A stretch of 64,000 nt of DNA, taken from Pedobacter sp. KBS0701 (GTDB lineage: Bacteria > Bacteroidota > Bacteroidia > Sphingobacteriales > Sphingobacteriaceae). Below are positions 1 through 64,000 of this stretch, one piece after another; the first letter of the stretch is position 1, and each line of letters starts with the position of its first letter. Location: positions 4,464,001 through 4,528,000 of the forward strand of contig NZ_CP042171.1 of assembly GCF_005938645.2 (NCBI RefSeq), in the 5' to 3' direction. The notes beneath the pieces were generated by a model. It did not search any database, was not told the DNA's origin, and saw nothing but the letters and a program-made list of their open reading frames with translations. The translations under genes were made by a program, and so were the position numbers.

Positions 1-56
1 TGGGAATGCAAATATAGCGCTATAAAACTGTTCTGCAAATCTTTTTTTCTTTTTTT

Positions 57-782
57 TCAACTTAATAAAATTTCGAGGATTTTATGCGATTGCACCACCC
101 CAAAAGAGGCTGTATGTAAGGTATAGAAAACCAATATCTTATCTAACAAAAAGCGCCGCTGGGTATTGCTTAACTTTATTTCAGAAATTTTTTCGAGCGG
201 TGAATCAAATAACGAAATAAAACCTGTCGCATCATCTAATTGAAGATAATTGGAGTGAACCGGCAACCGTGAAGTAAATTCCCCTTCCTGGAGATCAAAG
301 TAAATCTGATCGTTCCTTCTTTTTCCGTTAGGAGAAAAGCCTAAAAACCTCGTAAGTTTTAATAAAAAGGATAAATGAAAATTTGGGTTTATCTCTTCCA
401 CTTCGTCAAACCAGGCTATTGAATTGAAAATGTAATCGAATAAACTTTCATCAGCCGATTGCTGTCGGATACTTTTATACAGCACCTCATTTAAAAAAAT
501 AACGATGCTGGTTTTAATCATATCATAAGGGATACTTTTAAAAACAGGCGTTTGCCGAACTTCCGATATCCGTTGAATATTGGTATTTGTTTTATGATAA
601 ACCACCATATCCAACAAATGTAGCGACTGCAACATGTTCATTTTAATCCTGGCCTTTGGTTTTTTAACCCCATTGATCAGGTAAGATTGCATGCCGAATT
701 TATCGGTAAGCACCTGTACTACCACACTGCTTTCGCTATAATTTGTAGTCTTTAAAACAATGCCTCTAACTTTGTGCAACAT
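57..782 (-). CDS. recO: DNA repair protein RecO
   Basis: Recombination mediator of the RecF pathway. With RecR it helps load RecA on SSB-coated single-stranded gaps. The 241-aa length is usual for RecO. The N-terminal third begins MLHKVRGIVLKTTNYSESS and fits the OB-fold of the family (about residues 1-80); the rest is the helical RecO C-terminal domain. The protein has no cysteine, so the zinc site found in some RecO proteins is absent. The ATG start lies 120 bp from the divergent MMPL gene, so both may share this short promoter region. Identification is from family sequence pattern. Confidence 0.9.
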   Translation of the reverse strand: MLHKVRGIVLKTTNYSESSVVVQVLTDKFGMQSYLINGVKKPKARIKMNMLQSLHLLDMVVYHKTNTNIQRISEVRQTPVFKSIPYDMIKTSIVIFLNEVLYKSIRQQSADESLFDYIFNSIAWFDEVEEINPNFHLSFLLKLTRFLGFSPNGKRRNDQIYFDLQEGEFTSRLPVHSNYLQLDDATGFISLFDSPLEKISEIKLSNTQRRFLLDKILVFYTLHTASFGVVQSHKILEILLS

Positions 783-864
783 CCGGTTAAAACAATTTTT
801 TCAAAAGTATGTTATTTGTGCAAATTTAATTGTGCGAAAAGTAATCAGGTTTTACAAATAAGAT

Positions 865-872
865 TAGTTTTG
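865..872 (+). promoter_or_regulatory. Candidate -7 promoter box for the MMPL exporter gene
   Basis: TAGTTTTG fits the Bacteroidota sigma-A -7 consensus TAnnTTTG and ends 29 bp before the start codon at 902. I find no good TTTG -33 box at the usual spacing, so this is only a partial promoter match. Confidence 0.35.
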
Positions 873-901
873 CCTTTAATATTATTAAAACTAAGCTGCA
901 C

Positions 902-3253
902 ATGTGGGTTAAGCTATCGAGATTTATTCTTCAGAATCGTATCGCAATCATCGTATTTTTCGTGTTAGGAACAATTTTCATGGCTTATCAGGCCAAAAAT
1001 GTAAAACTCTCCTATACCGGAAGCAAAATCCTGCCAGTTACCGATAGCGCATTTGTAAAATACAATGCTTTTAAAAAGACTTTTGGTGAAGATGGGAGTG
1101 TAATGGTGGTGGGGATACAATCGCCCGATATTTTTAAAAAAGAAGTATACAACCAATGGGTTCAGCTTTCTAATGATATTCAGAAATTAAAGGGTATTAA
1201 ACAGGTCTTATCTTCAGGACGCATTTTTCAACTCGAAAAAGATACTGTAAATCAAAAATTTGTTTTAAAACCGCTTCCTGGCGGTTTGGTTAAAACTGAC
1301 ACCGAAATGGATTCGATCAGGAATACCATTTATAGCAACCCGTTTTTCGAAGGGCTGGTTTACAACCGTCAGAATGCTACTTTAATGGCCATTACTTTCG
1401 ATACCAAAATCTTAAATACTGCCGAACGTAATCCTATTTTAAAAGAAATTGAGGCAAAGGCAAAAGCTTTCCAGGCTTCTACCAAAATTAAGGTGCATAT
1501 TTCCGGTTTGCCATATATCCGTACGGCAGTAAGTAAATTGGTGAGTAACGAATTCGTATTGTTTCTGGGCTTATCGATCCTGGTTTCGGCCCTGATCTTA
1601 TTGTTTTTCTTTAAAAAGTTCTATGCCGTATTCTTCCCTATTTTAGTGGTGGTAATGGGCGTAATCTGGAGCATCGGTACTTTGGTATTATTCGGATTCG
1701 AACTGACTATTTTAACAGGATTAATTCCACCACTGATTGTAATTATTGGTATTCCAAACAGTATTTTATTGCTGAACAAATACCAGAATGAACTTCGCAA
1801 ACATGGTGACAAACAGAAAGCGCTAAGCATTACCATTGAAAGGATTGCCATTACCACTCTAATTGCAAACATTACCGCAGCCATTGGTTTTGGTGTGCTT
1901 TATTTTACCGGAAGTGAGCTATTGATGCAGTTTGGTAGTGTGGCCTCTATCAATGTGATGGTTACCTGGTTAATGTGTTTATGTTTAATCCCGATTATCT
2001 TCAGCTATTTACCCGCACCAAAACTTAAACCACAAACCCATATTGATGAAGGTTTTCTGCATAAATTATTGGTTAAAACCGATACCCTTGTTCAGCATAA
2101 AAGTGGCTTGATTTGTATCGGAACGATTATTATATCGATTATTGCTTTTATCGGAGTAATGAAAATCAACGTTAACGGATATGTGGTTGATGATCTTCCG
2201 AAAAACTCTGAAATTTTAACCGATCTTAAATTTTTTGAGAAAAATTTTGAGGGAATTTTACCTTTAGAGGTAAGTGTGGATACCAAGAAAAAGAACGGCG
2301 TTTTCAATTTAACCAACCTGAAAAGAATGGAAAAACTGGAAAAAATGATTTCGGCTTATCCTGAATTTTCTCGCTCCATTTCTGTAAATATGGGATTGAA
2401 ATATGCTACTCAGGCTTTTTACAATAACGATTCAACTTTTTTCCGTTTACCGGATAACTTAGAAAAGAATTTTATTTTAGCGTACATCGCCAACGGCGGA
2501 AAAGGAAATGCAAGTCTGTTGACGAACTTTATCAGCAAAGGGAATCAAAGCACCAGGATCAGCTTCCAGATGGCTGATGTGGGCTCGAAACGGTTGGATG
2601 CGATTATGGCTGAGCTAAAACCGCGTATTGACAGCATTTTGCCTCCATCCAAATTTGATGTAGAATTGACCGGATCAAGTATCATATTTTCGAAAGGAAC
2701 AGATTACATGTTAAGGCATTTGGTGGAGAGTATTGCACTTGCCATTGTATTAATATCGCTTTTAAGGTTGGCGCAGTTTAAGAGCTTGGGGATTATGTTT
2801 ATTTCCCTGCTTCCGAACATTGTTCCTTTAATTATTACGGCAGGAATTATGGGCTATTTCGGCATTTCGTTAAAACCATCAACCATTTTAATTTTCACCA
2901 TTGCCTTTGGTCTGGCATCCGATCAGACGATTTATTTCCTTACACGTTATCAGCAGGAATTAAATTTAACCAATTTCAGTGTACCCAAAGTAATTACGGA
3001 TACCATTACTGAAACCGGTGTAAGTATGACGCACATCGCCCTAATTTTATTCTTTGGTTTTGGGATTTTCACAGCTTCTACCTTCGGAGGTACAGTAGTA
3101 CTGGGTTTACTTTTATCAATAACTTTATTGGTGGCTTTAATTTTCAATTTAACGTTATTGCCTGCACTGGTTTTATGGTTAGACAAAAAGAAAGTAAGAA
3201 AAGTAGTTTCTGATGAGGAATCGGCGAAAAATGCTGGTGAGTTTGACCATTAA
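902..3253 (+). CDS. MMPL/RND-superfamily membrane exporter
   Basis: Inner-membrane transporter of the RND superfamily, MMPL/patched-like branch; members move lipids, hopanoids or other hydrophobic compounds. The 783-aa protein has two similar halves. Each starts with a membrane helix (residues about 11-30 and 400-420), followed by a large periplasmic loop and a bundle of about five helices (about 215-365 and 620-755). The second bundle holds the typical GLASDQTIYFLTRYQQE stretch, with an acidic residue in a membrane helix suggesting proton coupling. It stands alone, divergent from recO. Substrate cannot be told from sequence; no adaptor or outer-membrane partner is adjacent. Confidence 0.85.
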   Translation: MWVKLSRFILQNRIAIIVFFVLGTIFMAYQAKNVKLSYTGSKILPVTDSAFVKYNAFKKTFGEDGSVMVVGIQSPDIFKKEVYNQWVQLSNDIQKLKGIKQVLSSGRIFQLEKDTVNQKFVLKPLPGGLVKTDTEMDSIRNTIYSNPFFEGLVYNRQNATLMAITFDTKILNTAERNPILKEIEAKAKAFQASTKIKVHISGLPYIRTAVSKLVSNEFVLFLGLSILVSALILLFFFKKFYAVFFPILVVVMGVIWSIGTLVLFGFELTILTGLIPPLIVIIGIPNSILLLNKYQNELRKHGDKQKALSITIERIAITTLIANITAAIGFGVLYFTGSELLMQFGSVASINVMVTWLMCLCLIPIIFSYLPAPKLKPQTHIDEGFLHKLLVKTDTLVQHKSGLICIGTIIISIIAFIGVMKINVNGYVVDDLPKNSEILTDLKFFEKNFEGILPLEVSVDTKKKNGVFNLTNLKRMEKLEKMISAYPEFSRSISVNMGLKYATQAFYNNDSTFFRLPDNLEKNFILAYIANGGKGNASLLTNFISKGNQSTRISFQMADVGSKRLDAIMAELKPRIDSILPPSKFDVELTGSSIIFSKGTDYMLRHLVESIALAIVLISLLRLAQFKSLGIMFISLLPNIVPLIITAGIMGYFGISLKPSTILIFTIAFGLASDQTIYFLTRYQQELNLTNFSVPKVITDTITETGVSMTHIALILFFGFGIFTASTFGGTVVLGLLLSITLLVALIFNLTLLPALVLWLDKKKVRKVVSDEESAKNAGEFDH

Positions 3254-3318
3254 GATCAGTTAGGAGTTGGGCGTTTGGAGACTGGATTTTTGGGAGCCTA
3301 AATTAACACGATATTATT

Positions 3319-3516
3319 ATGAGGCTGTCTCAAAAAATAAAAACAAGACAGCCTTCTCGGAATTTAATTTGGCAGAATACCAAAAATGGTCAGACTCGAA
3401 TGTAAAAAGGGCAATTTTCAATTTAGAAAATTGCCCTTTTTGGTCTTATTAAAGATTTGAGACAAATTTTAATTTTGCACAAACTTTTGAAAAAGAGACT
3501 TTTGAGACAGCCTCAT
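3319..3516. mobile_element. MITE-like element with perfect 16-bp terminal inverted repeats
   Basis: A 198-bp block bounded by ATGAGGCTGTCTCAAA at 3319-3334 and its exact reverse complement at 3501-3516. Inside are a second copy of the end motif in inverted form (AGACAGCCT, 3346-3354) and a perfect 16-bp hairpin (3404-3419 with 3426-3441). It encodes no transposase; the 61-codon ORF running through it (3267-3452) is not credible as a gene. Ends of the GAGGCTGTCTCAAAA type are common on Bacteroidota insertion sequences, so this is probably a non-autonomous relative. It stops one base short of the stop codon of the minus-strand gene at 3518. I do not see a clear target duplication. Confidence 0.7.
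3404..3441. terminator. Strong hairpin inside the MITE, possible bidirectional terminator
   Basis: Perfect 16-bp stem (AAAAAGGGCAATTTTC paired with its complement) and a 6-nt loop, with A tracts on the left and T tracts on the right arm. It lies between the convergent ends of the MMPL exporter and the STN-domain gene, so it could terminate both, but it belongs to the MITE. Confidence 0.45.
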
Positions 3517-3517
3517 T

Positions 3518-5374
3518 TTATAAAATCACAATTCCAACATTCCAACCTATCCAACCAGTATATCTCGAATCCTTAAAGGTAAAATCCCGATGTTTTTCCT
3601 GTAAAAGGCCAAATTCTCCGATTTTAGTGTTTTGCCTGGTGTAATACACATTAACCGATGGACCACCCTGAATGGCCAGCCATTTATTTAACCTGATGTT
3701 TATCGGCAGTTCAAATTTATTTAATAGGTTCAGGTAATCCCAACTGCCCTGATATACATATTGACTGCTGATTTCAGGGTTTAATGAAACACTACGAAAC
3801 AGTTTCATTTCCTTTCCAAAGCCTAGTCCGCCGGTATATATTTTATCTGCTGACTTTTTGTTTGTGCCGAACATCAGCATATTATATAAACGTTTACTTC
3901 CAGCTTTATAAGCCACATTATAATTAGTGCTTTCATTCGTAACAAAGCTAAATTTATGATAGCCTTTTAAAGCTACATTTATCAAACCGATGGAATAACC
4001 ATCATTTTTATTCGAAACATTTAATACTCCTAATTGAACACCTTTCAAATTATTCGCATAATTAATTGACCCAACCTGCAGTCCACTGGCAGTTTTTGAA
4101 GTAAAATTGGCGAGTACAGCAAGATTTAATCCACTTGTTTCCTGGTCGATATTAGCAATTCCACCAATCTGTATTCCGCTGGTTCTGCCTTTTACGATGT
4201 TCCCACCAACTCCAATCTGAACTCCTTTAGTATCTTGACCAACCACATTAAATGCTCCTGTTTGCCAGCCTTTTAAGGTTCTGCCGATTGTATTAAGGCC
4301 AACAGAAAATTGTGCCCCCTTAAAATTGTTTTTAACGTTATTATATATACCTCCTATTTGTAAGCCTTCAAAATCCTTACTAACATCGTTGTGAGCTAAC
4401 GCAATCTGCATGGCATTTACATTACCATTTACGTGATTAAAAAAACCTGCAATTTGAATTCCACGAACATTTCCTCCAACTAGATTAAAACCTCCTGCAA
4501 ACTGAAAATACTGGACATCACTTTTATCAATGTTGAAGCCAAAACCAATTTCCGCACCATCTACGCCCGCACTATAAGCGCCGATTACATTAAGTGAAAA
4601 TTTGTTCACCACCTGTCCGCTTAGTGAGCCATGAGAGTTTAATTTTGGAATCAGTGAAAACTGGAAAGGCGCTTTAGAAATAAAACCACCGATATTAATC
4701 GACTGGATTTTTTGTTGCGCTGTAACCAAGGCATTGCCCAGCCAGGTATTTTCTACAATATCCAAATTTTCACTGATAAATCGCTCAGTCGGGCTTTCCT
4801 TTTTATTGGTTATGTTTACCTCGGCCAAAAAATGGGTAATGATAGATTTGTAATTTTCTTTGCTCACGGTGAGCGATATGGGTTGTGTAATGTTTTTCAA
4901 ACGTATTGAGAAGTAACCATTCCCATCGGATATTTCGGAAACCAGCAAGGTTTTTTCATAAATACTGGCATCCTGGATCGGTTTATTGGTCTGTTTATCC
5001 ACCACTTGTCCGGAAATGGTGTAAAGTTCTGGATTACCAATTGATTCGTTGACCAGTAGAACCAGTTCGAGCGGAGCATACCTGATGATCACAAAATTAC
5101 CCGATTGGCGGTATTCGAACCGATGGCTTAGTAATTTATCCAGGGCCTCAGCAATGTTCAGGTTATTTTCGTGAATACTCACCAAACTATCAAGCGGCAA
5201 TATATTGCTGTTATAAGAAAATCTGAAGCCACCTTTCTCTTCAATTGCAGCCAGAACCAAACTTAATTTCTGCCGTTCTATATTGAGAGAAATATTTCTG
5301 GATAAAGTAGATTGTGCTTTTACCAGAGAACAGGAAATGAGGAAAAAAATAGCGGTAATTTTGAGCGCACGCAT
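3518..5374 (-). CDS. STN-domain protein with CarboxypepD-regulatory-like domain and LA_2272-like surface repeats
   Basis: Predicted secreted/outer-membrane protein of 618 aa. A signal peptide (about residues 1-20, ending LVKAQ) is followed by a secretin/TonB short N-terminal (STN) domain (about 25-95), a carboxypeptidase-regulatory-like beta-sandwich (ISGQVVDKQTNKPIQDASI, about 118-185), and then many units of about 20 residues of the form GxQIGxxxNxxxxxxxG (about 265-470) like LA_2272 surface repeats. The C-terminal 130 residues look like beta strands. It follows sigma and FecR genes with 5-bp gaps, the place where a TonB-dependent transducer normally sits. Here the STN domain is joined to repeats, not a TonB receptor barrel. 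Its ligand is unknown. Confidence 0.75.
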   Translation of the reverse strand: MRALKITAIFFLISCSLVKAQSTLSRNISLNIERQKLSLVLAAIEEKGGFRFSYNSNILPLDSLVSIHENNLNIAEALDKLLSHRFEYRQSGNFVIIRYAPLELVLLVNESIGNPELYTISGQVVDKQTNKPIQDASIYEKTLLVSEISDGNGYFSIRLKNITQPISLTVSKENYKSIITHFLAEVNITNKKESPTERFISENLDIVENTWLGNALVTAQQKIQSINIGGFISKAPFQFSLIPKLNSHGSLSGQVVNKFSLNVIGAYSAGVDGAEIGFGFNIDKSDVQYFQFAGGFNLVGGNVRGIQIAGFFNHVNGNVNAMQIALAHNDVSKDFEGLQIGGIYNNVKNNFKGAQFSVGLNTIGRTLKGWQTGAFNVVGQDTKGVQIGVGGNIVKGRTSGIQIGGIANIDQETSGLNLAVLANFTSKTASGLQVGSINYANNLKGVQLGVLNVSNKNDGYSIGLINVALKGYHKFSFVTNESTNYNVAYKAGSKRLYNMLMFGTNKKSADKIYTGGLGFGKEMKLFRSVSLNPEISSQYVYQGSWDYLNLLNKFELPINIRLNKWLAIQGGPSVNVYYTRQNTKIGEFGLLQEKHRDFTFKDSRYTGWIGWNVGIVIL

Positions 5375-5379
5375 AGGTA

Positions 5380-6330
5380 TTATTTAAGTTTAATCACATT
5401 CTGCCCATACTCCACTTTTATTTTAAAAGTTTCGGCTATTACATTCAGGATTTCTTTAAGCGATTCGTTTTTAAAAGTAGTACTGATCGGGAGTGCCTTT
5501 AAAGATGGATCCACGATTACGATATTGCTTTTAAATTTTTCATTGAGTACAGCAACCAGGTCAGCCAGCGGTGTTCCATCGCAAACCAACTCATTTGTAT
5601 AATAGTAATTGTACAATTTGCCCTGATTTTCACCTTTGGTAAAATGCACCTGACTTTGGTTAATTTCTACTTTTTCCCCGGCAGTTAAACGCACACTATC
5701 TTTTTGGTTATTCACCTTAACTATACCACTTTCTACAATTACGATGGTTCCTTTTTCATCGCCTTTTACATTAAATGCCGTTCCTACAACAGTTACCTGA
5801 ACATCGTTAATGCTGATGATAAAAGGTTTCGATTTATCGGCACTCACTTTAAAAAATGCTTCCCCTTTTAATTTTACAGCCCGGGTTTTATTAAAAAAAC
5901 CACCGATAAAGGATATAGAAGACTGTTTATTCAGTATCGCGGTAGAACCATCAGGCAAAAGCTGGGTTAGTGTATTTAAGCCACTGCTCACGCTTAATTT
6001 ATTGCCGACTAAATTGTTGTAAAAGAATAAACCCGCACTAAAAATGATGGCAACAACCGCCACCCAACGTAAAACGAATGGATAATTAATTGATTTTTTC
6101 TCGCGCTGCAAACGGATGTTTAACCGCTCCAAAGCCTGGTGCTCGTCTATAGAGTGGTCGATCTGAAGTTTGCTTTTCTCCAGTATCGTCCTGAAATCCT
6201 CCAGCTGTTTATGGTGATCCGGATTGGATGATGCCCAGGCTTCAACCTGCTCGCATTCGGGCATATTAGCCTCTCCAAGCAGGTATTTTGCCAGCAAATC
6301 ATCGTTAATATTTGTATAGTTTTTATCCAT
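5380..6330 (-). CDS. FecR-family anti-sigma factor
   Basis: Inner-membrane anti-sigma regulator of 316 aa. It has an N-terminal cytoplasmic region that binds the sigma factor (DLLAKYLLGEA, about residues 11-21), one membrane helix near residues 88-107 (WVAVVAIIFSAGLFFYNN), the periplasmic FecR domain (about 120-210, with TLLPDGS-like LTQLLPDGSTAILN), and the Bacteroidota C-terminal DUF4974-like domain (about 245-316). It starts 4 bp after the sigma gene stop and is followed after 5 bp by the STN-domain protein, so the three are one operon. By analogy with FecIRA, the STN protein would signal to FecR, which would control the sigma factor. Confidence 0.92.
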   Translation of the reverse strand: MDKNYTNINDDLLAKYLLGEANMPECEQVEAWASSNPDHHKQLEDFRTILEKSKLQIDHSIDEHQALERLNIRLQREKKSINYPFVLRWVAVVAIIFSAGLFFYNNLVGNKLSVSSGLNTLTQLLPDGSTAILNKQSSISFIGGFFNKTRAVKLKGEAFFKVSADKSKPFIISINDVQVTVVGTAFNVKGDEKGTIVIVESGIVKVNNQKDSVRLTAGEKVEINQSQVHFTKGENQGKLYNYYYTNELVCDGTPLADLVAVLNEKFKSNIVIVDPSLKALPISTTFKNESLKEILNVIAETFKIKVEYGQNVIKLK

Positions 6331-6334
6331 AAGC

Positions 6335-6901
6335 TTATTTCAATAATATAAAAACGAGGATCAGGAAATCGACCACCTTAAGGCGTAAAATTTTTAAAGC
6401 TTTCCCCATCTGGTTTTCTACCGTTTTGATCGAAATATTTAGTGCGTCGGCAATTTCCTGATATTTCATCTGGTCGAACCTGCTCAACTGAAATACATTC
6501 CGGCACTTCTCAGGTAGTTCGTTTATCGCCGAATGGATATTTTTTTCCAGTTCTGTTGCCATAATCTCTGTATTTAAGTTACCTGTATCGTTTTTCACCG
6601 TATCGGCATAATGGATGTTAAAATTTGACCTCACTTTTTGATGTTTGAGGTAGTTTAAACTTTCGTTATGTACTGATCGGTAAAGAAAAGATTTTAAAAA
6701 ACCATCTTCTTTAAGCTGATCCCTTTTTGTCCAGATGCGCACAAAAACATTTTGAACAATCTCTTCAGCATCATCTTTTTCTCTGATTATGGTAAAAGCG
6801 TATGCATGCAGACTTTTGAAATGTTTTAAAAACACTTCGTCGAAAGCCTGTTTATTACCGCTTTTAATTAATCCGATAAGATGGGTATCGTTACTTTCCA
6901 A
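6335..6901 (-). CDS. ECF RNA polymerase sigma factor (Bacteroides expansion family)
   Basis: Sigma-70 family extracytoplasmic-function factor. Region 2 covers KQAFDEVFLKHFKSLHAYA through DDAEEIVQNVFVRIW, and region 4 covers the helix-turn-helix near MKYQEIADALNISIKTVENQ. The longest reading frame starts at a GTG at 6940, but that codon lies inside an interspersed repeat. I prefer the TTG at 6901, giving MESNDTHLIGLIKSG and 188 aa, closer to family length. Neither start has a strong ribosome-binding site, so the start is uncertain. It is the first gene of the sigma/FecR/STN operon and probably autoregulated like its relatives. Confidence 0.88.
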   Translation of the reverse strand: MESNDTHLIGLIKSGNKQAFDEVFLKHFKSLHAYAFTIIREKDDAEEIVQNVFVRIWTKRDQLKEDGFLKSFLYRSVHNESLNYLKHQKVRSNFNIHYADTVKNDTGNLNTEIMATELEKNIHSAINELPEKCRNVFQLSRFDQMKYQEIADALNISIKTVENQMGKALKILRLKVVDFLILVFILLK

Positions 6902-6925
6902 GCTTGTTATAATGTTTTCGTTTTT

Positions 6926-7084
6926 ACCACAGATGCGCACAGATAAACAAAGATGCGGGTTGCCCCATTTAATAATTATTCAAACAGTCTTCGACTACGC
7001 GCTCAGACTGACCAATAGTTTACTTAAACCAACCAGTTTTAAACAAAAAATTTATCTGTGTTTATCCTTTTTATCCGTGGTTAA
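6926..7084. repeat. Composite interspersed repeat with cACAGATnnnCACAGATAAAC-type inverted ends
   Basis: The left arm (6927-6948, ACCACAGATGCGCACAGATA) and right arm (7051-7084, ending ATCCGTGGTTAA) form an imperfect inverted repeat. Between them sits GTCTTCGACTACGCGCTCAG and following bases (6987-7012), another repeat seen again at 39871-39894 and 56524-56547. A compact copy of the outer repeat is at 56395-56454. The element lies between the sigma gene and the downstream dehydrogenase gene and overlaps the sigma gene's longest possible 5' end. Confidence 0.7.
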
Positions 7085-7093
7085 TATTTTACG

Positions 7094-7885
7094 CTATGCT
7101 GCTAAAATCGATTTCAATTTACGCCTAATTATAATTTCTTTTAAAAAGCCTGGTATAATTTTATCCAGCAACACCAAAATGCGATTCGCAAAACCCGGTA
7201 TAATTTCTTTTTTTCCTTTCAACATACCATCCATTGCTGTTTTGGCTACATAATCAGCTTCTAAAATAGTCGCTTTGGCAAAACCTTTAAGTTCATTGTT
7301 CATTACCAATAATTCTGGTTTGGTGTTAATGCCACCAGGACTGAGTAAACTAATATGCACATTTGTACCGCTTAACTCTAGCTGTAAACAACGGGTAAAA
7401 TAACCTATAAACGACTTAGTTGCCCCATAAACCTGTTTTTTAGGAACGATAAAGTGACCACCTAAACTCCCCACGTTTAAAATATAACTTGCTGCGTTTT
7501 TATCGATATGGTTTAAAAACAAACGGGTAAGCAGCACGGTATTCGTAATGTTAAGATCAATCTGTGTCCGGTAAAAATCTACATTTTTATCTTCAAACCA
7601 ACTCCAGTTTCCCAAACCTGCGTTATTAATCAAAACGTTGACCTCAATTTTCCGTTCCTTTAGTTTTTCAAATATTTCGATTGCTGCATCGTTTTTGGTC
7701 AAATCGAGCTCAATGCACAAAACTTTGCTGTTAAAATTTACACGAAGATAATTTGCCAAATGCTCTAAGCCACTGTTAGGTAGCGAAACCAATACCAGCC
7801 CTAGACTGCGTTTGGCCGATTCAATGGCGAAAGATTTGCCCAAACCCTCACTTGCCCCTGTAATTAGTGCTGTTAACTGTCTCAT
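7094..7885 (-). CDS. Short-chain dehydrogenase/reductase (SDR)
   Basis: NAD(P)-dependent oxidoreductase with a Rossmann fold, 263 aa. Visible motifs are the nucleotide-binding TGASEGLG (residues 9-16), NNAG in the middle, a serine before the active site (LNVGSLGG), and the catalytic YxxxK (YGATK). The SPGGINTK segment follows. The classical-SDR pattern is clear; the substrate is not. It lies downstream of the epimerase and DUF6134 genes on the same strand, separated from them by a 140-bp space containing REP-like palindromes, so co-transcription is uncertain. Confidence 0.88.
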   Translation of the reverse strand: MRQLTALITGASEGLGKSFAIESAKRSLGLVLVSLPNSGLEHLANYLRVNFNSKVLCIELDLTKNDAAIEIFEKLKERKIEVNVLINNAGLGNWSWFEDKNVDFYRTQIDLNITNTVLLTRLFLNHIDKNAASYILNVGSLGGHFIVPKKQVYGATKSFIGYFTRCLQLELSGTNVHISLLSPGGINTKPELLVMNNELKGFAKATILEADYVAKTAMDGMLKGKKEIIPGFANRILVLLDKIIPGFLKEIIIRRKLKSILAA

Positions 7886-7903
7886 TTTATATCTTTTTAA
7901 TAT

Positions 7904-8012
7904 CGTCCTCGTTTGTAACGAGGACGGTTGAGGACTACATTTGCAATGTGGATTATAGAGTTATCAAAAGTCGATACAATCGACATTCTCCTGCATCCTC
8001 GTTGCAAACGAG
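7904..8012. repeat. REP-like cluster of three short palindromes
   Basis: Three hairpins lie within 109 bp: CGTCCTCG...CGAGGACG (7904-7926), ACATTTGCAATGT (in the middle), and CTCGTTGCAAACGAG (7998-8012). The first and last are related in sequence and in opposite order, as in paired REP units (REPINs or BIMEs) mobilised by Y1 transposases. No such transposase is encoded in the window. Confidence 0.6.
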
Positions 8013-8027
8013 AACAATAATCTTAAT

Positions 8028-9032
8028 CTAATTAGATTTAAAGTGATTAATGGTTTTCCCCAAACCCACCGCAAAAGGCGTAATCCTGTAATTTAGTTCG
8101 GTAATGGCTTTGTTGCTTGAGTATTGCTGATTGCACCTTAACCTATCTGCAAATTCTGGCAGGAAAAACGGCGTAAGGTTAAACAGCCTTGTTTTGATCG
8201 ACTCCAGCAAACTATAAGCTTTAATAATGTTAACCGGGATTTTATATAAAATCCGCTGTTTACCTGTTAGCTGCTTTAAAGTATTGAAAAAGCCGTTAAA
8301 TGAGATATCAGTTCCACCTAAAATATACCGTTCGCCGTTTCTTCCATTTTGCATAGCGGCGATATGCCCATCTACCACATCATCAACAAAAGCATAATTG
8401 GCTATTGATTTTCCATCACCTGGAATAAAATGCCAGGTACCGTTAATGTAGCCTGTAACCATTTTACTCACCGTATTGCTATCGGTAATTGGTCCGTCAC
8501 CGTATACCCTCGATGGATTTACAATCACCACTTCCAGTCCCTTTTTTACAAATTCTCTTACCTCCAGCTCGGCCAGGTATTTTGTGCGTTCGTAACTGAT
8601 CGGGAAACCAACCGCCCGGGGGTCGTTCTCCGAAACCGGCAAATTTAAAGTTGGTCCCCATACCCCACAGGTTGAAGTATGCACTACCCGCCCGACTCCC
8701 AGTTTTAAAGCACAACTGAGTACATTTCTGGTTCCGATTACATTTACATCGTAAAAATCCTGCTCATTTTTACACCACATTTTGGCCATGGCAGCGGTAT
8801 GGTAAACCTGGTAACAATCTTCCATTGCATGTTCTAAACTTACAAGGTCCAAAATATCACCTTTTACAAGCCGGATGTTTCTATGTTGAATCAAAAATGG
8901 ATGTTTTATATTTCGGCAAAGTGCAATCACCTCGAAACCCATTTCTGCCAGGGCAAAACTTAATTTTCGACCGATAAAGCCCGACGCTCCGGTAACCAAA
9001 ACCTTTAGGTATTTATTTGCTACTACTTCCAT
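8028..9032 (-). CDS. NAD-dependent epimerase/dehydratase, dihydroflavonol-reductase-like
   Basis: Extended SDR protein of 334 aa. It has the N-terminal nucleotide motif VTGASGFIGRKL (residues 13-24), a TAAMAK stretch, the serine/threonine of HTSTCGVWG, and the catalytic YERTKYLAE (YxxxK). The later segment IPGDGKSIANYAFVDDVVDGHIAAM is typical of 3-beta-HSD/dihydroflavonol 4-reductase-like enzymes. It begins 1 bp after the stop of the DUF6134 gene, so the two are an operon. The actual substrate (a sugar nucleotide, sterol-like or other keto compound) cannot be read from the sequence. Confidence 0.87.
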   Translation of the reverse strand: MEVVANKYLKVLVTGASGFIGRKLSFALAEMGFEVIALCRNIKHPFLIQHRNIRLVKGDILDLVSLEHAMEDCYQVYHTAAMAKMWCKNEQDFYDVNVIGTRNVLSCALKLGVGRVVHTSTCGVWGPTLNLPVSENDPRAVGFPISYERTKYLAELEVREFVKKGLEVVIVNPSRVYGDGPITDSNTVSKMVTGYINGTWHFIPGDGKSIANYAFVDDVVDGHIAAMQNGRNGERYILGGTDISFNGFFNTLKQLTGKQRILYKIPVNIIKAYSLLESIKTRLFNLTPFFLPEFADRLRCNQQYSSNKAITELNYRITPFAVGLGKTINHFKSN

Positions 9033-9033
9033 A

Positions 9034-9699
9034 TTAAACCCTTTCCATCCGGATGGTGTACAATGAATGATTTACGACCACCAGTTTACAGATCCCGTTT
9101 TCGAAATGGTAATCGTTATAGTTACCGTCGGGAAGATTGATTCTATACTGATGTGCACCATTTTTTTGAATGGGAATAAAACATTGAAAGTTATCGGAAT
9201 AAATTTCCGGGATATTTACAGGCTCTTTCGCATATAAAAGCATCATATTATAACTGATTGGCTGGTTGAGCGTACTGGTTTTATTGCCGGTTTTAATTTG
9301 ATAGGCATTATTGATCAAGTTTGTTTTCTTAACTTCTTTGGCGCTGCCATTTACAACCCTGTTTACGTTTGAAGTAAGCAGTTTGCCATTTTTGAAATGG
9401 GCAACATCTTCCGTTTCAACATCTATTTTGAAAACAAAACGGGCTTGTACTTTCGAAGTTATTTTTAGATAAATATTATCGCCATCGTCTTTTTGCTGAA
9501 AATATAGCTGACCGATTACTTCGCCATTGCGCTTGATGTTAAATTTACTTTGCTGCGCAAAAGCCGATGAAAATGAACAGATAAGAAAGAGCACCGAAGC
9601 AACACTTTTTGGATTGATTGAGCTTTTAGACGAGAATGTTTTGTAGGTTTTTGGAGCAAGATATTTCTTACAGAGCCAAATAATTAATGCAGGAATCAT
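9034..9699 (-). CDS. Secreted DUF6134-like protein
   Basis: Predicted exported protein of about 221 aa. The longest frame begins at a GTG (9738), but ATG at 9699 (MIPALIIWLCKKYLAPKTYK) is more likely. The N-terminal region is unusually long before the hydrophobic segment SVASVLFLICSFSSAFAQQ, which ends like a signal peptide. The rest is beta-rich (FNIKRNGEVIGQLYF, QARFVFKIDVETEDVAHF) and resembles DUF6134 proteins of Bacteroidota, whose function is not known. It is directly upstream of the NAD-dependent epimerase gene, 1 bp apart. Family assignment is moderately sure; function is unknown. Confidence 0.65.
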   Translation of the reverse strand: MIPALIIWLCKKYLAPKTYKTFSSKSSINPKSVASVLFLICSFSSAFAQQSKFNIKRNGEVIGQLYFQQKDDGDNIYLKITSKVQARFVFKIDVETEDVAHFKNGKLLTSNVNRVVNGSAKEVKKTNLINNAYQIKTGNKTSTLNQPISYNMMLLYAKEPVNIPEIYSDNFQCFIPIQKNGAHQYRINLPDGNYNDYHFENGICKLVVVNHSLYTIRMERV

Positions 9700-9810
9700 A
9701 ATATCTCTATTTGTTAATTTAGAGCTATTACAACTCACAAGAGATTTACCCCTATGTAGATTTTATTTTTTTTGAAAATATTTAATGCCTTTGAAAAAGA
9801 GTCATCTATT

Positions 9811-9922
9811 TCTTACACAGACCCAAGTTATCTAAACCTGATGGTAGCGATCCCGATTTTTCATCGGGACAAGCGTACAGCAGGACGAACATTAAAATGA
9901 TGACAGGCCTTGCTTTCCAAAA
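9811..9922 (+). repeat. Structured 112-bp interspersed repeat, copy 1
   Basis: An ungapped 112-bp block repeated at 10007-10118 with three mismatches, and in more diverged form at 56628-56735. It contains a hairpin with the loop TTTTTC (TCCCGAT...ATCGGGA) followed by GCGTACAGCAGG and ends CTTGCTTTCC. The 490 bp between the DUF6134 gene and the small membrane proteins hold two copies and no credible gene. Confidence 0.75.
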
Positions 9923-10006
9923 ACCTTTTTTAAAACCATATAAGACATTTAAGAACACGTAAGCTCAAAGAGGCCTAGCTAGCGATGTAAAGAAAGCCTC
10001 CCTAAT

Positions 10007-10118
10007 TCTTACACAGACCCAAGTTATCTAAACCTTATGGTAGCGATCCCGATTTTTCATCGGGACAAGCGTACAGCAGGATGAACATTAAAATGATTAC
10101 AGGCCTTGCTTTCCAAAA
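10007..10118 (+). repeat. Structured 112-bp interspersed repeat, copy 2
   Basis: Second copy, 196 bp downstream of copy 1 in the same orientation. The hairpin TCCCGAT...ATCGGGA is identical; the three differences lie outside it. A short ORF crossing this copy (10081-10290) is made of repeat sequence and is not a gene. Confidence 0.75.
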
Positions 10119-10162
10119 CCTCTCCCTATGCAAGTTAGTGGTTAAACGCAGAAACTATGCAT

Positions 10163-10182
10163 CCCTCTCCTCGAGGAGAGGG
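10163..10182. repeat. Perfect 20-bp palindrome
   Basis: CCCTCTCCTCGAGGAGAGGG, a loopless perfect palindrome about 45 bp downstream of repeat copy 2 and 46 bp beyond the end of the small membrane protein gene (minus strand). It may be a repeat unit; there is no T tract to make it a normal terminator. Confidence 0.5.
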
Positions 10183-10228
10183 ACCGAACAGACAGATGAT
10201 AAAGCAAAAAGCGTAGATAGGGTGAGGT

Positions 10229-10501
10229 CTATTCAGTCGCTGGCTTTTTATCCTCTTCATCTACCGGAACTTCCACCGTTGGATCGGTAATGATTTCGGC
10301 ATTGCCATCGTTATCTTTTTTAGCGAATAAAATTGGATATAACAACCACAATGCACCAATGATAATGAGTACGCCGGCCAGCATTTGGAAATAGATACTT
10401 CCTTTTACTTCGTAAGCATCTAAAATTTTATAGGCAATAAAAGAAAGTAGGCCAGCTACCAGTACGAAAACGGCTTTCTGCAATTTTAACAGCTTGATCA
10501 T
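10229..10501 (-). CDS. Small membrane protein of unknown function
   Basis: 90-aa protein with two predicted membrane helices (about residues 9-27 and 36-59) and an acidic C-terminal tail ending VDEEDKKPATE. I recognise no family. Its start ATG overlaps the stop of the 62-aa membrane protein gene by 4 bp, which suggests translational coupling and supports both being real. They are divergent from ileS. Confidence 0.65.
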   Translation of the reverse strand: MIKLLKLQKAVFVLVAGLLSFIAYKILDAYEVKGSIYFQMLAGVLIIIGALWLLYPILFAKKDNDGNAEIITDPTVEVPVDEEDKKPATE

Positions 10502-10686
10502 GGATTCTTTCTTTTTAGTGTTACAATATGGATTAAAACAATGATGAGCCCAATTAGTTCGAGCAGGCCGCAGAAATAAAATGCATAAAGCACAAAATCA
10601 CGGTTAGATGGATTGATAACCGCAACAATTGGCAAAGCAATTACAGCTACAATCATCAGTGTAAGCCCGATATTAAATAATTTCAC
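10498..10686 (-). CDS. Very small two-helix membrane protein of unknown function
   Basis: 62-aa protein, nearly all membrane helix (about residues 5-24 and 31-54) with a basic tail LKRKNP. It overlaps the following 90-aa membrane protein by 4 bp. It has no recognisable family, but the coupled pair with an upstream promoter region facing away from ileS looks genuine. Confidence 0.6.
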   Translation of the reverse strand: MKLFNIGLTLMIVAVIALPIVAVINPSNRDFVLYAFYFCGLLELIGLIIVLIHIVTLKRKNP

Positions 10687-10732
10687 GTTAAAAGTATTTA
10701 CATCAAAACTACCAAAATTCAGTCAATTCTGT

Positions 10733-10740
10733 TAACTTTG
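10733..10740 (+). promoter_or_regulatory. Candidate -7 promoter box for ileS
   Basis: TAACTTTG matches TAnnTTTG exactly and ends 29 bp before the ATG at 10770. No clear -33 TTTG box was found at normal distance. Confidence 0.35.
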
Positions 10741-10769
10741 CAACCTTAATTTTTTGAGGTACTTGATTG

Positions 10770-13700
10770 ATGTATAGCGAATTTAAACAACTGGAACTTG
10801 CCAAAATAGGGCAGGAAATATTAGATTTTTGGAAAAAAGAAAACATCTTTGAAAAAAGCATTTCTTCGCGTCCTAAATCTAATCCGTTTACTTTTTACGA
10901 AGGCCCACCGTCTGCCAATGGCATGCCGGGGATCCACCATGTAATGGCGCGTGCAATTAAAGATATTTTTTGCCGCTATAAAACAATTAAGGGTTATCAG
11001 GTTAAAAGAAAAGCTGGTTGGGATACGCATGGCCTGCCGGTTGAGCTTGGAACCGAAAAGGAACTAGGAATTACTAAAGAAGATATTGGTAAAACTATTT
11101 CTATTGAAGATTATAATGAAGCTTGCAAAAAAACAGTAATGCGCTACACTGATGTGTGGAACGACTTGACTGAAAAAATGGGCTATTGGGTAGATATGGA
11201 TGATCCATACATTACCTATAAGTCGAAATACATGGAATCAGTGTGGTGGCTTTTAAAGCAGATTTATGATAAAGGATTAATCTACAAAGGTTATACTATC
11301 CAACCCTATTCGCCTAAAGCCGGAACAGGATTGAGTTCGCATGAGGTCAATCAGCCTGGCGCTTACCGGGATGTTACAGATACAACGATTGTTGCTCAAT
11401 TTAAGGCGATAACAAATACGTTACCATCTTTTTTACAAGCATTTGGAGATATTTACCTGATGGCATGGACCACTACACCATGGACTTTACCATCAAACAC
11501 TGCTTTAACGGTTGGGCCAAAAATCGACTATGTTTTAATCAAAACGTTTAACCAATATACATTCTTGCCGACAAATGTAATTCTGGCAAAAAACCTGGTT
11601 GGCAAGCAGTTTAGTAAAATTTTCTTTGAAAGCAATGAAGTTGAAGATTTTACAAATTTTAAAACTGGCGATAAAAAAATCCCCTATCAAATACTTGCGG
11701 AATGCAAAGGAAGTGAGTTGGTTGGCATTAGATATGAACAACTTTTAACTTACGCATTGCCATACCAAAATTCTGAAAATGCATTTAGGGTAATTTCAGG
11801 AGATTTTGTAACTACAGAAGATGGTACTGGTATTGTGCATACCGCCCCTACTTTTGGTGCAGATGATGCTAAAGTAGCTAAAGAAGCTACTCCTGAAGTA
11901 CCGCCAATGCTGGTATTAGACGAAAATGATACCCCTGTTCCATTAGTAGATTTACAGGGTAAATTTACCAAACATGTTGGCCCTTTTGCAGGCAAATATG
12001 TAAAGAACGAATATTACAACGCTGGCGAAGCACCTGAAAAATCGGTTGATGTAGAAATCGCCATTTTATTAAAGGAAGAAAATAAAGCTTTTAAAGTAGA
12101 AAAATATGTTCACAGTTACCCACACAGCTGGAGAACTGATGAACCACTTTTGTATTATCCTTTAGATTCGTGGTTTATTAAAGTTACAGATGTTAAAGAC
12201 AGAATGTTCGACCTTAATGAAACCATTAACTGGAAACCAAAATCGACTGGCGAAGGTCGTTTTGGAAACTGGCTAAAAAACGCTAACGACTGGAATTTAT
12301 CACGTTCGAGATATTGGGGAATTCCTTTGCCAATCTGGAGAACTGAAGATAAAAAAGAAGAAGTGTTAATTGGCTCTGTCGAGGAACTTTATAATGCCAT
12401 TGAAAAATCTATAGCAGCTGGTTTCCAGAAAGAAAATCCTTTTAAGGGATTCGAAATCGGGAACATGTCTGAAGAGAACTATGATTTGATCGATTTACAT
12501 AAAAATGTGGTCGACAAAATTGTTTTAGTATCTCCATCAGGTAAACCGATGAGTCGCGAAAGTGATTTAATTGATGTTTGGTTTGACTCTGGTGCTATGC
12601 CTTATGCCCAGTGGCACTACCCTTTTGAAAACAAAGAAACAATCGATGGAAATGAAGATTTTCCAGCAGATTTTATTGCCGAAGGTGTAGACCAAACCCG
12701 TGGCTGGTTTTATACCCTACATGCAATCTCTACATTAGTTTTTGATAAAGTAGCGTACAAGAATGTAGTTTCAAATGGACTTGTACTAGACAAAAACGGA
12801 CAAAAAATGTCTAAACGTTTAGGCAATGCTGCTGATCCATTCCAAACTATAAACGAATATGGTGCTGATGCAACGCGTTGGTACATGATTTCGAATGCAA
12901 ATCCCTGGGATAATCTGAAATTTGACATTGATGGAATTGCTGAAGTTCGCCGTAAATTCTTCGGAACGCTTTACAATACCTATGCTTTCTTTGCCCTGTA
13001 TGCCAATATCGATAAATTCGAGATCGATAAAAACAATTTAAGCAAAGTGGAAGACAGAACGGAATTAGACCGTTGGATTTTATCGTTGTTGCAAACCTTA
13101 ATTAACGAAGTTGATGAAAGTTATAACACATACGAGCCAACGAAAGCAACCCGTGCTATTCAGGCTTTTGTTGATGAACATTTGAGTAACTGGTACATCA
13201 GGTTAAGTCGCCGTCGTTTCTGGAAAGGCGAAATGACCGATGATAAACGTGCAGCTTACGAAACATTATATACCTGTTTAGAAACCTTAGCACAGTTAAT
13301 GAGTCCTGTTGCGCCTTTCTTCGCTGATTGGTTATATAGAAACTTAACTGTTACCGATGCATACGCAGAGCAGTCTGTTCACTTAACTTTATGGAAAGAG
13401 GCTGACCAGAGTTTGATTGATACCGATTTGAATGAGCGTATGGTTTACGCACAGGATATTTCATCAATGGTTTTATCATTACGTAAAAAATCGGGCATCA
13501 ATGTGCGTCAACCACTTGAGAAAATCTTAATCCCATCGTTAAGTGGCGATTTCGAACAAAAAATATCAAAGGTTGCGGATTATATCCTTTCTGAAACGAA
13601 TGTGAAACATATCGAGTTCATTACCGATACACATGGTATCGTAAAGAAAAAGCTTAAACCGAACTTCAAATCGTTGGGTAAAAAGGTTGGAAAAGACATG

Positions 13701-14171
13701 AGCCTCGTTAAACAGGCTTTAGAAAATTCAAATCAGGATGATATCCAGCGTTTAGAAAATGACGGTTTCATTATCGTAATTGGAAGCAACGGAGAAGAAT
13801 TTACCATTAATTTAAATGACGATGTAGAAGTTTTTGCCGAAGATATTCCGGGATGGCAGGTAACCAATCTGGGCAGCCTAACGGTTGCTTTGGATGTGAC
13901 CATTTCGGAAGAATTAAAGCAAGAAGGTATTTCGCGCGAACTGGTTAACCGCATCCAGAATTTACGAAAAGAATTAAACTTTGAAGTAACCGACAGGATT
14001 AAAGTTTCGTTACAAAATGATAATTTGGTAGCTCATGCAGTTGCTAAAAACAAGGACTATATTTGCGCGGAAATATTGGCCGATGAATTTGAATTAACAG
14101 ATACTGTAAATAATGCAAACAAAATCGTTATCGACGATGTTGAGTTAAGCATTTCAGTAACTAAAATATAA
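10770..14171 (+). CDS. ileS: Isoleucine--tRNA ligase
   Basis: Class I aminoacyl-tRNA synthetase that charges tRNA-Ile; cytoplasmic. The HIGH-like element is in SANGMPGIHHVMAR (residues about 48-61) and the KMSKR signature is at residues 679-683 (KMSKRLGN). Between them are the CP1 editing domain (AWTTTPWTLPSNTAL, and GTGIVHTAPTFGADD) and after KMSKR the anticodon-binding domain. Length of about 1,133 aa fits the large Bacteroidota IleS. The longest frame uses a TTG at 10767, but the ATG one codon later is the natural start. It leads a cluster with the DksA-like and lspA genes. Confidence 0.96.
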   Translation: MYSEFKQLELAKIGQEILDFWKKENIFEKSISSRPKSNPFTFYEGPPSANGMPGIHHVMARAIKDIFCRYKTIKGYQVKRKAGWDTHGLPVELGTEKELGITKEDIGKTISIEDYNEACKKTVMRYTDVWNDLTEKMGYWVDMDDPYITYKSKYMESVWWLLKQIYDKGLIYKGYTIQPYSPKAGTGLSSHEVNQPGAYRDVTDTTIVAQFKAITNTLPSFLQAFGDIYLMAWTTTPWTLPSNTALTVGPKIDYVLIKTFNQYTFLPTNVILAKNLVGKQFSKIFFESNEVEDFTNFKTGDKKIPYQILAECKGSELVGIRYEQLLTYALPYQNSENAFRVISGDFVTTEDGTGIVHTAPTFGADDAKVAKEATPEVPPMLVLDENDTPVPLVDLQGKFTKHVGPFAGKYVKNEYYNAGEAPEKSVDVEIAILLKEENKAFKVEKYVHSYPHSWRTDEPLLYYPLDSWFIKVTDVKDRMFDLNETINWKPKSTGEGRFGNWLKNANDWNLSRSRYWGIPLPIWRTEDKKEEVLIGSVEELYNAIEKSIAAGFQKENPFKGFEIGNMSEENYDLIDLHKNVVDKIVLVSPSGKPMSRESDLIDVWFDSGAMPYAQWHYPFENKETIDGNEDFPADFIAEGVDQTRGWFYTLHAISTLVFDKVAYKNVVSNGLVLDKNGQKMSKRLGNAADPFQTINEYGADATRWYMISNANPWDNLKFDIDGIAEVRRKFFGTLYNTYAFFALYANIDKFEIDKNNLSKVEDRTELDRWILSLLQTLINEVDESYNTYEPTKATRAIQAFVDEHLSNWYIRLSRRRFWKGEMTDDKRAAYETLYTCLETLAQLMSPVAPFFADWLYRNLTVTDAYAEQSVHLTLWKEADQSLIDTDLNERMVYAQDISSMVLSLRKKSGINVRQPLEKILIPSLSGDFEQKISKVADYILSETNVKHIEFITDTHGIVKKKLKPNFKSLGKKVGKDMSLVKQALENSNQDDIQRLENDGFIIVIGSNGEEFTINLNDDVEVFAEDIPGWQVTNLGSLTVALDVTISEELKQEGISRELVNRIQNLRKELNFEVTDRIKVSLQNDNLVAHAVAKNKDYICAEILADEFELTDTVNNANKIVIDDVELSISVTKI

Positions 14172-14201
14172 ATCCATATATTAGAAAACTAAATTAAAAA
14201 C

Positions 14202-14585
14202 ATGGAAAACAGCAACAAAACACGCTACTCAGACAGTGAATTACAGGAATTTAAAGAATTAATTCAAGATAAATTACGCATGGCGAAAGAGGAACTTAAC
14301 TCTTTAACCACCTCTTTGAGTAACCCTAATGCAAATGGAACTGAAGATACTTCAGGTGCATACAAAACATTGGAAGATGGTTCGGCAACGATGGAAAAAG
14401 AGCAGATCAATCAATTGGCTGCCCGTCAGAAAAAATTTATCGATAACCTGGAGAACGCATTGGTGCGTATCGAGAACAAAACTTATGGTATTTGCCGCGA
14501 AACCGGAAAATTAATCCAAAAAGAGCGTTTACGTGCTGTTCCTCATGCTACCTTAAGCATGGAAGCTAAATTAAAGCAGAGTTAA
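14202..14585 (+). CDS. DksA/TraR-family protein with a degenerate zinc finger
   Basis: 127-aa protein: an N-terminal coiled-coil part (about 8-85) and a C-terminal module YGICRETGKLIQKERLRAV that aligns with the DksA/TraR C4 zinc finger, but only one cysteine remains. It therefore cannot bind zinc in the usual way. Loss of the cysteines is common in Bacteroidota members. Relatives bind RNA polymerase in the secondary channel, or stay uncharacterised; the role here is inferred only. It lies 30 bp after ileS, and its stop overlaps the start of lspA (TAATG), so the three are likely one operon. Confidence 0.85.
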   Translation: MENSNKTRYSDSELQEFKELIQDKLRMAKEELNSLTTSLSNPNANGTEDTSGAYKTLEDGSATMEKEQINQLAARQKKFIDNLENALVRIENKTYGICRETGKLIQKERLRAVPHATLSMEAKLKQS

Positions 14586-15187
14586 TGAAAGGCTATACAA
14601 AACCTTTAATTGTTATCTTTTTGGTTTTACTGGCCGACCAGCTGGTGAAAACCTGGGTTAAAACACACATGTACCTGGGCCAGGAGTTCCATATCATTGG
14701 TAAATGGTTTATTATCCATTTTACCGAAAATAATGGCATGGCTTTCGGTATGGAGTTTGGTGGCGAATTTGGAAAATTAGCCTTATCACTTTTCCGTATT
14801 GCTGCTGTAACTGGTATTGGTTATGGTTTACATTATCTGATTAAACATAAATATCACCGCGGTTTAATCCTAAACGTAGCACTGATTTTTTCTGGCGCAT
14901 TAGGAAACATCATCGATTCGGTGTTTTATGGAAAGATTTATGGTTACGAAAGCTGGTTCCACGGCCGAGTGGCAGATATGTTCTACTTTCCGATTGCAGA
15001 AGGTCACTTCCCTACCTGGCTACCGATTTGGGGAGGTGAAGAGTTTGTTTTCTTCAGACCTGTTTTTAACCTTGCAGACGCAGCCATTTCGGTTGGCGTG
15101 ATATTGATCCTCATCTTCCAAAAAAACTACTTTAAAGAAGATGTAAAGGATGATGTAAGTATCAACAGCGAAATTGTAGAAGATTAA
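14585..15187 (+). CDS. lspA: Lipoprotein signal peptidase (signal peptidase II)
   Basis: Inner-membrane aspartyl protease that removes signal peptides from prolipoproteins. Of 200 aa, it has four membrane helices and the family's conserved blocks: ENNGMAFG, GALGNIIDS (first catalytic Asp) and FNLADAAIS (second catalytic Asp). A longer loop (YGYESWFHGRVADMFYFP) between the two catalytic blocks is typical of Bacteroidota LspA. Its ATG overlaps the stop of the DksA-like gene by one base. The FKBP lipoproteins and GGT in this window would be substrates for the pathway. Confidence 0.95.
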   Translation: MKGYTKPLIVIFLVLLADQLVKTWVKTHMYLGQEFHIIGKWFIIHFTENNGMAFGMEFGGEFGKLALSLFRIAAVTGIGYGLHYLIKHKYHRGLILNVALIFSGALGNIIDSVFYGKIYGYESWFHGRVADMFYFPIAEGHFPTWLPIWGGEEFVFFRPVFNLADAAISVGVILILIFQKNYFKEDVKDDVSINSEIVED

Positions 15188-15238
15188 ATTACCAAATCGT
15201 CATGCTGGAACTTGTTTCAGCATCTTAACTTAAATAAC

Positions 15239-15271
15239 TACCCATTTCATAACTGAGATGGGCTTTTTTTT
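15239..15271 (+). terminator. Rho-independent terminator after lspA
   Basis: Stem CCCATTTC (15241-15248) with GAGATGGG (15255-15262), loop ATAACT, followed by CTTTTTTTT. It ends the ileS-dksA-lspA transcript. Confidence 0.85.
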
Positions 15272-15300
15272 ATTAAGTCATCATTTTATAAATTCTATTG

Positions 15301-15607
15301 TTGGTGTCAACACCGACCAAAAAGAGAACATACCTTAAATTCATTTGGAAAGCAGGTACAGCAGCAAATATTTAAGTCTGTTCCCGCTATCCTTACTGCC
15401 AATGAAGTCCCGTGTTTAACTGCGTTTCATCAGAAAAATCAGAGTAGTACCAAAACGCATTGGCATTCATCCTATCGGACTTAGTAAATTGGGTAGTGCA
15501 GGAAAGAAAATTATCTATTGGTTGGTGTCACACCAACCAACAAGAGTTTATTAAGCAATAGGCTCACAGAAAAAATCCGAATCCAAAGGTCGGTGGCTCA
15601 CCGGCCT
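15301..15607. repeat. Cluster of three GGTGT-type palindromes in the space before DUF4269
   Basis: Related palindromes occur at 15301-15320 (TTGGTGTCAACACCGACCAA), 15518-15540 (two 11-bp arms TTGGTTGGTGT around one C) and 15588-15606 (GGTCGGTG with CACCGGCC). The stretch 15188-15625 otherwise holds no gene I can support. A part of 15340-15400 resembles the structured 112-bp repeat in reverse, but weakly. The longest frame for the next gene starts within the second palindrome, so that start is unlikely. Confidence 0.55.
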
Positions 15608-15625
15608 AAAGCTAAATATAAAAGA

Positions 15626-16147
15626 ATGATGATCAACTTCCTCGATATATCTTATCTCCAATTTGGCAACGAAAAACAGGTAAAAGCTTATCAGGTTTTA
15701 ATGGATAATAAGATTTTAGAAAAACTTGCTTTCTATCATCCGATACTAGTGGGCACCATACCAATCAATATCGATATTGAAAACAGTGATCTGGATATCA
15801 TCTGCGAAGTATATGATAACGATGAATTTATCGACCAAATAATGGCCATTTTTGGCCCCGAAAAAGATTTCTCGGTTACCGAAAGTATCAAATTCGATGC
15901 AATCAAAGCGACATTTAAAATTGAGAATTTTGAGATTGAAATATTCGGACAAAACAGGCCGACGATGCAACAGAATGCTTACCGCCACATGTTAATCGAA
16001 TATAAATTACTTTTAGAAAAAGGAGAAGCATTCAGACAGGAAATTATCTCCTTAAAAAAGCAAGGTTATAAAACAGAACCAGCCTTTGCTAAACTGTTAG
16101 GGCTTGAGGGAAATCCATACGAAGAATTACTGAAATTGGAGTCTTAG
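15626..16147 (+). CDS. DUF4269 protein, nucleotidyltransferase-like
   Basis: 173-aa cytoplasmic protein of the DUF4269 family. It begins MMINFLDISYLQFGNEKQ; a longer frame to 15518 runs through repeat palindromes and was rejected. The segment PILVGTIPINIDIENSDLDI has the shape of a minimal nucleotidyltransferase active site (G-hydrophobic run, then two acidic residues, DLD), and EIEIFGQ gives a possible third acidic position. Function is unknown; a nucleotide-transfer or toxin-antitoxin-like role is only a guess. It stands alone between repeats. Confidence 0.8.
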   Translation: MMINFLDISYLQFGNEKQVKAYQVLMDNKILEKLAFYHPILVGTIPINIDIENSDLDIICEVYDNDEFIDQIMAIFGPEKDFSVTESIKFDAIKATFKIENFEIEIFGQNRPTMQQNAYRHMLIEYKLLLEKGEAFRQEIISLKKQGYKTEPAFAKLLGLEGNPYEELLKLES

Positions 16148-16185
16148 TGAGGACGCTAAGACCAGATCTTGAAGTTGGAGCCTCA

Positions 16186-16274
16186 CTGTCATTCTGAACG
16201 CAGTGAAGAATCTTAATCAAAGAAATGCAGAAGTGTACCACTCATAAAGATCCTTCATTTCATTCAGGATGACA
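16186..16274. repeat. Interspersed inverted repeat (GTCATTCTGAACGCAGTGAAGAATCT type)
   Basis: The left arm at 16188-16213 and the right arm near 16248-16273 (GATCCTTCATTTCATTCAGG) are imperfect complements. The same family occurs at 37450-37570, 39609-39810 and as a perfect palindrome at 29394-29459. Such units are frequent between genes of Sphingobacteriaceae. Confidence 0.65.
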
Positions 16275-16335
16275 ACCATTTACACTATTTCCCTATACTT
16301 TATTCTGACCACTATTATTTCATCATTTTTTAAAA

Positions 16336-16343
16336 TATATTTG
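16336..16343 (+). promoter_or_regulatory. Candidate -7 promoter box for the DUF1080 gene
   Basis: TATATTTG matches TAnnTTTG and ends 20 bp before the ATG at 16364. There is no convincing -33 box. Confidence 0.35.
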
Positions 16344-16363
16344 GAATACAAAAACCAGATATC

Positions 16364-17044
16364 ATGAAACGCTACTATGCCCTTTTATTGCTCATTACAC
16401 TGAGCAGCTCAGCATTTGCTCAAAAAAGCCTTTTTAACGGAAAAAATTTAAACGGCTGGCACATAGATGTACCTGCAATGGACAAAAAGCCCGATACCAT
16501 TAATCCGTTTATTGTACGCAATGGTATGCTGGTAAGTTTAGGAACGCCAGGCGGACATTTAATAACCGATAAAATTTATAAAAATTACCAGTTAACAGTA
16601 AAATACCGCTTTGCAGGCAAACCTGGCAACTGTGGCGTTTTGGTACATGCCTCAACCCCACGGGCACTGTACGGTATGTTTCCAAAATCGCTGGAAGTTC
16701 AGATGCAACATAAAGATGCCGGCGATTTTTGGTGTATTGAAGAAGACATTACCGTACCAGATATGGTAGCCAGACGCGGCCCGAAAGAAAACTGGGGTGT
16801 AAACGGCGATAAACTGCGCCGGATTAAAAATTTAACAGACGATAGTGAAAAACCTGTTGGCGAATGGAATACCATGATTATTCAGTGTTTAAACAAAGAA
16901 GTGAAGGTTTGGGTAAACGGCACATTAGTAAATTATGGTACAAACTGTACGGCAAGCAGCGGACAGATTGCTCTACAGGCAGAAGGTAGTGAAGTAGAGT
17001 TTAAACAACTGGATCTGAAACCGATTAAAGCACTTTCTAAATAA
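16364..17044 (+). CDS. Secreted DUF1080 (3-keto-disaccharide hydrolase-like) protein
   Basis: 226-aa protein with a signal peptide (MKRYYALLLLITLSSSAFAQ, cleavage near residue 20) and one DUF1080 domain of concanavalin-like fold, starting at the hallmark LFNGKNLNGWHID. The family includes periplasmic glycoside hydrolases acting on 3-keto-disaccharides; this one keeps the typical GNCGVLVHAS and GEWNTMIIQC segments. No sugar-oxidising partner gene is adjacent, so the substrate is open. It ends 13 bp from the convergent DUF2809 gene. Confidence 0.87.
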   Translation: MKRYYALLLLITLSSSAFAQKSLFNGKNLNGWHIDVPAMDKKPDTINPFIVRNGMLVSLGTPGGHLITDKIYKNYQLTVKYRFAGKPGNCGVLVHASTPRALYGMFPKSLEVQMQHKDAGDFWCIEEDITVPDMVARRGPKENWGVNGDKLRRIKNLTDDSEKPVGEWNTMIIQCLNKEVKVWVNGTLVNYGTNCTASSGQIALQAEGSEVEFKQLDLKPIKALSK

Positions 17045-17057
17045 GAAAAGTATTATC

Positions 17058-17417
17058 TTAATCCTTAAAACACAAACAGATCAGGTATCCAACAAAATAA
17101 GCAAGCAGATCATAAACAGAAAAATAAGTTCCCAACACAACACTCCAGAACTTATTATCCTGCAGGCCCAACCAATTTACATAATGAATGGCCTGTAAAA
17201 ATTCGATAACAAAAGAGAAAATCAATACACCTAAAGCAAGTCTTTTATTATTGGTAGTTAAGAATATTCTAAAGAAGGCATAAATTAATACAACCACTAA
17301 AACATCACCACCAAAAGGCCGGATAAATGCATCGTGAAGATATTTAGCGATTAAAATTTCGATAAGGAATATCGCTAAAAAAATGAAAAGAAATTTTAAG
17401 TTGAACGTTAATTTCAT
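17058..17417 (-). CDS. DUF2809 membrane protein
   Basis: 119-aa inner-membrane protein with about four helices (near 7-27, 38-53, 58-77 and 92-116). The pattern FGGDVLVVVLIYAFFR followed by EFLQAIHYVNWLGLQDNKFWS is typical of DUF2809. No function is known; it is convergent with the DUF1080 gene. Confidence 0.8.
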   Translation of the reverse strand: MKLTFNLKFLFIFLAIFLIEILIAKYLHDAFIRPFGGDVLVVVLIYAFFRIFLTTNNKRLALGVLIFSFVIEFLQAIHYVNWLGLQDNKFWSVVLGTYFSVYDLLAYFVGYLICLCFKD

Positions 17418-17431
17418 TTTTCGGGTATAAA

Positions 17432-17481
17432 AAAGAAGTCAAGTTTTTCCAGCACATTGGCCATTAAAACTTGACTTCTTT
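17432..17481. terminator. Bidirectional terminator hairpin
   Basis: Perfect 16-bp stem AAAGAAGTCAAGTTTT (17432-17447) with its complement at 17466-17481, flanked by A and T tracts. It lies 48 bp past the sucB stop and 15 bp upstream of the DUF2809 start, so on the minus strand it most likely ends the sucAB transcript. Confidence 0.8.
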
Positions 17482-17529
17482 ATCTTGACTTTCTATAAAA
17501 ATTTAAGTTCCCTTTAGAGGATTTAGGGG

Positions 17530-18756
17530 TTAGATACCTAATAATAATCTAGCTGGATCTTCTAACAATTGTTTCACACGAACCAGGAAACCAACTGACT
17601 CACGTCCGTCGATAATTCTGTGATCGTAAGATAAAGCAACATACATCATCGGACGGATGACCACCTCACCTTTTTCAGCTACCGGACGCTCAACGATGTT
17701 GTGCATACCTAAAATAGCCGATTGTGGTGCGTTGATAATCGGAGTCGACATCATTGAACCAAAAACGCCACCGTTAGTAATGGTGAATGTTCCACCAGTC
17801 ATTTCTTCAATGGTTAATTTACTATCACGTGCCTTTAAAGCCAATTCTAACACCGATTTTTCAATCTGAGCTAAAGTCATGCTTTCTGCATTACGGATCA
17901 CCGGAACCACTAAACCTTTCGGCGCAGAAACAGCGATAGAAATATCGGCGAAATCATTGTATACCAATTCTTCACCTTCAATACGACCATTAACCGCCGG
18001 GAAATCTTTTAATGCTTCGGTAACTGCTTTTGTGAAAAAGCTCATAAAACCTAAACCAACACCAAATTTCTCTTTAAACTGATCTTTATATTTTCCGCGT
18101 AAATCCATAATTGGTTTCATGTTAACCTCGTTGAAAGTGGTTAACATTGCAGTTTCATTTTTAACGGCAACCAAACGTTTTGCAACCGTTCTACGCAGTG
18201 GCGACATTTTCTCACGACGCTCGCCACGACTACCTGCAGGAGCAGCAGTTACAACCGGAGCACTAGCTTTGGGTGCTTCTGGTTTTTTACCCACTTCCGC
18301 TTTCACCGCATCATCTTTGGTAATACGACCATCAACACCAGTACCTTTTACCGCAGCAGCATCAATTCCTTTTTCTGCAAGAATTTTACCAGCAGCAGGA
18401 GAAGGACTTCCTGTAGCATAACTTTCGCCTGCTTTTTCGGTAACTGGAGCCGCAATTTTATCTTCAGCAACAACAGCCTTTTCTTCAGCCTTTGGCGCAT
18501 CAGCTTTCGCTGGGACTGCACCACCATCTTCAATTTTACAAACTACTGCACCAATGGCTAAAGTATCGCCTTCGGCTGCTATGGTTTTTAAAGTTCCAGC
18601 TTGTTCTGCAGTTAATTCGAATGTTGCTTTATCCGATTCTAATTCGGCAATAACTTCATCCATTTCAACAACATCGCCATCGTTTTTTATCCAACGTGAT
18701 AAAACAACTTCGGTTATCGATTCACCAACAGGTGGAACTTTTATCTCTAAACTCAT
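17530..18756 (-). CDS. sucB: 2-oxoglutarate dehydrogenase E2 component (dihydrolipoyl succinyltransferase)
   Basis: TCA-cycle enzyme that passes the succinyl group from E1 to CoA. The 408-aa protein has an N-terminal lipoyl domain with the attachment lysine K43 in ESDKATFEL, a Pro/Ala/Lys-rich linker (about 80-115), the E1/E3-binding domain (about 118-155, [14 protein letters not shown]...GRITKDD), a second linker, and the catalytic domain (about 180-408) ending with [10 protein letters not shown], which carries the active-site His and Asp. It is downstream of sucA on the same strand (103-bp gap), as expected for the complex. An E3 gene is not in the window. Confidence 0.96.
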
Positions 18757-18859
18757 ATTTTTAAAATTGTAATTTTTGTTGTTATTATGTTTTAAGATTT
18801 AAAGTTTAAAATTGTGGATTACTTAAATCCCATACCTTAAACCCTGGAACCTTCTACTT

Positions 18860-21658
18860 CTAATCCGCTTCTGCCATTTTTTTACTGGCCTTTTTGGTCG
18901 CTTCCTTTACTTCTTCCTGTTTAATAGGAAGTTCTAAAGCTTTTGCCAAAATATAAGCCTGTTGGTTAGCATGTTGTTTTGCAAAACCTGTAGCCGTACT
19001 GCTGCTCTCTCTTCTCGAAATTACATCAATACCTTTTAATGCGGTTTTGTATAACCTGCGGAACAAATATGGCCATGCGCCCATGTTCTCTGGTTCTTCC
19101 TGCACCCAGAAAATTTCTTTTGCATTTTTATATTTTGTCTGGACGGCCTCCATCTGATCAACCGGAGTCGGATACAACTGCTCTACACGAACCAGGGCTA
19201 CATGTTTGATTTTATCAGCCTGTTGTTTCTCCAACAATTCATAGTAAATTTTACCGCTGCAGAAAACAATACGAGTTACATCTGCAACTTTAGCATTTAC
19301 ATCATCAATTACCTCTTTAAAACCACCTTCGGTAAATTCTTCTAATTTAGATACACAAGCCGGGTGGCGCAATAAACTTTTAGGTGTAAATACCACCAAT
19401 GGTTTACGGAAATCGCGTTTAAACTGACGGCGCAATACGTGGAAGAAGTTTGCCGGAGTAGTACAATTGGTTACCTGCATGTTGTAATCGGCACAAAGCT
19501 CCATAAAACGCTCAATACGCGCTGATGAGTGCTCTGGTCCTTGCCCTTCGTAACCGTGAGGCAATAACATCACTAAACCGTTTTCGCGTTGCCATTTAGT
19601 TTCAGCACTTGCAATATACTGATCCACAACAATTTGTGCCCCATTAAAGAAATCTCCAAATTGAGCTTCCCAGATGGTTAATGCATTTGGATTTGCCATG
19701 GCATAACCATATTCGAAACCTAAAACACCATATTCTGATAAGTGTGAATTGTAAATATCAAATGGTGCCTGCTGATCAGAAATGTTTGCCAATGGTACAT
19801 ATTCTTCCTCGCTGTCTTCAAGCGTTAAAACGGCATGACGGTGAGAGAAAGTACCACGTTCCACATCCTGGCCACTTAAACGCACACGTTTACCTTCTGA
19901 TAACAAAGTACCATAAGCCAGCTGCTCGCCCATTGCCCAATCGAAAACATTGGTTTCGTTAACCATTTTACTCCGTTCAACAAATAATTTTTCAATTTTT
20001 TTGAAGAACTTTTTATTTGATGGTAAAGCAGTAATGCGTTTACCAATTTCTAACAAAGTAGATTTTTTAACTGCAGTAACCGGAGAAGATTCGAAATCTT
20101 TCGGCGTTGCCATACGCAAATCTGCCCATGCACCACCAAATTTAACTTCAGCATTACCCGCAACAAACTCTTTAGCTTCGTTTAAACGTTCCTGCAAAAT
20201 ACCACGGAAATCTTTTTCCATTTCTTTTGCCAAACCAGCTTCCAACTTACCTTCTTTAGTTAACTGCTCGATATAAATTTCCCTTGGATTAGGGTGTTTT
20301 TCGATTGTTTTGTATAATAAAGGCTGGGTGAACTTAGGCTCATCAGACTCATTGTGACCGAAACGGCGGTAGCAAAGGATATCAATAAAAACATCGTTTT
20401 TATATTTCTGACGGTATTCCATTGCCAGGTTAATTGCATAAACCAAAGCCTCAGGATCATCACCATTGACATGGAAAACCGGAGACAAAGTAACTTTAGC
20501 AATGTCGGTACAATAAGTACTTGTACGGGCATCTTTATAATTGGTGGTAAAACCAATCTGGTTATTAATTACCAGGTGAATGGTTCCACCGGTTTTATAA
20601 CCTTCAAGGCCTGCCATCTGAATTACTTCATACACAATACCCTGTCCGGCAACTGATGCATCACCGTGAATCAAAATTGGCGCTAACCGACTGTTATCGC
20701 CACCATATTTGAAATCGATTTTCGAGCGGCTCATGCCTTCTACCACACCATCAACCGTTTCTAAGTGCGATGGATTAGGGCATAAACTTAAGTGAACACT
20801 TTTACCCGAAACGGTAGTCACATCTGTAGAATAACCCAGGTGGTATTTTACGTCGCCACCAAAAGGGGTATCCGGGTTGTAGCTTTTACCTTCAAACTCA
20901 GCAAAAATATCTTTATATGTTTTTTGCATGATATTGGCCAACACATTTAAACGACCGCGGTGAGCCATACCAATTACAAATTCTTCAATACCCAGTTCAG
21001 CACCTTTTTCGATTACTGAATCTAAAGCCGGAATTAAAGCTTCTGCTCCTTCTAAAGAGAAACGTTTTTGCCCCAAGAATTTCGTACCTAAGAAATTTTC
21101 GAAACTTACCGCTTCGTTTAATTTCCGAAGAATGCGTTTTTTTTCTTCAATTGAGAAATTAGGCGTATTACGTGCACTTTCCATTTTTTGCTGAATCCAG
21201 TTCAACACTTCCGGTGTACGTAAAAATTTATATTCTGCACCGATAGAGTGTGCGTAGGTTTGTTTTAAAAAGGCTACAATATCTTTCAATTTTGCGGCAC
21301 CAATACCAATCTCCACACCAGAGTTGAAAACGGTTTCTAAATCCGCATCCGACAAGCCAAAATTTGCCAGATCTAATGTTGGCAAATGTTTACGTCTTTC
21401 GCGAACCGGATTGGTATGCGTAAATAAGTGCCCACGGCTACGATAGCCATCAATCAGGTTTAAAACATTAACTTCTTTTAAAAATTGTTCAGGCGTTTCT
21501 GCCGTTACTGCAGGAGCCTCCGATCCTCTTCCAAAATCAAAACCTTCGAAAAATTTCTGCCAGCCAAATTCAACAGACCCGGGATCTTGTTGATATGATT
21601 GATATAAAGACTCTATATATTCGGCGTTTGCGCCATTAAGATAAGATAATTTATCCAT
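18860..21658 (-). CDS. sucA: 2-oxoglutarate dehydrogenase E1 component
   Basis: Thiamine-diphosphate-dependent decarboxylase of the TCA cycle, 932 aa, the usual length. The N-terminal region (MDKLSYLNGANAEYIESLY) is the short E2-binding segment. The TPP domain contains VIGMAHRGRLNVLANI, HGDASVAGQGIVYE and VINNQIGFTTN; the pyrimidine-binding domain contains DSEEEYVPLANIS and HGYEGQGPEHSSARIERF; a C-terminal transketolase-like domain contains the phrase VFCSGKIYYELLEKQ. It is the first gene of sucAB. Confidence 0.97.
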   Translation of the reverse strand: MDKLSYLNGANAEYIESLYQSYQQDPGSVEFGWQKFFEGFDFGRGSEAPAVTAETPEQFLKEVNVLNLIDGYRSRGHLFTHTNPVRERRKHLPTLDLANFGLSDADLETVFNSGVEIGIGAAKLKDIVAFLKQTYAHSIGAEYKFLRTPEVLNWIQQKMESARNTPNFSIEEKKRILRKLNEAVSFENFLGTKFLGQKRFSLEGAEALIPALDSVIEKGAELGIEEFVIGMAHRGRLNVLANIMQKTYKDIFAEFEGKSYNPDTPFGGDVKYHLGYSTDVTTVSGKSVHLSLCPNPSHLETVDGVVEGMSRSKIDFKYGGDNSRLAPILIHGDASVAGQGIVYEVIQMAGLEGYKTGGTIHLVINNQIGFTTNYKDARTSTYCTDIAKVTLSPVFHVNGDDPEALVYAINLAMEYRQKYKNDVFIDILCYRRFGHNESDEPKFTQPLLYKTIEKHPNPREIYIEQLTKEGKLEAGLAKEMEKDFRGILQERLNEAKEFVAGNAEVKFGGAWADLRMATPKDFESSPVTAVKKSTLLEIGKRITALPSNKKFFKKIEKLFVERSKMVNETNVFDWAMGEQLAYGTLLSEGKRVRLSGQDVERGTFSHRHAVLTLEDSEEEYVPLANISDQQAPFDIYNSHLSEYGVLGFEYGYAMANPNALTIWEAQFGDFFNGAQIVVDQYIASAETKWQRENGLVMLLPHGYEGQGPEHSSARIERFMELCADYNMQVTNCTTPANFFHVLRRQFKRDFRKPLVVFTPKSLLRHPACVSKLEEFTEGGFKEVIDDVNAKVADVTRIVFCSGKIYYELLEKQQADKIKHVALVRVEQLYPTPVDQMEAVQTKYKNAKEIFWVQEEPENMGAWPYLFRRLYKTALKGIDVISRRESSSTATGFAKQHANQQAYILAKALELPIKQEEVKEATKKASKKMAEAD

Positions 21659-21683
21659 TATTAACTGTTTACTATAAGCATTA

Positions 21684-21717
21684 CAAAATTAGAATTTTAC
21701 CTTATATAAATGGCAAA
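21684..21717 (-). promoter_or_regulatory. Candidate promoter of sucAB
   Basis: On the minus strand, TTTG (21717-21714) is followed after 22 bp by TAATTTTG (21691-21684), matching the Bacteroidota TTTG / TAnnTTTG pattern with slightly long spacing. The -7 box ends 25 bp before the sucA ATG. Confidence 0.45.
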
Positions 21718-21868
21718 AATCTCGATTAAAATAAATGAGCGGGTTTTAAATTAATGAGCGAGCAAATGAACTAGCTTAACCTACAAAAAACGGGCAAAAT
21801 TTGTTAAAATTCAATCACCCAAATGCGCTCATTCAACATTCAGTCATTTTATAATCCAATCCTCACAA

Positions 21869-23143
21869 CTATGATGCCCAAGTTAAGGAGTAATTGCCTT
21901 TTGGATCGAGGTTTTTGATATTTTTATCAAGATCGAAAACACTTTTTGATTTCTGATCGTTACCTACACCGGCTACATTAGCCCAGTTCCCCCAATTACT
22001 TGCAGGATTATAATCAATCAATTTTTCTTCAAAATACGCTGCGCCAAAAACCCAGCTTACTTCTAAATTATTGATCAGATATAAGGCAGCGGTTTGTCTC
22101 GCAATATTCGAGATGAAACCGGTCTGATTTAGTTCCGTCATCACCGCATCTACCACAGCAAAACCCGTTTGTGCATTCTTCCACTTATTAAAGTTATCCT
22201 GCTCATTCGCAACATCAATTAGCCCCTGGCTGCCAAAACCATCCGGACTAAAAAACGTATTGCCGTATTTCTTAAACATGAAACGGAAATAATCTCTCCA
22301 AAGCAGGCCTAGTAAGATATGATTGAACATGGCTTTAGTGTTAGGCACACCTTCCATCTTTTTAATTTCCCAGTAAACTTTTCGCGGCGATAAACTACCC
22401 ATGGCCAACCAGGCTGATAATTTTGAAGCCAAAATTAAGTTTTTAGAGGTTGCAGCTTGTTGCATGGCCACAATCACTTTTTGAAGATGGGCCAAACCTT
22501 CGGCTTCTCCACCTGCAAATTCAAAATCGGAACGTTGATCCTTTTGTTGAGGTAAAAGATTAAGATCTTCTAACGAAGATAATGTTCCCCAATCAATCAC
22601 TTCGGCTACGTTAATCCGATCAGGTGCTGCAAAACATGGTTTAATAATCGAGTCGCGCTCAATTTTCTTTTTAAACTGATTAAAAGCATCAGGAATATCC
22701 TTGATCGGAAATGGTAGGTCCTCCTTATTATACAAGGTGTGACCGATAAAATGTTTAAGGTTGACACGTAATTTCCAAAGTGCATTTTCTACCAAAGTTG
22801 AAACATGTGTTTCTTCCCTTGCCACCTCACGGTGATGATAAACTTCTGTAATCTCATATTCCTGCACAAGCTGAGGAATAATATCTTCGGGATTACCTTC
22901 GGCAATGAGCAGGTTCCCTCCAATCTTTTTTAAAGAATTGCGTAAACCTAAAACACTTTCTAAAATAAACTGTGCCCTGATATTACCTGTTTTTAAGGTA
23001 CCGTATTTTGTTTCGCCAAAAGAACGGCGATCGAGAATGTAAACAGGCAAAATCGAATCAGATTTAGCAATTGCCTCGACCAGCATTTCGTTATCATGCA
23101 GGCGAAGATCATTTCTAAACCAGACTAAAATTTTTTTGGACAT
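21869..23143 (-). CDS. Cryptochrome-DASH family protein
   Basis: Blue-light photolyase/cryptochrome protein of 424 aa with FAD. The N-terminal antenna domain begins VWFRNDLRLHDNEMLVEA, and the FAD-binding helical domain (about 200-415) includes KLSAWLAMGSLSPRKVYWEI, LLWRDYFRFMFKKYG and NQTGFISNIARQTAALYL. The NYNPASNWGNWANVAGVGND-like end (YNPASNWGNWANVAGVGND) is characteristic of the DASH group, which repairs CPDs mainly in single-stranded DNA. A separate CPD photolyase lies 3 kb away. It is divergent from the DUF4139 gene. Confidence 0.92.
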   Translation of the reverse strand: MSKKILVWFRNDLRLHDNEMLVEAIAKSDSILPVYILDRRSFGETKYGTLKTGNIRAQFILESVLGLRNSLKKIGGNLLIAEGNPEDIIPQLVQEYEITEVYHHREVAREETHVSTLVENALWKLRVNLKHFIGHTLYNKEDLPFPIKDIPDAFNQFKKKIERDSIIKPCFAAPDRINVAEVIDWGTLSSLEDLNLLPQQKDQRSDFEFAGGEAEGLAHLQKVIVAMQQAATSKNLILASKLSAWLAMGSLSPRKVYWEIKKMEGVPNTKAMFNHILLGLLWRDYFRFMFKKYGNTFFSPDGFGSQGLIDVANEQDNFNKWKNAQTGFAVVDAVMTELNQTGFISNIARQTAALYLINNLEVSWVFGAAYFEEKLIDYNPASNWGNWANVAGVGNDQKSKSVFDLDKNIKNLDPKGNYSLTWAS

Positions 23144-23319
23144 CTTTTATCGAAAAGGGTGTAAGAACACGTTTACAAATTTATCTTATTTTTCTTCTTC
23201 ATCAAACCCCTGAATAATTCTTTACAAATAGGTAACAAAAAAATACTCTTTTATGGAAACCTGGGTATTAACACATCTTTCAATCAAATATTGATCTAAA
23301 CACACCTTAATAAAAAACT

Positions 23320-24933
23320 ATGAAACGATTACTCATCAGCCTGTTATTCCCAATAAGCGTATTTGCGCAGCAACAGATAAAAAGTAAAGCCATACTGGAA
23401 AGCGTAACGGTTTATAACAACGGCGCACAACTTTTACATAAAGGAAAAGTAAACCTCCCAGCCGGAACATCAGAAATTGTAGTTAACAATATTTCCGGAC
23501 GGGTAAATGAAAATTCGATACAGGTTAGTGTTTCGCCGGGAGTTACCATTTTATCCGTTCAATTCAATAAAGATTTCCTGAATACCGATGCGGCCAATCC
23601 TGAAATAAAAAAACTGAGTGATAGTGTTAAAATAATAAGCAACGAATTAATCAAAACAAAAAATGCAAAAACCATTGAAGAACAAACTTTGCTTTTACTC
23701 GATGAGAACAGAAAATCGGGTGGCACAAGCAATGGAACGAATGTGGCAGAACTGATTAAATTAGCCGAATACTACCGTACAAAAAATGCAGAAGTTAGGA
23801 ATGCTATATCAGCACTCACACTGACAGAGGATAAACAAAACCAAAAACTAAACGCATTACAGCAGCAAATTTCAGAATTAAGGAACAATCCAAATCAGCA
23901 ACTTGGACAATTGGTTCTTCAATTAACGGCAAATGAAAATATAGATGTCAGTTATCATGTTTCGTATGTTACACCAAATGCAAATTGGCTGGCCAGTTAT
24001 GATATAAAAGCGGTGGGTACCTCCAATCCCTTAGGCATAGTGTATAAGGCTGCAATTACACAAAGTACAGGCCTCGATTGGAAAAAAGTTAAGCTTTCTT
24101 TATCTACCGGTAACCCAAATTATAACATTACTGCACCAAATTTAAACCCTTGGTTTGTATCCACCTATCCGCAACAACAACTACGGATCAGAGGAATGGC
24201 ATCACCAATTGACGAAAAAAGTGAACTGAATGAAGTTGTAGTTGTGGGCTATGGTACTGAAAAAAAGAAAAATTTTACCGGTGCAGTTTCTACTGTGACC
24301 GATTATACTACTGTTAACGAGACCCAGTTGGGCGTAACATTTGATATTGACATCCCCTATGATGTGAATAGTGACAACAAACCTCATACCGTTGCATTTA
24401 AAGAATACGAAGTGCCTGCCAGATACAAATATTATGCTGCTCCAAAACTAAGTACCGATGCTTATTTACTGGCTAATGTAACCGACTGGGAAAAACTAAA
24501 TCTCCAGGCTGGAAATGCGAATATCATTTTTGAAGGTACTTATACCGGAAAATCATATATCAACCCAGCGAACATTTTGGATACACTTAGTTTAAGCATG
24601 GGAAAAGACAAAAAGATTATTATCACAAAAGAAAAACAACAGGATTTTAGCAGCACAAAATTTATTGGTTCGAATAAAAAACAGGTTTTTACTTATCTGA
24701 TCAAGATTAGAAACACCAAAAAAGAATCCATTGATTTATCACTAAAAGATCAATATCCATTATCAACAGAAAGTGATATTGAAACCGAATTGTTAGAAAA
24801 CAGTGGTGCAGAGGTAAACAAAGAAAACGGCATGCTCTCCTGGCAGTTAAAAATTGCTCCAAACGAGACCAAAACCATCAAATTAAGCTATTCGGTTAAA
24901 GCCCCTAAAAATAAAATCATTGCAGGCCTTTAG
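23320..24933 (+). CDS. DUF4139 (MuiA-like) secreted protein with an embedded SusC-type TonB-box motif
   Basis: 537-aa exported protein (signal peptide MKRLLISLLFPISVFAQ). It has the N-terminal DUF4140 part (about 25-125, SVTVYNNGAQLLHKGKVNLP), a coiled-coil (about 150-205), and the C-terminal DUF4139 beta domain (about 210-537), as in mucoidy-inhibitor MuiA proteins. Oddly, residues 303-325 read LNEVVVVGYGTEKKKNFTGA, almost identical to the stretch after the signal/regulatory domain in SusC/RagA TonB receptors. There is no plug or barrel here. Function of the family is poorly known; the inserted motif is what is seen, its role is open. Confidence 0.85.
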   Translation: MKRLLISLLFPISVFAQQQIKSKAILESVTVYNNGAQLLHKGKVNLPAGTSEIVVNNISGRVNENSIQVSVSPGVTILSVQFNKDFLNTDAANPEIKKLSDSVKIISNELIKTKNAKTIEEQTLLLLDENRKSGGTSNGTNVAELIKLAEYYRTKNAEVRNAISALTLTEDKQNQKLNALQQQISELRNNPNQQLGQLVLQLTANENIDVSYHVSYVTPNANWLASYDIKAVGTSNPLGIVYKAAITQSTGLDWKKVKLSLSTGNPNYNITAPNLNPWFVSTYPQQQLRIRGMASPIDEKSELNEVVVVGYGTEKKKNFTGAVSTVTDYTTVNETQLGVTFDIDIPYDVNSDNKPHTVAFKEYEVPARYKYYAAPKLSTDAYLLANVTDWEKLNLQAGNANIIFEGTYTGKSYINPANILDTLSLSMGKDKKIIITKEKQQDFSSTKFIGSNKKQVFTYLIKIRNTKKESIDLSLKDQYPLSTESDIETELLENSGAEVNKENGMLSWQLKIAPNETKTIKLSYSVKAPKNKIIAGL

Positions 24934-24967
24934 TCTTTAGTCTTTAGTCTTTAGTCTTTAGTCTTTA
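24929..24967 (+). repeat. Heptamer tandem repeat (TTTAGTC)5.6
   Basis: Five perfect TTTAGTC units and a partial sixth. The first unit provides the stop codon of the DUF4139 gene, and the array ends 36 bp before the ATG of the epimerase gene. Copy-number change would alter the spacing upstream of that gene. Confidence 0.9.
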
Positions 24968-25002
24968 AAAAAACCCTTTTGTATCTTTAGTGTTTAAAAA
25001 AG

Positions 25003-25905
25003 ATGGGAAAGAAAATTCTGATTACCGGGGCTACAGGACTTGTGGGTACTGAACTGAAAAAGCACTTGCTAAGCAAGGGTTATGCGGTGAATACACTTTC
25101 ACGAAAGAAAGATGACGATGCGAATAATTTTATGTGGGATGTGTACAAAGGAACTATTGATGCTGACTGTTTGAATGGTGTAGATGCCATTATCCATTTG
25201 GCGGGAGAGGCAGTTGCCAATAAAAAATGGACCGATGAACGCAAAAAACAGATCATCGATAGCCGTGTAAAGTCAACAGAATTACTCTTCAAAACCATTA
25301 AATCTAAACCTGATCATCAGCTAAAATCGTTCATTTCTGCTTCGGCAGTTGGTTTTTATGGCGATTGCGGCGATGAAATTTTAACAGAAGAAAGCCCGAA
25401 TGGTTATGGCTTTTTGGCAGACTGCTGTAAACTTTGGGAAGATGCGGTAGATCAGGGCAAAAAATTAAGCCTCAGGGTTGTAAAACTCCGTACCGGCATT
25501 GTATTGAGCAACGATGGCGGTGCATTACCCCAATTGGATAAACCGGTAAAATTGTTCGTTGGGGCTGGCTTAGGCACAGGAAAACAATGGACACCCTGGT
25601 TGCACATTGACGACATGGTTGAAATGTATATCGAAGCCATCGAAAACCTCAAAATGGAAGGGTGCTACAATGCCTGTGCTCCCTTCCCGGTAACCAACAC
25701 TGCTTTAACCAAAGCCATCGCCAACCATCTTCACCGACCTTTCTGGCCAATTAAAGTACCTAAAAAAGCATTGGAATTATTACTGGGAGAACGCGTAGAT
25801 GCCGTTTTGATGAGCAATAATACTTCAGCACAAAAAATTCTGGATGCGGGATTCAAATTTAAATTCACGCATTTGGATGATGCTTTAAAAGATTTGTATA
25901 AATAA
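25003..25905 (+). CDS. TIGR01777 family NAD-dependent epimerase
   Basis: Extended-SDR protein of 300 aa resembling YfcH/SulA. It has the nucleotide motif ITGATGLVGTELKKHL (residues 6-21), the family signature LAGEAVANKKWTDERKKQI, SASAVGFYGDCGDE, RTGIVLSNDGGALPQ and a C-terminal DUF1731 module (RPFWPIKVPKKALELLLGE). The usual catalytic Tyr is replaced in this family by the GFYG context. Function is unknown. In many genomes the family occurs beside photolyase genes, as here (photolyase starts 203 bp downstream). Confidence 0.9.
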   Translation: MGKKILITGATGLVGTELKKHLLSKGYAVNTLSRKKDDDANNFMWDVYKGTIDADCLNGVDAIIHLAGEAVANKKWTDERKKQIIDSRVKSTELLFKTIKSKPDHQLKSFISASAVGFYGDCGDEILTEESPNGYGFLADCCKLWEDAVDQGKKLSLRVVKLRTGIVLSNDGGALPQLDKPVKLFVGAGLGTGKQWTPWLHIDDMVEMYIEAIENLKMEGCYNACAPFPVTNTALTKAIANHLHRPFWPIKVPKKALELLLGERVDAVLMSNNTSAQKILDAGFKFKFTHLDDALKDLYK

Positions 25906-26108
25906 TTTAACTGGTTAATTTTTCAAAGTGGTTAATTGTTCTATTGTTAACTGCCCATTGAGAACTGTATAAATGGCTAATCGGTTAATTGTTCAAATTA
26001 GTTAATTTACGCTACATGCTTAACGCGAAACCAGATTAATTGTTAACTGCAAACCGCTAACTGCCAATTATAAACCATCTCAAAAAAATTACAACTTTAA
26101 AATTACAC
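25906..26108. repeat. AT-rich spacer with GGTTAATTGTTC/TTGTTAACTGC direct repeats
   Basis: GGTTAATT occurs three times and TTGTTAACTGC twice within 150 bp before the photolyase gene. No gene was found. A similar low-complexity style (TTGTTCA..TAGTCA) fills 53835-53930. Confidence 0.5.
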
Positions 26109-27410
26109 ATGACTTCAATATCCATTCTCTGGTTCCGTCGCGATTTACGTTTAGCAGATAATGCCGCTTTATATCATGCCCTTAGAGGCGATTATCCAGT
26201 TCTACCGCTTTTCATTTTTGACAAGAATATATTGGATAAACTGCCCAAAGATGATGCCCGTGTAACTTTCATTTATCAAACCATTGAAGAGCTAAAGAAA
26301 GAACTTCAGCAGCAAGGGTCAGATTTACTGGTAAAATATGGTGAACCTGAAAAAATATGGCCAGAAGTTTTAAAGGAGTACAACATTAAGGAAGTTTATA
26401 CCAATCACGATTATGAGCCTTATGCCCGCGAACGTGATGATAACATGGCCGAGTTTTTAACCAGCGAAAAAATTGTGTTTAAAACGTATAAAGACCAGGT
26501 TATTTTTGAAAAGAACGAAATCTTAAAAGCAGACAAGACGCCTTACACCGTTTTTACCCCCTTCTACAAACAATGGCATGCTAAATTGAATGATTTTTAT
26601 GTAAAAGCATATCCTACAAAAAAATACTTCAGAAATTTATTACAAACCAAACACCTGCCGCTCCCAACTTTAAAAGAAATCGACTTTGAAAAAAGTAAGC
26701 TGGATTTTCCTGAAATCAGTTATAAGAGCAAACTCGGTGATTATGCAAAAGAACGCGATTTCCCCGCGCTTGATGGCACTACGCATATTGGTCTGCATTT
26801 GCGTTTTGGCACCTTAAGCATCCGGAAAGCCGTTAAAGATGCTTTAGAAGCAAAATCAAATGTCTGGCTTTCTGAATTGGCCTGGCGGGAATTTTATATG
26901 ACCATCCTTTGGCATTTCCCCTACTCGGCTTCAGATTCGTTTAAAAAACAATACGATAAAATTAAATGGCGTAACAACGAAGATGAGTTTAAGGCATGGC
27001 GTGAGGGCAATACGGGCTATCCTATTGTTGATGCCGGCATGCGCCAGCTTAACCAAACCGGATGGATGCACAACCGCGTACGCATGATTGTGGGCAGTTT
27101 TTTAACTAAACATTTACTGATCGATTGGCGCTGGGGAGAAACCTATTTTGCTGAAAAACTATTGGATTATGAAATGGCCAGTAATGTTGGCGGCTGGCAG
27201 TGGGCTGCAGGATCAGGAAACGATGCTGCCCCTTATTTTAGGGTTTTTAATCCGGAACTCCAGACTAAAAAATTTGACCCAAAATTTGAATACATTAAAA
27301 AATGGGTACCCGAATTCGGCACAAAAAAATATGCCCAACCAATAGTTGAGCATACTTTTGCAAGGGAAAGGGTTTTAAAAGTTTTTAAGGAAGCTTTATC
27401 TAATTCGTAA
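26109..27410 (+). CDS. phrB: Deoxyribodipyrimidine photo-lyase (CPD photolyase, class I)
   Basis: Light-driven repair of cyclobutane pyrimidine dimers, 433 aa. N-terminal alpha/beta antenna-binding domain begins ILWFRRDLRLADNAALYHAL. The FAD domain contains THIGLHLRFGTLSIRKAV, LAWREFYMTILWHFP, and the W-rich GWMHNRVRMIVGSFLTKHLL and NVGGWQWAAGSGNDAAPYFR, all family hallmarks. The 3' end overlaps the end of the convergent FKBP gene by 11 bp. With the DASH protein and the TIGR01777 epimerase it forms a light-response cluster. Confidence 0.95.
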   Translation: MTSISILWFRRDLRLADNAALYHALRGDYPVLPLFIFDKNILDKLPKDDARVTFIYQTIEELKKELQQQGSDLLVKYGEPEKIWPEVLKEYNIKEVYTNHDYEPYARERDDNMAEFLTSEKIVFKTYKDQVIFEKNEILKADKTPYTVFTPFYKQWHAKLNDFYVKAYPTKKYFRNLLQTKHLPLPTLKEIDFEKSKLDFPEISYKSKLGDYAKERDFPALDGTTHIGLHLRFGTLSIRKAVKDALEAKSNVWLSELAWREFYMTILWHFPYSASDSFKKQYDKIKWRNNEDEFKAWREGNTGYPIVDAGMRQLNQTGWMHNRVRMIVGSFLTKHLLIDWRWGETYFAEKLLDYEMASNVGGWQWAAGSGNDAAPYFRVFNPELQTKKFDPKFEYIKKWVPEFGTKKYAQPIVEHTFARERVLKVFKEALSNS

Positions 27411-28311
27411 CACTTACTATTTCGATATCAAAATCTAGTATGGCATTAGGAGGAATAGCATTACTTCCACTGGTTTTATAAGCCAAATCAGATGGAATAA
27501 TCATTCTAAATTTTGCACCAGCAGTATATTTCCTAACAATATTTTTCCATCCTTGAACATAAATACTGGCAAAAGTTGCCGAAAAAGTACCATCTGTAGA
27601 TGAATCAAAAACGGTACCGTCTAAAAATCTTCCAGTATATTTATAAACAACAGTGCTTTCATCGCTAATTGCATCAGTACCTGTACCAACAGTATTAGTA
27701 ATATAATAAACACGAGAGGGATCTTTAGTTGCTGTTAAATTTTTAGCAGCTAAAAAGCTTTGGATCTTTGCATCATCAAATAACCACTGTTTATGGTATG
27801 GGTAAGTTTTAATTATAAAATCAAGATTTTCATTTGAAGGAATTGGTCCTACACCATTTCTACCAAAGGCTAAATATGAAGGCAACAAAATCCTGGCTGT
27901 ACCTCCTGGTTTTAATTTAAGTACAGCTGTTCTTAATGCGGGTATGTTGTATGTACTTGTTGATAAAGAGCCCTGATAAAAGCTATTCAAATAGCCAACG
28001 TAAGTACCTAAATTACCATTTGAGGGTGACTGGAGATAAGTTGTTCCATTCGTCATAGATTTAACAGTCACATCATACAATACCGAATCTGTATTTAAGA
28101 ATAGCTCACCATCAGTAGGGTTTGTAACCTGATAATAAAATCCTGTTTTAGCAGAATCAGGCACCATTTGTGTTAAACTATTCTTTGATATATATGCCTT
28201 TATAGCTGCATCATCTACAGTTTGTGCAGTATCATAGTCCTTTTTGCAAGAGCTGAAAACTACAGTAGCCAGTAAAAGTGTCAACAGGCCAAGTTTAGTA
28301 AATTTGTTCAT
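27400..28311 (-). CDS. FKBP-type peptidyl-prolyl isomerase lipoprotein with two FKBP-like domains
   Basis: 303-aa predicted lipoprotein: signal peptide with lipobox VFSSC (Cys near residue 21), then two FKBP-like domains. The first (about 35-155) is degenerate; the second (about 190-303) has YKYTGRFLDGTVFDSS and a C-terminal LDFDIEIVSV. Such proteins are periplasmic or outer-membrane folding helpers. It is the last of three tandem FKBP genes and lies 3 bp after the second, so they are probably co-transcribed. Its end overlaps the photolyase end. Confidence 0.87.
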   Translation of the reverse strand: MNKFTKLGLLTLLLATVVFSSCKKDYDTAQTVDDAAIKAYISKNSLTQMVPDSAKTGFYYQVTNPTDGELFLNTDSVLYDVTVKSMTNGTTYLQSPSNGNLGTYVGYLNSFYQGSLSTSTYNIPALRTAVLKLKPGGTARILLPSYLAFGRNGVGPIPSNENLDFIIKTYPYHKQWLFDDAKIQSFLAAKNLTATKDPSRVYYITNTVGTGTDAISDESTVVYKYTGRFLDGTVFDSSTDGTFSATFASIYVQGWKNIVRKYTAGAKFRMIIPSDLAYKTSGSNAIPPNAILDFDIEIVSVTN

Positions 28312-28314
28312 TTA

Positions 28315-28803
28315 TTATTGTACGTCTGTAAGTGTTATAGTAAAATCGAGTACCGAATTAGCAGGTACCAAGGATGATGGTGACTGTGTTCCGTAGGCGT
28401 AATAAGATGGGATAATTAACCTGATCTTTCCTCCTTTTTGTATTTTTTGAATCCCAAACTGCCATCCTAAAATTACATTTCCAAGTTTAAAAGAGGTTGG
28501 GGTTCCTTTGGTGCTATCGAAAATAGTACCATTTAATAATCTGCCATCATAATCTGCAGTAATCACCGTTGAGGGTAGATAACTTACGTTTCCTGTTCCA
28601 GGAGCTATAATCTGATAAAAAATACCACTCGCATCTTTTGTTGCCGGAATATTATTAGCCTTTACAAAAGCACTTATTGCAGCCGTATCAGCCTTAAACT
28701 GGGGAGTAGGATCGTAAGAATCATCAATAGATACATCTTTCTTACAAGCTGCAAAACATCCTGTGAGGCATATCAATAGAATAATATGTTTAAACTTAAC
28801 CAT
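28315..28803 (-). CDS. FKBP-type peptidyl-prolyl isomerase lipoprotein
   Basis: About 162 aa, from the ATG at 28803 (a TTG three codons earlier is less likely). The lipobox CFAACKKD marks a lipoprotein. A single FKBP domain (about 55-162) is seen: ADYDGRLLNGTIFDSTK, LGWQFGIQKIQKGGKIRLII, PSYYAYG and VLDFTITL. It is the middle member of the tandem trio, most similar to the first one. Likely folding catalyst in the periplasm. Confidence 0.9.
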   Translation of the reverse strand: MVKFKHIILLICLTGCFAACKKDVSIDDSYDPTPQFKADTAAISAFVKANNIPATKDASGIFYQIIAPGTGNVSYLPSTVITADYDGRLLNGTIFDSTKGTPTSFKLGNVILGWQFGIQKIQKGGKIRLIIPSYYAYGTQSPSSLVPANSVLDFTITLTDVQ

Positions 28804-28890
28804 CAATCGCAAAAATAAGCTTTTAATACGGATGCTACAATTTTTAACCTATTTTAACAAATAAGCCTATTGTTAACACTTAAGATAGGC

Positions 28891-29337
28891 CTACTGTGTG
28901 TTCGAAAGCTGGATTGTAAAATCCAATACTGAATTACCTGGAATAGAACCTACGGCTCCGCTTCCATAACCTAAACTTGGTGGAACAATTAATCTGATTT
29001 CACCGCCTTTTTGAATTTTAGGAATGCCTATTCTCCAGCCCTGTATTAATTCTGCCAGATTAAAAGTCTGCTCTTTACCGCCACCATTATCAAACACATT
29101 GCCATTTAACAACCTGCCCTCATATTTGATGGTGATTTTAGTATTGCTGGGATAAGTAAAAGAACCAGTACCTGGTTTAATGATTTGATAATATAGACCA
29201 GAGTTATCTCTAACGGCATTGATATTATTTTGTTTGATGAAATCGGTAATCTGTTTTTCAGGATCCTCATCTTTTTTACAAGATGAAACTGCAGCTACAC
29301 ATAAAAAGAGTATGGTGAGGAATCTAAATTTAATCAT
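28891..29337 (-). CDS. FKBP-type peptidyl-prolyl isomerase lipoprotein
   Basis: 148 aa from the ATG at 29337 (MIKFRFLTILFLCVAAVSSC), giving a perfect lipoprotein signal with SSC lipobox. The longer frame to 29454 reads through a repeat palindrome and is rejected. One FKBP domain: IKYEGRLLNGNVFDNGG, IQGWRIGIPKIQKGGEIRL, VPPSLGYGSGAVGSIPGNSV. First gene of the FKBP trio; 87 bp to the second. Confidence 0.9.
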   Translation of the reverse strand: MIKFRFLTILFLCVAAVSSCKKDEDPEKQITDFIKQNNINAVRDNSGLYYQIIKPGTGSFTYPSNTKITIKYEGRLLNGNVFDNGGGKEQTFNLAELIQGWRIGIPKIQKGGEIRLIVPPSLGYGSGAVGSIPGNSVLDFTIQLSNTQ

Positions 29338-29393
29338 GTGCGAAAATAGGATTTTAATATCATAAAGGTAAGGACTTATTATTTTTTCAACTT

Positions 29394-29459
29394 CTGTCAT
29401 GCTGAGGCACGAAGCATCTGCACCCGATGAAACAGATGCTTCGTGCCTCAGCATGACAG
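29394..29459. repeat. Perfect 27-bp-arm palindrome (interspersed repeat family)
   Basis: Arms 29394-29420 and 29433-29459 are exact reverse complements, beginning CTGTCATGCTGAGGCACGAA, with a 12-nt loop. It is the cleanest member of the family also seen near 16186, 37450 and 39609. No T tract follows, so it is a repeat and not a regular terminator. Confidence 0.85.
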
Positions 29460-29530
29460 CATGTTATGAACTCCTGCCAGAAAAGAATAACGTTTTATTT
29501 AAGGTTGAAAATTAGTTAATAAAATTAAAA

Positions 29531-29571
29531 AGGGTTTAAGTTTTAGGTTATGCACCCAATCCTTAAACCCT
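29531..29571 (-). terminator. Terminator of the fad operon
   Basis: Stem AGGGTTTAAG (29531-29540) with CTTAAACCCT (29562-29571). On the minus strand it is followed by TTTTTAATTTT (29530-29520). It is 20 bp past the fadE stop. Confidence 0.7.
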
Positions 29572-29591
29572 GCGCCTTTCAGCCTTCTACC

Positions 29592-31385
29592 TTAAAAAAT
29601 ATACTTATTTGCCTCAATAAGCTGTTGTGCAACTCTTTGACGGGCCTCTTTAACATTAAACGGCTCCACTTTTGTAAAACGGCGCAAGCCAACCAACATC
29701 ATGCGTTGCTCATCTCCTTCTGCGAAAGCCCAAAGTGCTTCTTTACCTGCTTTGGTTATGCCATCTACGGCTTCTACCAAATAAATCCGTAGTAAATCCA
29801 GCTGACCTGCAGACGCTGCTTCACCTCGTGTATTCACCAGTTTTTCTGTTCTCAGCAAAGCCGACTCAAGCACGTAAACATAACTGGCCATGTCGGCAAT
29901 GTTCATTAAAATTTCCTGTTCTTTGCTTAAGGTCATCATCAATTTCTGAACCGCAGCGCCAGCCACCATTAAAGTTGCTTTTTTCAAATTAGAGAGTACC
30001 TTTTTCTCTGCAGCAAACAAGGTGGTATCTTCTTCACCAAAATCAGGAATGCTCATCAATTCAGCTGCAACCGCAGTAGCTGGCGTCATTAAATCCAATT
30101 CACCTTTCATGGCGCGCTTTAGCATCATATCAACGGTCAACAGTCGATTAATTTCGTTTGTACCTTCAAAAATCCGGTTGATACGGGCATCCCGGTAGGC
30201 CCTATCCATTGGTGCATCGGCACTAAAGCCCATACCCCCGTAAATCTGCACACCTTCATCTACCGTATAATCTAAAGCTTCAGAACCCCATACTTTTAAA
30301 ATGGCACACTCTACCGCGAATTGCTCAACAGATTTCAGCCTGGCTTTACCAGATTCCATTCCACCTGCAACCAGTTGATCATAAGTATCATCAATATTCT
30401 GTCCGGCACGATAGTTTGCCGAATCAACAGCATAAAGTTTAGCAGCAATTTCTGCAATTTTGAAACGGATAGCACCGTATTTAGAAATTGGACGACCAAA
30501 CTGGATCCGTTCGTTCGAATAATTAATCGCCGTATTTAAAGTTGCTTTTGAAGCACCGATAGCAGCCGCAGATAATTTGATACGGCCAATGTTTAAAATA
30601 TTTACCGCGATTTTAAAACCATTTTCCCTATCGCTCAACATATTCTCAACTGGTACCGGACAGTCGTTAAAGAAAACCTGACGGGTTGAAGAACCTTTAA
30701 TACCCATTTTATGCTCTTCAGGATTCATGGTAATACCACCGAAATCTTTCTCCACAATAAATGCGGTTAAGTTCTTATCATCGTCTATTTTGGCAAACAC
30801 AATGAAAATATCAGCAAAACCACCGTTTGTGATCCACATTTTCTGACCATTGATGATATAATGTTTACCATCCTCGCTTAGTTTTGCCTTTGTTTTACCA
30901 GAGTTTGCATCTGAACCTGAATTTGGCTCCGTTAAACAGTAAGCGGCTTTCCATTCGCCCGAACCAAGTTTAGGGATATATTTTGCTTTCTGTTCTTCAT
31001 TACCATAGTATAGAATCGGTAAAGTACCTATCCCTGTATGTGCGGAAAGTGCGACAGCAAAAGAGTGTCCGGCACCAACCACATCTGCAACCAACATGGA
31101 AGTATTGAAGTTTTTACCAAAACCTTCGTATTCTTCCGGTACTGAAACGCCGAGAATGCCCAGTTCGCCAGCTTTGGTTAAAAGTGTCGGCATTAACTCC
31201 GGGTCTTCCTGTTTATCTATTTTATCTAAATTGGGATAAACTTCAGCTGCCAGAAAATCGCGACAAGTCTGTGCGATCATCTGCTGCTCTTCATCAAATT
31301 CTTCAGGGATAAATACTTCCTGATAAGTGGTATCCTTAATTAAGAATTCACCGCCTTTAATTGTCTTTTTTTCAGTTGTTTCCAT
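29592..31385 (-). CDS. fadE: Acyl-CoA dehydrogenase (FadE/VLCAD-like, long form)
   Basis: First oxidation step of fatty-acid beta-oxidation, FAD-dependent, 597 aa. The long form has an extra C-terminal domain (about 430-597), as in Bacillus FadE and mitochondrial VLCAD. Visible: N-domain (EEFDEEQQMIAQTCRDFL), AYCLTEPNSGSDANSGKTKA (FAD/substrate contacts), and the C-domain RDARINRIFEGTNEINR containing the likely catalytic Glu. It is the last gene of the MarR-fadN-fadA-fadE group; a four-helix gene separates it from fadA. Confidence 0.93.
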   Translation of the reverse strand: METTEKKTIKGGEFLIKDTTYQEVFIPEEFDEEQQMIAQTCRDFLAAEVYPNLDKIDKQEDPELMPTLLTKAGELGILGVSVPEEYEGFGKNFNTSMLVADVVGAGHSFAVALSAHTGIGTLPILYYGNEEQKAKYIPKLGSGEWKAAYCLTEPNSGSDANSGKTKAKLSEDGKHYIINGQKMWITNGGFADIFIVFAKIDDDKNLTAFIVEKDFGGITMNPEEHKMGIKGSSTRQVFFNDCPVPVENMLSDRENGFKIAVNILNIGRIKLSAAAIGASKATLNTAINYSNERIQFGRPISKYGAIRFKIAEIAAKLYAVDSANYRAGQNIDDTYDQLVAGGMESGKARLKSVEQFAVECAILKVWGSEALDYTVDEGVQIYGGMGFSADAPMDRAYRDARINRIFEGTNEINRLLTVDMMLKRAMKGELDLMTPATAVAAELMSIPDFGEEDTTLFAAEKKVLSNLKKATLMVAGAAVQKLMMTLSKEQEILMNIADMASYVYVLESALLRTEKLVNTRGEAASAGQLDLLRIYLVEAVDGITKAGKEALWAFAEGDEQRMMLVGLRRFTKVEPFNVKEARQRVAQQLIEANKYIF

Positions 31386-31587
31386 TGTTTTAGTATCTAG
31401 TAGTGAGTGTTAGGTATCAAGACAAATCTCTAGCTCCTGTACTCCCTATTGTTTCTTTGTTAGTATTAAGTTGTGAGTATCTAATATCAAAACATGACAC
31501 CCTTATTGTTTCTTTGTTAGTATTAAGTACTAAGTATAAAGACTAAGTTCAAAAATTAAATATCCCCTTTGTTTCTGGCAATTCGAT
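31386..31587. repeat. TAGTATC/TTAGTATTAAG low-order repeats between fad genes
   Basis: The 200-bp space holds repeated short units such as TTGTTTCTTTGTTAGTATTA (twice) and TAGTATCTAGTAG, with no gene. Similar units fill the spaces at 32054-32089 and 33266-33418. Confidence 0.6.
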
Positions 31588-32083
31588 CTTGATACTCCTA
31601 TCTTGATACCTCTCGATAGTCCTACTTAATAATTAATTTTCTTTCTAACGCATAAATCATTTTTTGAACTTCAGTAACTTTTTCAATTAATCCCGTTGAA
31701 AGAATGTCATCTAATAACCCAAGTTGATTTGATATAATTAGCTGTGTTTCCAACTCGAATGCTGAACCTTGACTAATCGTTAAAAAATATTTAAACTGGG
31801 GACCACTGCCTCTACCAGCCCCCTCAGCAATATTCGAGGCAATTGAAACTGAACATCTTTTCATTTGCGAAATCAGCCCAAACCTTTCATCACCAGGAAA
31901 AAATGATGTCGCATTATAAACTTCTACGGCTAGCTCAATAGATCTCTGCCAAACTTTTAACTCTTTAAAATTGTGCATATACTTTAGTATTAAATTATGA
32001 ATACAAATACGTTTGGGGATGATTTTATAAACTGGTATACACCTATTATTCAATCTCGATACTTGATACTCCTATCTTGATAC
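31588..32083. repeat. Pair of perfect 22-bp direct repeats flanking the four-helix gene
   Basis: The 22-mer at 31588-31609 is exactly repeated at 32062-32083; it contains TTGATACTCCTATCTTGATA. The repeats enclose the four-helix-bundle gene (31622-31978) and 474 bp per repeat unit. This fits insertion of the gene or a deletion-prone duplication, although the neighbourhood is rich in related short units. Confidence 0.75.
31622..31978 (-). CDS. Four helix bundle protein (S23/IVS-like)
   Basis: 118 aa from the ATG at 31978 (MHNFKELKVWQRSIELAVEV). The family signature is clear: N-terminal LKVWQRSIELA, GLISQMKRCSVSIASNIAEG, GRGSGPQFKYFLTISQGSA, and a coiled C-terminus. Relatives are encoded inside intervening sequences of 23S rRNA genes and as free-standing genes near mobile DNA; a function has not been shown. 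A longer upstream frame to 32053 is not favoured. It interrupts the fadN-fadA-fadE order and lies between perfect direct repeats. Confidence 0.9.
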   Translation of the reverse strand: MHNFKELKVWQRSIELAVEVYNATSFFPGDERFGLISQMKRCSVSIASNIAEGAGRGSGPQFKYFLTISQGSAFELETQLIISNQLGLLDDILSTGLIEKVTEVQKMIYALERKLIIK

Positions 32084-32089
32084 TATATT

Positions 32090-33265
32090 CTATAAAAGTT
32101 CAAAAATTCCTGCGGCACCCTGTCCTGTTCCTACGCACATGGTTACCATTCCATATTTCTTATTTTGTCTTTTTAATTCGTTCATGATCTGCACAGTCAA
32201 TTTTGCTCCGGTACAGCCTAATGGATGGCCCAGTGCAATTGCACCTCCATTAACATTGATCACATCAGGGTTTAAATCCAATGTTCTGATTACGGCTAAA
32301 GATTGAGAAGCAAAAGCTTCATTCAACTCGATTAAATCGATATCTTCTTTTTTCAAACCAGCTTGTTTCAATGCTTTTGGAATCGCCTCAATTGGACCAA
32401 TCCCCATGATGCGCGGCGGCACACCTGCAATACCGTAACTTACCAATCTGGCAATCGGTTCTGCATTTAATTCTTTCATTTTCTTTTCAGACACCACCAG
32501 AACAAAAGCAGCTCCATCTGATGTTTGCGATGAATTACCAGCAGTTACACTCCCAACAGCATCGAATACAGGTTTCAGTTTCGCCAGCTTATCTAATGTC
32601 GTATCTGCACGCGGACCTTCATCGGTATCAACCACGTAAGAACGTGTTTTCTTTTTAAGGTTTGCATCGAGGTAATTTTCATTTACGGTGATTGGCAGGA
32701 TACCATCTTTTAAATGACCATTTTTAATAGCATGAATGGCTTTCTCGTGAGATTTTAACGAAAAGGCATCCTGATCTTCACGACTCACATTATATTCTTT
32801 GGCTACTGCTTCGGCGGTTAAGCCCATGCCCCAGTACCAATCCGGATTGTTTTTTGCGACCTCTGCGTTAGGCACGAGCTTCCATCCGCCAAAAGGCATT
32901 CCACTCATTACCTCTACCCCACCGGCAATGATACAATCGGCCATGCCAGCCTTAATTTTGGCAACCGCCGTAGCAATGGTATCTAAACCCGATGCACAGT
33001 AACGGTTTACGGTAACACCCGGAACTTTATCGGTATCCAGGCCCATCAGCGAAATCATACGGCCAATATTCAGCCCCTGTTCTGCTTCCGGAGTAGCGTT
33101 ACCCACAATTACATCATCAATTTGTTCGTTATCTAAATTCGGAACCGACGCCACTAAAGCCCTGATTACTTCTGCGGCTAAATCATCAGCTCTTGTAAAA
33201 CGGAATACGCCACGGGGTGCTTTACCCACTGCTGTACGATATCCGGCTATAATATATGCTTCCAT
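32090..33265 (-). CDS. fadA: Acetyl-CoA C-acyltransferase (3-ketoacyl-CoA thiolase)
   Basis: Thiolytic last step of beta-oxidation, 391 aa. The acylated cysteine is in VNRYCASGLDTIATAVAKIK (Cys about residue 88), the conserved His in NVNGGAIALGHPLGCTGAK, and the second Cys in MVTMCVGTGQGAAGIFE. Also present: DVIVGNATPEAEQG. It follows fadN after a 153-bp space containing repeats. Gene order fadN-fadA-fadE is shared with Bacillus. Confidence 0.94.
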   Translation of the reverse strand: MEAYIIAGYRTAVGKAPRGVFRFTRADDLAAEVIRALVASVPNLDNEQIDDVIVGNATPEAEQGLNIGRMISLMGLDTDKVPGVTVNRYCASGLDTIATAVAKIKAGMADCIIAGGVEVMSGMPFGGWKLVPNAEVAKNNPDWYWGMGLTAEAVAKEYNVSREDQDAFSLKSHEKAIHAIKNGHLKDGILPITVNENYLDANLKKKTRSYVVDTDEGPRADTTLDKLAKLKPVFDAVGSVTAGNSSQTSDGAAFVLVVSEKKMKELNAEPIARLVSYGIAGVPPRIMGIGPIEAIPKALKQAGLKKEDIDLIELNEAFASQSLAVIRTLDLNPDVINVNGGAIALGHPLGCTGAKLTVQIMNELKRQNKKYGMVTMCVGTGQGAAGIFELL

Positions 33266-33418
33266 TGTTTAGTATCTAGTAGCGAGAATTTTTAGTAACA
33301 GGTCTCAAGTATCGAGACTTAACCCTCGCAATATTTTATTTGTTAATTAATTTAAGTAAAATTCTATACGAAATTTTTGTATCCTGATACTTGATACTCA
33401 TATCTCATATTTAACTCA
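33266..33418. repeat. TATC/AGTATCGAG-type repeats between fadN and fadA
   Basis: AT-rich spacer with units such as TAGTATCTAGTAGCGAG, CTCAAGTATCGAGACTT and GATACTTGATACTCATATCT. No gene. Same style as the 31386-31621 and 32054-32089 spaces. Confidence 0.55.
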
Positions 33419-35824
33419 CTAATTTCTCAACGGCTTCCCTTTTGTAATAATACTTTGGATCCGCTCTAACGATTTCCGCTCTCCTGCGAGTGATAAAAAT
33501 GCTTCTCTCTCCAGATCCAATAAATATTGCTCCGTTACTTCTGTTGGTGCAGATAAATCGCCGCCACACATTACATAACCTAATTTCTCGGATATTTTTT
33601 TATCATGTTCAGAAATGAAATGCCCGGCATACATGCTATTTGCACCAGCATACACAATTCCAAGGCCTTGCTTTCCTAATACTTTAATATCGTTTCGTTG
33701 AACGGGTTTGGTATATCCTGCATCGGCAAGTTCTATCGCTTTAGCTTTTGCATCGGCCAATAAACGGTTCCGGTTCATCGAGATCGAGAATTTATCTTTT
33801 TGCAGATAACCCAGTTCGTAAGCTTCGTAACCTGAAGTAGAAACTTTAGCCATACCAATAGTTAAGAAACGATCTTTCAGGGCATTCTGCACAATTTGAT
33901 CATCTTTATATTCATCAGATGCACGCAAAGCAAACTCTTTTGTACCACCACCACCAGGGATAACGCCTACACCAAACTCTACCAAACCCATATAAGTTTC
34001 GGCAGATAGCTGCACGTGATCGGCATGTAAACTGAACTCGCAACCACCACCCAAAGTTAAATTATGAGGGGCTACCACGACCGGAATAGAAGAATAACGG
34101 ATGCGCATCGAGGTATTCTGGAACATTCTGATCGCCATGTTCAATTCGTCCCACTCCTGTTCTACTGCCATCATAAAAATCATCCCTACGTTTGCACCCG
34201 CAGAGAAATTTGCACCATCGTTACCGATTACCAAACCACGGTAATCTTTCTCGGCCATATCGATGGCTTTGTTAATTCCGGAGATTACATCACCTCCAAT
34301 GGTATTCATTTTAGTGTGGAATTCTACATTCAGAATGCCATCTCCCAAATCAATAATCGAAACACCCGAATTTTTCCAAAGCGTTTTATTTTCACGGAGA
34401 TTATCTAAAATGATAAACTCATCAGTTCCAGGTAAAGCTTTATAACTTTTAGAGGGGATATCGTAATATTTTTTGACACCGTTTTCTACTTTATAAAACG
34501 AAGTATTTCCGGCATTTAGCATTTCGTGTACCCAAACTGCGGCTTTATTGCCATATTGTTCCATTCCTTCGATGGCTTCTTTTACGCCAACGGCATCCCA
34601 AAGCTCAAACGGACCTAATTCCCAGCCAAAACCGGCTCGCATGGCATCGTCAATACGATACAATTCATCAGAAATTTCAGGGATCCGATCAGATACATAT
34701 TCAAATAAACCAAAGGAAGAATGGCGGAACAATTCGCCTGCCTTATCTTTTCCTTTGGCAAAAATTTTCATGCGCTCACGAAGGTTCTCCACCGGCTTGG
34801 TCATTTCTAAAGTCGCCGATTTTACTTTTTGCTGAGGCTTATATTCCAGGGTTTTTAAATCCAACGCCAGGATTTCGGTTTTACCCTCAGCAGATTTGGT
34901 TTTTTTATAGAAACCTTGTTTAGTTTTATCGCCAAGCCATTTGTTCTCTTCCATTTTTTGCACATAAGCAGGAAGTTTAAACAAATCGTGTGCTTTATCA
35001 TCTGGACAGTTATCATAAAGCCCTTTAGCCACTTTAATCATGGTATCTAAACCTACCACATCCGACGTACGGAAAGTAGCAGATTTTGGTCTGCCCAATG
35101 CCGGCCCTGTAAATTTATCAACCTCCTCTACCGTTAAATCTAATTTTTCGACCAAATGCAAAAGTGCCATGATGGAATAAACCCCCACACGGTTGGCAAT
35201 AAAGGCTGGCGTATCCTTACATAAAACAGTTGTTTTACCTAAAAACTTATCACCATAATGCATCAGGAAATCTACAATTTCCGGCTGCGTATGTGGCGTA
35301 GGAATAATTTCCAATAACTTTAAATAACGCGGTGGATTGAAAAAGTGTGTTCCACAGAAATGCGATTTAAAATCTTCACTTCTTTCCTCAGCCATCAAAT
35401 GAATAGGGATACCAGAAGTATTTGAAGTGATTAAAGTACCTGGTTTACGGAATTGCTCTACCTGTTCGAAAACTTTTTTCTTGATATCAAGATTTTCGAC
35501 AACGACTTCAATTACCCAATCGTAACCGGCAATTTTCGACATATCATCATCGAAATTCCCCGTTTTGATTTTATTTAACGCTTTTTTGGTATAAACTGGC
35601 GATGGATTTGTTTTTACAGCCGTTTGCAAAGCTGTATTTACAATCCGGTTTTTTACAGCTGGGCTATCCAGTGATAATCCTTTTGCCTGCTCTTCAGGAC
35701 TCAAATCTTTAGGGGCAATATCCAGTAGCAAAACCTCAACACCAATATTGGCGAAGTGGCATGCAATACGGGAACCCATAATACCTGAACCTAGAACAGC
35801 AACTTTATTAATGCTTCGTTTCAT
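33419..35824 (-). CDS. fadN: 3-hydroxyacyl-CoA dehydrogenase / enoyl-CoA hydratase fusion (FadN type)
   Basis: Bifunctional beta-oxidation enzyme, 801 aa. The order is the reverse of FadB: the NAD-binding HAD domain is N-terminal (VAVLGSGIMGSRIACHFANI, residues about 8-27, with SNTSGIPI and HFFNPPRYLKLLEI), and the crotonase/enoyl-CoA hydratase domain is C-terminal (FSAGANVGMIF and LGGGCEFSLHADHVQLSAE). This arrangement and length match Bacillus FadN. It lies 79 bp after marR. Confidence 0.93.
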   Translation of the reverse strand: MKRSINKVAVLGSGIMGSRIACHFANIGVEVLLLDIAPKDLSPEEQAKGLSLDSPAVKNRIVNTALQTAVKTNPSPVYTKKALNKIKTGNFDDDMSKIAGYDWVIEVVVENLDIKKKVFEQVEQFRKPGTLITSNTSGIPIHLMAEERSEDFKSHFCGTHFFNPPRYLKLLEIIPTPHTQPEIVDFLMHYGDKFLGKTTVLCKDTPAFIANRVGVYSIMALLHLVEKLDLTVEEVDKFTGPALGRPKSATFRTSDVVGLDTMIKVAKGLYDNCPDDKAHDLFKLPAYVQKMEENKWLGDKTKQGFYKKTKSAEGKTEILALDLKTLEYKPQQKVKSATLEMTKPVENLRERMKIFAKGKDKAGELFRHSSFGLFEYVSDRIPEISDELYRIDDAMRAGFGWELGPFELWDAVGVKEAIEGMEQYGNKAAVWVHEMLNAGNTSFYKVENGVKKYYDIPSKSYKALPGTDEFIILDNLRENKTLWKNSGVSIIDLGDGILNVEFHTKMNTIGGDVISGINKAIDMAEKDYRGLVIGNDGANFSAGANVGMIFMMAVEQEWDELNMAIRMFQNTSMRIRYSSIPVVVAPHNLTLGGGCEFSLHADHVQLSAETYMGLVEFGVGVIPGGGGTKEFALRASDEYKDDQIVQNALKDRFLTIGMAKVSTSGYEAYELGYLQKDKFSISMNRNRLLADAKAKAIELADAGYTKPVQRNDIKVLGKQGLGIVYAGANSMYAGHFISEHDKKISEKLGYVMCGGDLSAPTEVTEQYLLDLEREAFLSLAGERKSLERIQSIITKGKPLRN

Positions 35825-35903
35825 CAGTATATATTTTTCTTTTTATGGTCTGATGTAACCTGTTATGTAAAAATTTACACAGCAGGTTTCATGATTATAT
35901 TTA

Positions 35904-36338
35904 TTAATCAACAGTATATGCTACTGTAATATCATTTAGTTTGATAAGCAGGTTAATAAAAGTCTCTTTTTCTTTTTTCGAGAAATGCTCATCAAGATAT
36001 TCATTAAATTTTCGCACAACCCCTTTGGCTAATTGTTTTTTCTCTTTACCAAAATCGGTCAGAAAAACCTTTACCGAACGTTTATCACCTGCAGATGTTT
36101 CACGATAAATGAGGTTAGCCTCTTCCATGTTATTTAACATGCGGGACAAACTGGTTGCTTTAACCCCAAGCAAGCCGGCCAAATTCGATACCGCAGTTCC
36201 CTCAACATCATCTATATTAATAAGCATATAACCAATAGCCTGGGTAATCCCGAAACTGGATGCCATCTGATTGTATTTATTAAACATATTTTGCCAGGCA
36301 AACTTAACATGGTAATCTATGGTTTGTTGTTGTTTCAT
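35904..36338 (-). CDS. MarR-family transcriptional regulator of the fad operon
   Basis: 144 aa from the ATG at 36338 (MKQQQTIDYHVKFAWQNMF; a longer TTG start is less likely). Winged helix-turn-helix region: VSNLAGLLGVKATSLSRMLNNME, then a wing segment (YRETSAGDKRSVKVFLTD). It is the first gene of the fad operon and has a palindrome TTATGCTTGCATAA in its 5' region, suitable for autoregulation. By analogy with other MarR/FadR-like repressors an acyl-CoA or fatty acid may relieve repression (inference). Confidence 0.92.
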   Translation of the reverse strand: MKQQQTIDYHVKFAWQNMFNKYNQMASSFGITQAIGYMLINIDDVEGTAVSNLAGLLGVKATSLSRMLNNMEEANLIYRETSAGDKRSVKVFLTDFGKEKKQLAKGVVRKFNEYLDEHFSKKEKETFINLLIKLNDITVAYTVD

Positions 36339-36351
36339 TTTCACTAATTTA

Positions 36352-36365
36352 TTATGCTTGCATAA
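36352..36365. promoter_or_regulatory. Candidate MarR operator in front of marR-fadN-fadA-fadE
   Basis: Palindrome TTATGCTTGCATAA (6-bp arms), starting 14 bp upstream of the marR ATG. Its core ATGCTTGCAT recurs once more in the window, before the acyl-CoA ligase gene (45411-45420, as the complement). A MarR dimer is expected to bind such a palindrome. Confidence 0.6.
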
Positions 36366-36448
36366 CAAAGCTAATGAATGTATTTTGTTAATGCAATAGA
36401 AAAATTCAAAATATTTGTCAAATTTTTCTTATCATAGTCATACACAAA

Positions 36449-37426
36449 ATGAAAACACGTTATATGTTAAAAGTGAAACAAATACTCTTGTTTAGTCCAT
36501 TTATTTTATGGGCTACAATTTGCCAAAGCCAGGTATCTTATTTTGGAAAAGCCTTGTTAAACAGTCAAAAATTAGAGGTTTTTAAAAAAACAACTACCTT
36601 ATTTACTTTGCAATACGTTGATTATGCTGAACTGGAAAAATTTGATCAGGCCATTAAAAAAAACTGGACAATTACACCATATAAAATTATTAAGCCCGAA
36701 GAGCTGGCCCGTTATGATACGCTTGCAAATTATTCTGTTTTTTATTTCGATGCTTATGGCGAGAAGTCAGACAGTACATACAACGTGAATATAATTTATG
36801 CACTGAAGTTATTAACGCCATCTAAAAAACCCAAGGTAAAAGAAGAAAGTATATTAGCAACAGTTACACTTTTTGCTGATCCTAACACAAATCTGCTGGT
36901 CAGAACGCAAGATCAGCAATATGGCACCAGAAGAAGTATAAAAAATAATATTCTATCCTATTTCTATAACAAAGCTAGTTTCTTCAACTGGTCGCCAGGC
37001 TTTTTAACGGGTTATTTAAAACAGATTAATGATGGATTGCTCGCAAATGAAAACTGTAACATAGATTACCAGTTTTATAATAAGGTACGCTTACCTGAAC
37101 TGGCAAAGGAAACACTTTATATACCCGAATATATTAAGGAAGTATTTTCTTCAAGATTAACGCTTTTACCACCGTCAGGCATTATTGCTGAACCTTATAA
37201 TTACAAACTTAAATTTATACCGTATAAAGAACTTGATAGTTTAATTCTGAATAAAACTGCCAACGTTAAATATGTGGTTTACACACAACGATCCAGCGAT
37301 AAAATAATCAGTGTGTACGATAGTAAAGACGATAAAATTATTTATCAGCGCTTTTATCCGGAATCACCAAATTTTGAGATGAATGATTTAAGCGAGATTA
37401 AAAAGGTAATTGTTTCGCTTAAATAA
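36449..37426 (+). CDS. Secreted protein of unknown function
   Basis: 325 aa with a signal peptide (KVKQILLFSPFILWATICQS, cleavage near residue 26). I do not recognise a domain. The sequence is mixed alpha/beta, Lys- and Tyr-rich (FDQAIKKNWTITPYKIIK; ARYDTLANYSVFYFDAYGEK), with an internal phrase VKYVVYTQRSSDKIISVYDS near the end. It is divergent from marR, so it may share that promoter region (operator 84 bp upstream of its start). No repeats, membrane helices beyond the signal or nearby partner were found. Confidence 0.7.
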   Translation: MKTRYMLKVKQILLFSPFILWATICQSQVSYFGKALLNSQKLEVFKKTTTLFTLQYVDYAELEKFDQAIKKNWTITPYKIIKPEELARYDTLANYSVFYFDAYGEKSDSTYNVNIIYALKLLTPSKKPKVKEESILATVTLFADPNTNLLVRTQDQQYGTRRSIKNNILSYFYNKASFFNWSPGFLTGYLKQINDGLLANENCNIDYQFYNKVRLPELAKETLYIPEYIKEVFSSRLTLLPPSGIIAEPYNYKLKFIPYKELDSLILNKTANVKYVVYTQRSSDKIISVYDSKDDKIIYQRFYPESPNFEMNDLSEIKKVIVSLK

Positions 37427-37860
37427 GTGGAGTTCAAATAATATCTATTGTGCTGTCACGCTGAACACAGTGAAGAATCCCTAACAAAAGAGCCACTGGT
37501 TTTATAATTTCAAAAGACTGTTGCGCTAGAATTAGTTTAACAAAAGATCCTTCACTATATTACTTGTTGACAAACTTCAATAGAATGGTCGTCATCACGA
37601 CCGCATCAACTCGAAATGGAGAGATTTATCAAAACAGATTTAGTTTCGCCGAGCACTCCGTAGTTCTCGATTAAATTACTGATGTAAACTCGGTAAAGGC
37701 AGCATTCCGCCCGAAATGACGGTAGACGAGAGAATCTTTAGATTAATCACCGTTATTTATATTGATTTTTATAAAAAAATTACCCCTCAAGATTGACAAA
37801 TTCTCTTTATACTACTAACCAAAGCAGCTAGTTATTATAAACAAAACCTCTTAAATCAAA
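37427..37860. repeat. Gene-free spacer with GTCACGCTGAACACAGTGAAGAAT-type and GAGAGATTT-type repeats
   Basis: 434 bp without a supportable gene. It has fragments of the interspersed repeat at 37450-37487 and 37553-37570 (GATCCTTCACT), and a degenerate copy of a second unit (ACTCGAAATGGAGAGATTTA, and CCGCCCGAAATGACGGTAGA at 37708-37727). Confidence 0.55.
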
Positions 37861-37888
37861 AAAAGTCCCGATAAAAATCGGGACTTTT
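37861..37888. terminator. Terminator of the ompA-like gene
   Basis: Perfect stem AAAAGTCCCGAT (37861-37872) with ATCGGGACTTTT (37877-37888), loop AAAA, A and T tracts on both sides. On the minus strand it lies 20 bp past the stop at 37909; it can also end transcripts from the left. Confidence 0.85.
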
Positions 37889-37908
37889 TAATTGTTGTTA
37901 AAAACAGA

Positions 37909-39231
37909 CTAGTAAAGTGTAAACTCTACGCGACGGTTTTGTTGACGACCAGCTGCAGTTTTATTAGTAGCAATTGGTTGACCCATACCGTAACCTGTAG
38001 CCTCAATACGTGATGCATTAGCGCCTTGAGAAACTAAATAAGCTTTTACAGATTCTGCTCTATCTTTCGATAAACGCAAGTTTAATTCTTTTGAACCTGT
38101 ATTATCTGTATGACCAGCTAATTTTAAGCTAAAGTTTTTCTGAATCAATAATGCTGCAACTCTATTTAAGGATGCATAAGATTTAGAACGGATAGTTGCT
38201 TTACCTAAATCGAATTCCAGGTTTTTAATCGCTTCGTTAACTACCTTACGGTCTTCTTCAGTAACAATAACTTTTTCTACAACTTTTTCCGGCGTTTTTA
38301 ACGGACAACCAGCTCCATCTACAACAGTACCTGCTGGTGTATCAGGGCATTTATCCAATTTGTCTGCAACACCATCACCATCAGTATCTTTCAAAATATC
38401 ATTTAGTTCCGAACGTAATTTTGCATTATCAGCTTTTTGGGCATTCAACTCTGATTTTAAACCTTCTGCGGTTTGTTTCGCTTTTAAAGCTTCATCATAA
38501 GTTAAAGCAACCGGATTGTGGAAAGCCAATTGTTTTCCGCTACCTAAGGCAAACTCTAAACCGGCATAAGCATAGTTGTATTTATCATTTCCATTTTTGT
38601 AGTAACCATCTAAGTTATCGCCATCAACAAAGCTGATCGTCCAACCTAAATCGAAGTTAACTGCATCAGAAATTTTAAATTTTGCGCCTAAACCTACCGG
38701 GATGATTAATTCATTAATGTTTTTATCACCTGCATATAAAGATGTACCAGCTGCTGTGGTAATAGTAGGCTTATAACCTGCAATACCCGCACCTGCAGAA
38801 GCATAAAGTTGCAAAGCATTCTCTTTCTTAAACATATCTATATTGAACATGTTTACTACAGCACTTAAAGTTCCTGAATAAGACAACTGTGTGTCGAAAG
38901 CTTTTACAGGAGAGTTATTTACCGAACCACCTTCATAAGGCTCGGAATTATCGCCTTTTAATTTACCCCGAACTCCATCTAAACGAAGAGAGAAATAAGG
39001 TGTAAACTGTTTTTTGACGTAAAGGCCATAACCAAAGCTTGACTTGTTATTACTGAAATCATTTTTTCCACCCAATGGTGATAATGGCGTAAGTACACCG
39101 GCATTTACGCCGACAGACCAGGTCCTGAAGGTGGTTGATGAAGTTGCAGGACTTTCCTGAGCTGAAGCAGCCGACCCAATCAATAAACCAGCGAGTGCAA
39201 CCGGTAGTGTTTTGAATAATTGTAGTTTCAT
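37909..39231 (-). CDS. OmpA-family outer-membrane protein with a thrombospondin type 3 repeat
   Basis: 440 aa from the ATG at 39231 (MKLQLFKTLPVALAGLLIGS); the longer frame to 39336 was rejected because the proper signal peptide is at this ATG. Order: signal peptide (about 1-24), beta-barrel porin-like domain (about 30-250), coiled part, one calcium-binding TSP3 unit (DTDGDGVADKLDKCPD, residues 282-297), and the peptidoglycan-binding OmpA_C domain (about 335-440) with LAGHTDNTGSKELNLRLSKD. It links the outer membrane to peptidoglycan. Confidence 0.92.
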   Translation of the reverse strand: MKLQLFKTLPVALAGLLIGSAASAQESPATSSTTFRTWSVGVNAGVLTPLSPLGGKNDFSNNKSSFGYGLYVKKQFTPYFSLRLDGVRGKLKGDNSEPYEGGSVNNSPVKAFDTQLSYSGTLSAVVNMFNIDMFKKENALQLYASAGAGIAGYKPTITTAAGTSLYAGDKNINELIIPVGLGAKFKISDAVNFDLGWTISFVDGDNLDGYYKNGNDKYNYAYAGLEFALGSGKQLAFHNPVALTYDEALKAKQTAEGLKSELNAQKADNAKLRSELNDILKDTDGDGVADKLDKCPDTPAGTVVDGAGCPLKTPEKVVEKVIVTEEDRKVVNEAIKNLEFDLGKATIRSKSYASLNRVAALLIQKNFSLKLAGHTDNTGSKELNLRLSKDRAESVKAYLVSQGANASRIEATGYGMGQPIATNKTAAGRQQNRRVEFTLY

Positions 39232-39934
39232 AATTTTCTGTATAACGTTGAATAGCGTCTGATATCCTTTACAATAGCCATACCAAAAATACAGGCAGGT
39301 AAAAATACTTATCAACTTTTTAACACTAATTACCATGAAGCAACTTGTAGGAATAAAAAAATATTTAGTATATTAAGTACATCGCTATAAGCTACTCACT
39401 TAATGGATTTTATAAAAAACTTAAGTTTTAGACGTCAACATCTCTATTTTAGTTACCATTTTATAGATCAAAGGGTATACATCAGGTTTTAAAAGCATTC
39501 TGAAGTAGACAAATATTTACAAGTCTCACTTTTTGATCGATTATTACCTCATATTGTAAGCACATTTACCAATTTATTATACTAGCCAGTTTAAATATAA
39601 ATGCCTTTTTGCTGTCACACTGAGGGATAATTTATGGTATAAAAATCAATATGAATGAACAGATAGATAAGGAAGGTGAATTGTCTCGAAGTATCGTTTC
39701 AAACGGAGTAGAGAACCCGAAGGCTCTGCAAAGCAAAATCTTTTAAATTTGATTTCAATAAATAGTATAAAGATCTCTCCGCTTCGCGTTGCTCCGGTCG
39801 AGATGACGGCCATTCTGTTGGAGTCTGTCAATGGTAGGATAGTCGATTACTTTATTAATGTGTTGAAATAGTCTTCGAATACACTCAGACTGACATACGA
39901 AATAAATTTTATTTAATTTTAAACATGCTGTATA
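39232..39934. repeat. Gene-free spacer with several interspersed repeats
   Basis: About 700 bp holds no credible gene. 39609-39625 has GCTGTCACACTGAGGGA (a unit of the GTCATTCTGA family), 39780-39810 has GCTTCGCGTTGCTCCGGTCG, and GTCTTCGAATACACTCAGAC occurs at 39871-39890. A 61-codon frame inside (39646-39831) is repeat sequence only. The first 300 bp may contain the ompA-like promoter, but no strong box was seen. Confidence 0.5.
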
Positions 39935-41644
39935 TTAATTGATATCGCCCGCAAATTTCCATCGCGTACTAAAATTTTCTGGTAATCGCTGGTTGGTTAA
40001 TAAGGCCCTTACCATTTCTACCGGCATATTATTTTCATACAATATGCGATTATGAAACTCGATATTGGTCATTTTACCGCTTTGTACCAATTCGTTATGC
40101 AACGCCCTAAACTGTAATCCACCTAACATGTAGCCAATTTGATACAATGGCCCATACCCCCCGGTAAACGATCTGCGTACTTCTGCCTCTGCATTGGCAC
40201 GTTCAAAACCTACACGATCTACCAAAAAGTCGATGCACTGCTGAGGTGTCCATTTACCTAAATGATAGTTCATCGAAAAAATAATACGTGCACAGCGGTG
40301 CATGCGCCAAAAAAGCATTCCAATTTTATCCTCCGGAGATGTTGCAAAATTCTGGTCCCAAAGCAACATCTCCCAGTACAGCGACCAGCCTTCCGTCCAG
40401 AAAGGGGTGCCAAATACCTTGCGATAAGGCTTGTAGCGGCTTTGCATAAAATATTGAAGGTTGTGTCCCGGAATAAGTTCATGAAAAACTACAGCTCTGG
40501 AAAAATGCCTGTTGTTACCGCGCAGGGTCATCATTTTGGCATCTTCGCTCATATCTTCTGTCGGATAAGCAATTAATACAGATTCGCCACCCAGAAAAAA
40601 CGGTGCATATAATTGTTCCTGCGGACTTAACATGCGCATGCGCCAGCCTTCTTTGGCCAGGGGAGGAATGGCGATGAGGTTATTTTTCTCTACAAAATTT
40701 ATGGCTTCATTGGCTAGTTCATAAACCAATTCGGGCTGTTTACCCAATTCAGGGTAATCAGTTTTTACCTTTTCCAATGCTTTTTTCCAATCGTTACCAA
40801 AGCCCATTAGTTGCGAGGCTTTAAGCATTTCTGCATCGCACCAGGCAAATTCCCTCATGGCAATAGCCTCAATCTGCTCAGGTGTATAGGCAATCATCTC
40901 ATCGTTTAAGCTGCTTAATAAAGCTATTCTTCCTATCGGATTACCAATAATACCACTTCCATCGTCTTTGGCATTTGAGGTTTTAGCTATTTTACCCAGT
41001 ACAGCAGCATATTCATTTACTGCACCTACTACATCCGGATAAACTGCTTTTGTGGCTTTGGTAAATTGCGGATCGTAACCATTATAAAATTTATAAGCTT
41101 CAGTAAATACAGCCAGGTATTGATTCACAGTTTGCTGTGCCCATGAAGCCTGTACTGGCGTCACAATTAAATCTTTGTTTTTTACTGCCTTTGTGGTTTT
41201 CTGAATGGCCTCTTTCAGTTGTTCGAACTGTTGTTGGATAATTTTGCCATCTTGTTGCGTACCAATCCTCCGTTTTGCCTCAAAATCTAATACTGTTTTG
41301 GCAAATGGCAAAGCAAAAATATTGCTTTTAAATTCGGTGTATTGCTGTTGCAAATTTGCCGAGTCTGATCGGATATCGCGTTTAAGCAAAATATAATCTA
41401 CCCTTTCGTTTACAGTTAGCTTGTTAAAAGGCAATGCCCTTAACTGTTTTTGCCATTCAGCATAAAAGCCTTGCATCCGCTTAAAATATTCATCCGATCG
41501 CTTGAGCGTATATTTACGGTTAAGCATGGTCACATCTGATTGGTATTGATTAATCAGTGGACTTATCAGGCTGGCTTCATTAGTTTGAGCGTGTAATTGT
41601 ACCGCAACTGTTAGAAATAAAAACAGGGAAAATAGTTTGCGCAT
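39935..41644 (-). CDS. DUF885 zinc-peptidase-like protein, exported
   Basis: 569 aa from the ATG at 41644 (MRKLFSLFLFLTVAVQLHAQ signal peptide, cleavage near residue 20). The DUF885 family is related to M32/M3-like zinc peptidases; the active-site motif HELIPGHNLQYFMQSRY (HExxxGH) is intact, and the later TEGWSLYWEMLLW segment supplies a likely Glu ligand. Substrate unknown. The nearby GGT and M61 genes are also extracytoplasmic peptide enzymes, but no operon is evident. Confidence 0.88.
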   Translation of the reverse strand: MRKLFSLFLFLTVAVQLHAQTNEASLISPLINQYQSDVTMLNRKYTLKRSDEYFKRMQGFYAEWQKQLRALPFNKLTVNERVDYILLKRDIRSDSANLQQQYTEFKSNIFALPFAKTVLDFEAKRRIGTQQDGKIIQQQFEQLKEAIQKTTKAVKNKDLIVTPVQASWAQQTVNQYLAVFTEAYKFYNGYDPQFTKATKAVYPDVVGAVNEYAAVLGKIAKTSNAKDDGSGIIGNPIGRIALLSSLNDEMIAYTPEQIEAIAMREFAWCDAEMLKASQLMGFGNDWKKALEKVKTDYPELGKQPELVYELANEAINFVEKNNLIAIPPLAKEGWRMRMLSPQEQLYAPFFLGGESVLIAYPTEDMSEDAKMMTLRGNNRHFSRAVVFHELIPGHNLQYFMQSRYKPYRKVFGTPFWTEGWSLYWEMLLWDQNFATSPEDKIGMLFWRMHRCARIIFSMNYHLGKWTPQQCIDFLVDRVGFERANAEAEVRRSFTGGYGPLYQIGYMLGGLQFRALHNELVQSGKMTNIEFHNRILYENNMPVEMVRALLTNQRLPENFSTRWKFAGDIN

Positions 41645-41784
41645 AGCGATCCGTACATTTTGAATTAGTTGACGCAATATAACTAAACCGCTAAGCATTT
41701 GCTGCAGGGCGCCTATGTAACTTATTTAAAGCTATTTGATTAAAAGTAACTCAGGTCGATCATAATTTCTTGCCCTAAAAACAG

Positions 41785-43506
41785 TTACCAACCGATGGCT
41801 TTATCATCTCCCCTCGGGTCAGCACCACCCTGATAATTTCCCCATTTTGTCTTTAAAATAGCATCAACCCTACCAATCGGGCCTCTTTGTATGATTTTAT
41901 AGCCTTTTGCTTTTAATTTCTCTACTGATAAACTATCGATGGCATCTTTTTCTACATACACCTCATCCGGTAACCATTGATGATGAAACTTTTTAGCCGC
42001 TACAGCGGATTGCATAGGCATATCGAAATCGATTACATTAATAATGGTTTGAAATACAGAAGTGATAATAGTTGATCCGCCTGGTGTACCTACCACCATA
42101 AATAATTTTCCATCTTTCTCTACAATGCTTGGCGTCATAGAACTTAACATTCGTTTATTCGGTGCAATGGCATTGGCTTCTCCACCTACTAAGCCATACA
42201 TATTGGGTGCGCCAGGTTTAACAGAAAAATCGTCCATTTCGTTATTCAACAAAAAGCCAGCTCCTTTTACTGCAACCAGCGATCCATAAGAGCCATTTAA
42301 AGTAGTGGTAATGGAGACGGCATTTCCATCGCGGTCTACAATGGAGAAATGTGTGGTTTCTTCGTGTTCTGCACCTTTTATTTCGCCAGCCAAAACAGCA
42401 CTGCTTGGCGTTGCTGCTGTCCAGCTAAAGTTTGCCATTCGACTTTTATTATAGGAGGCATTTAATAATTGTTGTTGTGGCACGGCGTAAAAATCAGGAT
42501 CGCCTAAATATGTTGCGCGATCGGCATACACTCTCCTTTCGGCTTCTACAATCACCTGCACGGTTGAATCGGCATTGTGTCCCCATTTTTTTAAAGGATA
42601 AGGCTCTACAGACTGGAGCAATTGGATCAGTGCTATACCTCCACTAGAAGTAGGCGGCATAGTAATAATTTTGTAGCCCCTATAGTTACCGGTTATGGGT
42701 TTACGCCAGATAGCGTGGTAATTTTTTAAATCTTCTCTTGTTATAAGTCCTTTGCCGCGTTGCATTTCTGCCACAACCGAATCGGCTACAGCACCTTCAT
42801 AAAAACCTGCCCTGCCTTTTTCCTGGATCTGTTTTATGGTATTACCAAGTTCTTTTTGGATCAAAAGATCATTTTCCTGCCAGGTTTTTTCCAAATTTAC
42901 AAGGGCCGTTCCATTTGGATTAAAATCCATAAACTTTCTATGCAAAGCATTCAATTCACCAGCCTGCCTTTTAGTAATTTTAAAACCGTTTTGCGCTAAA
43001 TTTATTGCCGGCTGCAATACTTGTGCCCAGGAAAGCCTTCCGTATTTTTTGTGTGCCTCTACCATACCATCTACAGATCCTGGTACGCCCGCAGCTAAAT
43101 GGCCGTAAAGACTTTTATCAACAACCGGATTGCCAGCAGCATCCAGATACATATCTCTGCTGGCTGCCGCAGCGGCTTTTTCTCTAAAATCTAAAGCACT
43201 GATTTCGCCGTTTGCACCACGATATACCATAAAGCCACCCCCGCCAATATTCCCTGCGTTAGGATAAACTACTGCAAGCGCGAACTGAACTGCAACGGCT
43301 GCATCAACAGCATTCCCTCCTCTTTTTAAAATATCTATACCCACCTGCGACGCTTCCGGATGGGCAGAAACCACCATTCCATTTTTATATTCACCGCTGT
43401 TGTTTTTACCCAATTGTCCGGTTACACAGCCAGCGAATAACAACACAGTGCTTAGGTATATTAACGATATTTTTAGGTTATTGAGGGGCTTTATAGTTTT
43501 CCGCAT
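41785..43506 (-). CDS. ggt: Gamma-glutamyltransferase, predicted lipoprotein
   Basis: Cleaves or transfers gamma-glutamyl groups from glutathione and related peptides; 573 aa, N-terminal nucleophile hydrolase made as a proenzyme. The signal sequence ends FAGCVTG, so a lipoprotein is likely. Large subunit: MVVSAHPEASQVGIDIL, NAGNIGGGGFMVYRG. The self-cleavage site and nucleophile is Thr384 in EETTHFSIVDRDGNAVS. The C-terminal part has MTPSIVEKDGK and VGTPGGSTIITSV. It overlaps the 3' end of the acyl-CoA ligase gene by 29 bp. Confidence 0.94.
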   Translation of the reverse strand: MRKTIKPLNNLKISLIYLSTVLLFAGCVTGQLGKNNSGEYKNGMVVSAHPEASQVGIDILKRGGNAVDAAVAVQFALAVVYPNAGNIGGGGFMVYRGANGEISALDFREKAAAAASRDMYLDAAGNPVVDKSLYGHLAAGVPGSVDGMVEAHKKYGRLSWAQVLQPAINLAQNGFKITKRQAGELNALHRKFMDFNPNGTALVNLEKTWQENDLLIQKELGNTIKQIQEKGRAGFYEGAVADSVVAEMQRGKGLITREDLKNYHAIWRKPITGNYRGYKIITMPPTSSGGIALIQLLQSVEPYPLKKWGHNADSTVQVIVEAERRVYADRATYLGDPDFYAVPQQQLLNASYNKSRMANFSWTAATPSSAVLAGEIKGAEHEETTHFSIVDRDGNAVSITTTLNGSYGSLVAVKGAGFLLNNEMDDFSVKPGAPNMYGLVGGEANAIAPNKRMLSSMTPSIVEKDGKLFMVVGTPGGSTIITSVFQTIINVIDFDMPMQSAVAAKKFHHQWLPDEVYVEKDAIDSLSVEKLKAKGYKIIQRGPIGRVDAILKTKWGNYQGGADPRGDDKAIGW

Positions 43507-45253
43507 CTTTATATATTTTTTCTATTACCTCATTGTTTTTTTCGGTAATTACCTTTCTTTTCAAACTTAATTTTGGGGTAAGCTCACCGCCATCTATGCT
43601 CCACTCTTTAGCTAACAATGCAAATCTTTTTACCTGCTCCCATTTACCAAACCCTACATTTGCGGCTTCGATAACCTCATTATATTTAGTAAGCACCTGT
43701 TCGTTTTTAATAATCTCTTCATTCGAGGTAAAAGTAATGCCTTTTCTACCTGCCCAGGTTTTTAAGGTTTCGAAATTAGGAACGATCAATGCAGAAGGGA
43801 ATTTTCTATTTTCACCCAAAACCATAATCTGTTCGATAAAAATCGATTCTTTATATTTATTCTCCAGCATTTGTGGAGCAACATACTTACCGCCTGCTGT
43901 TTTAAACATTTCTTTTTTACGGTCGGTGATTCTTAAAAAGCGGCCATCAACCAGTTCTCCAATATCTCCGGTATGGAACCACCCCTCTTTATCTATCGCT
44001 TCATCAGTTAAGTCAGGTCGGTTATAGTAACCTTTCATTACCTGATGTCCCCGGGTTAAGACTTCTCCATCTGGTGCTATTTTAACTTCCACACCTTTAA
44101 TTACTTCCCCTACCGTTCCGAACATGGTTCCTCCCAAATGGTTAACCGTAATTACCGGCGAGGTTTCAGTAAGTCCATATCCTTCAAAAACAGGCATACC
44201 AGCTGCCCAGAAAATTCTCGCCAGACGCGGATTTAGCGCTGCTCCGCCAGATACGATCACCACGATTTCGCCGCCTAAAGCTTCCTGCCATTTTTTGAAA
44301 ACCAACTTACGGGCAATCCCCAATTTAAAGTTATACCAGGCACCTGCATCAATGGTATATTTTTCGGCTAAAGCTACAGACCAGAAGAAAATTCCTTTCT
44401 TAATTCCAGTTAATGCTTTACCCTTTTCCATTATCTTATCGTATACTTTTTCGAGAAGCCTTGGAACGGTAGAAAATACATTGGGTTTTACATGCTGAAT
44501 ATCGGCTACAATAGTTTCCATACTTTCTGCATAATAAATTCCGGTATAATTGAACAGATATAAATAAATGATCATCCGCTCGAAAATGTGTGATAAAGGC
44601 AGAAAACTTAAACCTTTTTTAACGCCTTCTGGTATAACTACGGCTGAGTTTACAAAATTTGCGACTAAGTTATTGTGTGTTAACATTACTCCCTTAGGTG
44701 TTCCTGTTGTACCTGAAGTATAAATTAAGGTTAAAACATCTTCAGGCTCCACTTTTGCGCGATATTCTTCCAAATCGATATCGTTACTCGCTTTGCCCAG
44801 TTCAATTAACGTATTCCAGTTTTCGACTTCCGTAATTTCGTTAAAGCTATAAATTTTAATATCCGGGTTTATGGCATCGGCACAAGGTTTAATTTTTTTA
44901 TGCAAATCTTCATCAGCCACAAAAATAATGGCGATTTCTGCATCTTTTAAGATAAACTGAATATCGTGCTCGGCTAAAGTTGGATATAATGGAATCTGAT
45001 AAGCCCCAATCTGGTTGGCCGCAAAATCGGCAATATTCCACTCTGGCCGGTTGTGCGACATTACAGCAACCCTGCCCCCTTTGCCTATGCCCTGTTTAAT
45101 TAATCCACGGCTTAGGTTATCTACAGCGTTACAAAAATTGACTGTACTATAATTTATCCATTTTCCGTTAATTTTTCCGCTGATGAATTCCTGCTTAGGA
45201 TTTTCGAGGCTGTATTTCAAAAGATCAAAAACCCGTTTAATTTCTGCCGCCAT
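43478..45253 (-). CDS. fadD: Long-chain fatty acid--CoA ligase
   Basis: Activates fatty acids to acyl-CoA; 591 aa, ANL superfamily. AMP-binding motifs: LIYTSGTTGTPKGVMLTHNN (P-loop), the middle FEGYGLTETSPV, GEVLTRGHQVMKGY, WFHTGDIGEL and the C-terminal ITDRKKEMFKTAGGKYVAPQ containing the hinge Asp and Lys. Membrane-associated in relatives. It feeds the fadN/fadA/fadE products. A copy of the marR-operator core lies 157 bp upstream, so it may share that regulator. Confidence 0.93.
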   Translation of the reverse strand: MAAEIKRVFDLLKYSLENPKQEFISGKINGKWINYSTVNFCNAVDNLSRGLIKQGIGKGGRVAVMSHNRPEWNIADFAANQIGAYQIPLYPTLAEHDIQFILKDAEIAIIFVADEDLHKKIKPCADAINPDIKIYSFNEITEVENWNTLIELGKASNDIDLEEYRAKVEPEDVLTLIYTSGTTGTPKGVMLTHNNLVANFVNSAVVIPEGVKKGLSFLPLSHIFERMIIYLYLFNYTGIYYAESMETIVADIQHVKPNVFSTVPRLLEKVYDKIMEKGKALTGIKKGIFFWSVALAEKYTIDAGAWYNFKLGIARKLVFKKWQEALGGEIVVIVSGGAALNPRLARIFWAAGMPVFEGYGLTETSPVITVNHLGGTMFGTVGEVIKGVEVKIAPDGEVLTRGHQVMKGYYNRPDLTDEAIDKEGWFHTGDIGELVDGRFLRITDRKKEMFKTAGGKYVAPQMLENKYKESIFIEQIMVLGENRKFPSALIVPNFETLKTWAGRKGITFTSNEEIIKNEQVLTKYNEVIEAANVGFGKWEQVKRFALLAKEWSIDGGELTPKLSLKRKVITEKNNEVIEKIYKDAENYKAPQ

Positions 45254-45409
45254 ATCAATTGTATATTATTTGGTTAAATTATAAAAATCAAACATAAAGA
45301 TTGCCACCTATTATGCCTTTTTAATTAAAATAATACCTCGCAGTTAGTAAAATGCTGCATTTATTTTACATTAAAAATATTTTAATAAACTTAGTAATTA
45401 CAAAATTAC

Positions 45410-45420
45410 TATGCAAGCAT
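45410..45420. promoter_or_regulatory. Second copy of the MarR operator core, before fadD
   Basis: TATGCAAGCAT (reverse: ATGCTTGCATA), the same 10-bp core as at 36353-36362. It is 157 bp upstream of fadD on the minus strand and 90 bp upstream of the divergent small beta-barrel gene. Binding is inferred from sequence identity only. Confidence 0.5.
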
Positions 45421-45509
45421 TGTTTTTTATCCTGATGGAATTTTTACCAAAAAAACAGAAACGGCATTAAAGTTGTTAGGGTGATAATTATTTACAAAAC
45501 ATTTAAATT

Positions 45510-45974
45510 ATGAAAAAGTTATTTACAATTTTAGGATGCATTGCATTGTTTGCCCTTACTACAACAAACGTTAAAGCCCAAAACTACAAAACCGGATTAG
45601 GTTTAGGCATTGATTTTGGTGATGGCGCAACATTGGTTGGTCCATCAGTTAGGCATCACTTTAGCCCTAAAGCAGCCATTCAAGGTGATGTATTATTTGG
45701 TGGAAATTCTACTATTATACAGGCATTTCTTCAATACAATTCATCTATCCCTGGTGCAAAAGGTTTAGACTGGTATTTAGGTGGTGGTCCTTCGATTCAA
45801 TTGTATGATGGTGGTTCTAGTTTTTACCTGGTTCCGATGGTTGGTTTAGATTATAAATTCTCTGGCGCACCTTTGGCATTGGCTTTAGACTGGAGACCTA
45901 GATTATATATCGGAAGTAATGATAGCGATTTTAACGCCGGAAGATTCGGTTTAGGCTTCAGATATACTTTTTAA
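45510..45974 (+). CDS. Small outer-membrane beta-barrel protein
   Basis: 154 aa with signal peptide (MKKLFTILGCIALFALTTTN, about residues 1-23). The rest alternates glycine- and aromatic-rich strands (GLGLGIDFGDGATLVGPSVR; LDWYLGGGPSIQLYDGGSS) and ends RFGLGFRYTF with the C-terminal Phe preferred by the BAM machine. It fits the small eight-stranded outer-membrane barrel class; the function is unknown. Divergent from fadD, with a terminator downstream. Confidence 0.8.
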   Translation: MKKLFTILGCIALFALTTTNVKAQNYKTGLGLGIDFGDGATLVGPSVRHHFSPKAAIQGDVLFGGNSTIIQAFLQYNSSIPGAKGLDWYLGGGPSIQLYDGGSSFYLVPMVGLDYKFSGAPLALALDWRPRLYIGSNDSDFNAGRFGLGFRYTF

Positions 45975-46030
45975 GCGGAGAGCGTTTGGCGCTGAGTGCT
46001 GAAAGACTAAAGCAAAAGTATATGGTATAA

Positions 46031-46064
46031 AAAATCCCGTAGGAAATTAATCTTACGGGATTTT
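46031..46064. terminator. Bidirectional terminator
   Basis: Stem AAAATCCCGTA (46031-46041) with TACGGGATTTT (46054-46064) and A and T tracts. Situated between the ends of the small barrel gene and the convergent M61 peptidase gene. Confidence 0.8.
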
Positions 46065-46111
46065 TTATGCCTTGAACTATAGACTCAAGACTGAGGACTT
46101 AAGACTACGGA

Positions 46112-47941
46112 TTAAACACCCGTCCATTTTTTTAATACTGCTTTTTGTGCAGGAGTTGCATTTTCGTTAACAGTTACATTTAAGCGTACACTTGGATTCT
46201 CTTTCAGGGTTAAAGAAATTTCCTTCTCTAATCCATCACGTTTAACCATAACTTTCAATAAATCACCAATATTCTTTTTACCTACCAATGGGATTGCATC
46301 TAAAGAAATCATCGGGCTTTTTAACCTTACCGTTGATAGTGCATCACTTAGTGATGAATCATCTAAACTGAGTACCACATCATTTACGTTTAACCCGCTA
46401 ATCCAGGCTGCAGAATTTCTTGTGGTAGAAGTAATCACCAAACCATCGTTGGTCAACTGGCCAGAAGCACCTGTAACCGGTTTGCCTGGTGTTGCATTTT
46501 CGGTCGATATATCTACACCCGCATAACCGAAGTATTTCACATAATCTACATCATCTACCCCGTTAACATATTTTGTCCAGAAATTGGTAAAGCTAATTCC
46601 AGCTATTTTCTCTACCATTGCTTTAAACTCTGCATCGGTGTAACCCCGTTTTAATGTTTTGCATTGCAGGTACATGGCTTTCATTACATCATCTAAGCTT
46701 TTAGCACCTTTGGTCGCGTTAATAATTTCGAGGTCCATCAAAATTCCAATCACTTCGCCTTTGTTATAATAAGATATTGAATTATTCTTTGAGTTCTCGT
46801 TCGGGCGATACCCTATAATCCATGCATCATAACTAGACGAAGCGGCCGACTGGTATTTGGCACCCGGGGTATTTAAAACTGTACCTACGCCACCTGCTAA
46901 ATCTTTCAAAAATTCGCTCACGTCAGTAAAACCGGCACGGTGCAAATATTTGTTTTCGTAATAAGAGGTAAAACCTTCGGCAACCCAAAGATTGGTGGTG
47001 TAATTTTCGTTATCGTAATCGAATGGACCTAAAGCGATAGGGCGCAAACGTTTCACATTCCATAAGTGGTGATACTCGTGTGCAACCAAACCTAAAAAGC
47101 CTTTATATCCTTCAACAGTATTGTAAGCATTTCTTGTAGCACCTAAAGTGGTAGAGTTTAAGTGTTCTAAACCACCTCCACCTTTTAAGAAATTATGGAC
47201 AATGAAAAGGTAATATTTATTAGGGTTTTCGCCATAAACTGCAGTTTCTTTTTCTACAATTTTGGCCATATCTACTTTTAGCTTTTCTTTATCATAATTA
47301 CCCCCACCGTACATGGCCACTTCATGGCGCACACCTGCGGCTGTAAATTCGAAAATATCCTGGTTACCCACTTCAATAGGGCTATCGTAAAGAATATCAA
47401 AATCGGTTGCCTTATAAGTAAACTGCTCGCCAGCAACCGGGGTTAATCCGGTAGAAACTTTGCTCCAAGTATTAAAAGGAATAATTTTCACTGTACTTGG
47501 CGATTTAATCATGCCGTCAGGATGCATAAAAATCCCTGTTGGGGATAAGAAAGCGTGAGATTCGTCTATAAATGGTGTACGCACCGAAATTTCAAATGCA
47601 TAAACACGGTAATTGATCTGGATTTTAGCCGCTTTGGCTGAAAAAATTCTCCAGGTGTTTTTCTTTACTTTTTCAACTTTTACGGTCTTACCTGCTGCAG
47701 TTGCCTTAAATTCTTCTACACTTTTTTCAAACTCGCGGATCAAATAAGAACCCGGGGTCCAAACCGGCATTTTTACATCTACATAATCTTTTATCAGTCC
47801 GGAAATATTCATCTGCACCTCTGCATAATGCGCTTGCGGCTCTTTAAAAGAAACCTCAAAGCCTATTTTTACCTGCGCCTTCGCTGCCATAATACACGTT
47901 AGTAGTAAAACTAAACTTAAAATTGATTTTTTATTAAACAT
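46112..47941 (-). CDS. M61 family metallopeptidase with PDZ domain
   Basis: Exported peptidase of about 609 aa (glycyl aminopeptidase family). Signal peptide from the ATG at 47941 (MFNKKSILSLVLLLTCIMAA). The zinc motif HEYHHLWNVKRLRP (HExxH) is intact, and the third ligand Glu follows in WVAEGFTSYYE. The C-terminal third is a PDZ domain (NSAAWISGLNVNDVVLSLDD) that may bind substrate tails. A TTG seven codons earlier was rejected. Role: periplasmic peptide breakdown, specificity unknown. Confidence 0.92.
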   Translation of the reverse strand: MFNKKSILSLVLLLTCIMAAKAQVKIGFEVSFKEPQAHYAEVQMNISGLIKDYVDVKMPVWTPGSYLIREFEKSVEEFKATAAGKTVKVEKVKKNTWRIFSAKAAKIQINYRVYAFEISVRTPFIDESHAFLSPTGIFMHPDGMIKSPSTVKIIPFNTWSKVSTGLTPVAGEQFTYKATDFDILYDSPIEVGNQDIFEFTAAGVRHEVAMYGGGNYDKEKLKVDMAKIVEKETAVYGENPNKYYLFIVHNFLKGGGGLEHLNSTTLGATRNAYNTVEGYKGFLGLVAHEYHHLWNVKRLRPIALGPFDYDNENYTTNLWVAEGFTSYYENKYLHRAGFTDVSEFLKDLAGGVGTVLNTPGAKYQSAASSSYDAWIIGYRPNENSKNNSISYYNKGEVIGILMDLEIINATKGAKSLDDVMKAMYLQCKTLKRGYTDAEFKAMVEKIAGISFTNFWTKYVNGVDDVDYVKYFGYAGVDISTENATPGKPVTGASGQLTNDGLVITSTTRNSAAWISGLNVNDVVLSLDDSSLSDALSTVRLKSPMISLDAIPLVGKKNIGDLLKVMVKRDGLEKEISLTLKENPSVRLNVTVNENATPAQKAVLKKWTGV

Positions 47942-48312
47942 ATTCACTGTGTTTTGCTGCAAATTTAGATTTATTGATGGTGTTTTAATATAAAATAGCT
48001 AAATGTGTTGTAAAATAGTTGTTTCTGTTTGCCCCGCGTTTGGCGTTGGGGGATATGCGGAATGCGGATGGAACTTTAACAGCCCAAGTGGCACCAGGCA
48101 TTAGTTTGTTCATTTTCGACGGATAATAATTGATCGCTACTTATTATTTTTCATCCAAACTATAAACTTTCCCGCTTCAGACTTCGAACTAAAATCGGTA
48201 ACATCCTTAATACAACAAATTTAGGACTAAACTATTTGAATATTTTTACGCTCTAATTCTGGAACATTAATCTTATTTTAATGTTTGGAATACGCACGAC
48301 ACAAATATAAAC
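47942..48312. other. 371-bp spacer before the efflux operon
   Basis: No gene found. It contains the divergent promoters of the M61 gene and the RND adaptor gene and a GC-richer patch around 48030-48095 (CCCCGCGTTTGGCGTTGGGG), which looks like an interspersed repeat fragment. TAATGTTTG near 48279-48287 is close to, but does not fit, the -7 consensus. Confidence 0.45.
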
Positions 48313-49410
48313 ATGAAGAAAAGGTATATTATCTATGCTGTTTTAGCTATAGGCCTGGCTTATTTAGTCTATTACAGAATTAACGCTAACAAGAAACTCG
48401 AAGGAAAAGGCGGGGCATCTGCGGGGGCAGGGAAAGGTAAAGACGGGGGTAAAGGAGGTTCTTCTGCGCCATTGGTAGTTGATGGAATTATAGTTAAGCC
48501 AGTATCGTTTGACAATGACCTGGAGATAACCGGTGCTATTGATGCAAACGAATCGGTTGTATTGAAAAGTGAAGTATCAGGATTGGTTACCGGAATTTAT
48601 TTCCAGGAAGGTACAACGGTATCAAAAGGAAGTGTGCTGGTGAAAGTAAACGACAGAGATATACAGGCGCAATTGCAGGATGCGTTGACCAAACAAAAAC
48701 TTTCGGGCACAAACGAGAACCGCGCAAAACAATTGCTGGCCAAAGGTGCCATCAGCCAAGAGGAGTACGATACTTCTTTAGCTGATTTAAAATCATTACA
48801 GGCACAAGCGCAATTAATCAGGGCGCAGCTGGCCAAAACTACTATCCGGGCACCTTTTACAGGCCGCGTGGGTTTACGCAGTATTTCTGCCGGCACTTAT
48901 TTAACCCCGGCAACGGTAATTGCAAACCTGGTGAGTACCAATCCGGTTAAAGTTACTTTTTCTGTTCCGGAGAAATATGCAGGACAGATTAAAGTAAATT
49001 CTGAAATCATATTTACTACCGATGGTTCTTCCAAAGAAAATAAAGGAAAAGTTTATGCGATAGAGCCAGGGATTAATGCCACTACCAGAACATTACAAAT
49101 CAGGGCTTTGGCACCAAATGCAGATAATGCGCTATTACCAGGGTCTTTCGCCAAAATTAAACTGGCCCTAAATACCCTTCAAAATGCCATTCTGATTCCA
49201 AACGAAGCAGTTGTCCCGGTTTTAAAAGGAAAAATCGTGTACATCCAAAAGAATGGCAAAGCAAAGGAAGTTAAGGTAGAAGCCGGCACCCGTACCGATG
49301 AAAACATTGTGATTACATCAGGATTAAAAGCTGGCGACACAGTACTGACTACCGGATCAATGGCCTTGAAGAAAGATGCTCCTGTAAAAGTTCATTTGGT
49401 AAAAGAATAA
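48313..49410 (+). CDS. RND efflux periplasmic adaptor (membrane fusion protein)
   Basis: 365-aa HlyD/AcrA-type adaptor that bridges the inner-membrane pump and the outer-membrane channel. An N-terminal hydrophobic anchor (about 7-22) is followed by a Gly/Lys-rich linker (about 33-52), lipoyl halves (VTGIYFQEGTTVSKGSVLVK and ATTIRAPFTGRVGLRS-like TTIRAPFTGRVGLRS), a short coiled hairpin (about 117-165), a beta-barrel (about 200-285), and the membrane-proximal domain. One base separates its stop from the pump gene. Confidence 0.93.
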   Translation: MKKRYIIYAVLAIGLAYLVYYRINANKKLEGKGGASAGAGKGKDGGKGGSSAPLVVDGIIVKPVSFDNDLEITGAIDANESVVLKSEVSGLVTGIYFQEGTTVSKGSVLVKVNDRDIQAQLQDALTKQKLSGTNENRAKQLLAKGAISQEEYDTSLADLKSLQAQAQLIRAQLAKTTIRAPFTGRVGLRSISAGTYLTPATVIANLVSTNPVKVTFSVPEKYAGQIKVNSEIIFTTDGSSKENKGKVYAIEPGINATTRTLQIRALAPNADNALLPGSFAKIKLALNTLQNAILIPNEAVVPVLKGKIVYIQKNGKAKEVKVEAGTRTDENIVITSGLKAGDTVLTTGSMALKKDAPVKVHLVKE

Positions 49411-49411
49411 T

Positions 49412-52400
49412 ATGAGCATCTCAACCACGAGTATAAAAAGGCCCGTTCTGGCCATTGTGATGAACTTATTGATTGTCCTTTTCGGGATAATCGGCTATAC
49501 CTTTCTCGGTGTACGGGAATATCCATCTATCGATCCAACGGTGGTTTCGGTAAGAACCTCTTATCCTGGGGCCAACTCTGATATTATCGAATCACAAATT
49601 ACCGAGCCCTTAGAAAAATCGATCAATTCTATCGATGGGATCAGAAATATTTCTTCATCAAGTAACCAGGGAACGAGCAATATTACCATAGAGTTTAACC
49701 TCGATAAAAATATTGAGGAGGCCGCAAATGATGTGCGTGATAAAGTATCGCAAGCGGCCAGAACTTTACCTAAAGATATTGACGGTTTACCAGTTGTAAG
49801 TAAGGCCGATGCCAACTCTGATCCCATTTTATCGATGACGATACAGAGCGATAAACGCAATACATTAGAGCTAAGCGATTTCGCTGAAAACGTAATTGCC
49901 GACCGTATTCAAACCATTCCGGGGGTAAGTAGTGTACAAATCCAGGGGCAAAGAAAATATGCCATGCGTATCTGGATGGATCCGAATAAACTAAGTGCTT
50001 ACGGCTTAACCTCGCAGGATATTGTTACCGCATTAGACAATGAAAATGTCGAGCTTCCATCAGGAAAAATTACCGGGGCAACTACTGAACTAACGGTTAA
50101 GACTTTAGGAAAACTAACAAACGAAAGTCAGTTTAACAACTTAATCTTAAAAGCCGATAGCAATCAGGTAGTTAAGCTAAAGGATGTGGGTTATGCAGTT
50201 TTAGGGCCAGAAAACGAAGAAACCATTCTGCGCGAGTCGGGCAGACCGATGGTGGCTATTGCCATTATCCCGCAGCCGGGAGCCAATTATCTCGATATCA
50301 GTAAAGAGTTTTACAAACGTTTTGATAAATTAAAAGCTGACATTCCACAGGACATTAAGCTTAAAGTAGCCTTAGATAATACCTTGTTTATTAAACGTTC
50401 TGTAACAGAGGTGGCCGAAACCATTGGTTTATCACTGGTATTGGTAATTTTGATCATTTACCTGTTCTTTAGAGATTGGGCCATTGCTTTCAGGCCATTG
50501 ATTGATATTCCGGTATCCTTAGTTTTCACTTTCTTTATTATGTATGCTTTTGGCTTCTCGATAAACGTATTGAGTTTACTGGCCATTGTACTCGCTACAG
50601 GTTTAGTAGTGGATGATGGCATTGTGGTAACTGAAAATATCTTCAAAAAGGTGGAAGAAGGGATGTCGCCATTTGAGGCGGCCATTAAAGGATCAAACGA
50701 AATCTTTTTTGCCGTAATTTCCATTTCCATTACGCTTGCCGCAGTATTCCTGCCCGTAATTTTCTTACAGGGTTTTGTTGGCCGTTTATTCAGGGAATTT
50801 GGGGTGGTAATCGGCGCTGCCGTATTGGTATCCGCGTTTGTATCCCTTACTTTAACCCCGATGTTGAATGCCTACCTGATGAAAAAAGGTGGGCATAAAC
50901 CTTCAAGGTTTTACAATTGGACAGAGCCTTATTTTGTAAAGCTGAACGATGCGTACGAATCGAATTTGAATAAGTTTCTAGATAAAAGGTGGCTTTCCAT
51001 CCCGATTATTCTGGTATGTATGGGCCTAATTTTCTTATTCTGGAAGGTTTTACCAAAAGAAACCGCTCCTTACGATGATAGAAGTGCAATCAACATCAAC
51101 GTAACCACTCCAGAAGGTGCATCTTTTACCTATACTGATAAGTTTATCATGAAACTGAACCAATTGGTGATCGATTCTGTTCCGGAAAAAAATGTGAACA
51201 TTACCATCACCTCACCGGGTTTTGGTGGTTCGGGTTCGGTAAATTCTGGTTTTGTTAGGATGGGTTTAATCGATCCGGAAGAACGTGAACGTTCGCAAAA
51301 AGATATTGCTGATATGCTTACCAGGGTGACTAAAAAATATACCGAAGGTAAAACCATCGTTAACCAGCAGCCTACCATTTCCGTTGGGCGCCGTGGTGGA
51401 TTACCCATTAGTTACATCATTCAGGCACAAAATTTTGAAAAGCTACGGGAGAAAATCCCATTGTTCATGGATGCAGTGGCCAAAGACCCTACATTTACCG
51501 TTTCGGATGTGAACCTGAAATTTAACAAACCCGAAATTAACCTAACCATAGACAGAGACAAAGCCAAGAATTTAGGAGTTTCGATCTCTGCCATCGCCCA
51601 AACCTTAAATCTTGGTTTAAGCGGGCAAAGGTTTTCGTACTTTTTTATGAACGGAAAACAATACCAGGTAATCGGTCAGTTTGACCGTGGCGACAGAAAA
51701 GATCCATTAGATCTGAGTTCGGTTTATGTTCGTAATGATAAAGGCGAACTGGTACAGCTCGACAACGTAGTTACTGCCAAAGAAGAAAGTAGTCCACCGC
51801 AACTGTACAGAAATAACCGTTTTATTGCGGCCACTGTTTCGGCAGGTTTAGCCCCTGGAAAAAGTATCGGCGAAGGTATAGATGCCATGGATGCCATTTC
51901 TAAAAAAGTATTGGACGAAACCTTTTCGACCGATTTAAGTGGAGAATCGCGGGATTTTAAGGAGAGTTCATCTAACACTTTCTTTGCCTTTGGTTTAGCC
52001 CTCCTATTGGTTTATTTAATCCTTTCGGCACAGTTTGAAAGTTTTAAAGACCCGATTATCATTATTTTAACGGTACCAATGGCCGTTGCGGGCGCATTTT
52101 TATCGTTGTGGCTCTGCGGACAGAGCTGGAATATTTTTAGTCAGATCGGAACCATTATGTTAATTGGTCTGGTAACCAAAAATGGTATTTTGATTGTCGA
52201 ATTTGCCAACCAGTTAAAAGAAAAAGGTACTCCGATACCAGAAGCCATCCGTGAAGCTGCTGTTTCGCGTTTGCGCCCAATTTTAATGACCAGTTTGGCC
52301 ATTGCCATTGGTGCCTTACCTATTGCCTTAGCTTTAGGTGCCGCTGCAAAAAGCAGGATGAGTATGGGAACCGTAATTGTAGGTGGAACATTGTTCTCGC

Positions 52401-52522
52401 TGGTATTAACCTTATTTGTGATCCCGGCCATTTACTCTTATTGGGCAAAACCATATAAACCAAACAAAGAATTAAAAGAAGCCCATCGTTTTGAACAAGA
52501 AGCTTTACATACAGAAGAATAA
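49412..52522 (+). CDS. RND multidrug efflux pump (AcrB/MexB type)
   Basis: Inner-membrane proton-driven exporter of 1,036 aa, full length for the HAE1 family. It begins SIKRPVLAIVMNLLIVLFG. Helix 4 contains VVDDGIVVTENIF, with the proton-relay aspartates; helix 10 region carries the lysine (GLVTKNGILIVEFANQLKE). Two large porter/docking loops lie between helices 1-2 and 7-8. The substrate profile cannot be read. It sits between adaptor and TolC genes with 1-bp spacing on both sides, so one operon makes a tripartite pump. Confidence 0.95.
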   Translation: MSISTTSIKRPVLAIVMNLLIVLFGIIGYTFLGVREYPSIDPTVVSVRTSYPGANSDIIESQITEPLEKSINSIDGIRNISSSSNQGTSNITIEFNLDKNIEEAANDVRDKVSQAARTLPKDIDGLPVVSKADANSDPILSMTIQSDKRNTLELSDFAENVIADRIQTIPGVSSVQIQGQRKYAMRIWMDPNKLSAYGLTSQDIVTALDNENVELPSGKITGATTELTVKTLGKLTNESQFNNLILKADSNQVVKLKDVGYAVLGPENEETILRESGRPMVAIAIIPQPGANYLDISKEFYKRFDKLKADIPQDIKLKVALDNTLFIKRSVTEVAETIGLSLVLVILIIYLFFRDWAIAFRPLIDIPVSLVFTFFIMYAFGFSINVLSLLAIVLATGLVVDDGIVVTENIFKKVEEGMSPFEAAIKGSNEIFFAVISISITLAAVFLPVIFLQGFVGRLFREFGVVIGAAVLVSAFVSLTLTPMLNAYLMKKGGHKPSRFYNWTEPYFVKLNDAYESNLNKFLDKRWLSIPIILVCMGLIFLFWKVLPKETAPYDDRSAININVTTPEGASFTYTDKFIMKLNQLVIDSVPEKNVNITITSPGFGGSGSVNSGFVRMGLIDPEERERSQKDIADMLTRVTKKYTEGKTIVNQQPTISVGRRGGLPISYIIQAQNFEKLREKIPLFMDAVAKDPTFTVSDVNLKFNKPEINLTIDRDKAKNLGVSISAIAQTLNLGLSGQRFSYFFMNGKQYQVIGQFDRGDRKDPLDLSSVYVRNDKGELVQLDNVVTAKEESSPPQLYRNNRFIAATVSAGLAPGKSIGEGIDAMDAISKKVLDETFSTDLSGESRDFKESSSNTFFAFGLALLLVYLILSAQFESFKDPIIIILTVPMAVAGAFLSLWLCGQSWNIFSQIGTIMLIGLVTKNGILIVEFANQLKEKGTPIPEAIREAAVSRLRPILMTSLAIAIGALPIALALGAAAKSRMSMGTVIVGGTLFSLVLTLFVIPAIYSYWAKPYKPNKELKEAHRFEQEALHTEE

Positions 52523-52523
52523 G

Positions 52524-53834
52524 ATGAGCAAGAAATTAAAAATATTGATTCTGTTATTAAGCCTATCGCTTTCGGCCTTTGCACAAGAGAAACTGAGCTT
52601 ACAGGAGGCCATCACCATTGCTTTACAGAATAACTACGATATAAAAATCAGCAAAAACCAGATCGATATTGCAAAAAACAACGCCAATATCGGTAATGCG
52701 GGGATGTTGCCTAATTTAACCGGAAATTATACCAATGGTGGAAGTATCCAAAATACACGCCAAACGCCAGCAACAGGCCCAGATAGGGTAATTACGGGTG
52801 CAAAAAGTACCAATAACAGCTATGGTGCCGACTTAAACTGGACTATTTTTGACGGTTTTAGCATGTTTGCCAATTATGACCGCTTGAAAGAACTGCAAAA
52901 ACAAGGCGAACTTAATTCGAGGTTAACCATCTTAACCACCGTTGCCGATGTAATTACAGCTTATTATGATGTGGTGAGGCAACAACAACTGGTTATAGCG
53001 GCAGATAGCGCCATGGATGTTTCAGTGTTGCGCACCAATATTGCTAATACCAAATTACAATTAGGCCGGGGTTCAAAGCTCGATGTATTAACCGCACAAG
53101 TTGATTACAATACCGACACTTCAAATTACCTGCAAAGCAAAAATGCTTTACAGGTAGCTAAAATTCGTTTAAACCAATTAATGGTTCGCGATATTGGCAC
53201 AATGTTTTCTGTAGATAGTAATATTGATGTAGATAAAGGTATCTTATATAGTAAAATGGCCGAAATGGCCGAGCAGCAGAATCCCAATGTGCAAAATGCG
53301 TTTATTAATCAACGCATTGCTTCCTTAAATTTAAAATCTATCCGTGGGGCCCGCTATCCGTCAGTTAGCCTAAACTCTGGCTATAGCAGGGCAAATAGTA
53401 CCAGCCCAACAGGTTTTAACCAAAAATTTGCCGCCAATGGATTTACCTATGGCGTTACGGCAAGTATCAACTTATTTAATGGTTTTTTACAAAGACAGAA
53501 TGAGCGAAATGCCAGGATAGATATTGAAAACTCGACCTTAACCTTAAGCAAAACCAAACTCGATGTAAACTCGCAATTGCTCACGGCTTATCAAAATTAC
53601 AGTACTTACCTTGATCTGATCAAATTAGAGCAACGCAATGTGGATATTGCAAAAGAAAACCTTGATATCACGCTGGCAAAATACCGGTTGGGAAGCATCG
53701 CTCCTTTAGAGCTAAGAGAAGCACAACGTAATGCCATCGACGCGCAAAACCGCTTTATTGAAATGCAGTATCAGGCAAAAATAGCCGAAACAAACTTAAA
53801 AGCAATTAGTGGAACTATAGATTTATCGAAATAG
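52524..53834 (+). CDS. TolC-family outer-membrane efflux channel
   Basis: 436 aa from the ATG at 52524 (MSKKLKILILLLSLSLSAFAQ), one base after the pump stop; a longer frame overlapping the pump gene was rejected. The signal peptide is followed by two long coiled repeats of the outer-membrane efflux protein family, each starting with an LSLQEAITIALQNNYDIKIS-like helix. The internal repeat LELREAQRNAIDAQNRFIE is typical. It completes the tripartite RND system. Confidence 0.92.
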   Translation: MSKKLKILILLLSLSLSAFAQEKLSLQEAITIALQNNYDIKISKNQIDIAKNNANIGNAGMLPNLTGNYTNGGSIQNTRQTPATGPDRVITGAKSTNNSYGADLNWTIFDGFSMFANYDRLKELQKQGELNSRLTILTTVADVITAYYDVVRQQQLVIAADSAMDVSVLRTNIANTKLQLGRGSKLDVLTAQVDYNTDTSNYLQSKNALQVAKIRLNQLMVRDIGTMFSVDSNIDVDKGILYSKMAEMAEQQNPNVQNAFINQRIASLNLKSIRGARYPSVSLNSGYSRANSTSPTGFNQKFAANGFTYGVTASINLFNGFLQRQNERNARIDIENSTLTLSKTKLDVNSQLLTAYQNYSTYLDLIKLEQRNVDIAKENLDITLAKYRLGSIAPLELREAQRNAIDAQNRFIEMQYQAKIAETNLKAISGTIDLSK

Positions 53835-54126
53835 TGTGCCGATTTATATGTTCATTTGTTCAATAGTCATTAGCTCATTGGTACTTGTTCATTCCTTAGT
53901 CAATGGCTGACATGGTGCACAAATCAAATGGTTCGCGGTATTAAATTATTTTATTGTAAAATGACTCCGTGAATTTAGCATTAAACCCCAATTGGTTCAT
54001 TGGTAATTGATTGATCATTTTTTACTGGTGAATGGTTATTTTATTTACTTAAATTAAACGGTTTAACAGAAGTAACGAAATTATTTCAAGTATAAAATTC
54101 TATAATTAATTTTTATATTTAGTGCC
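53835..54126. other. 292-bp spacer after the efflux operon
   Basis: AT-rich with TTGTTCA / TAGTCA units (53850-53910) and ATTGGTTCATTGGTAATTGA near 53990. No hairpin strong enough to be a terminator and no gene. TATATTTAG before 54127 is one base off the -7 consensus. Confidence 0.4.
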
Positions 54127-54990
54127 ATGATACTTGTTGCAGATAGTGGCTCATCAAAAACTGATTGGATGGGCTATCACAATGGCGAAACCATTAAATT
54201 TAGCACTCCTGGAATAAACCCTTATTTCTTAAGTGAGCAAGAAATAACCAATCTGATTTCTAAAAATGAATCTTTATTACAATATGCCGATGAGGTAAAA
54301 GAAATCTACTTTTTTGGAGCTGGTTGTTCTTCTCCCGACAAACATGAAGTTGTCTCAAATGGTCTTTCAGCTGTTTTTGGTAATGCTTTTATTTCGGTAG
54401 ATCACGACCTTCTGGGTTCGGTATATGCTACTTGCGGAAATGCAGAAGGTTTAAACTGTATTTTAGGTACAGGATCGAATATCTGTTATTTTGATGGAAA
54501 AAAAATCCATGACGGGCACCATGGCCTGGGCTACGTTCTAGGCGATGAAGGTTCTGGTACTTTCTTTGGTAAAAAAGTGCTTCTAAGTTATTTATACAAT
54601 AAAATGCCACCATCTTTAGCGGCAGAATTTAAAAAGTCTTTCCCTGCAGAAAAAGAGCAGATTATTACTAACGTGTATCAAAAACCTTTCCCTAATATTT
54701 ACTTAGCCGGTTTTAGCCGTTTTATGGCCAACCATAAAGACCATCCATTTATTCAGGACATTTTAAGAAGCGGTTTTCAGGAATTTGTAGATACGAATGT
54801 TAAAGACTACCCTAAACACAAAAATGTACCTTGCCACTTTGTAGGCTCTATTGCCTACTATTATCAGGATGCACTCATTTCGGTATTGGTAGAAAATGGC
54901 ATCGAGCCAGGTAAAATTTTACAAAAACCGATAGATGAACTGTTTAATTTCATTTTACATAAAGAAGGCATTATACAACAGGCCAGCTAA
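54127..54990 (+). CDS. N-acetylglucosamine kinase-like BadF/BadG/BcrA/BcrD ATPase
   Basis: 287-aa sugar-kinase-like protein of the ASKHA fold. Phosphate 1 motif ILVADSGSSKTDWMGY (residues 2-17), adenosine/phosphate 2 region CILGTGSNICYFDGK and GYVLGDEGSGTFFGKK, as in GlcNAc kinases that start cell-wall or chitin amino-sugar recycling. Catalytic Asp candidate in SVDHDLLG. Likely makes GlcNAc-6-phosphate from recycled GlcNAc; the substrate is inferred. It is single, ahead of the response-regulator gene (109 bp). Confidence 0.87.
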   Translation: MILVADSGSSKTDWMGYHNGETIKFSTPGINPYFLSEQEITNLISKNESLLQYADEVKEIYFFGAGCSSPDKHEVVSNGLSAVFGNAFISVDHDLLGSVYATCGNAEGLNCILGTGSNICYFDGKKIHDGHHGLGYVLGDEGSGTFFGKKVLLSYLYNKMPPSLAAEFKKSFPAEKEQIITNVYQKPFPNIYLAGFSRFMANHKDHPFIQDILRSGFQEFVDTNVKDYPKHKNVPCHFVGSIAYYYQDALISVLVENGIEPGKILQKPIDELFNFILHKEGIIQQAS

Positions 54991-55099
54991 ATCAAAATCT
55001 ACTTTGCCATAATAAATTGTTAAAATATGCTTAAGATTGTAAACATATCCACAAAAACTTTTGTTATACTTTCAACAGCATATAATTGCACACACATAT

Positions 55100-55492
55100 A
55101 TGAAAAGAATACTGGTAGTAGACGATGATATTGAGGTTTTAGAAACCATACAATTAATACTGGAAATCGGAGGGTTTAAAGTTTCGGCACTGAATGATGG
55201 TGAAGAGATTTTTAACAGAATTGAAAAATTTAATCCTGATTTAATTTTACTCGATATTTCTCTTGGGCATATTGATGGGCGTGTATTATGCGAACAGTTA
55301 AAATCAATTGAAAGCACTTCTAAAATTCCAATTTTGCTTATTTCTGGCTTATACGATCCAAAAGATTTTACAACCTTAAACTACGGCCAGGACGATTTCT
55401 TATCGAAACCATTCCAAATGGATGTGTTGCTTAAAAAAATCAGTAAAATCCTATCATTGGAAGAAGATAAACCAAGTTTTCATTTAAATTAA
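55100..55492 (+). CDS. Single-domain (CheY-like) response regulator
   Basis: 130 aa from the ATG at 55100 (MKRILVVDDDIEVLETIQL; a longer frame upstream is unlikely). Only a receiver domain: acidic pocket Asp8-Asp10, phosphorylation site Asp52 (LILLDISLG), Thr/Ser position LLISG, and the conserved Lys in LSKPFQ. No output domain, so it acts by protein contact. Its kinase is not in the window. A terminator follows. Confidence 0.92.
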   Translation: MKRILVVDDDIEVLETIQLILEIGGFKVSALNDGEEIFNRIEKFNPDLILLDISLGHIDGRVLCEQLKSIESTSKIPILLISGLYDPKDFTTLNYGQDDFLSKPFQMDVLLKKISKILSLEEDKPSFHLN

Positions 55493-55513
55493 ATCCCATT
55501 TGGATCAAAATAT

Positions 55514-55546
55514 TAGCCAGAAAGACTTTAATCTTCCTGGCTTTTT
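55514..55546 (+). terminator. Terminator after the response regulator
   Basis: AGCCAGAAAG (55515-55524) pairs with CTTCCTGGCT (55533-55542) with one mismatch, followed by TTTTTTATTTT. Confidence 0.75.
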
Positions 55547-55582
55547 TATTTTCATATATCTTAAAACGAAAAACTGAATATC

Positions 55583-56320
55583 ATGAAACCAAGTGAAGAA
55601 TGGTTGAAAACCTGGAATGAAAAGCGTAACCTGCTAGCTTGCCCAAACAACCTTAATGATTATTTCGAAGAAACAACTGTAGGAGGAAAAAAAATCGATC
55701 ATCTTGAACTTGGTAGCGTTTCCATTCCAACAGGCGATATTTTGGTACGCGATCCATTGGTTTATATTCAAAAAGATGCAGAGCCCTATCTGATCAAAGT
55801 ACCAACGGGCGAATTTCCCGTTACTGCCGCTGTAGTGGTACCTGATGATCATGATTGTGCCCGTTATGCCGCGGTTAAGGTACAGTTTACCGCTTATGAT
55901 GCAATCAGGTTTGAAGAAGCATTAATCGGAACCGAAGACCTTGTTGATTTTAACGAAGGTGAATTTTTCGGGTTTAACGTGGATGCGGGTTTAGGTTGTG
56001 TTCTAGATAAAGAAACACTAAAACATTTCTGTGCCTTCCAGGATAAATTTCATAACGAAAATCCAGGTAAAAACTTATACGATGATCATTTCGCGGTACT
56101 TTTTGCCGCTAACTATGCAGAAAATCCTATTTATCAACGCGAAGCCGGCGACTGGATCAACTGGAAAATTCCTGGAACAGATTATCATATTCCATTTTTC
56201 CAGAGTGGTTTTGGCGATGGCACCTACCCTGTTTATTATGGTTTTGATGTTGAAGGTAATGTATGCTCGTTAATTATCCAGTTTATTGATATTGAATTGG
56301 CTTATCGTGATGAAGAGTAA
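55583..56320 (+). CDS. DUF4241 protein
   Basis: 245-aa cytoplasmic protein. The DUF4241 pattern is clear: LGSVSIPTGDILVRDPLVY, VPTGEFPVTAAVVVP, the FNVDAGLGCVLDKET block and the C-terminal FQSGFGDGTYPVYYGFDVEG and SLIIQFIDIEL. Function is unknown; related domains occur in immunity-type and SMI1/KNR4-associated settings in other bacteria, but there is no toxin gene here. It stands alone after the terminator. Confidence 0.85.
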   Translation: MKPSEEWLKTWNEKRNLLACPNNLNDYFEETTVGGKKIDHLELGSVSIPTGDILVRDPLVYIQKDAEPYLIKVPTGEFPVTAAVVVPDDHDCARYAAVKVQFTAYDAIRFEEALIGTEDLVDFNEGEFFGFNVDAGLGCVLDKETLKHFCAFQDKFHNENPGKNLYDDHFAVLFAANYAENPIYQREAGDWINWKIPGTDYHIPFFQSGFGDGTYPVYYGFDVEGNVCSLIIQFIDIELAYRDEE

Positions 56321-56969
56321 ATTACGATTACTAATGATGGCCTGTGCGGCAATATCATTAAGTTAAGCCTCGGGCAGGCAACAAGCAAAAATAATTTAAC
56401 CACAGATAGGAAGGATGCACACAGATATGAAATCCGTGTGTATCTGTGGTTAAAAATCTTAACTTAAGGACCTTGGTCTGTGGAACATAGATCATGGATT
56501 TGGAATCGACTACTGAGAAAAAGGTCTTCGACTCCGCTCAGACTGACAACGACTGTGCTTAACTTAACAACATAGTGGAAATAAAGACTATTGAATAGGC
56601 GCTATGAGTGGAAACCCCTCCTACTGGCACAGCACTACCTGATCTAAACCCGATGGGACGAATGCCCGATCCTTCAGTCGGCAGAAGGTACAGCGGGGCT
56701 AACAATAATTGTGAATACAGGTTTTGCTTTTCAAATCATTATTTAAACTGTGTAATAATAAAAACAAACTAGTGGTCTGTGAGACACAGACCATGGAATC
56801 ATAAAGCAAGTAACTTCCAACAACAAGAAAACCATTTACAAGTTAGATCGCCACAGCCAATAAAGAATTGGCTTCGCAATGACGATTCGTGCGGCTGTCA
56901 TTTTGTCAAATAAATTCTTTTGGAACAACCCTTGTTATGCAGGATGTAGATTAAACAATTTATTTACAT
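56321..56969. repeat. 650-bp gene-free region packed with interspersed repeats
   Basis: Contents in order: perfect 14-bp inverted repeat TTTAACCACAGATA (56395-56408) with its complement (56441-56454); GTCTTCGACTCCGCTCAGAC (56524-56543); the diverged structured repeat (56628-56735); a palindrome-like ACAGCCAATAAAGAATTGGC near 56852; then the start region of htpG. No gene was found. Confidence 0.7.
56628..56735 (+). repeat. Structured interspersed repeat, diverged copy 3
   Basis: Aligns over its full length with the 9811 and 10007 copies (CACAG..., GATCTAAACC, a hairpin around CCTTCAG, GGTACAGC, ...GGTTTTGCTTTTCAAA). The sequence in the hairpin differs but a CCGA/TCGG stem is kept, which suggests the structure matters. 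Confidence 0.6.
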
Positions 56970-58856
56970 ATGAGCATACAGGAAAAAGGAAATATTTCTA
57001 TACATACCGAGAATATTTTCCCGATAATTAAGAAGTTTTTATACTCTGATAACGAAATTTTTCTTCGTGAGTTGGTTTCTAACGCAGTAGATGCTGTTCA
57101 GAAAATTAAAAGACTAGGTTCATTAGGCCAGTTTAATGGCGAAGTTGGTGCACCATTGGTACAAGTTGCTGTTGATAAGGATGCTAAAACCATTACCATT
57201 AGTGATAATGGTTTGGGTATGACTGCTGAAGAGATTAAAAAGTACATTAACCAGGTTGCATTTTCTGGCGCGAGTGAGTTTGTAGAGAAATTTAAAGATG
57301 CTAAAGATGCCAATGAAATTATTGGTAAATTCGGTTTAGGCTTCTATTCGGCCTTTATGGTTGCAGATTTGGTAGAAATTCAAACTTTATCATACCAGGA
57401 TGGCGCCGAGCCTGCACGTTGGGTTTGTGATGGTAGTACAGAATTTGAAATTACTGAAGGTACTAAAACTACCCGCGGTACTGATATTATCCTCCATGTA
57501 AACAAAGATTCGGAAGAGTTTTTAGAAGAAAGCAAACTGCAGGAAATCCTTAATAAATATGCTAAATTTTTACCAGTTCCAATTAAGTTTGGTACTAAAA
57601 CAGAATCTGTTGAAGATGGCGTAGATGAAGAAGGTAAAGCTAAATATAACGATGTTGAAGTTGATAACATTATCAATACCACTAACCCGATCTGGACAAA
57701 AGCTCCTGCAGATTTGTCAGATGAGGATTATTTAAACTTTTACCGCGAATTATATCCATTTAGTGAAGAACCATTATTCTGGATCCACTTAAATGTTGAT
57801 TATCCTTTTAATTTAACGGGCGTACTGTATTTCCCTAAGTTGAAAAACGATTTTGAAATGCAACGCAACAAAATCAAATTGTACTCTCGCCAGGTATTTA
57901 TTACTGATGAGGTTAAAGATATTGTTCCTGAATTTTTAATGTTATTGCACGGGGTAATTGACTCTCCGGATATTCCTTTAAATGTATCGCGTAGTTTCCT
58001 GCAGGCCGATAGCAATGTTAAAAAGATCAACAACTACATTACAAAAAAGGTTGCTGATAAATTAGGTGAGCTATTTGCTAAAGACCGTAAAGCTTATGAA
58101 GATAAATGGAAAGACATTGGTCTTTTTGTTAAATACGGTATGATTAGCGAAGAGAAATTTTACGACAAAGCCAAAGATTTTGCTTTAGTAGGCAACACGA
58201 AAAACGAGCTTTTCACACTTCCTGAATATAAAGAAAAAGTATCTCCTTTACAGACTGATAAAAACGGCACGGTAGTGTATTTATACACGAATGATGCTGC
58301 GAAACAAGATGCATTTATCCAATCAGCCAATAAAAAAGATTACGATGTTTTAGTGCTGGATTCGCCTATCGATAATCACTTTATTAATCAGTTAGAGCAA
58401 AAATTAGAAAAAACATCGATCAAACGTGTTGATTCGAGCGTCGCAGATAAATTAATTGAGAAAGACGAGCAAAATGAGCATGTTTTAACAGAAGATCAAG
58501 TAAAAGAAGTGACCACTATTTTTGAAAAAGCAATTACCAAACCAGGTATGCATGTAGAAATTGTGGCTTTACACCCTGAGGAACTGCCTGTAACGATCAC
58601 CATGGACGAGTTTATGCGCCGTATGAAAGATATGGCTGCTATGGGCGGTGGAATGGGCTTTTATGGCCAGATGCCGGACAATTACAAGGTTGCCATTAAT
58701 GGGAACCACAAGTTGATCAGCAAGATTTTAAACGCTGATGAAGCAGAACAAAGCACTTTGGCCAAACAAGCGGTAGATTTAGCGCTATTGGCACAGGGGA
58801 TGTTAACCGGAGCAGAGTTAACCGCATTTGTAAGCAGAAGCGTAGCGTTAATTTAA
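56970..58856 (+). CDS. htpG: Chaperone HtpG (Hsp90)
   Basis: Cytoplasmic ATP-dependent chaperone of 628 aa. N-terminal GHKL ATPase: FLRELVSNAVDAVQKIKRL (Bergerat motif 1), ISDNGLGMTAEEI, GKFGLGFYSAFMVAD; middle domain: PFNLTGVLYFPKL, RQVFITDEVKDIVPEFLMLL, DSPDIPLNVSRSFLQAD with the catalytic Arg loop; C-terminal dimer domain. The length is usual for Bacteroidota HtpG. Lies alone after a repeat-rich spacer; no heat-shock element is obvious. Confidence 0.96.
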   Translation: MSIQEKGNISIHTENIFPIIKKFLYSDNEIFLRELVSNAVDAVQKIKRLGSLGQFNGEVGAPLVQVAVDKDAKTITISDNGLGMTAEEIKKYINQVAFSGASEFVEKFKDAKDANEIIGKFGLGFYSAFMVADLVEIQTLSYQDGAEPARWVCDGSTEFEITEGTKTTRGTDIILHVNKDSEEFLEESKLQEILNKYAKFLPVPIKFGTKTESVEDGVDEEGKAKYNDVEVDNIINTTNPIWTKAPADLSDEDYLNFYRELYPFSEEPLFWIHLNVDYPFNLTGVLYFPKLKNDFEMQRNKIKLYSRQVFITDEVKDIVPEFLMLLHGVIDSPDIPLNVSRSFLQADSNVKKINNYITKKVADKLGELFAKDRKAYEDKWKDIGLFVKYGMISEEKFYDKAKDFALVGNTKNELFTLPEYKEKVSPLQTDKNGTVVYLYTNDAAKQDAFIQSANKKDYDVLVLDSPIDNHFINQLEQKLEKTSIKRVDSSVADKLIEKDEQNEHVLTEDQVKEVTTIFEKAITKPGMHVEIVALHPEELPVTITMDEFMRRMKDMAAMGGGMGFYGQMPDNYKVAINGNHKLISKILNADEAEQSTLAKQAVDLALLAQGMLTGAELTAFVSRSVALI

Positions 58857-58878
58857 TCAGGAAATCCTGTCATTGTTT

Positions 58879-58914
58879 AAAGGGAGAAACTGAACCGGTT
58901 TCTCCCTTTTCTTT
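58879..58914 (+). terminator. Terminator after htpG
   Basis: Perfect stem AAAGGGAGAAAC (58879-58890) with GTTTCTCCCTTT (58898-58909), followed by TCTTTT. Confidence 0.85.
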
Positions 58915-58930
58915 TGCAACAGGGCATAAA

Positions 58931-58957
58931 AAAAGTCCTGATCAGATCAAGACTTTT
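58931..58957 (-). terminator. Terminator of the HSDR_N gene pair
   Basis: AAAAGTCCTGATC (58931-58943) with GATCAAGACTTTT (58945-58957), one mismatch; followed on the minus strand by TTTATG-type T-rich sequence (58930-58925). It is 41 bp after the stop. Confidence 0.6.
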
Positions 58958-58998
58958 AGATGAAAATTTTTGGGAACTCTTAGATTAAATTAATATTG

Positions 58999-59496
58999 TT
59001 AGCTTGTAGCTGCTACATTAGTTTTTTGATCTACATTGAAATAATCTTTATGATCTTCGATCATTTTAGCAATAGTAGCTGCTTTGGTATCAGTTATTTT
59101 AAACTCGAATAATGGCTCTTGATTTTTCTTTGATCTCACCATTTTCTCTGTGTAAAAGCGGTAAACTAAACCGTTGGTTAATAAGCCATATTTCGCTTTT
59201 GTTTTACGGAAGTATTTAGACAGGCGTGAATCATGAATATCCAAATTATCGTTATGGTGTTTACATTCAACCAGAATTGTTGGTTCGCCATCTTTCATAA
59301 TGGTGTAATCAACTTTTTTACTTTTTTTAACCCCGAAGTCTAGAACGGCTTCAGATTGAACCTCAGAAGGGTCAAACCCTAAGATCTGGATAAAAGGCAT
59401 AACTAACGCATTCCTTGTTAAATCCTCAGATTGAACTTGTGGAAGCATTTTCTTAATTCTTACGGCAAACTGCCCGATTTCGTCTTTCAATTCCAT
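58999..59496 (-). CDS. Stand-alone HSDR_N (type I restriction enzyme R N-terminal domain) protein
   Basis: 165 aa, only the N-terminal nuclease-like domain of HsdR. It has the PD-(D/E)xK pattern: FIQILGFDPSEVQSEAVLDF, VDYTIMKDGEPTILVECKHH (Asp then Glu-x-Lys), and KYGLLTNGLVYRFYTEKM. The helicase and methylase parts of a type I system are absent here. Such free HSDR_N proteins are common in Bacteroidota; function is unknown (defence, or a fixed housekeeping nuclease). It follows the 123-aa partner gene with a 19-bp gap. Confidence 0.85.
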   Translation of the reverse strand: MELKDEIGQFAVRIKKMLPQVQSEDLTRNALVMPFIQILGFDPSEVQSEAVLDFGVKKSKKVDYTIMKDGEPTILVECKHHNDNLDIHDSRLSKYFRKTKAKYGLLTNGLVYRFYTEKMVRSKKNQEPLFEFKITDTKAATIAKMIEDHKDYFNVDQKTNVAATS

Positions 59497-59515
59497 TGTT
59501 ATCTATTTTAGGTAG

Positions 59516-59887
59516 TTAATTTTTTAAATTATACTGGTTAAATACCGAATTTGCAGTGATAATAATTTGATCTAAACTTTGTTTATCAAAAAAGTTTCTG
59601 TTCAACATATCAACCATATAAGTTAATTTATTGATATCATTTGCCTGCATCGTAAACTGAAAGCTTTTCATGCCATCTTTTATAGCCTGTTGAACATAAT
59701 TGCGTACAACCAAAAAAGATTTCCTGAAGGCATGTTCGCCATCTAACTGGCCCTTAACAGGCTTTCCATCAAGATTACGATATTCATTTTGCATCCTCTG
59801 GTACATATCTGAGTTGATTCCTTGATTTTTTAGAATCCCCTTGTAATAGATTTTATTCAGTAAATACTCGTATTCGTTGTTTTTCAT
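59516..59887 (-). CDS. Unknown helical protein upstream of the HSDR_N gene
   Basis: 123-aa cytoplasmic protein, predicted mostly alpha-helical (NEYEYLLNKIYYKGILKNQG, GEHAFRKSFLVVRNYVQQAI, NKLTYMVDMLNRNFFDKQSL). I do not recognise the family. Its stop is 19 bp before the HSDR_N start and both are followed by one terminator, so they are probably an operon. Divergent from the LytTR regulator gene. A DNA- or RNA-binding accessory role for the nuclease-like partner is possible but not shown. Confidence 0.65.
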   Translation of the reverse strand: MKNNEYEYLLNKIYYKGILKNQGINSDMYQRMQNEYRNLDGKPVKGQLDGEHAFRKSFLVVRNYVQQAIKDGMKSFQFTMQANDINKLTYMVDMLNRNFFDKQSLDQIIITANSVFNQYNLKN

Positions 59888-60147
59888 GTGGATGCTCGGG
59901 TAGATGTAGGGAATATTTCTTTGCTTTTCGGTTTTCTTGTTTTTGGTAATCTAACCCAGTATTGTATGGCCTGTTTTCAATTTTATTATCCACAGGCTAC
60001 ACAAGATTGGGCAGGCAGATGTTTTTCACAATTAGTAGCTCTCACCGCTAATTATTTTGTTTTTGGCAAACAGTTTAAAGATTATAAAAAGAATGGGTGC
60101 GGATAATTTTTTTACATCAACCACCCAGAATATTACACGAAACCCTG

Positions 60148-60186
60148 GTTTTTTTTAGACAAAACCGGATATGAGTTTTTTTTAGA
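60148..60186 (+). promoter_or_regulatory. Candidate LytTR-regulator binding region: direct repeat before the response regulator
   Basis: GTTTTTTTTAGA is exactly repeated at 60148-60159 and 60175-60186 (27-bp period); the first continues as CAAAACC. A similar pair (GTTTTTTACACAAACC then ATTTTTAACAG) precedes the histidine kinase gene. LytTR proteins bind pairs of imperfect direct repeats, so this is a candidate autoregulatory site. The spacer from 59888 to 60256 holds no gene. Confidence 0.4.
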
Positions 60187-60256
60187 TGCAATTGTTAATT
60201 CAATTCATTTTTATTTAACTTGCATTCAAATCAAATAAACCCACATCTTTATACTC

Positions 60257-61003
60257 ATGAATCTAAAATGCGTTGTTATAGACGACGAGCAACATGCAAT
60301 TGAGGTATTAACTGACCACATTGCAGAAATGCCTGGTTTAACAGTTTTTAAAACTTTTACCAGCCCTGTCCAAGCACTTACCGAGATAAGTATTGAGGAC
60401 GAAATTGATTTATTATTTATGGATATTGATATGCCAGGAATCAATGGATTAGAACTGGCGAAAAATATCAGAGAAAAAGCAAAATATTTGATTTTCACAA
60501 CTGCTCATCCCGATTATGCCTTGCAAGCATTTGATGTACAATCAGATCAGTACTTATTAAAACCTATTTCTTTTGCAAAATTTGCATTAGGTATTGATAG
60601 GATTTTAAAAAAGGAATCAAATAATAATAGCAAAGGCACTACGAAAGAAGCTGATCAGGTTGCGGCCCTTTACATCAAAGGCGACCATAAATATGCTTTT
60701 TCCAACATCGCTATTGATGAAATACTTTATATCAAAGCACTACAGAATTATATACAGATTATTACTAAGTCTGAAATCCACACTACCTATCTTACACTTA
60801 AGGAAATTGAAAAGGCCTTAGAGAACCACCCTTTTATCCGTGTTAATAAATCGAACATTGTGGCTAAATCGGCAATCAAAAAAGTAGATGGAAATATAAT
60901 CCGTTTGGTAAATAACGAGATGATACAAATTGGCGAAGGTTATAAAGAAACTTTCTTCGCCTATGTACAGAGCAGTTTATTAAAGTCCAACCGGAATCAG
61001 TAG
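60257..61003 (+). CDS. LytTR-family response regulator
   Basis: 248 aa: receiver domain (residues about 3-118; acidic pocket Asp9-Asp10, phosphorylation site Asp56 in LLFMDIDMPG, Lys in YLLKPIS) and a C-terminal LytTR DNA-binding domain (about 140-240; DEILYIKALQNYIQI, HPFIRVNKSNIVAKSAIKKV). It is the usual partner of an NPHFLFN histidine kinase such as the one at 61301. The two genes are separated by an opposite-strand small peptide gene. It probably responds to the peptide system at the right edge (inference from place). Confidence 0.94.
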   Translation: MNLKCVVIDDEQHAIEVLTDHIAEMPGLTVFKTFTSPVQALTEISIEDEIDLLFMDIDMPGINGLELAKNIREKAKYLIFTTAHPDYALQAFDVQSDQYLLKPISFAKFALGIDRILKKESNNNSKGTTKEADQVAALYIKGDHKYAFSNIAIDEILYIKALQNYIQIITKSEIHTTYLTLKEIEKALENHPFIRVNKSNIVAKSAIKKVDGNIIRLVNNEMIQIGEGYKETFFAYVQSSLLKSNRNQ

Positions 61004-61008
61004 ATATA

Positions 61009-61158
61009 TTACAATATAATATTGCTAACTGTTCCAGTCATAATGATAGTTTGACTTTGATCACCAGTTGGCTGTGTTGTAAAATTGTTTTGATCTTTAA
61101 TGTTTTTATAAACAAAAACAGTTCTTTTAGCAAGTTTAGTAATGTGTTGAGCTTTCAT
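61009..61158 (-). CDS. Putative RiPP precursor peptide, Thr/Ser-rich and cysteine-free
   Basis: 49-codon gene missed by length-limited ORF lists. The N-terminal half is basic (MKAQHITKLAKRTVFVYKNI) and the C-terminal part is rich in Thr and Ser: TTQPTGDQSQ then TIIMTGTVSNIIL (six Thr and two Ser in the last 23 residues, no Cys anywhere). That is the make-up of a leader plus a dehydratable core. It lies on the strand of the LanB-type gene, between the LytTR regulator and its kinase, 5 bp from the regulator's stop. No double-glycine leader end is seen. Being a real gene is supported by its placement and composition; that it is a LanB substrate is inference. Confidence 0.6.
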   Translation of the reverse strand: MKAQHITKLAKRTVFVYKNIKDQNNFTTQPTGDQSQTIIMTGTVSNIIL

Positions 61159-61234
61159 GATATAATATTTTATGTGTTTACTTGTTGTTGTTATTAATTT
61201 CTGTAAAGGTGCAACTCAAAACATAACGCAACCA

Positions 61235-61264
61235 GTTTTTTACACAAACCCCCATTTTTAACAG
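61235..61264 (+). promoter_or_regulatory. Candidate LytTR-regulator binding region before the histidine kinase
   Basis: GTTTTTTACACAAACC (61235-61250) then ATTTTTAACAG (61254-61264) resemble the pair at 60148-60186 before the response regulator gene. It lies 37-66 bp before the kinase ATG and also in the promoter region of the divergent peptide gene. Confidence 0.35.
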
Positions 61265-61300
61265 GCCAAAACCTTAATTTAATAGATAAAAAGCAATAAA

Positions 61301-62416
61301 ATGATTTTTTTTAACCTCAAAAAATTCTTTCAGAATTATAAACTTCATTTCTTAATTTGGGGAATTTATATCATTTATGAGGTATTTATCCTAGGTCTAT
61401 TTTCAAAATCTTTTAAGCAACCAGGAGTTTATATTATCATTTATGTTACTAATATTTCTGTTTTTTATGGTTATTCTTTTTTTCTAAATAAGATACTAAA
61501 CAAAAGAAATGACATTTTTAAAGTGATAAGGATTTCGTTACTGATATTGTTAGCGAGTTTATTGTATACTTCAGTTACCTTTTTATTAAGTGCATTATTT
61601 AGAGCAGTTGGATTAATTATAGTCCCGACTCCAATTGCAATTGATATGGCATTCATTCTAAGCTGTATTTATCGTTCTTTATATTATATCGGCTTTGCAA
61701 CGGGTTATGTTTATCTTATTAAATCATTTCAGGATCAGAAGAAAGTAGAAGCACTGGAACGGCAGAACCTGGTTACACAAATAGAAAAACAGGCTTTAGA
61801 GAATGATCTGGTTCAATCGCAAAACAATTATCTGCGCAGTCAAATCAATCCACACTTTCTATTTAACACATTAAACTTCATCTATAACGATGCCCGCAAA
61901 AAGGCACCTATGGCAGCAGATGCCATTATGAATCTGGCCGAAATGATGCGCTATGCCCTAAAACGTCCTGAAGCATCAGAGATGGTTCCGCTAAGTGAAG
62001 AAATTGAACAAATTGAACACCTGATCAATCTTCACAAACTCCGGACAGCTAATGCAATTAATCTGCAACTTGAAATAACGGGCGATATGTTTGGATTAAG
62101 ATTTCCACCACTTATCTTACTAACTTTGGTTGAAAACATATTTAAGCACGGAAATATTTCGCACTCTACTCAACCAGCGATCATTAAAATCACTTACGAA
62201 AAAGATAAGCTGAATATCAGCACCATAAACATGATTAATGATAATAAAGGCAAACAAACGGAAAGCCATCATGTAGGAATTGATAATATTGGCAAGCGCC
62301 TGAGTAATTTTTATGGTAACGACTATGTATTCAGATATTACCAGGATCCACTTAACCGCTACATTACAGAAATAGATGTAACTGTAGTTAATCCATTGGC
62401 CAGGTTAAACCGCTAA
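61301..62416 (+). CDS. Sensor histidine kinase, LytS/YehU type
   Basis: 371-aa membrane kinase. About four membrane helices lie in residues 15-145; no large periplasmic domain, so it may sense a membrane or peptide signal. A coiled linker (about 150-180) leads to the His_kinase domain (H185 in INPHFLFNTLNFI, Asn of the ATP pocket in LTLVENIFKHG) and a HATPase-like end (HHVGIDNIGKRLSNFYG). It is the partner of the LytTR regulator. The 3' end overlaps the convergent LanB-type gene by 4 bp. Confidence 0.93.
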   Translation: MIFFNLKKFFQNYKLHFLIWGIYIIYEVFILGLFSKSFKQPGVYIIIYVTNISVFYGYSFFLNKILNKRNDIFKVIRISLLILLASLLYTSVTFLLSALFRAVGLIIVPTPIAIDMAFILSCIYRSLYYIGFATGYVYLIKSFQDQKKVEALERQNLVTQIEKQALENDLVQSQNNYLRSQINPHFLFNTLNFIYNDARKKAPMAADAIMNLAEMMRYALKRPEASEMVPLSEEIEQIEHLINLHKLRTANAINLQLEITGDMFGLRFPPLILLTLVENIFKHGNISHSTQPAIIKITYEKDKLNISTINMINDNKGKQTESHHVGIDNIGKRLSNFYGNDYVFRYYQDPLNRYITEIDVTVVNPLARLNR

Positions 62417-64000
62417 ATTTTTGTTGCATTCTGACGTTGAATGTCTTTTAGCAGAAAATAATACATAACCATTTCATGCGTCCGCTGATCTTTGTTGAAG
62501 AGTCTGTTTACGTGCATGTGTATTAAATCGGTGAATAGCTTTAATGCATTTTCAGGAGCACATTGTGTAAGAACTCTGATAAAAGAATCTGAAAACAAGC
62601 TAAAGCCCTGCTCCTGTTCTGCTGTTAATGCTGCCCATTCTGCTTTTCGAAACTCCTGATAATGAATATTTAATTGTTTAAAATCAGCGGCATCCAATCG
62701 ATGCTCTTCATTAAAGTTATCAGACATTAATCTCACGACCTTATTGATGGCCGGCTTATCTATAATGCCGGCTCCGATAATCTTTGAAACCAAAAGATTA
62801 CACAGTTTATATTTGTTAAAATCATCTATCTGTGTTTCTAAAAGCAATATTACAAATGCACTATCTATAGCAAAGTGCCGTTCAACATCTTCAATCATAT
62901 TACTGCCGTAACGTTCTAACTCACGCTTATAGGTTTTAATCTGTACGTCAGATACCAAACCAGAGTATAAAAACAATTCCAGATCATCCATGAGCTTTGA
63001 TATTAACAGCTGTCCATCCATTGGATTGTTTAGTTGAATCCTAAACCGGATGTGGTTTCCATTTTCATTGTAGCGGATAAAAAACCAAGATTTTACCTGA
63101 TCTGTATGAGTGGTTAGGAAAGGCGCAATTACTTCCGTCAAAATCTGATCACTACGTTGCTGATGGCAATAAATTTCGAAATAAAGCCATTCTTTACCTG
63201 GCGGAAAAAGTCGGGTTACCCCGGCATTTGCTGATTGCTCAACCAAACCACGATAAATTTGTTCGCCGTGACTTATGCTTAAAACAAACTGTGCTAAATA
63301 GGGTTTAGCTGTTTCATCAACCACAATGCTATTTTGAGGCATTAACATTTCTTCAATATAAGTACTGCCTTGTTTTTGCATATATTGTAAGAAAGCATTG
63401 ATATCGTCGTCATTTTGTAGGGCAAAGCACAAAGTTTGATCGGAAATACCGGCTTTGAAATATTCACTAACGCCTAAACTGTTTAGGAATGATCTACATC
63501 CGGCGATAGATAGCAACTTTTGATCAGGCCCTGAAAGGGCTTCTTTTTTAACTTTCCATTTGTTACCGCTTAAAACAATATTCTGATATTGTAACCTTGG
63601 GTAATAATCCAAATCAGGGAAAATAGTATCGAGCGGTAAGGAGAGATTTGTTTGTAAGCCTTGATGTTGCAAATCACACAATAACCTAAATACAGAAAGA
63701 TCTGAACGGATGTAGTTGTAGGCAGAAGCCATTCTAGGCACCAGCCGTTTATTTAACTGCTTAGAGCGAAGGATAATCTCAGTGCCCCGAACTGAAATCT
63801 GTATATCATTTAAAGCAAGTGGAACTGCTGAAGTATCAAAATTTAATATTGACAATTGATACCCATAGATTAGCTTCCGCCGGTTTACGTTATCTACATT
63901 GGCCTCTACCATATAGGCCACATCGAAAAATAACACCTCCGGATTTGCCTGCTGTTCTGCCGATGCTATGTTTTTAGCGTACTTCGCCACCTCATCGGCC
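62413..64000 (-). CDS. LanB-type lantibiotic dehydratase / thiopeptide-type biosynthesis protein, partial (5' end outside the window)
   Basis: 528 visible codons, open to the window edge (codons before the GTG at 63990 are in frame), so this is the C-terminal part of a larger protein. The first part matches the end of the dehydratase N domain (LNDIQISVRGTEIILRSKQL, then RMASAYNYI and LCDLQHQG). The last 270 residues match the SpaB_C/thiopeptide-type domain (EWLYFEIYCHQQRSDQILTE, SWFFIRYNENGNHIRFRIQL, YKRELERYGSNMIEDVERHF). In class I lanthipeptides this family dehydrates Ser/Thr using glutamyl-tRNA. Convergent with the kinase. Confidence 0.9.
   Translation of the reverse strand, partial: ADEVAKYAKNIASAEQQANPEVLFFDVAYMVEANVDNVNRRKLIYGYQLSILNFDTSAVPLALNDIQISVRGTEIILRSKQLNKRLVPRMASAYNYIRSDLSVFRLLCDLQHQGLQTNLSLPLDTIFPDLDYYPRLQYQNIVLSGNKWKVKKEALSGPDQKLLSIAGCRSFLNSLGVSEYFKAGISDQTLCFALQNDDDINAFLQYMQKQGSTYIEEMLMPQNSIVVDETAKPYLAQFVLSISHGEQIYRGLVEQSANAGVTRLFPPGKEWLYFEIYCHQQRSDQILTEVIAPFLTTHTDQVKSWFFIRYNENGNHIRFRIQLNNPMDGQLLISKLMDDLELFLYSGLVSDVQIKTYKRELERYGSNMIEDVERHFAIDSAFVILLLETQIDDFNKYKLCNLLVSKIIGAGIIDKPAINKVVRLMSDNFNEEHRLDAADFKQLNIHYQEFRKAEWAALTAEQEQGFSLFSDSFIRVLTQCAPENALKLFTDLIHMHVNRLFNKDQRTHEMVMYYFLLKDIQRQNATKI

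Follow-up and report, generated by a model that had tools for sequence, protein, structure and literature searches.

Cys-free peptides encoded antisense within LytTR two-component genes of Pedobacter appear to form an as yet undescribed family of modified signal peptides

Introduction

What does a LanB-type dehydratase make when the precursor candidate encoded beside it has no cysteine? The question arises at one end of a 64-kb stretch of the chromosome of the soil bacterium Pedobacter sp. KBS0701, the window of this study (positions 4464001-4528000 of a complete 6.33-Mb genome). An initial annotation of the window had pointed to a LanB-type gene entering at the right edge, to a 49-codon gene with a Thr/Ser-rich, Cys-free C-terminal half about 1.25 kb away on the same strand, and to the position of this putative precursor inside the genes of a LytTR two-component system. 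It left two readings of the product, a linear dehydroamino-acid peptide or one that depends on a Cys-bearing partner peptide, and guessed that the peptide controls expression.

Results

Anatomy of the locus

The features of the locus, in window coordinates, are as follows.

58999-59496, − strand: 165-aa HSDR_N_2-domain gene, a candidate target or mere syntenic neighbor (present in 46 of 79 named loci)
59516-59887, − strand: 123-aa gene with no family assigned, downstream of the second repeat site and a candidate target (present in 25 of 79 named loci)
60108-60165, − strand: second repeat array, three repeats at 22 bp (GTTTTGTCTAAAAA, GTTTCGTGTAATA, GTTGATGTAAAAA), the second-best site in the window
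60257-61003, + strand: LytTR response regulator (RR), 248 aa, PF00072 and PF04397 (domain matches)
61009-61158, − strand: precursor peptide gene, 49 aa, MKAQHITKLAKRTVFVYKNIKDQNNFTTQPTGDQSQTIIMTGTVSNIIL (ATG frame; family and coding constraint)
61202-61211, − strand: conserved, promoter-like element CACCTTTACA, its putative role suggested by position
61236-61271, − strand: LytTR-type imperfect direct repeat in the peptide promoter, TTTTGGCCTGTTAAAAATGGGGGTTTGTGTAAAAAA, the top window match (score 41.7)
61301-62416, + strand: histidine kinase (HK), 371 aa, PF06580 kinase with a helical membrane N terminus (domain matches and model)
62413-64000, − strand: stand-alone LanB dehydratase, of which the window holds the C-terminal part (domains and NisB alignment)

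The descriptive parts of the initial annotation were borne out. The LanB-type gene, which ends at 62413, encodes Lant_dehydr_N/C domains (PF04738, PF14028; TIGR03891), and 1255 bases separate its end from the start of the peptide gene on the same strand. In residues 27 to 49 of the peptide, Thr occurs six times and Ser twice; the whole peptide is free of Cys. The peptide gene is indeed flanked by the two-component genes: it converges with the RR gene, 5 bases separating their stops, and diverges from the HK gene, which in turn lies tail to tail with LanB in a 4-base overlap.

Extending the locus to the right, as the annotation had proposed, brought us to the LanB start. The full gene encodes 932 aa and runs to genome position 4529211, 1211 bases past the window, and beyond it lie OmpA-like, PorP/SprF-like, and giant repeat-protein genes. 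The extended locus held no LanC, transporter, protease, or second or Cys-rich precursor beside LanB. There was likewise no AgrB/ComAB-like export or processing protein beside the window LanB, and the other loci had no conserved extra gene except syntenic neighbors. Of the two proposed product readings, the linear dehydroamino-acid peptide is favored by this result together with the scarcity of Cys and the absences of LanC among relatives described below; the Cys-bearing partner is absent from the extended locus.

The peptide family

Judged by sequence comparison, the 49-codon frame is a real gene rather than a chance one, because the antisense peptide recurs in RR-then-HK pairs and is under frame-specific purifying selection. 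All six RR-then-HK ordered LytTR pairs with an intergenic gap in the window genome hold an antisense Thr-rich peptide gene; LanB adjoins two of these cassettes and is missing beside four. Between similar peptides, dN/dS was 0.105 in the annotated frame versus 1.9 and 1.6 in the other two frames, and both leader (0.17) and core (0.09) were constrained.

Between loci, the leader is more conserved than the core (mean distance, 0.44 versus 0.68). The leader motif KL.K[KR]T[VLA]F.[FY]K is conserved, usually together with [DEN]PT[TN], and the core is variable and rich in Thr and Ser (28% Ser/Thr, versus 18% in the leader). Cys is absent from 162 of the 170 distinct family peptides. Thus, the family combines a conserved leader, a variable core, and a modifying enzyme linked to the precursor, as expected of a RiPP. 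The peptides match no NCBIfam family and, for the window peptide, no Pfam family; they carry neither an obvious double-Gly site nor a signal peptide, and genes for an exporter, a leader protease, or immunity are not linked to the cassette.

The cassette has the order RR (LytTR), antisense peptide, HK (PF06580), and most of the short-type LanB loci that we fetched read LanB, HK, peptide(s), RR, with LanB and peptide(s) on one strand and HK and RR on the other. Precursors are single or form tandem arrays of up to seven per cassette. We collected 101 distinct cassettes, 71 of them with a LanB of about 930 aa in the fetched stretch. Among 79 named LanB loci, mostly from Pedobacter and also from Mucilaginibacter, Olivibacter, Taibaiella, and Chitinophaga, a hand count found the peptide in all 66 with the RR-then-HK order; the other 13 differ in layout. 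The pairing of peptide and LanB that had been suggested implied homologs near other LanB genes, and such homologs exist. The named LanBs most closely related to that of the window come from Pedobacter, with P. alluvionis reaching 90% identity in the best segment.

A profile made from the window-genome peptides detected family members in 50 of about 70 genomes of the same genus, and 84 of 301 genomes in a Sphingobacteriaceae sample carry the peptide. We also considered a phylum-wide family and rejected it, as a 296-genome Bacteroidota sample gave one match outside the genus, and that a weak one. Searchable literature, which does not extend to Caetano 2020 and Bothwell 2021 on Pedobacter lusitanus, yielded no description of the antisense cassette. 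These sequences appear to us to represent a hitherto undescribed family of bacterial signal peptides that carry chemical modifications.

Several cassettes depart from the common form. At locus L151, one frameshifted copy (MKAQHTNTSAKLAKKLFLFIKTSKLKTAFLKPRQPEIKVTLL) lies among intact tandem precursors between the HK gene, which ends at 9914, and the RR gene, which starts at 10820. Adjacent precursor copies in this array are near identical, suggesting recent duplication or gene conversion. One cassette of the window genome (L013:588-1226; genome, about 1414.3-1415.0 kb) has its HK broken into short frames of 97 and 68 aa; its peptide and RR appear intact, and it is perhaps a decaying channel. 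An extra orphan LytTR regulator adjoins two cassettes, L035/L034 (genome, 2178.3 and 2176.8 kb) and L037/L033 (2975.2 and 2976.4 kb).

LanB, LanC, and the predicted chemistry

The equivalents of NisB R14, Y80, R83, R87, D299, R784, R786, E823, R826, H961, R966, and E975 are invariant across 19 family LanBs, the R14 equivalent, which lies beyond the local alignment to NisB, having been assigned by eye. Mutagenesis of NisB has shown that Y80 and H961 are essential and that R14, R83, and R87 are important (PMC4341554). As in class I lanthipeptide systems, LanB thus has both the glutamylation and the elimination domain with their key residues. The core Cys and the LanC cyclase of such systems are lacking at the locus, and nearly all family peptides are likewise without Cys.

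In the Sphingobacteriaceae sample, LanB is present in 83 of the 84 peptide-positive genomes versus 79 of the 217 peptide-negative ones (Fisher p about 5e-27, uncorrected for kinship). At least 28 genomes holding both peptide and LanB had no detectable LanC when genome-wide searches were compared by hand, and on this account lanthionine formation seems improbable. Since the NisB-like residues are kept, LanC is absent from these genomes, and peptide and LanB co-occur, linear dehydrated peptides would be the likeliest product.

The window genome has one LanC-like gene (5162673-5163602), and this lies next to another LanB. That LanB is a canonical one of 1061 aa with its own HK/LytTR pair (L009; genome, 5155-5175 kb). 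We also observed a sister layout consisting of HK, RR, and then a convergent LanB of about 1000 aa, in which a different Cys-free, Ser/Thr-containing small ORF diverges from the HK gene. These ORFs lie at L010:5397-5540 (−), L136:3929-4075 (−), L135:3788-3928 (−), and L137:8302-8466 (+); an example from the window genome is MTKSKKLPQKRTQTYSRYGTFQRNGNISETDTTAATGTITSTHIFKK.

The histidine kinase as a candidate receptor

If the adjoining HK senses the core, the two might be expected to vary together. Across 60 dereplicated cassettes, all with LanB, core distance correlated with HK-sensor distance once LanB, RR, and HK-catalytic distances were removed (partial r, 0.46), a value reached in none of 2000 permutations, which leave some shared ancestry in place. 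The correlation held in both near (0.59) and far (0.47) subsets, versus only 0.10 for the core against the HK catalytic part and 0.15 for the core against LanB. Windows along the HK placed the highest co-variation with the core over the sensor and connecting helix. Fast evolution alone was considered as an explanation and rejected: fast LanB columns gave a mean of 0.06 and a maximum of 0.23.

The five intact cassette HKs form a single clade among the HKs of the window genome (support, 100/99). A structural model of the window HK (pLDDT 79, pTM 0.45) predicts four N-terminal helices (14-35, 41-66, 74-103, and the first part of a long helix beginning at 116) followed by the kinase. The top Foldseek matches to this model are AgrC cytoplasmic domains, which cover the kinase part only and have low TM-scores.

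Promoter repeats

Imperfect direct repeats (GTTTGTGTAAAA-like) occur in the peptide promoters, and across 29 dissimilar ones their 21-bp period was sharp (z, 7.3). About 30 bases below the repeats lies the CACCTTTACA element, which is TAnnTTT-like in other subfamilies. Known LytTR sites consist of two 9- to 11-nt repeats with 11- to 13-nt spacers (PMC4847170), and triple repeats have also been described (PMC11347149); the 21-bp period of the predicted sites fits this geometry. A matrix made without the window site placed its best match in the 64 kb at 61236-61271 (41.7). The second-best match, at 60108-60143 (10.9), belongs to the triple array, which precedes the RR gene in divergent orientation and is found at the same position in nearly all close LanB loci. 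This second promoter site may serve unrelated neighbors. Both the 123-aa gene and the HSDR_N_2-domain gene are situated downstream of it. The 165-aa HSDR_N_2 protein (58999-59496, −) is stand-alone and shows 83 to 98% identity among the loci printed, beside close LanB cassettes.

The cassette thus resembles a LytTR quorum-sensing system in its predicted parts, with a peptide, an HK, and a LytTR RR encoded together and direct repeats in the peptide promoter. The LytTR-type repeats and the co-variation of core and HK sensor strengthen the earlier guess of peptide-controlled expression, with sensing of the peptide as the presumed link.

Discussion

We consider it probable that the cassette specifies a peptide pheromone that lacks Cys, is dehydrated by LanB, and acts through an AgrCA-like HK/LytTR receptor of its own under positive feedback. 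In this model, the precursor would be translated and its conserved leader recognized by LanB, which would dehydrate core Thr and Ser to Dhb and Dha by way of glutamyl-tRNA. For want of core Cys and LanC, no lanthionine rings would form. After removal of the leader, the linear dehydrated core would leave the cell through an unlinked system. The adjoining membrane HK would then sense the core and phosphorylate the LytTR regulator, which would bind the direct repeats of the peptide promoter, closing a positive feedback loop, and the second site upstream of the RR gene. Since four of the six window-genome cassettes have no LanB beside them, we assume modification in trans: one LanB probably serves several cassettes, and each HK would match the core of its own cassette.

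Antibiotics are the typical products of LanB enzymes, and lantibiotic autoinduction is known from NisK/NisR (PMC8895600). The product might accordingly be a secreted linear dehydropeptide with antimicrobial or other bioactivity, and nisin-like HK/RR autoregulation would then do no more than control a bacteriocin-like product. Tandem arrays would also suit bulk production. Against this, no transporter, protease, or immunity gene was recognized beside the window LanB, the LanB loci inspected have no conserved extra gene set, the window genome has six distinct cassettes, each with its own HK and RR, and the core appears tuned to the sensor; we think this account unlikely. Alternatively, the peptides could be HK-sensed signals that are never dehydrated, with LanB doing other work: it might glutamylate without eliminating, add aminoacyl groups, or modify a different substrate. 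Many cassettes do lack a linked LanB, and LanB-like enzymes with other chemistry, the PEARLs, have been described (PMC11962472). This proposal, which we find rather improbable, has to contend with the joint presence of LanB and peptide in 83 of 84 genomes, the common leader and Ser/Thr-rich cores, and the invariance of the elimination-domain residues (equivalents of R786, E823, R826, and H961). PEARLs are not known to have an elimination domain.

The antisense position of the ORF between RR and HK, together with the lack of a secretion signal or linked exporter, would fit an intracellular role, with the ORF acting either as a regulatory peptide or as an antisense transcript of the HK/RR genes. 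We judge this very unlikely, as purifying selection acts at the protein level in one frame, overlap with the RR or HK genes is little or none in most loci, and the linkage to LanB would go unexplained. There is hardly any prospect, finally, that the product is a conventional class I lanthipeptide, with Cys supplied by a partner peptide or a free thiol and LanC acting in trans: although the window genome does have a LanC-like gene beside its other LanB (5162673-5163602), 162 of 170 peptides are Cys-free, and LanC is missing from at least 28 genomes that encode both peptide and LanB.

The pheromone reading sets the cassette between known systems. It shares with nisin (NisABCTIPRKFEG) a LanB with both domains, a leader-core precursor, and two-component autoregulation. 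Unlike nisin, it lacks a core Cys, LanC, transporter, protease, and immunity gene, has a LytTR regulator in place of NisR, places the peptide antisense between RR and HK, and occurs many times per genome. With AgrBDCA and ComCDE it has in common a small peptide gene, a multi-helix membrane HK, a LytTR regulator, and direct repeats in the peptide promoter. It differs from them in its Gram-negative phylum, its PF06580 HK, the presence of LanB in place of AgrB, and the absence of a thiolactone Cys and of a linked transporter or protease. Linaridins such as cypemycin are likewise dehydrated linear RiPPs; their dehydration enzymes are different from LanB. Pinensins, the Pedobacter lusitanus peptides, Chryseobacterium ChmA, and Runella RuiA come from the same phylum and enzyme class. 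The pinensins and the P. lusitanus peptides have Cys-bearing cores and LanC, unlike the cassette. The same is true of ChmA and RuiA, and native tRNA-Glu/GluRS served in the reconstitution of ChmABC and RuiABC (PMC9993889). The accessible portions of the work on Bacteroidota class I lanthipeptides describe no antisense peptide cassette.

The model is directly testable, as both the precursor and LanB are of small size, the promoter sites are defined, and many of the hosts are cultured soil bacteria. We see about an even chance that Pedobacter and its relatives signal from cell to cell through multiple channels, using linear dehydrobutyrine-rich peptides, one shared LanB, and a separate HK/LytTR pair for each channel. 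The known peptide pheromones that HK/LytTR pairs sense come mainly from Firmicutes. If the model is true, a peptide pheromone class would exist in a Gram-negative phylum, and the Bacteroidota would gain a class of modified-peptide signaling with several parallel channels per genome. LanB would then be used without lanthionine formation, to make a linear dehydropeptide, and many orphan LanB genes without a recognized precursor would be explained.
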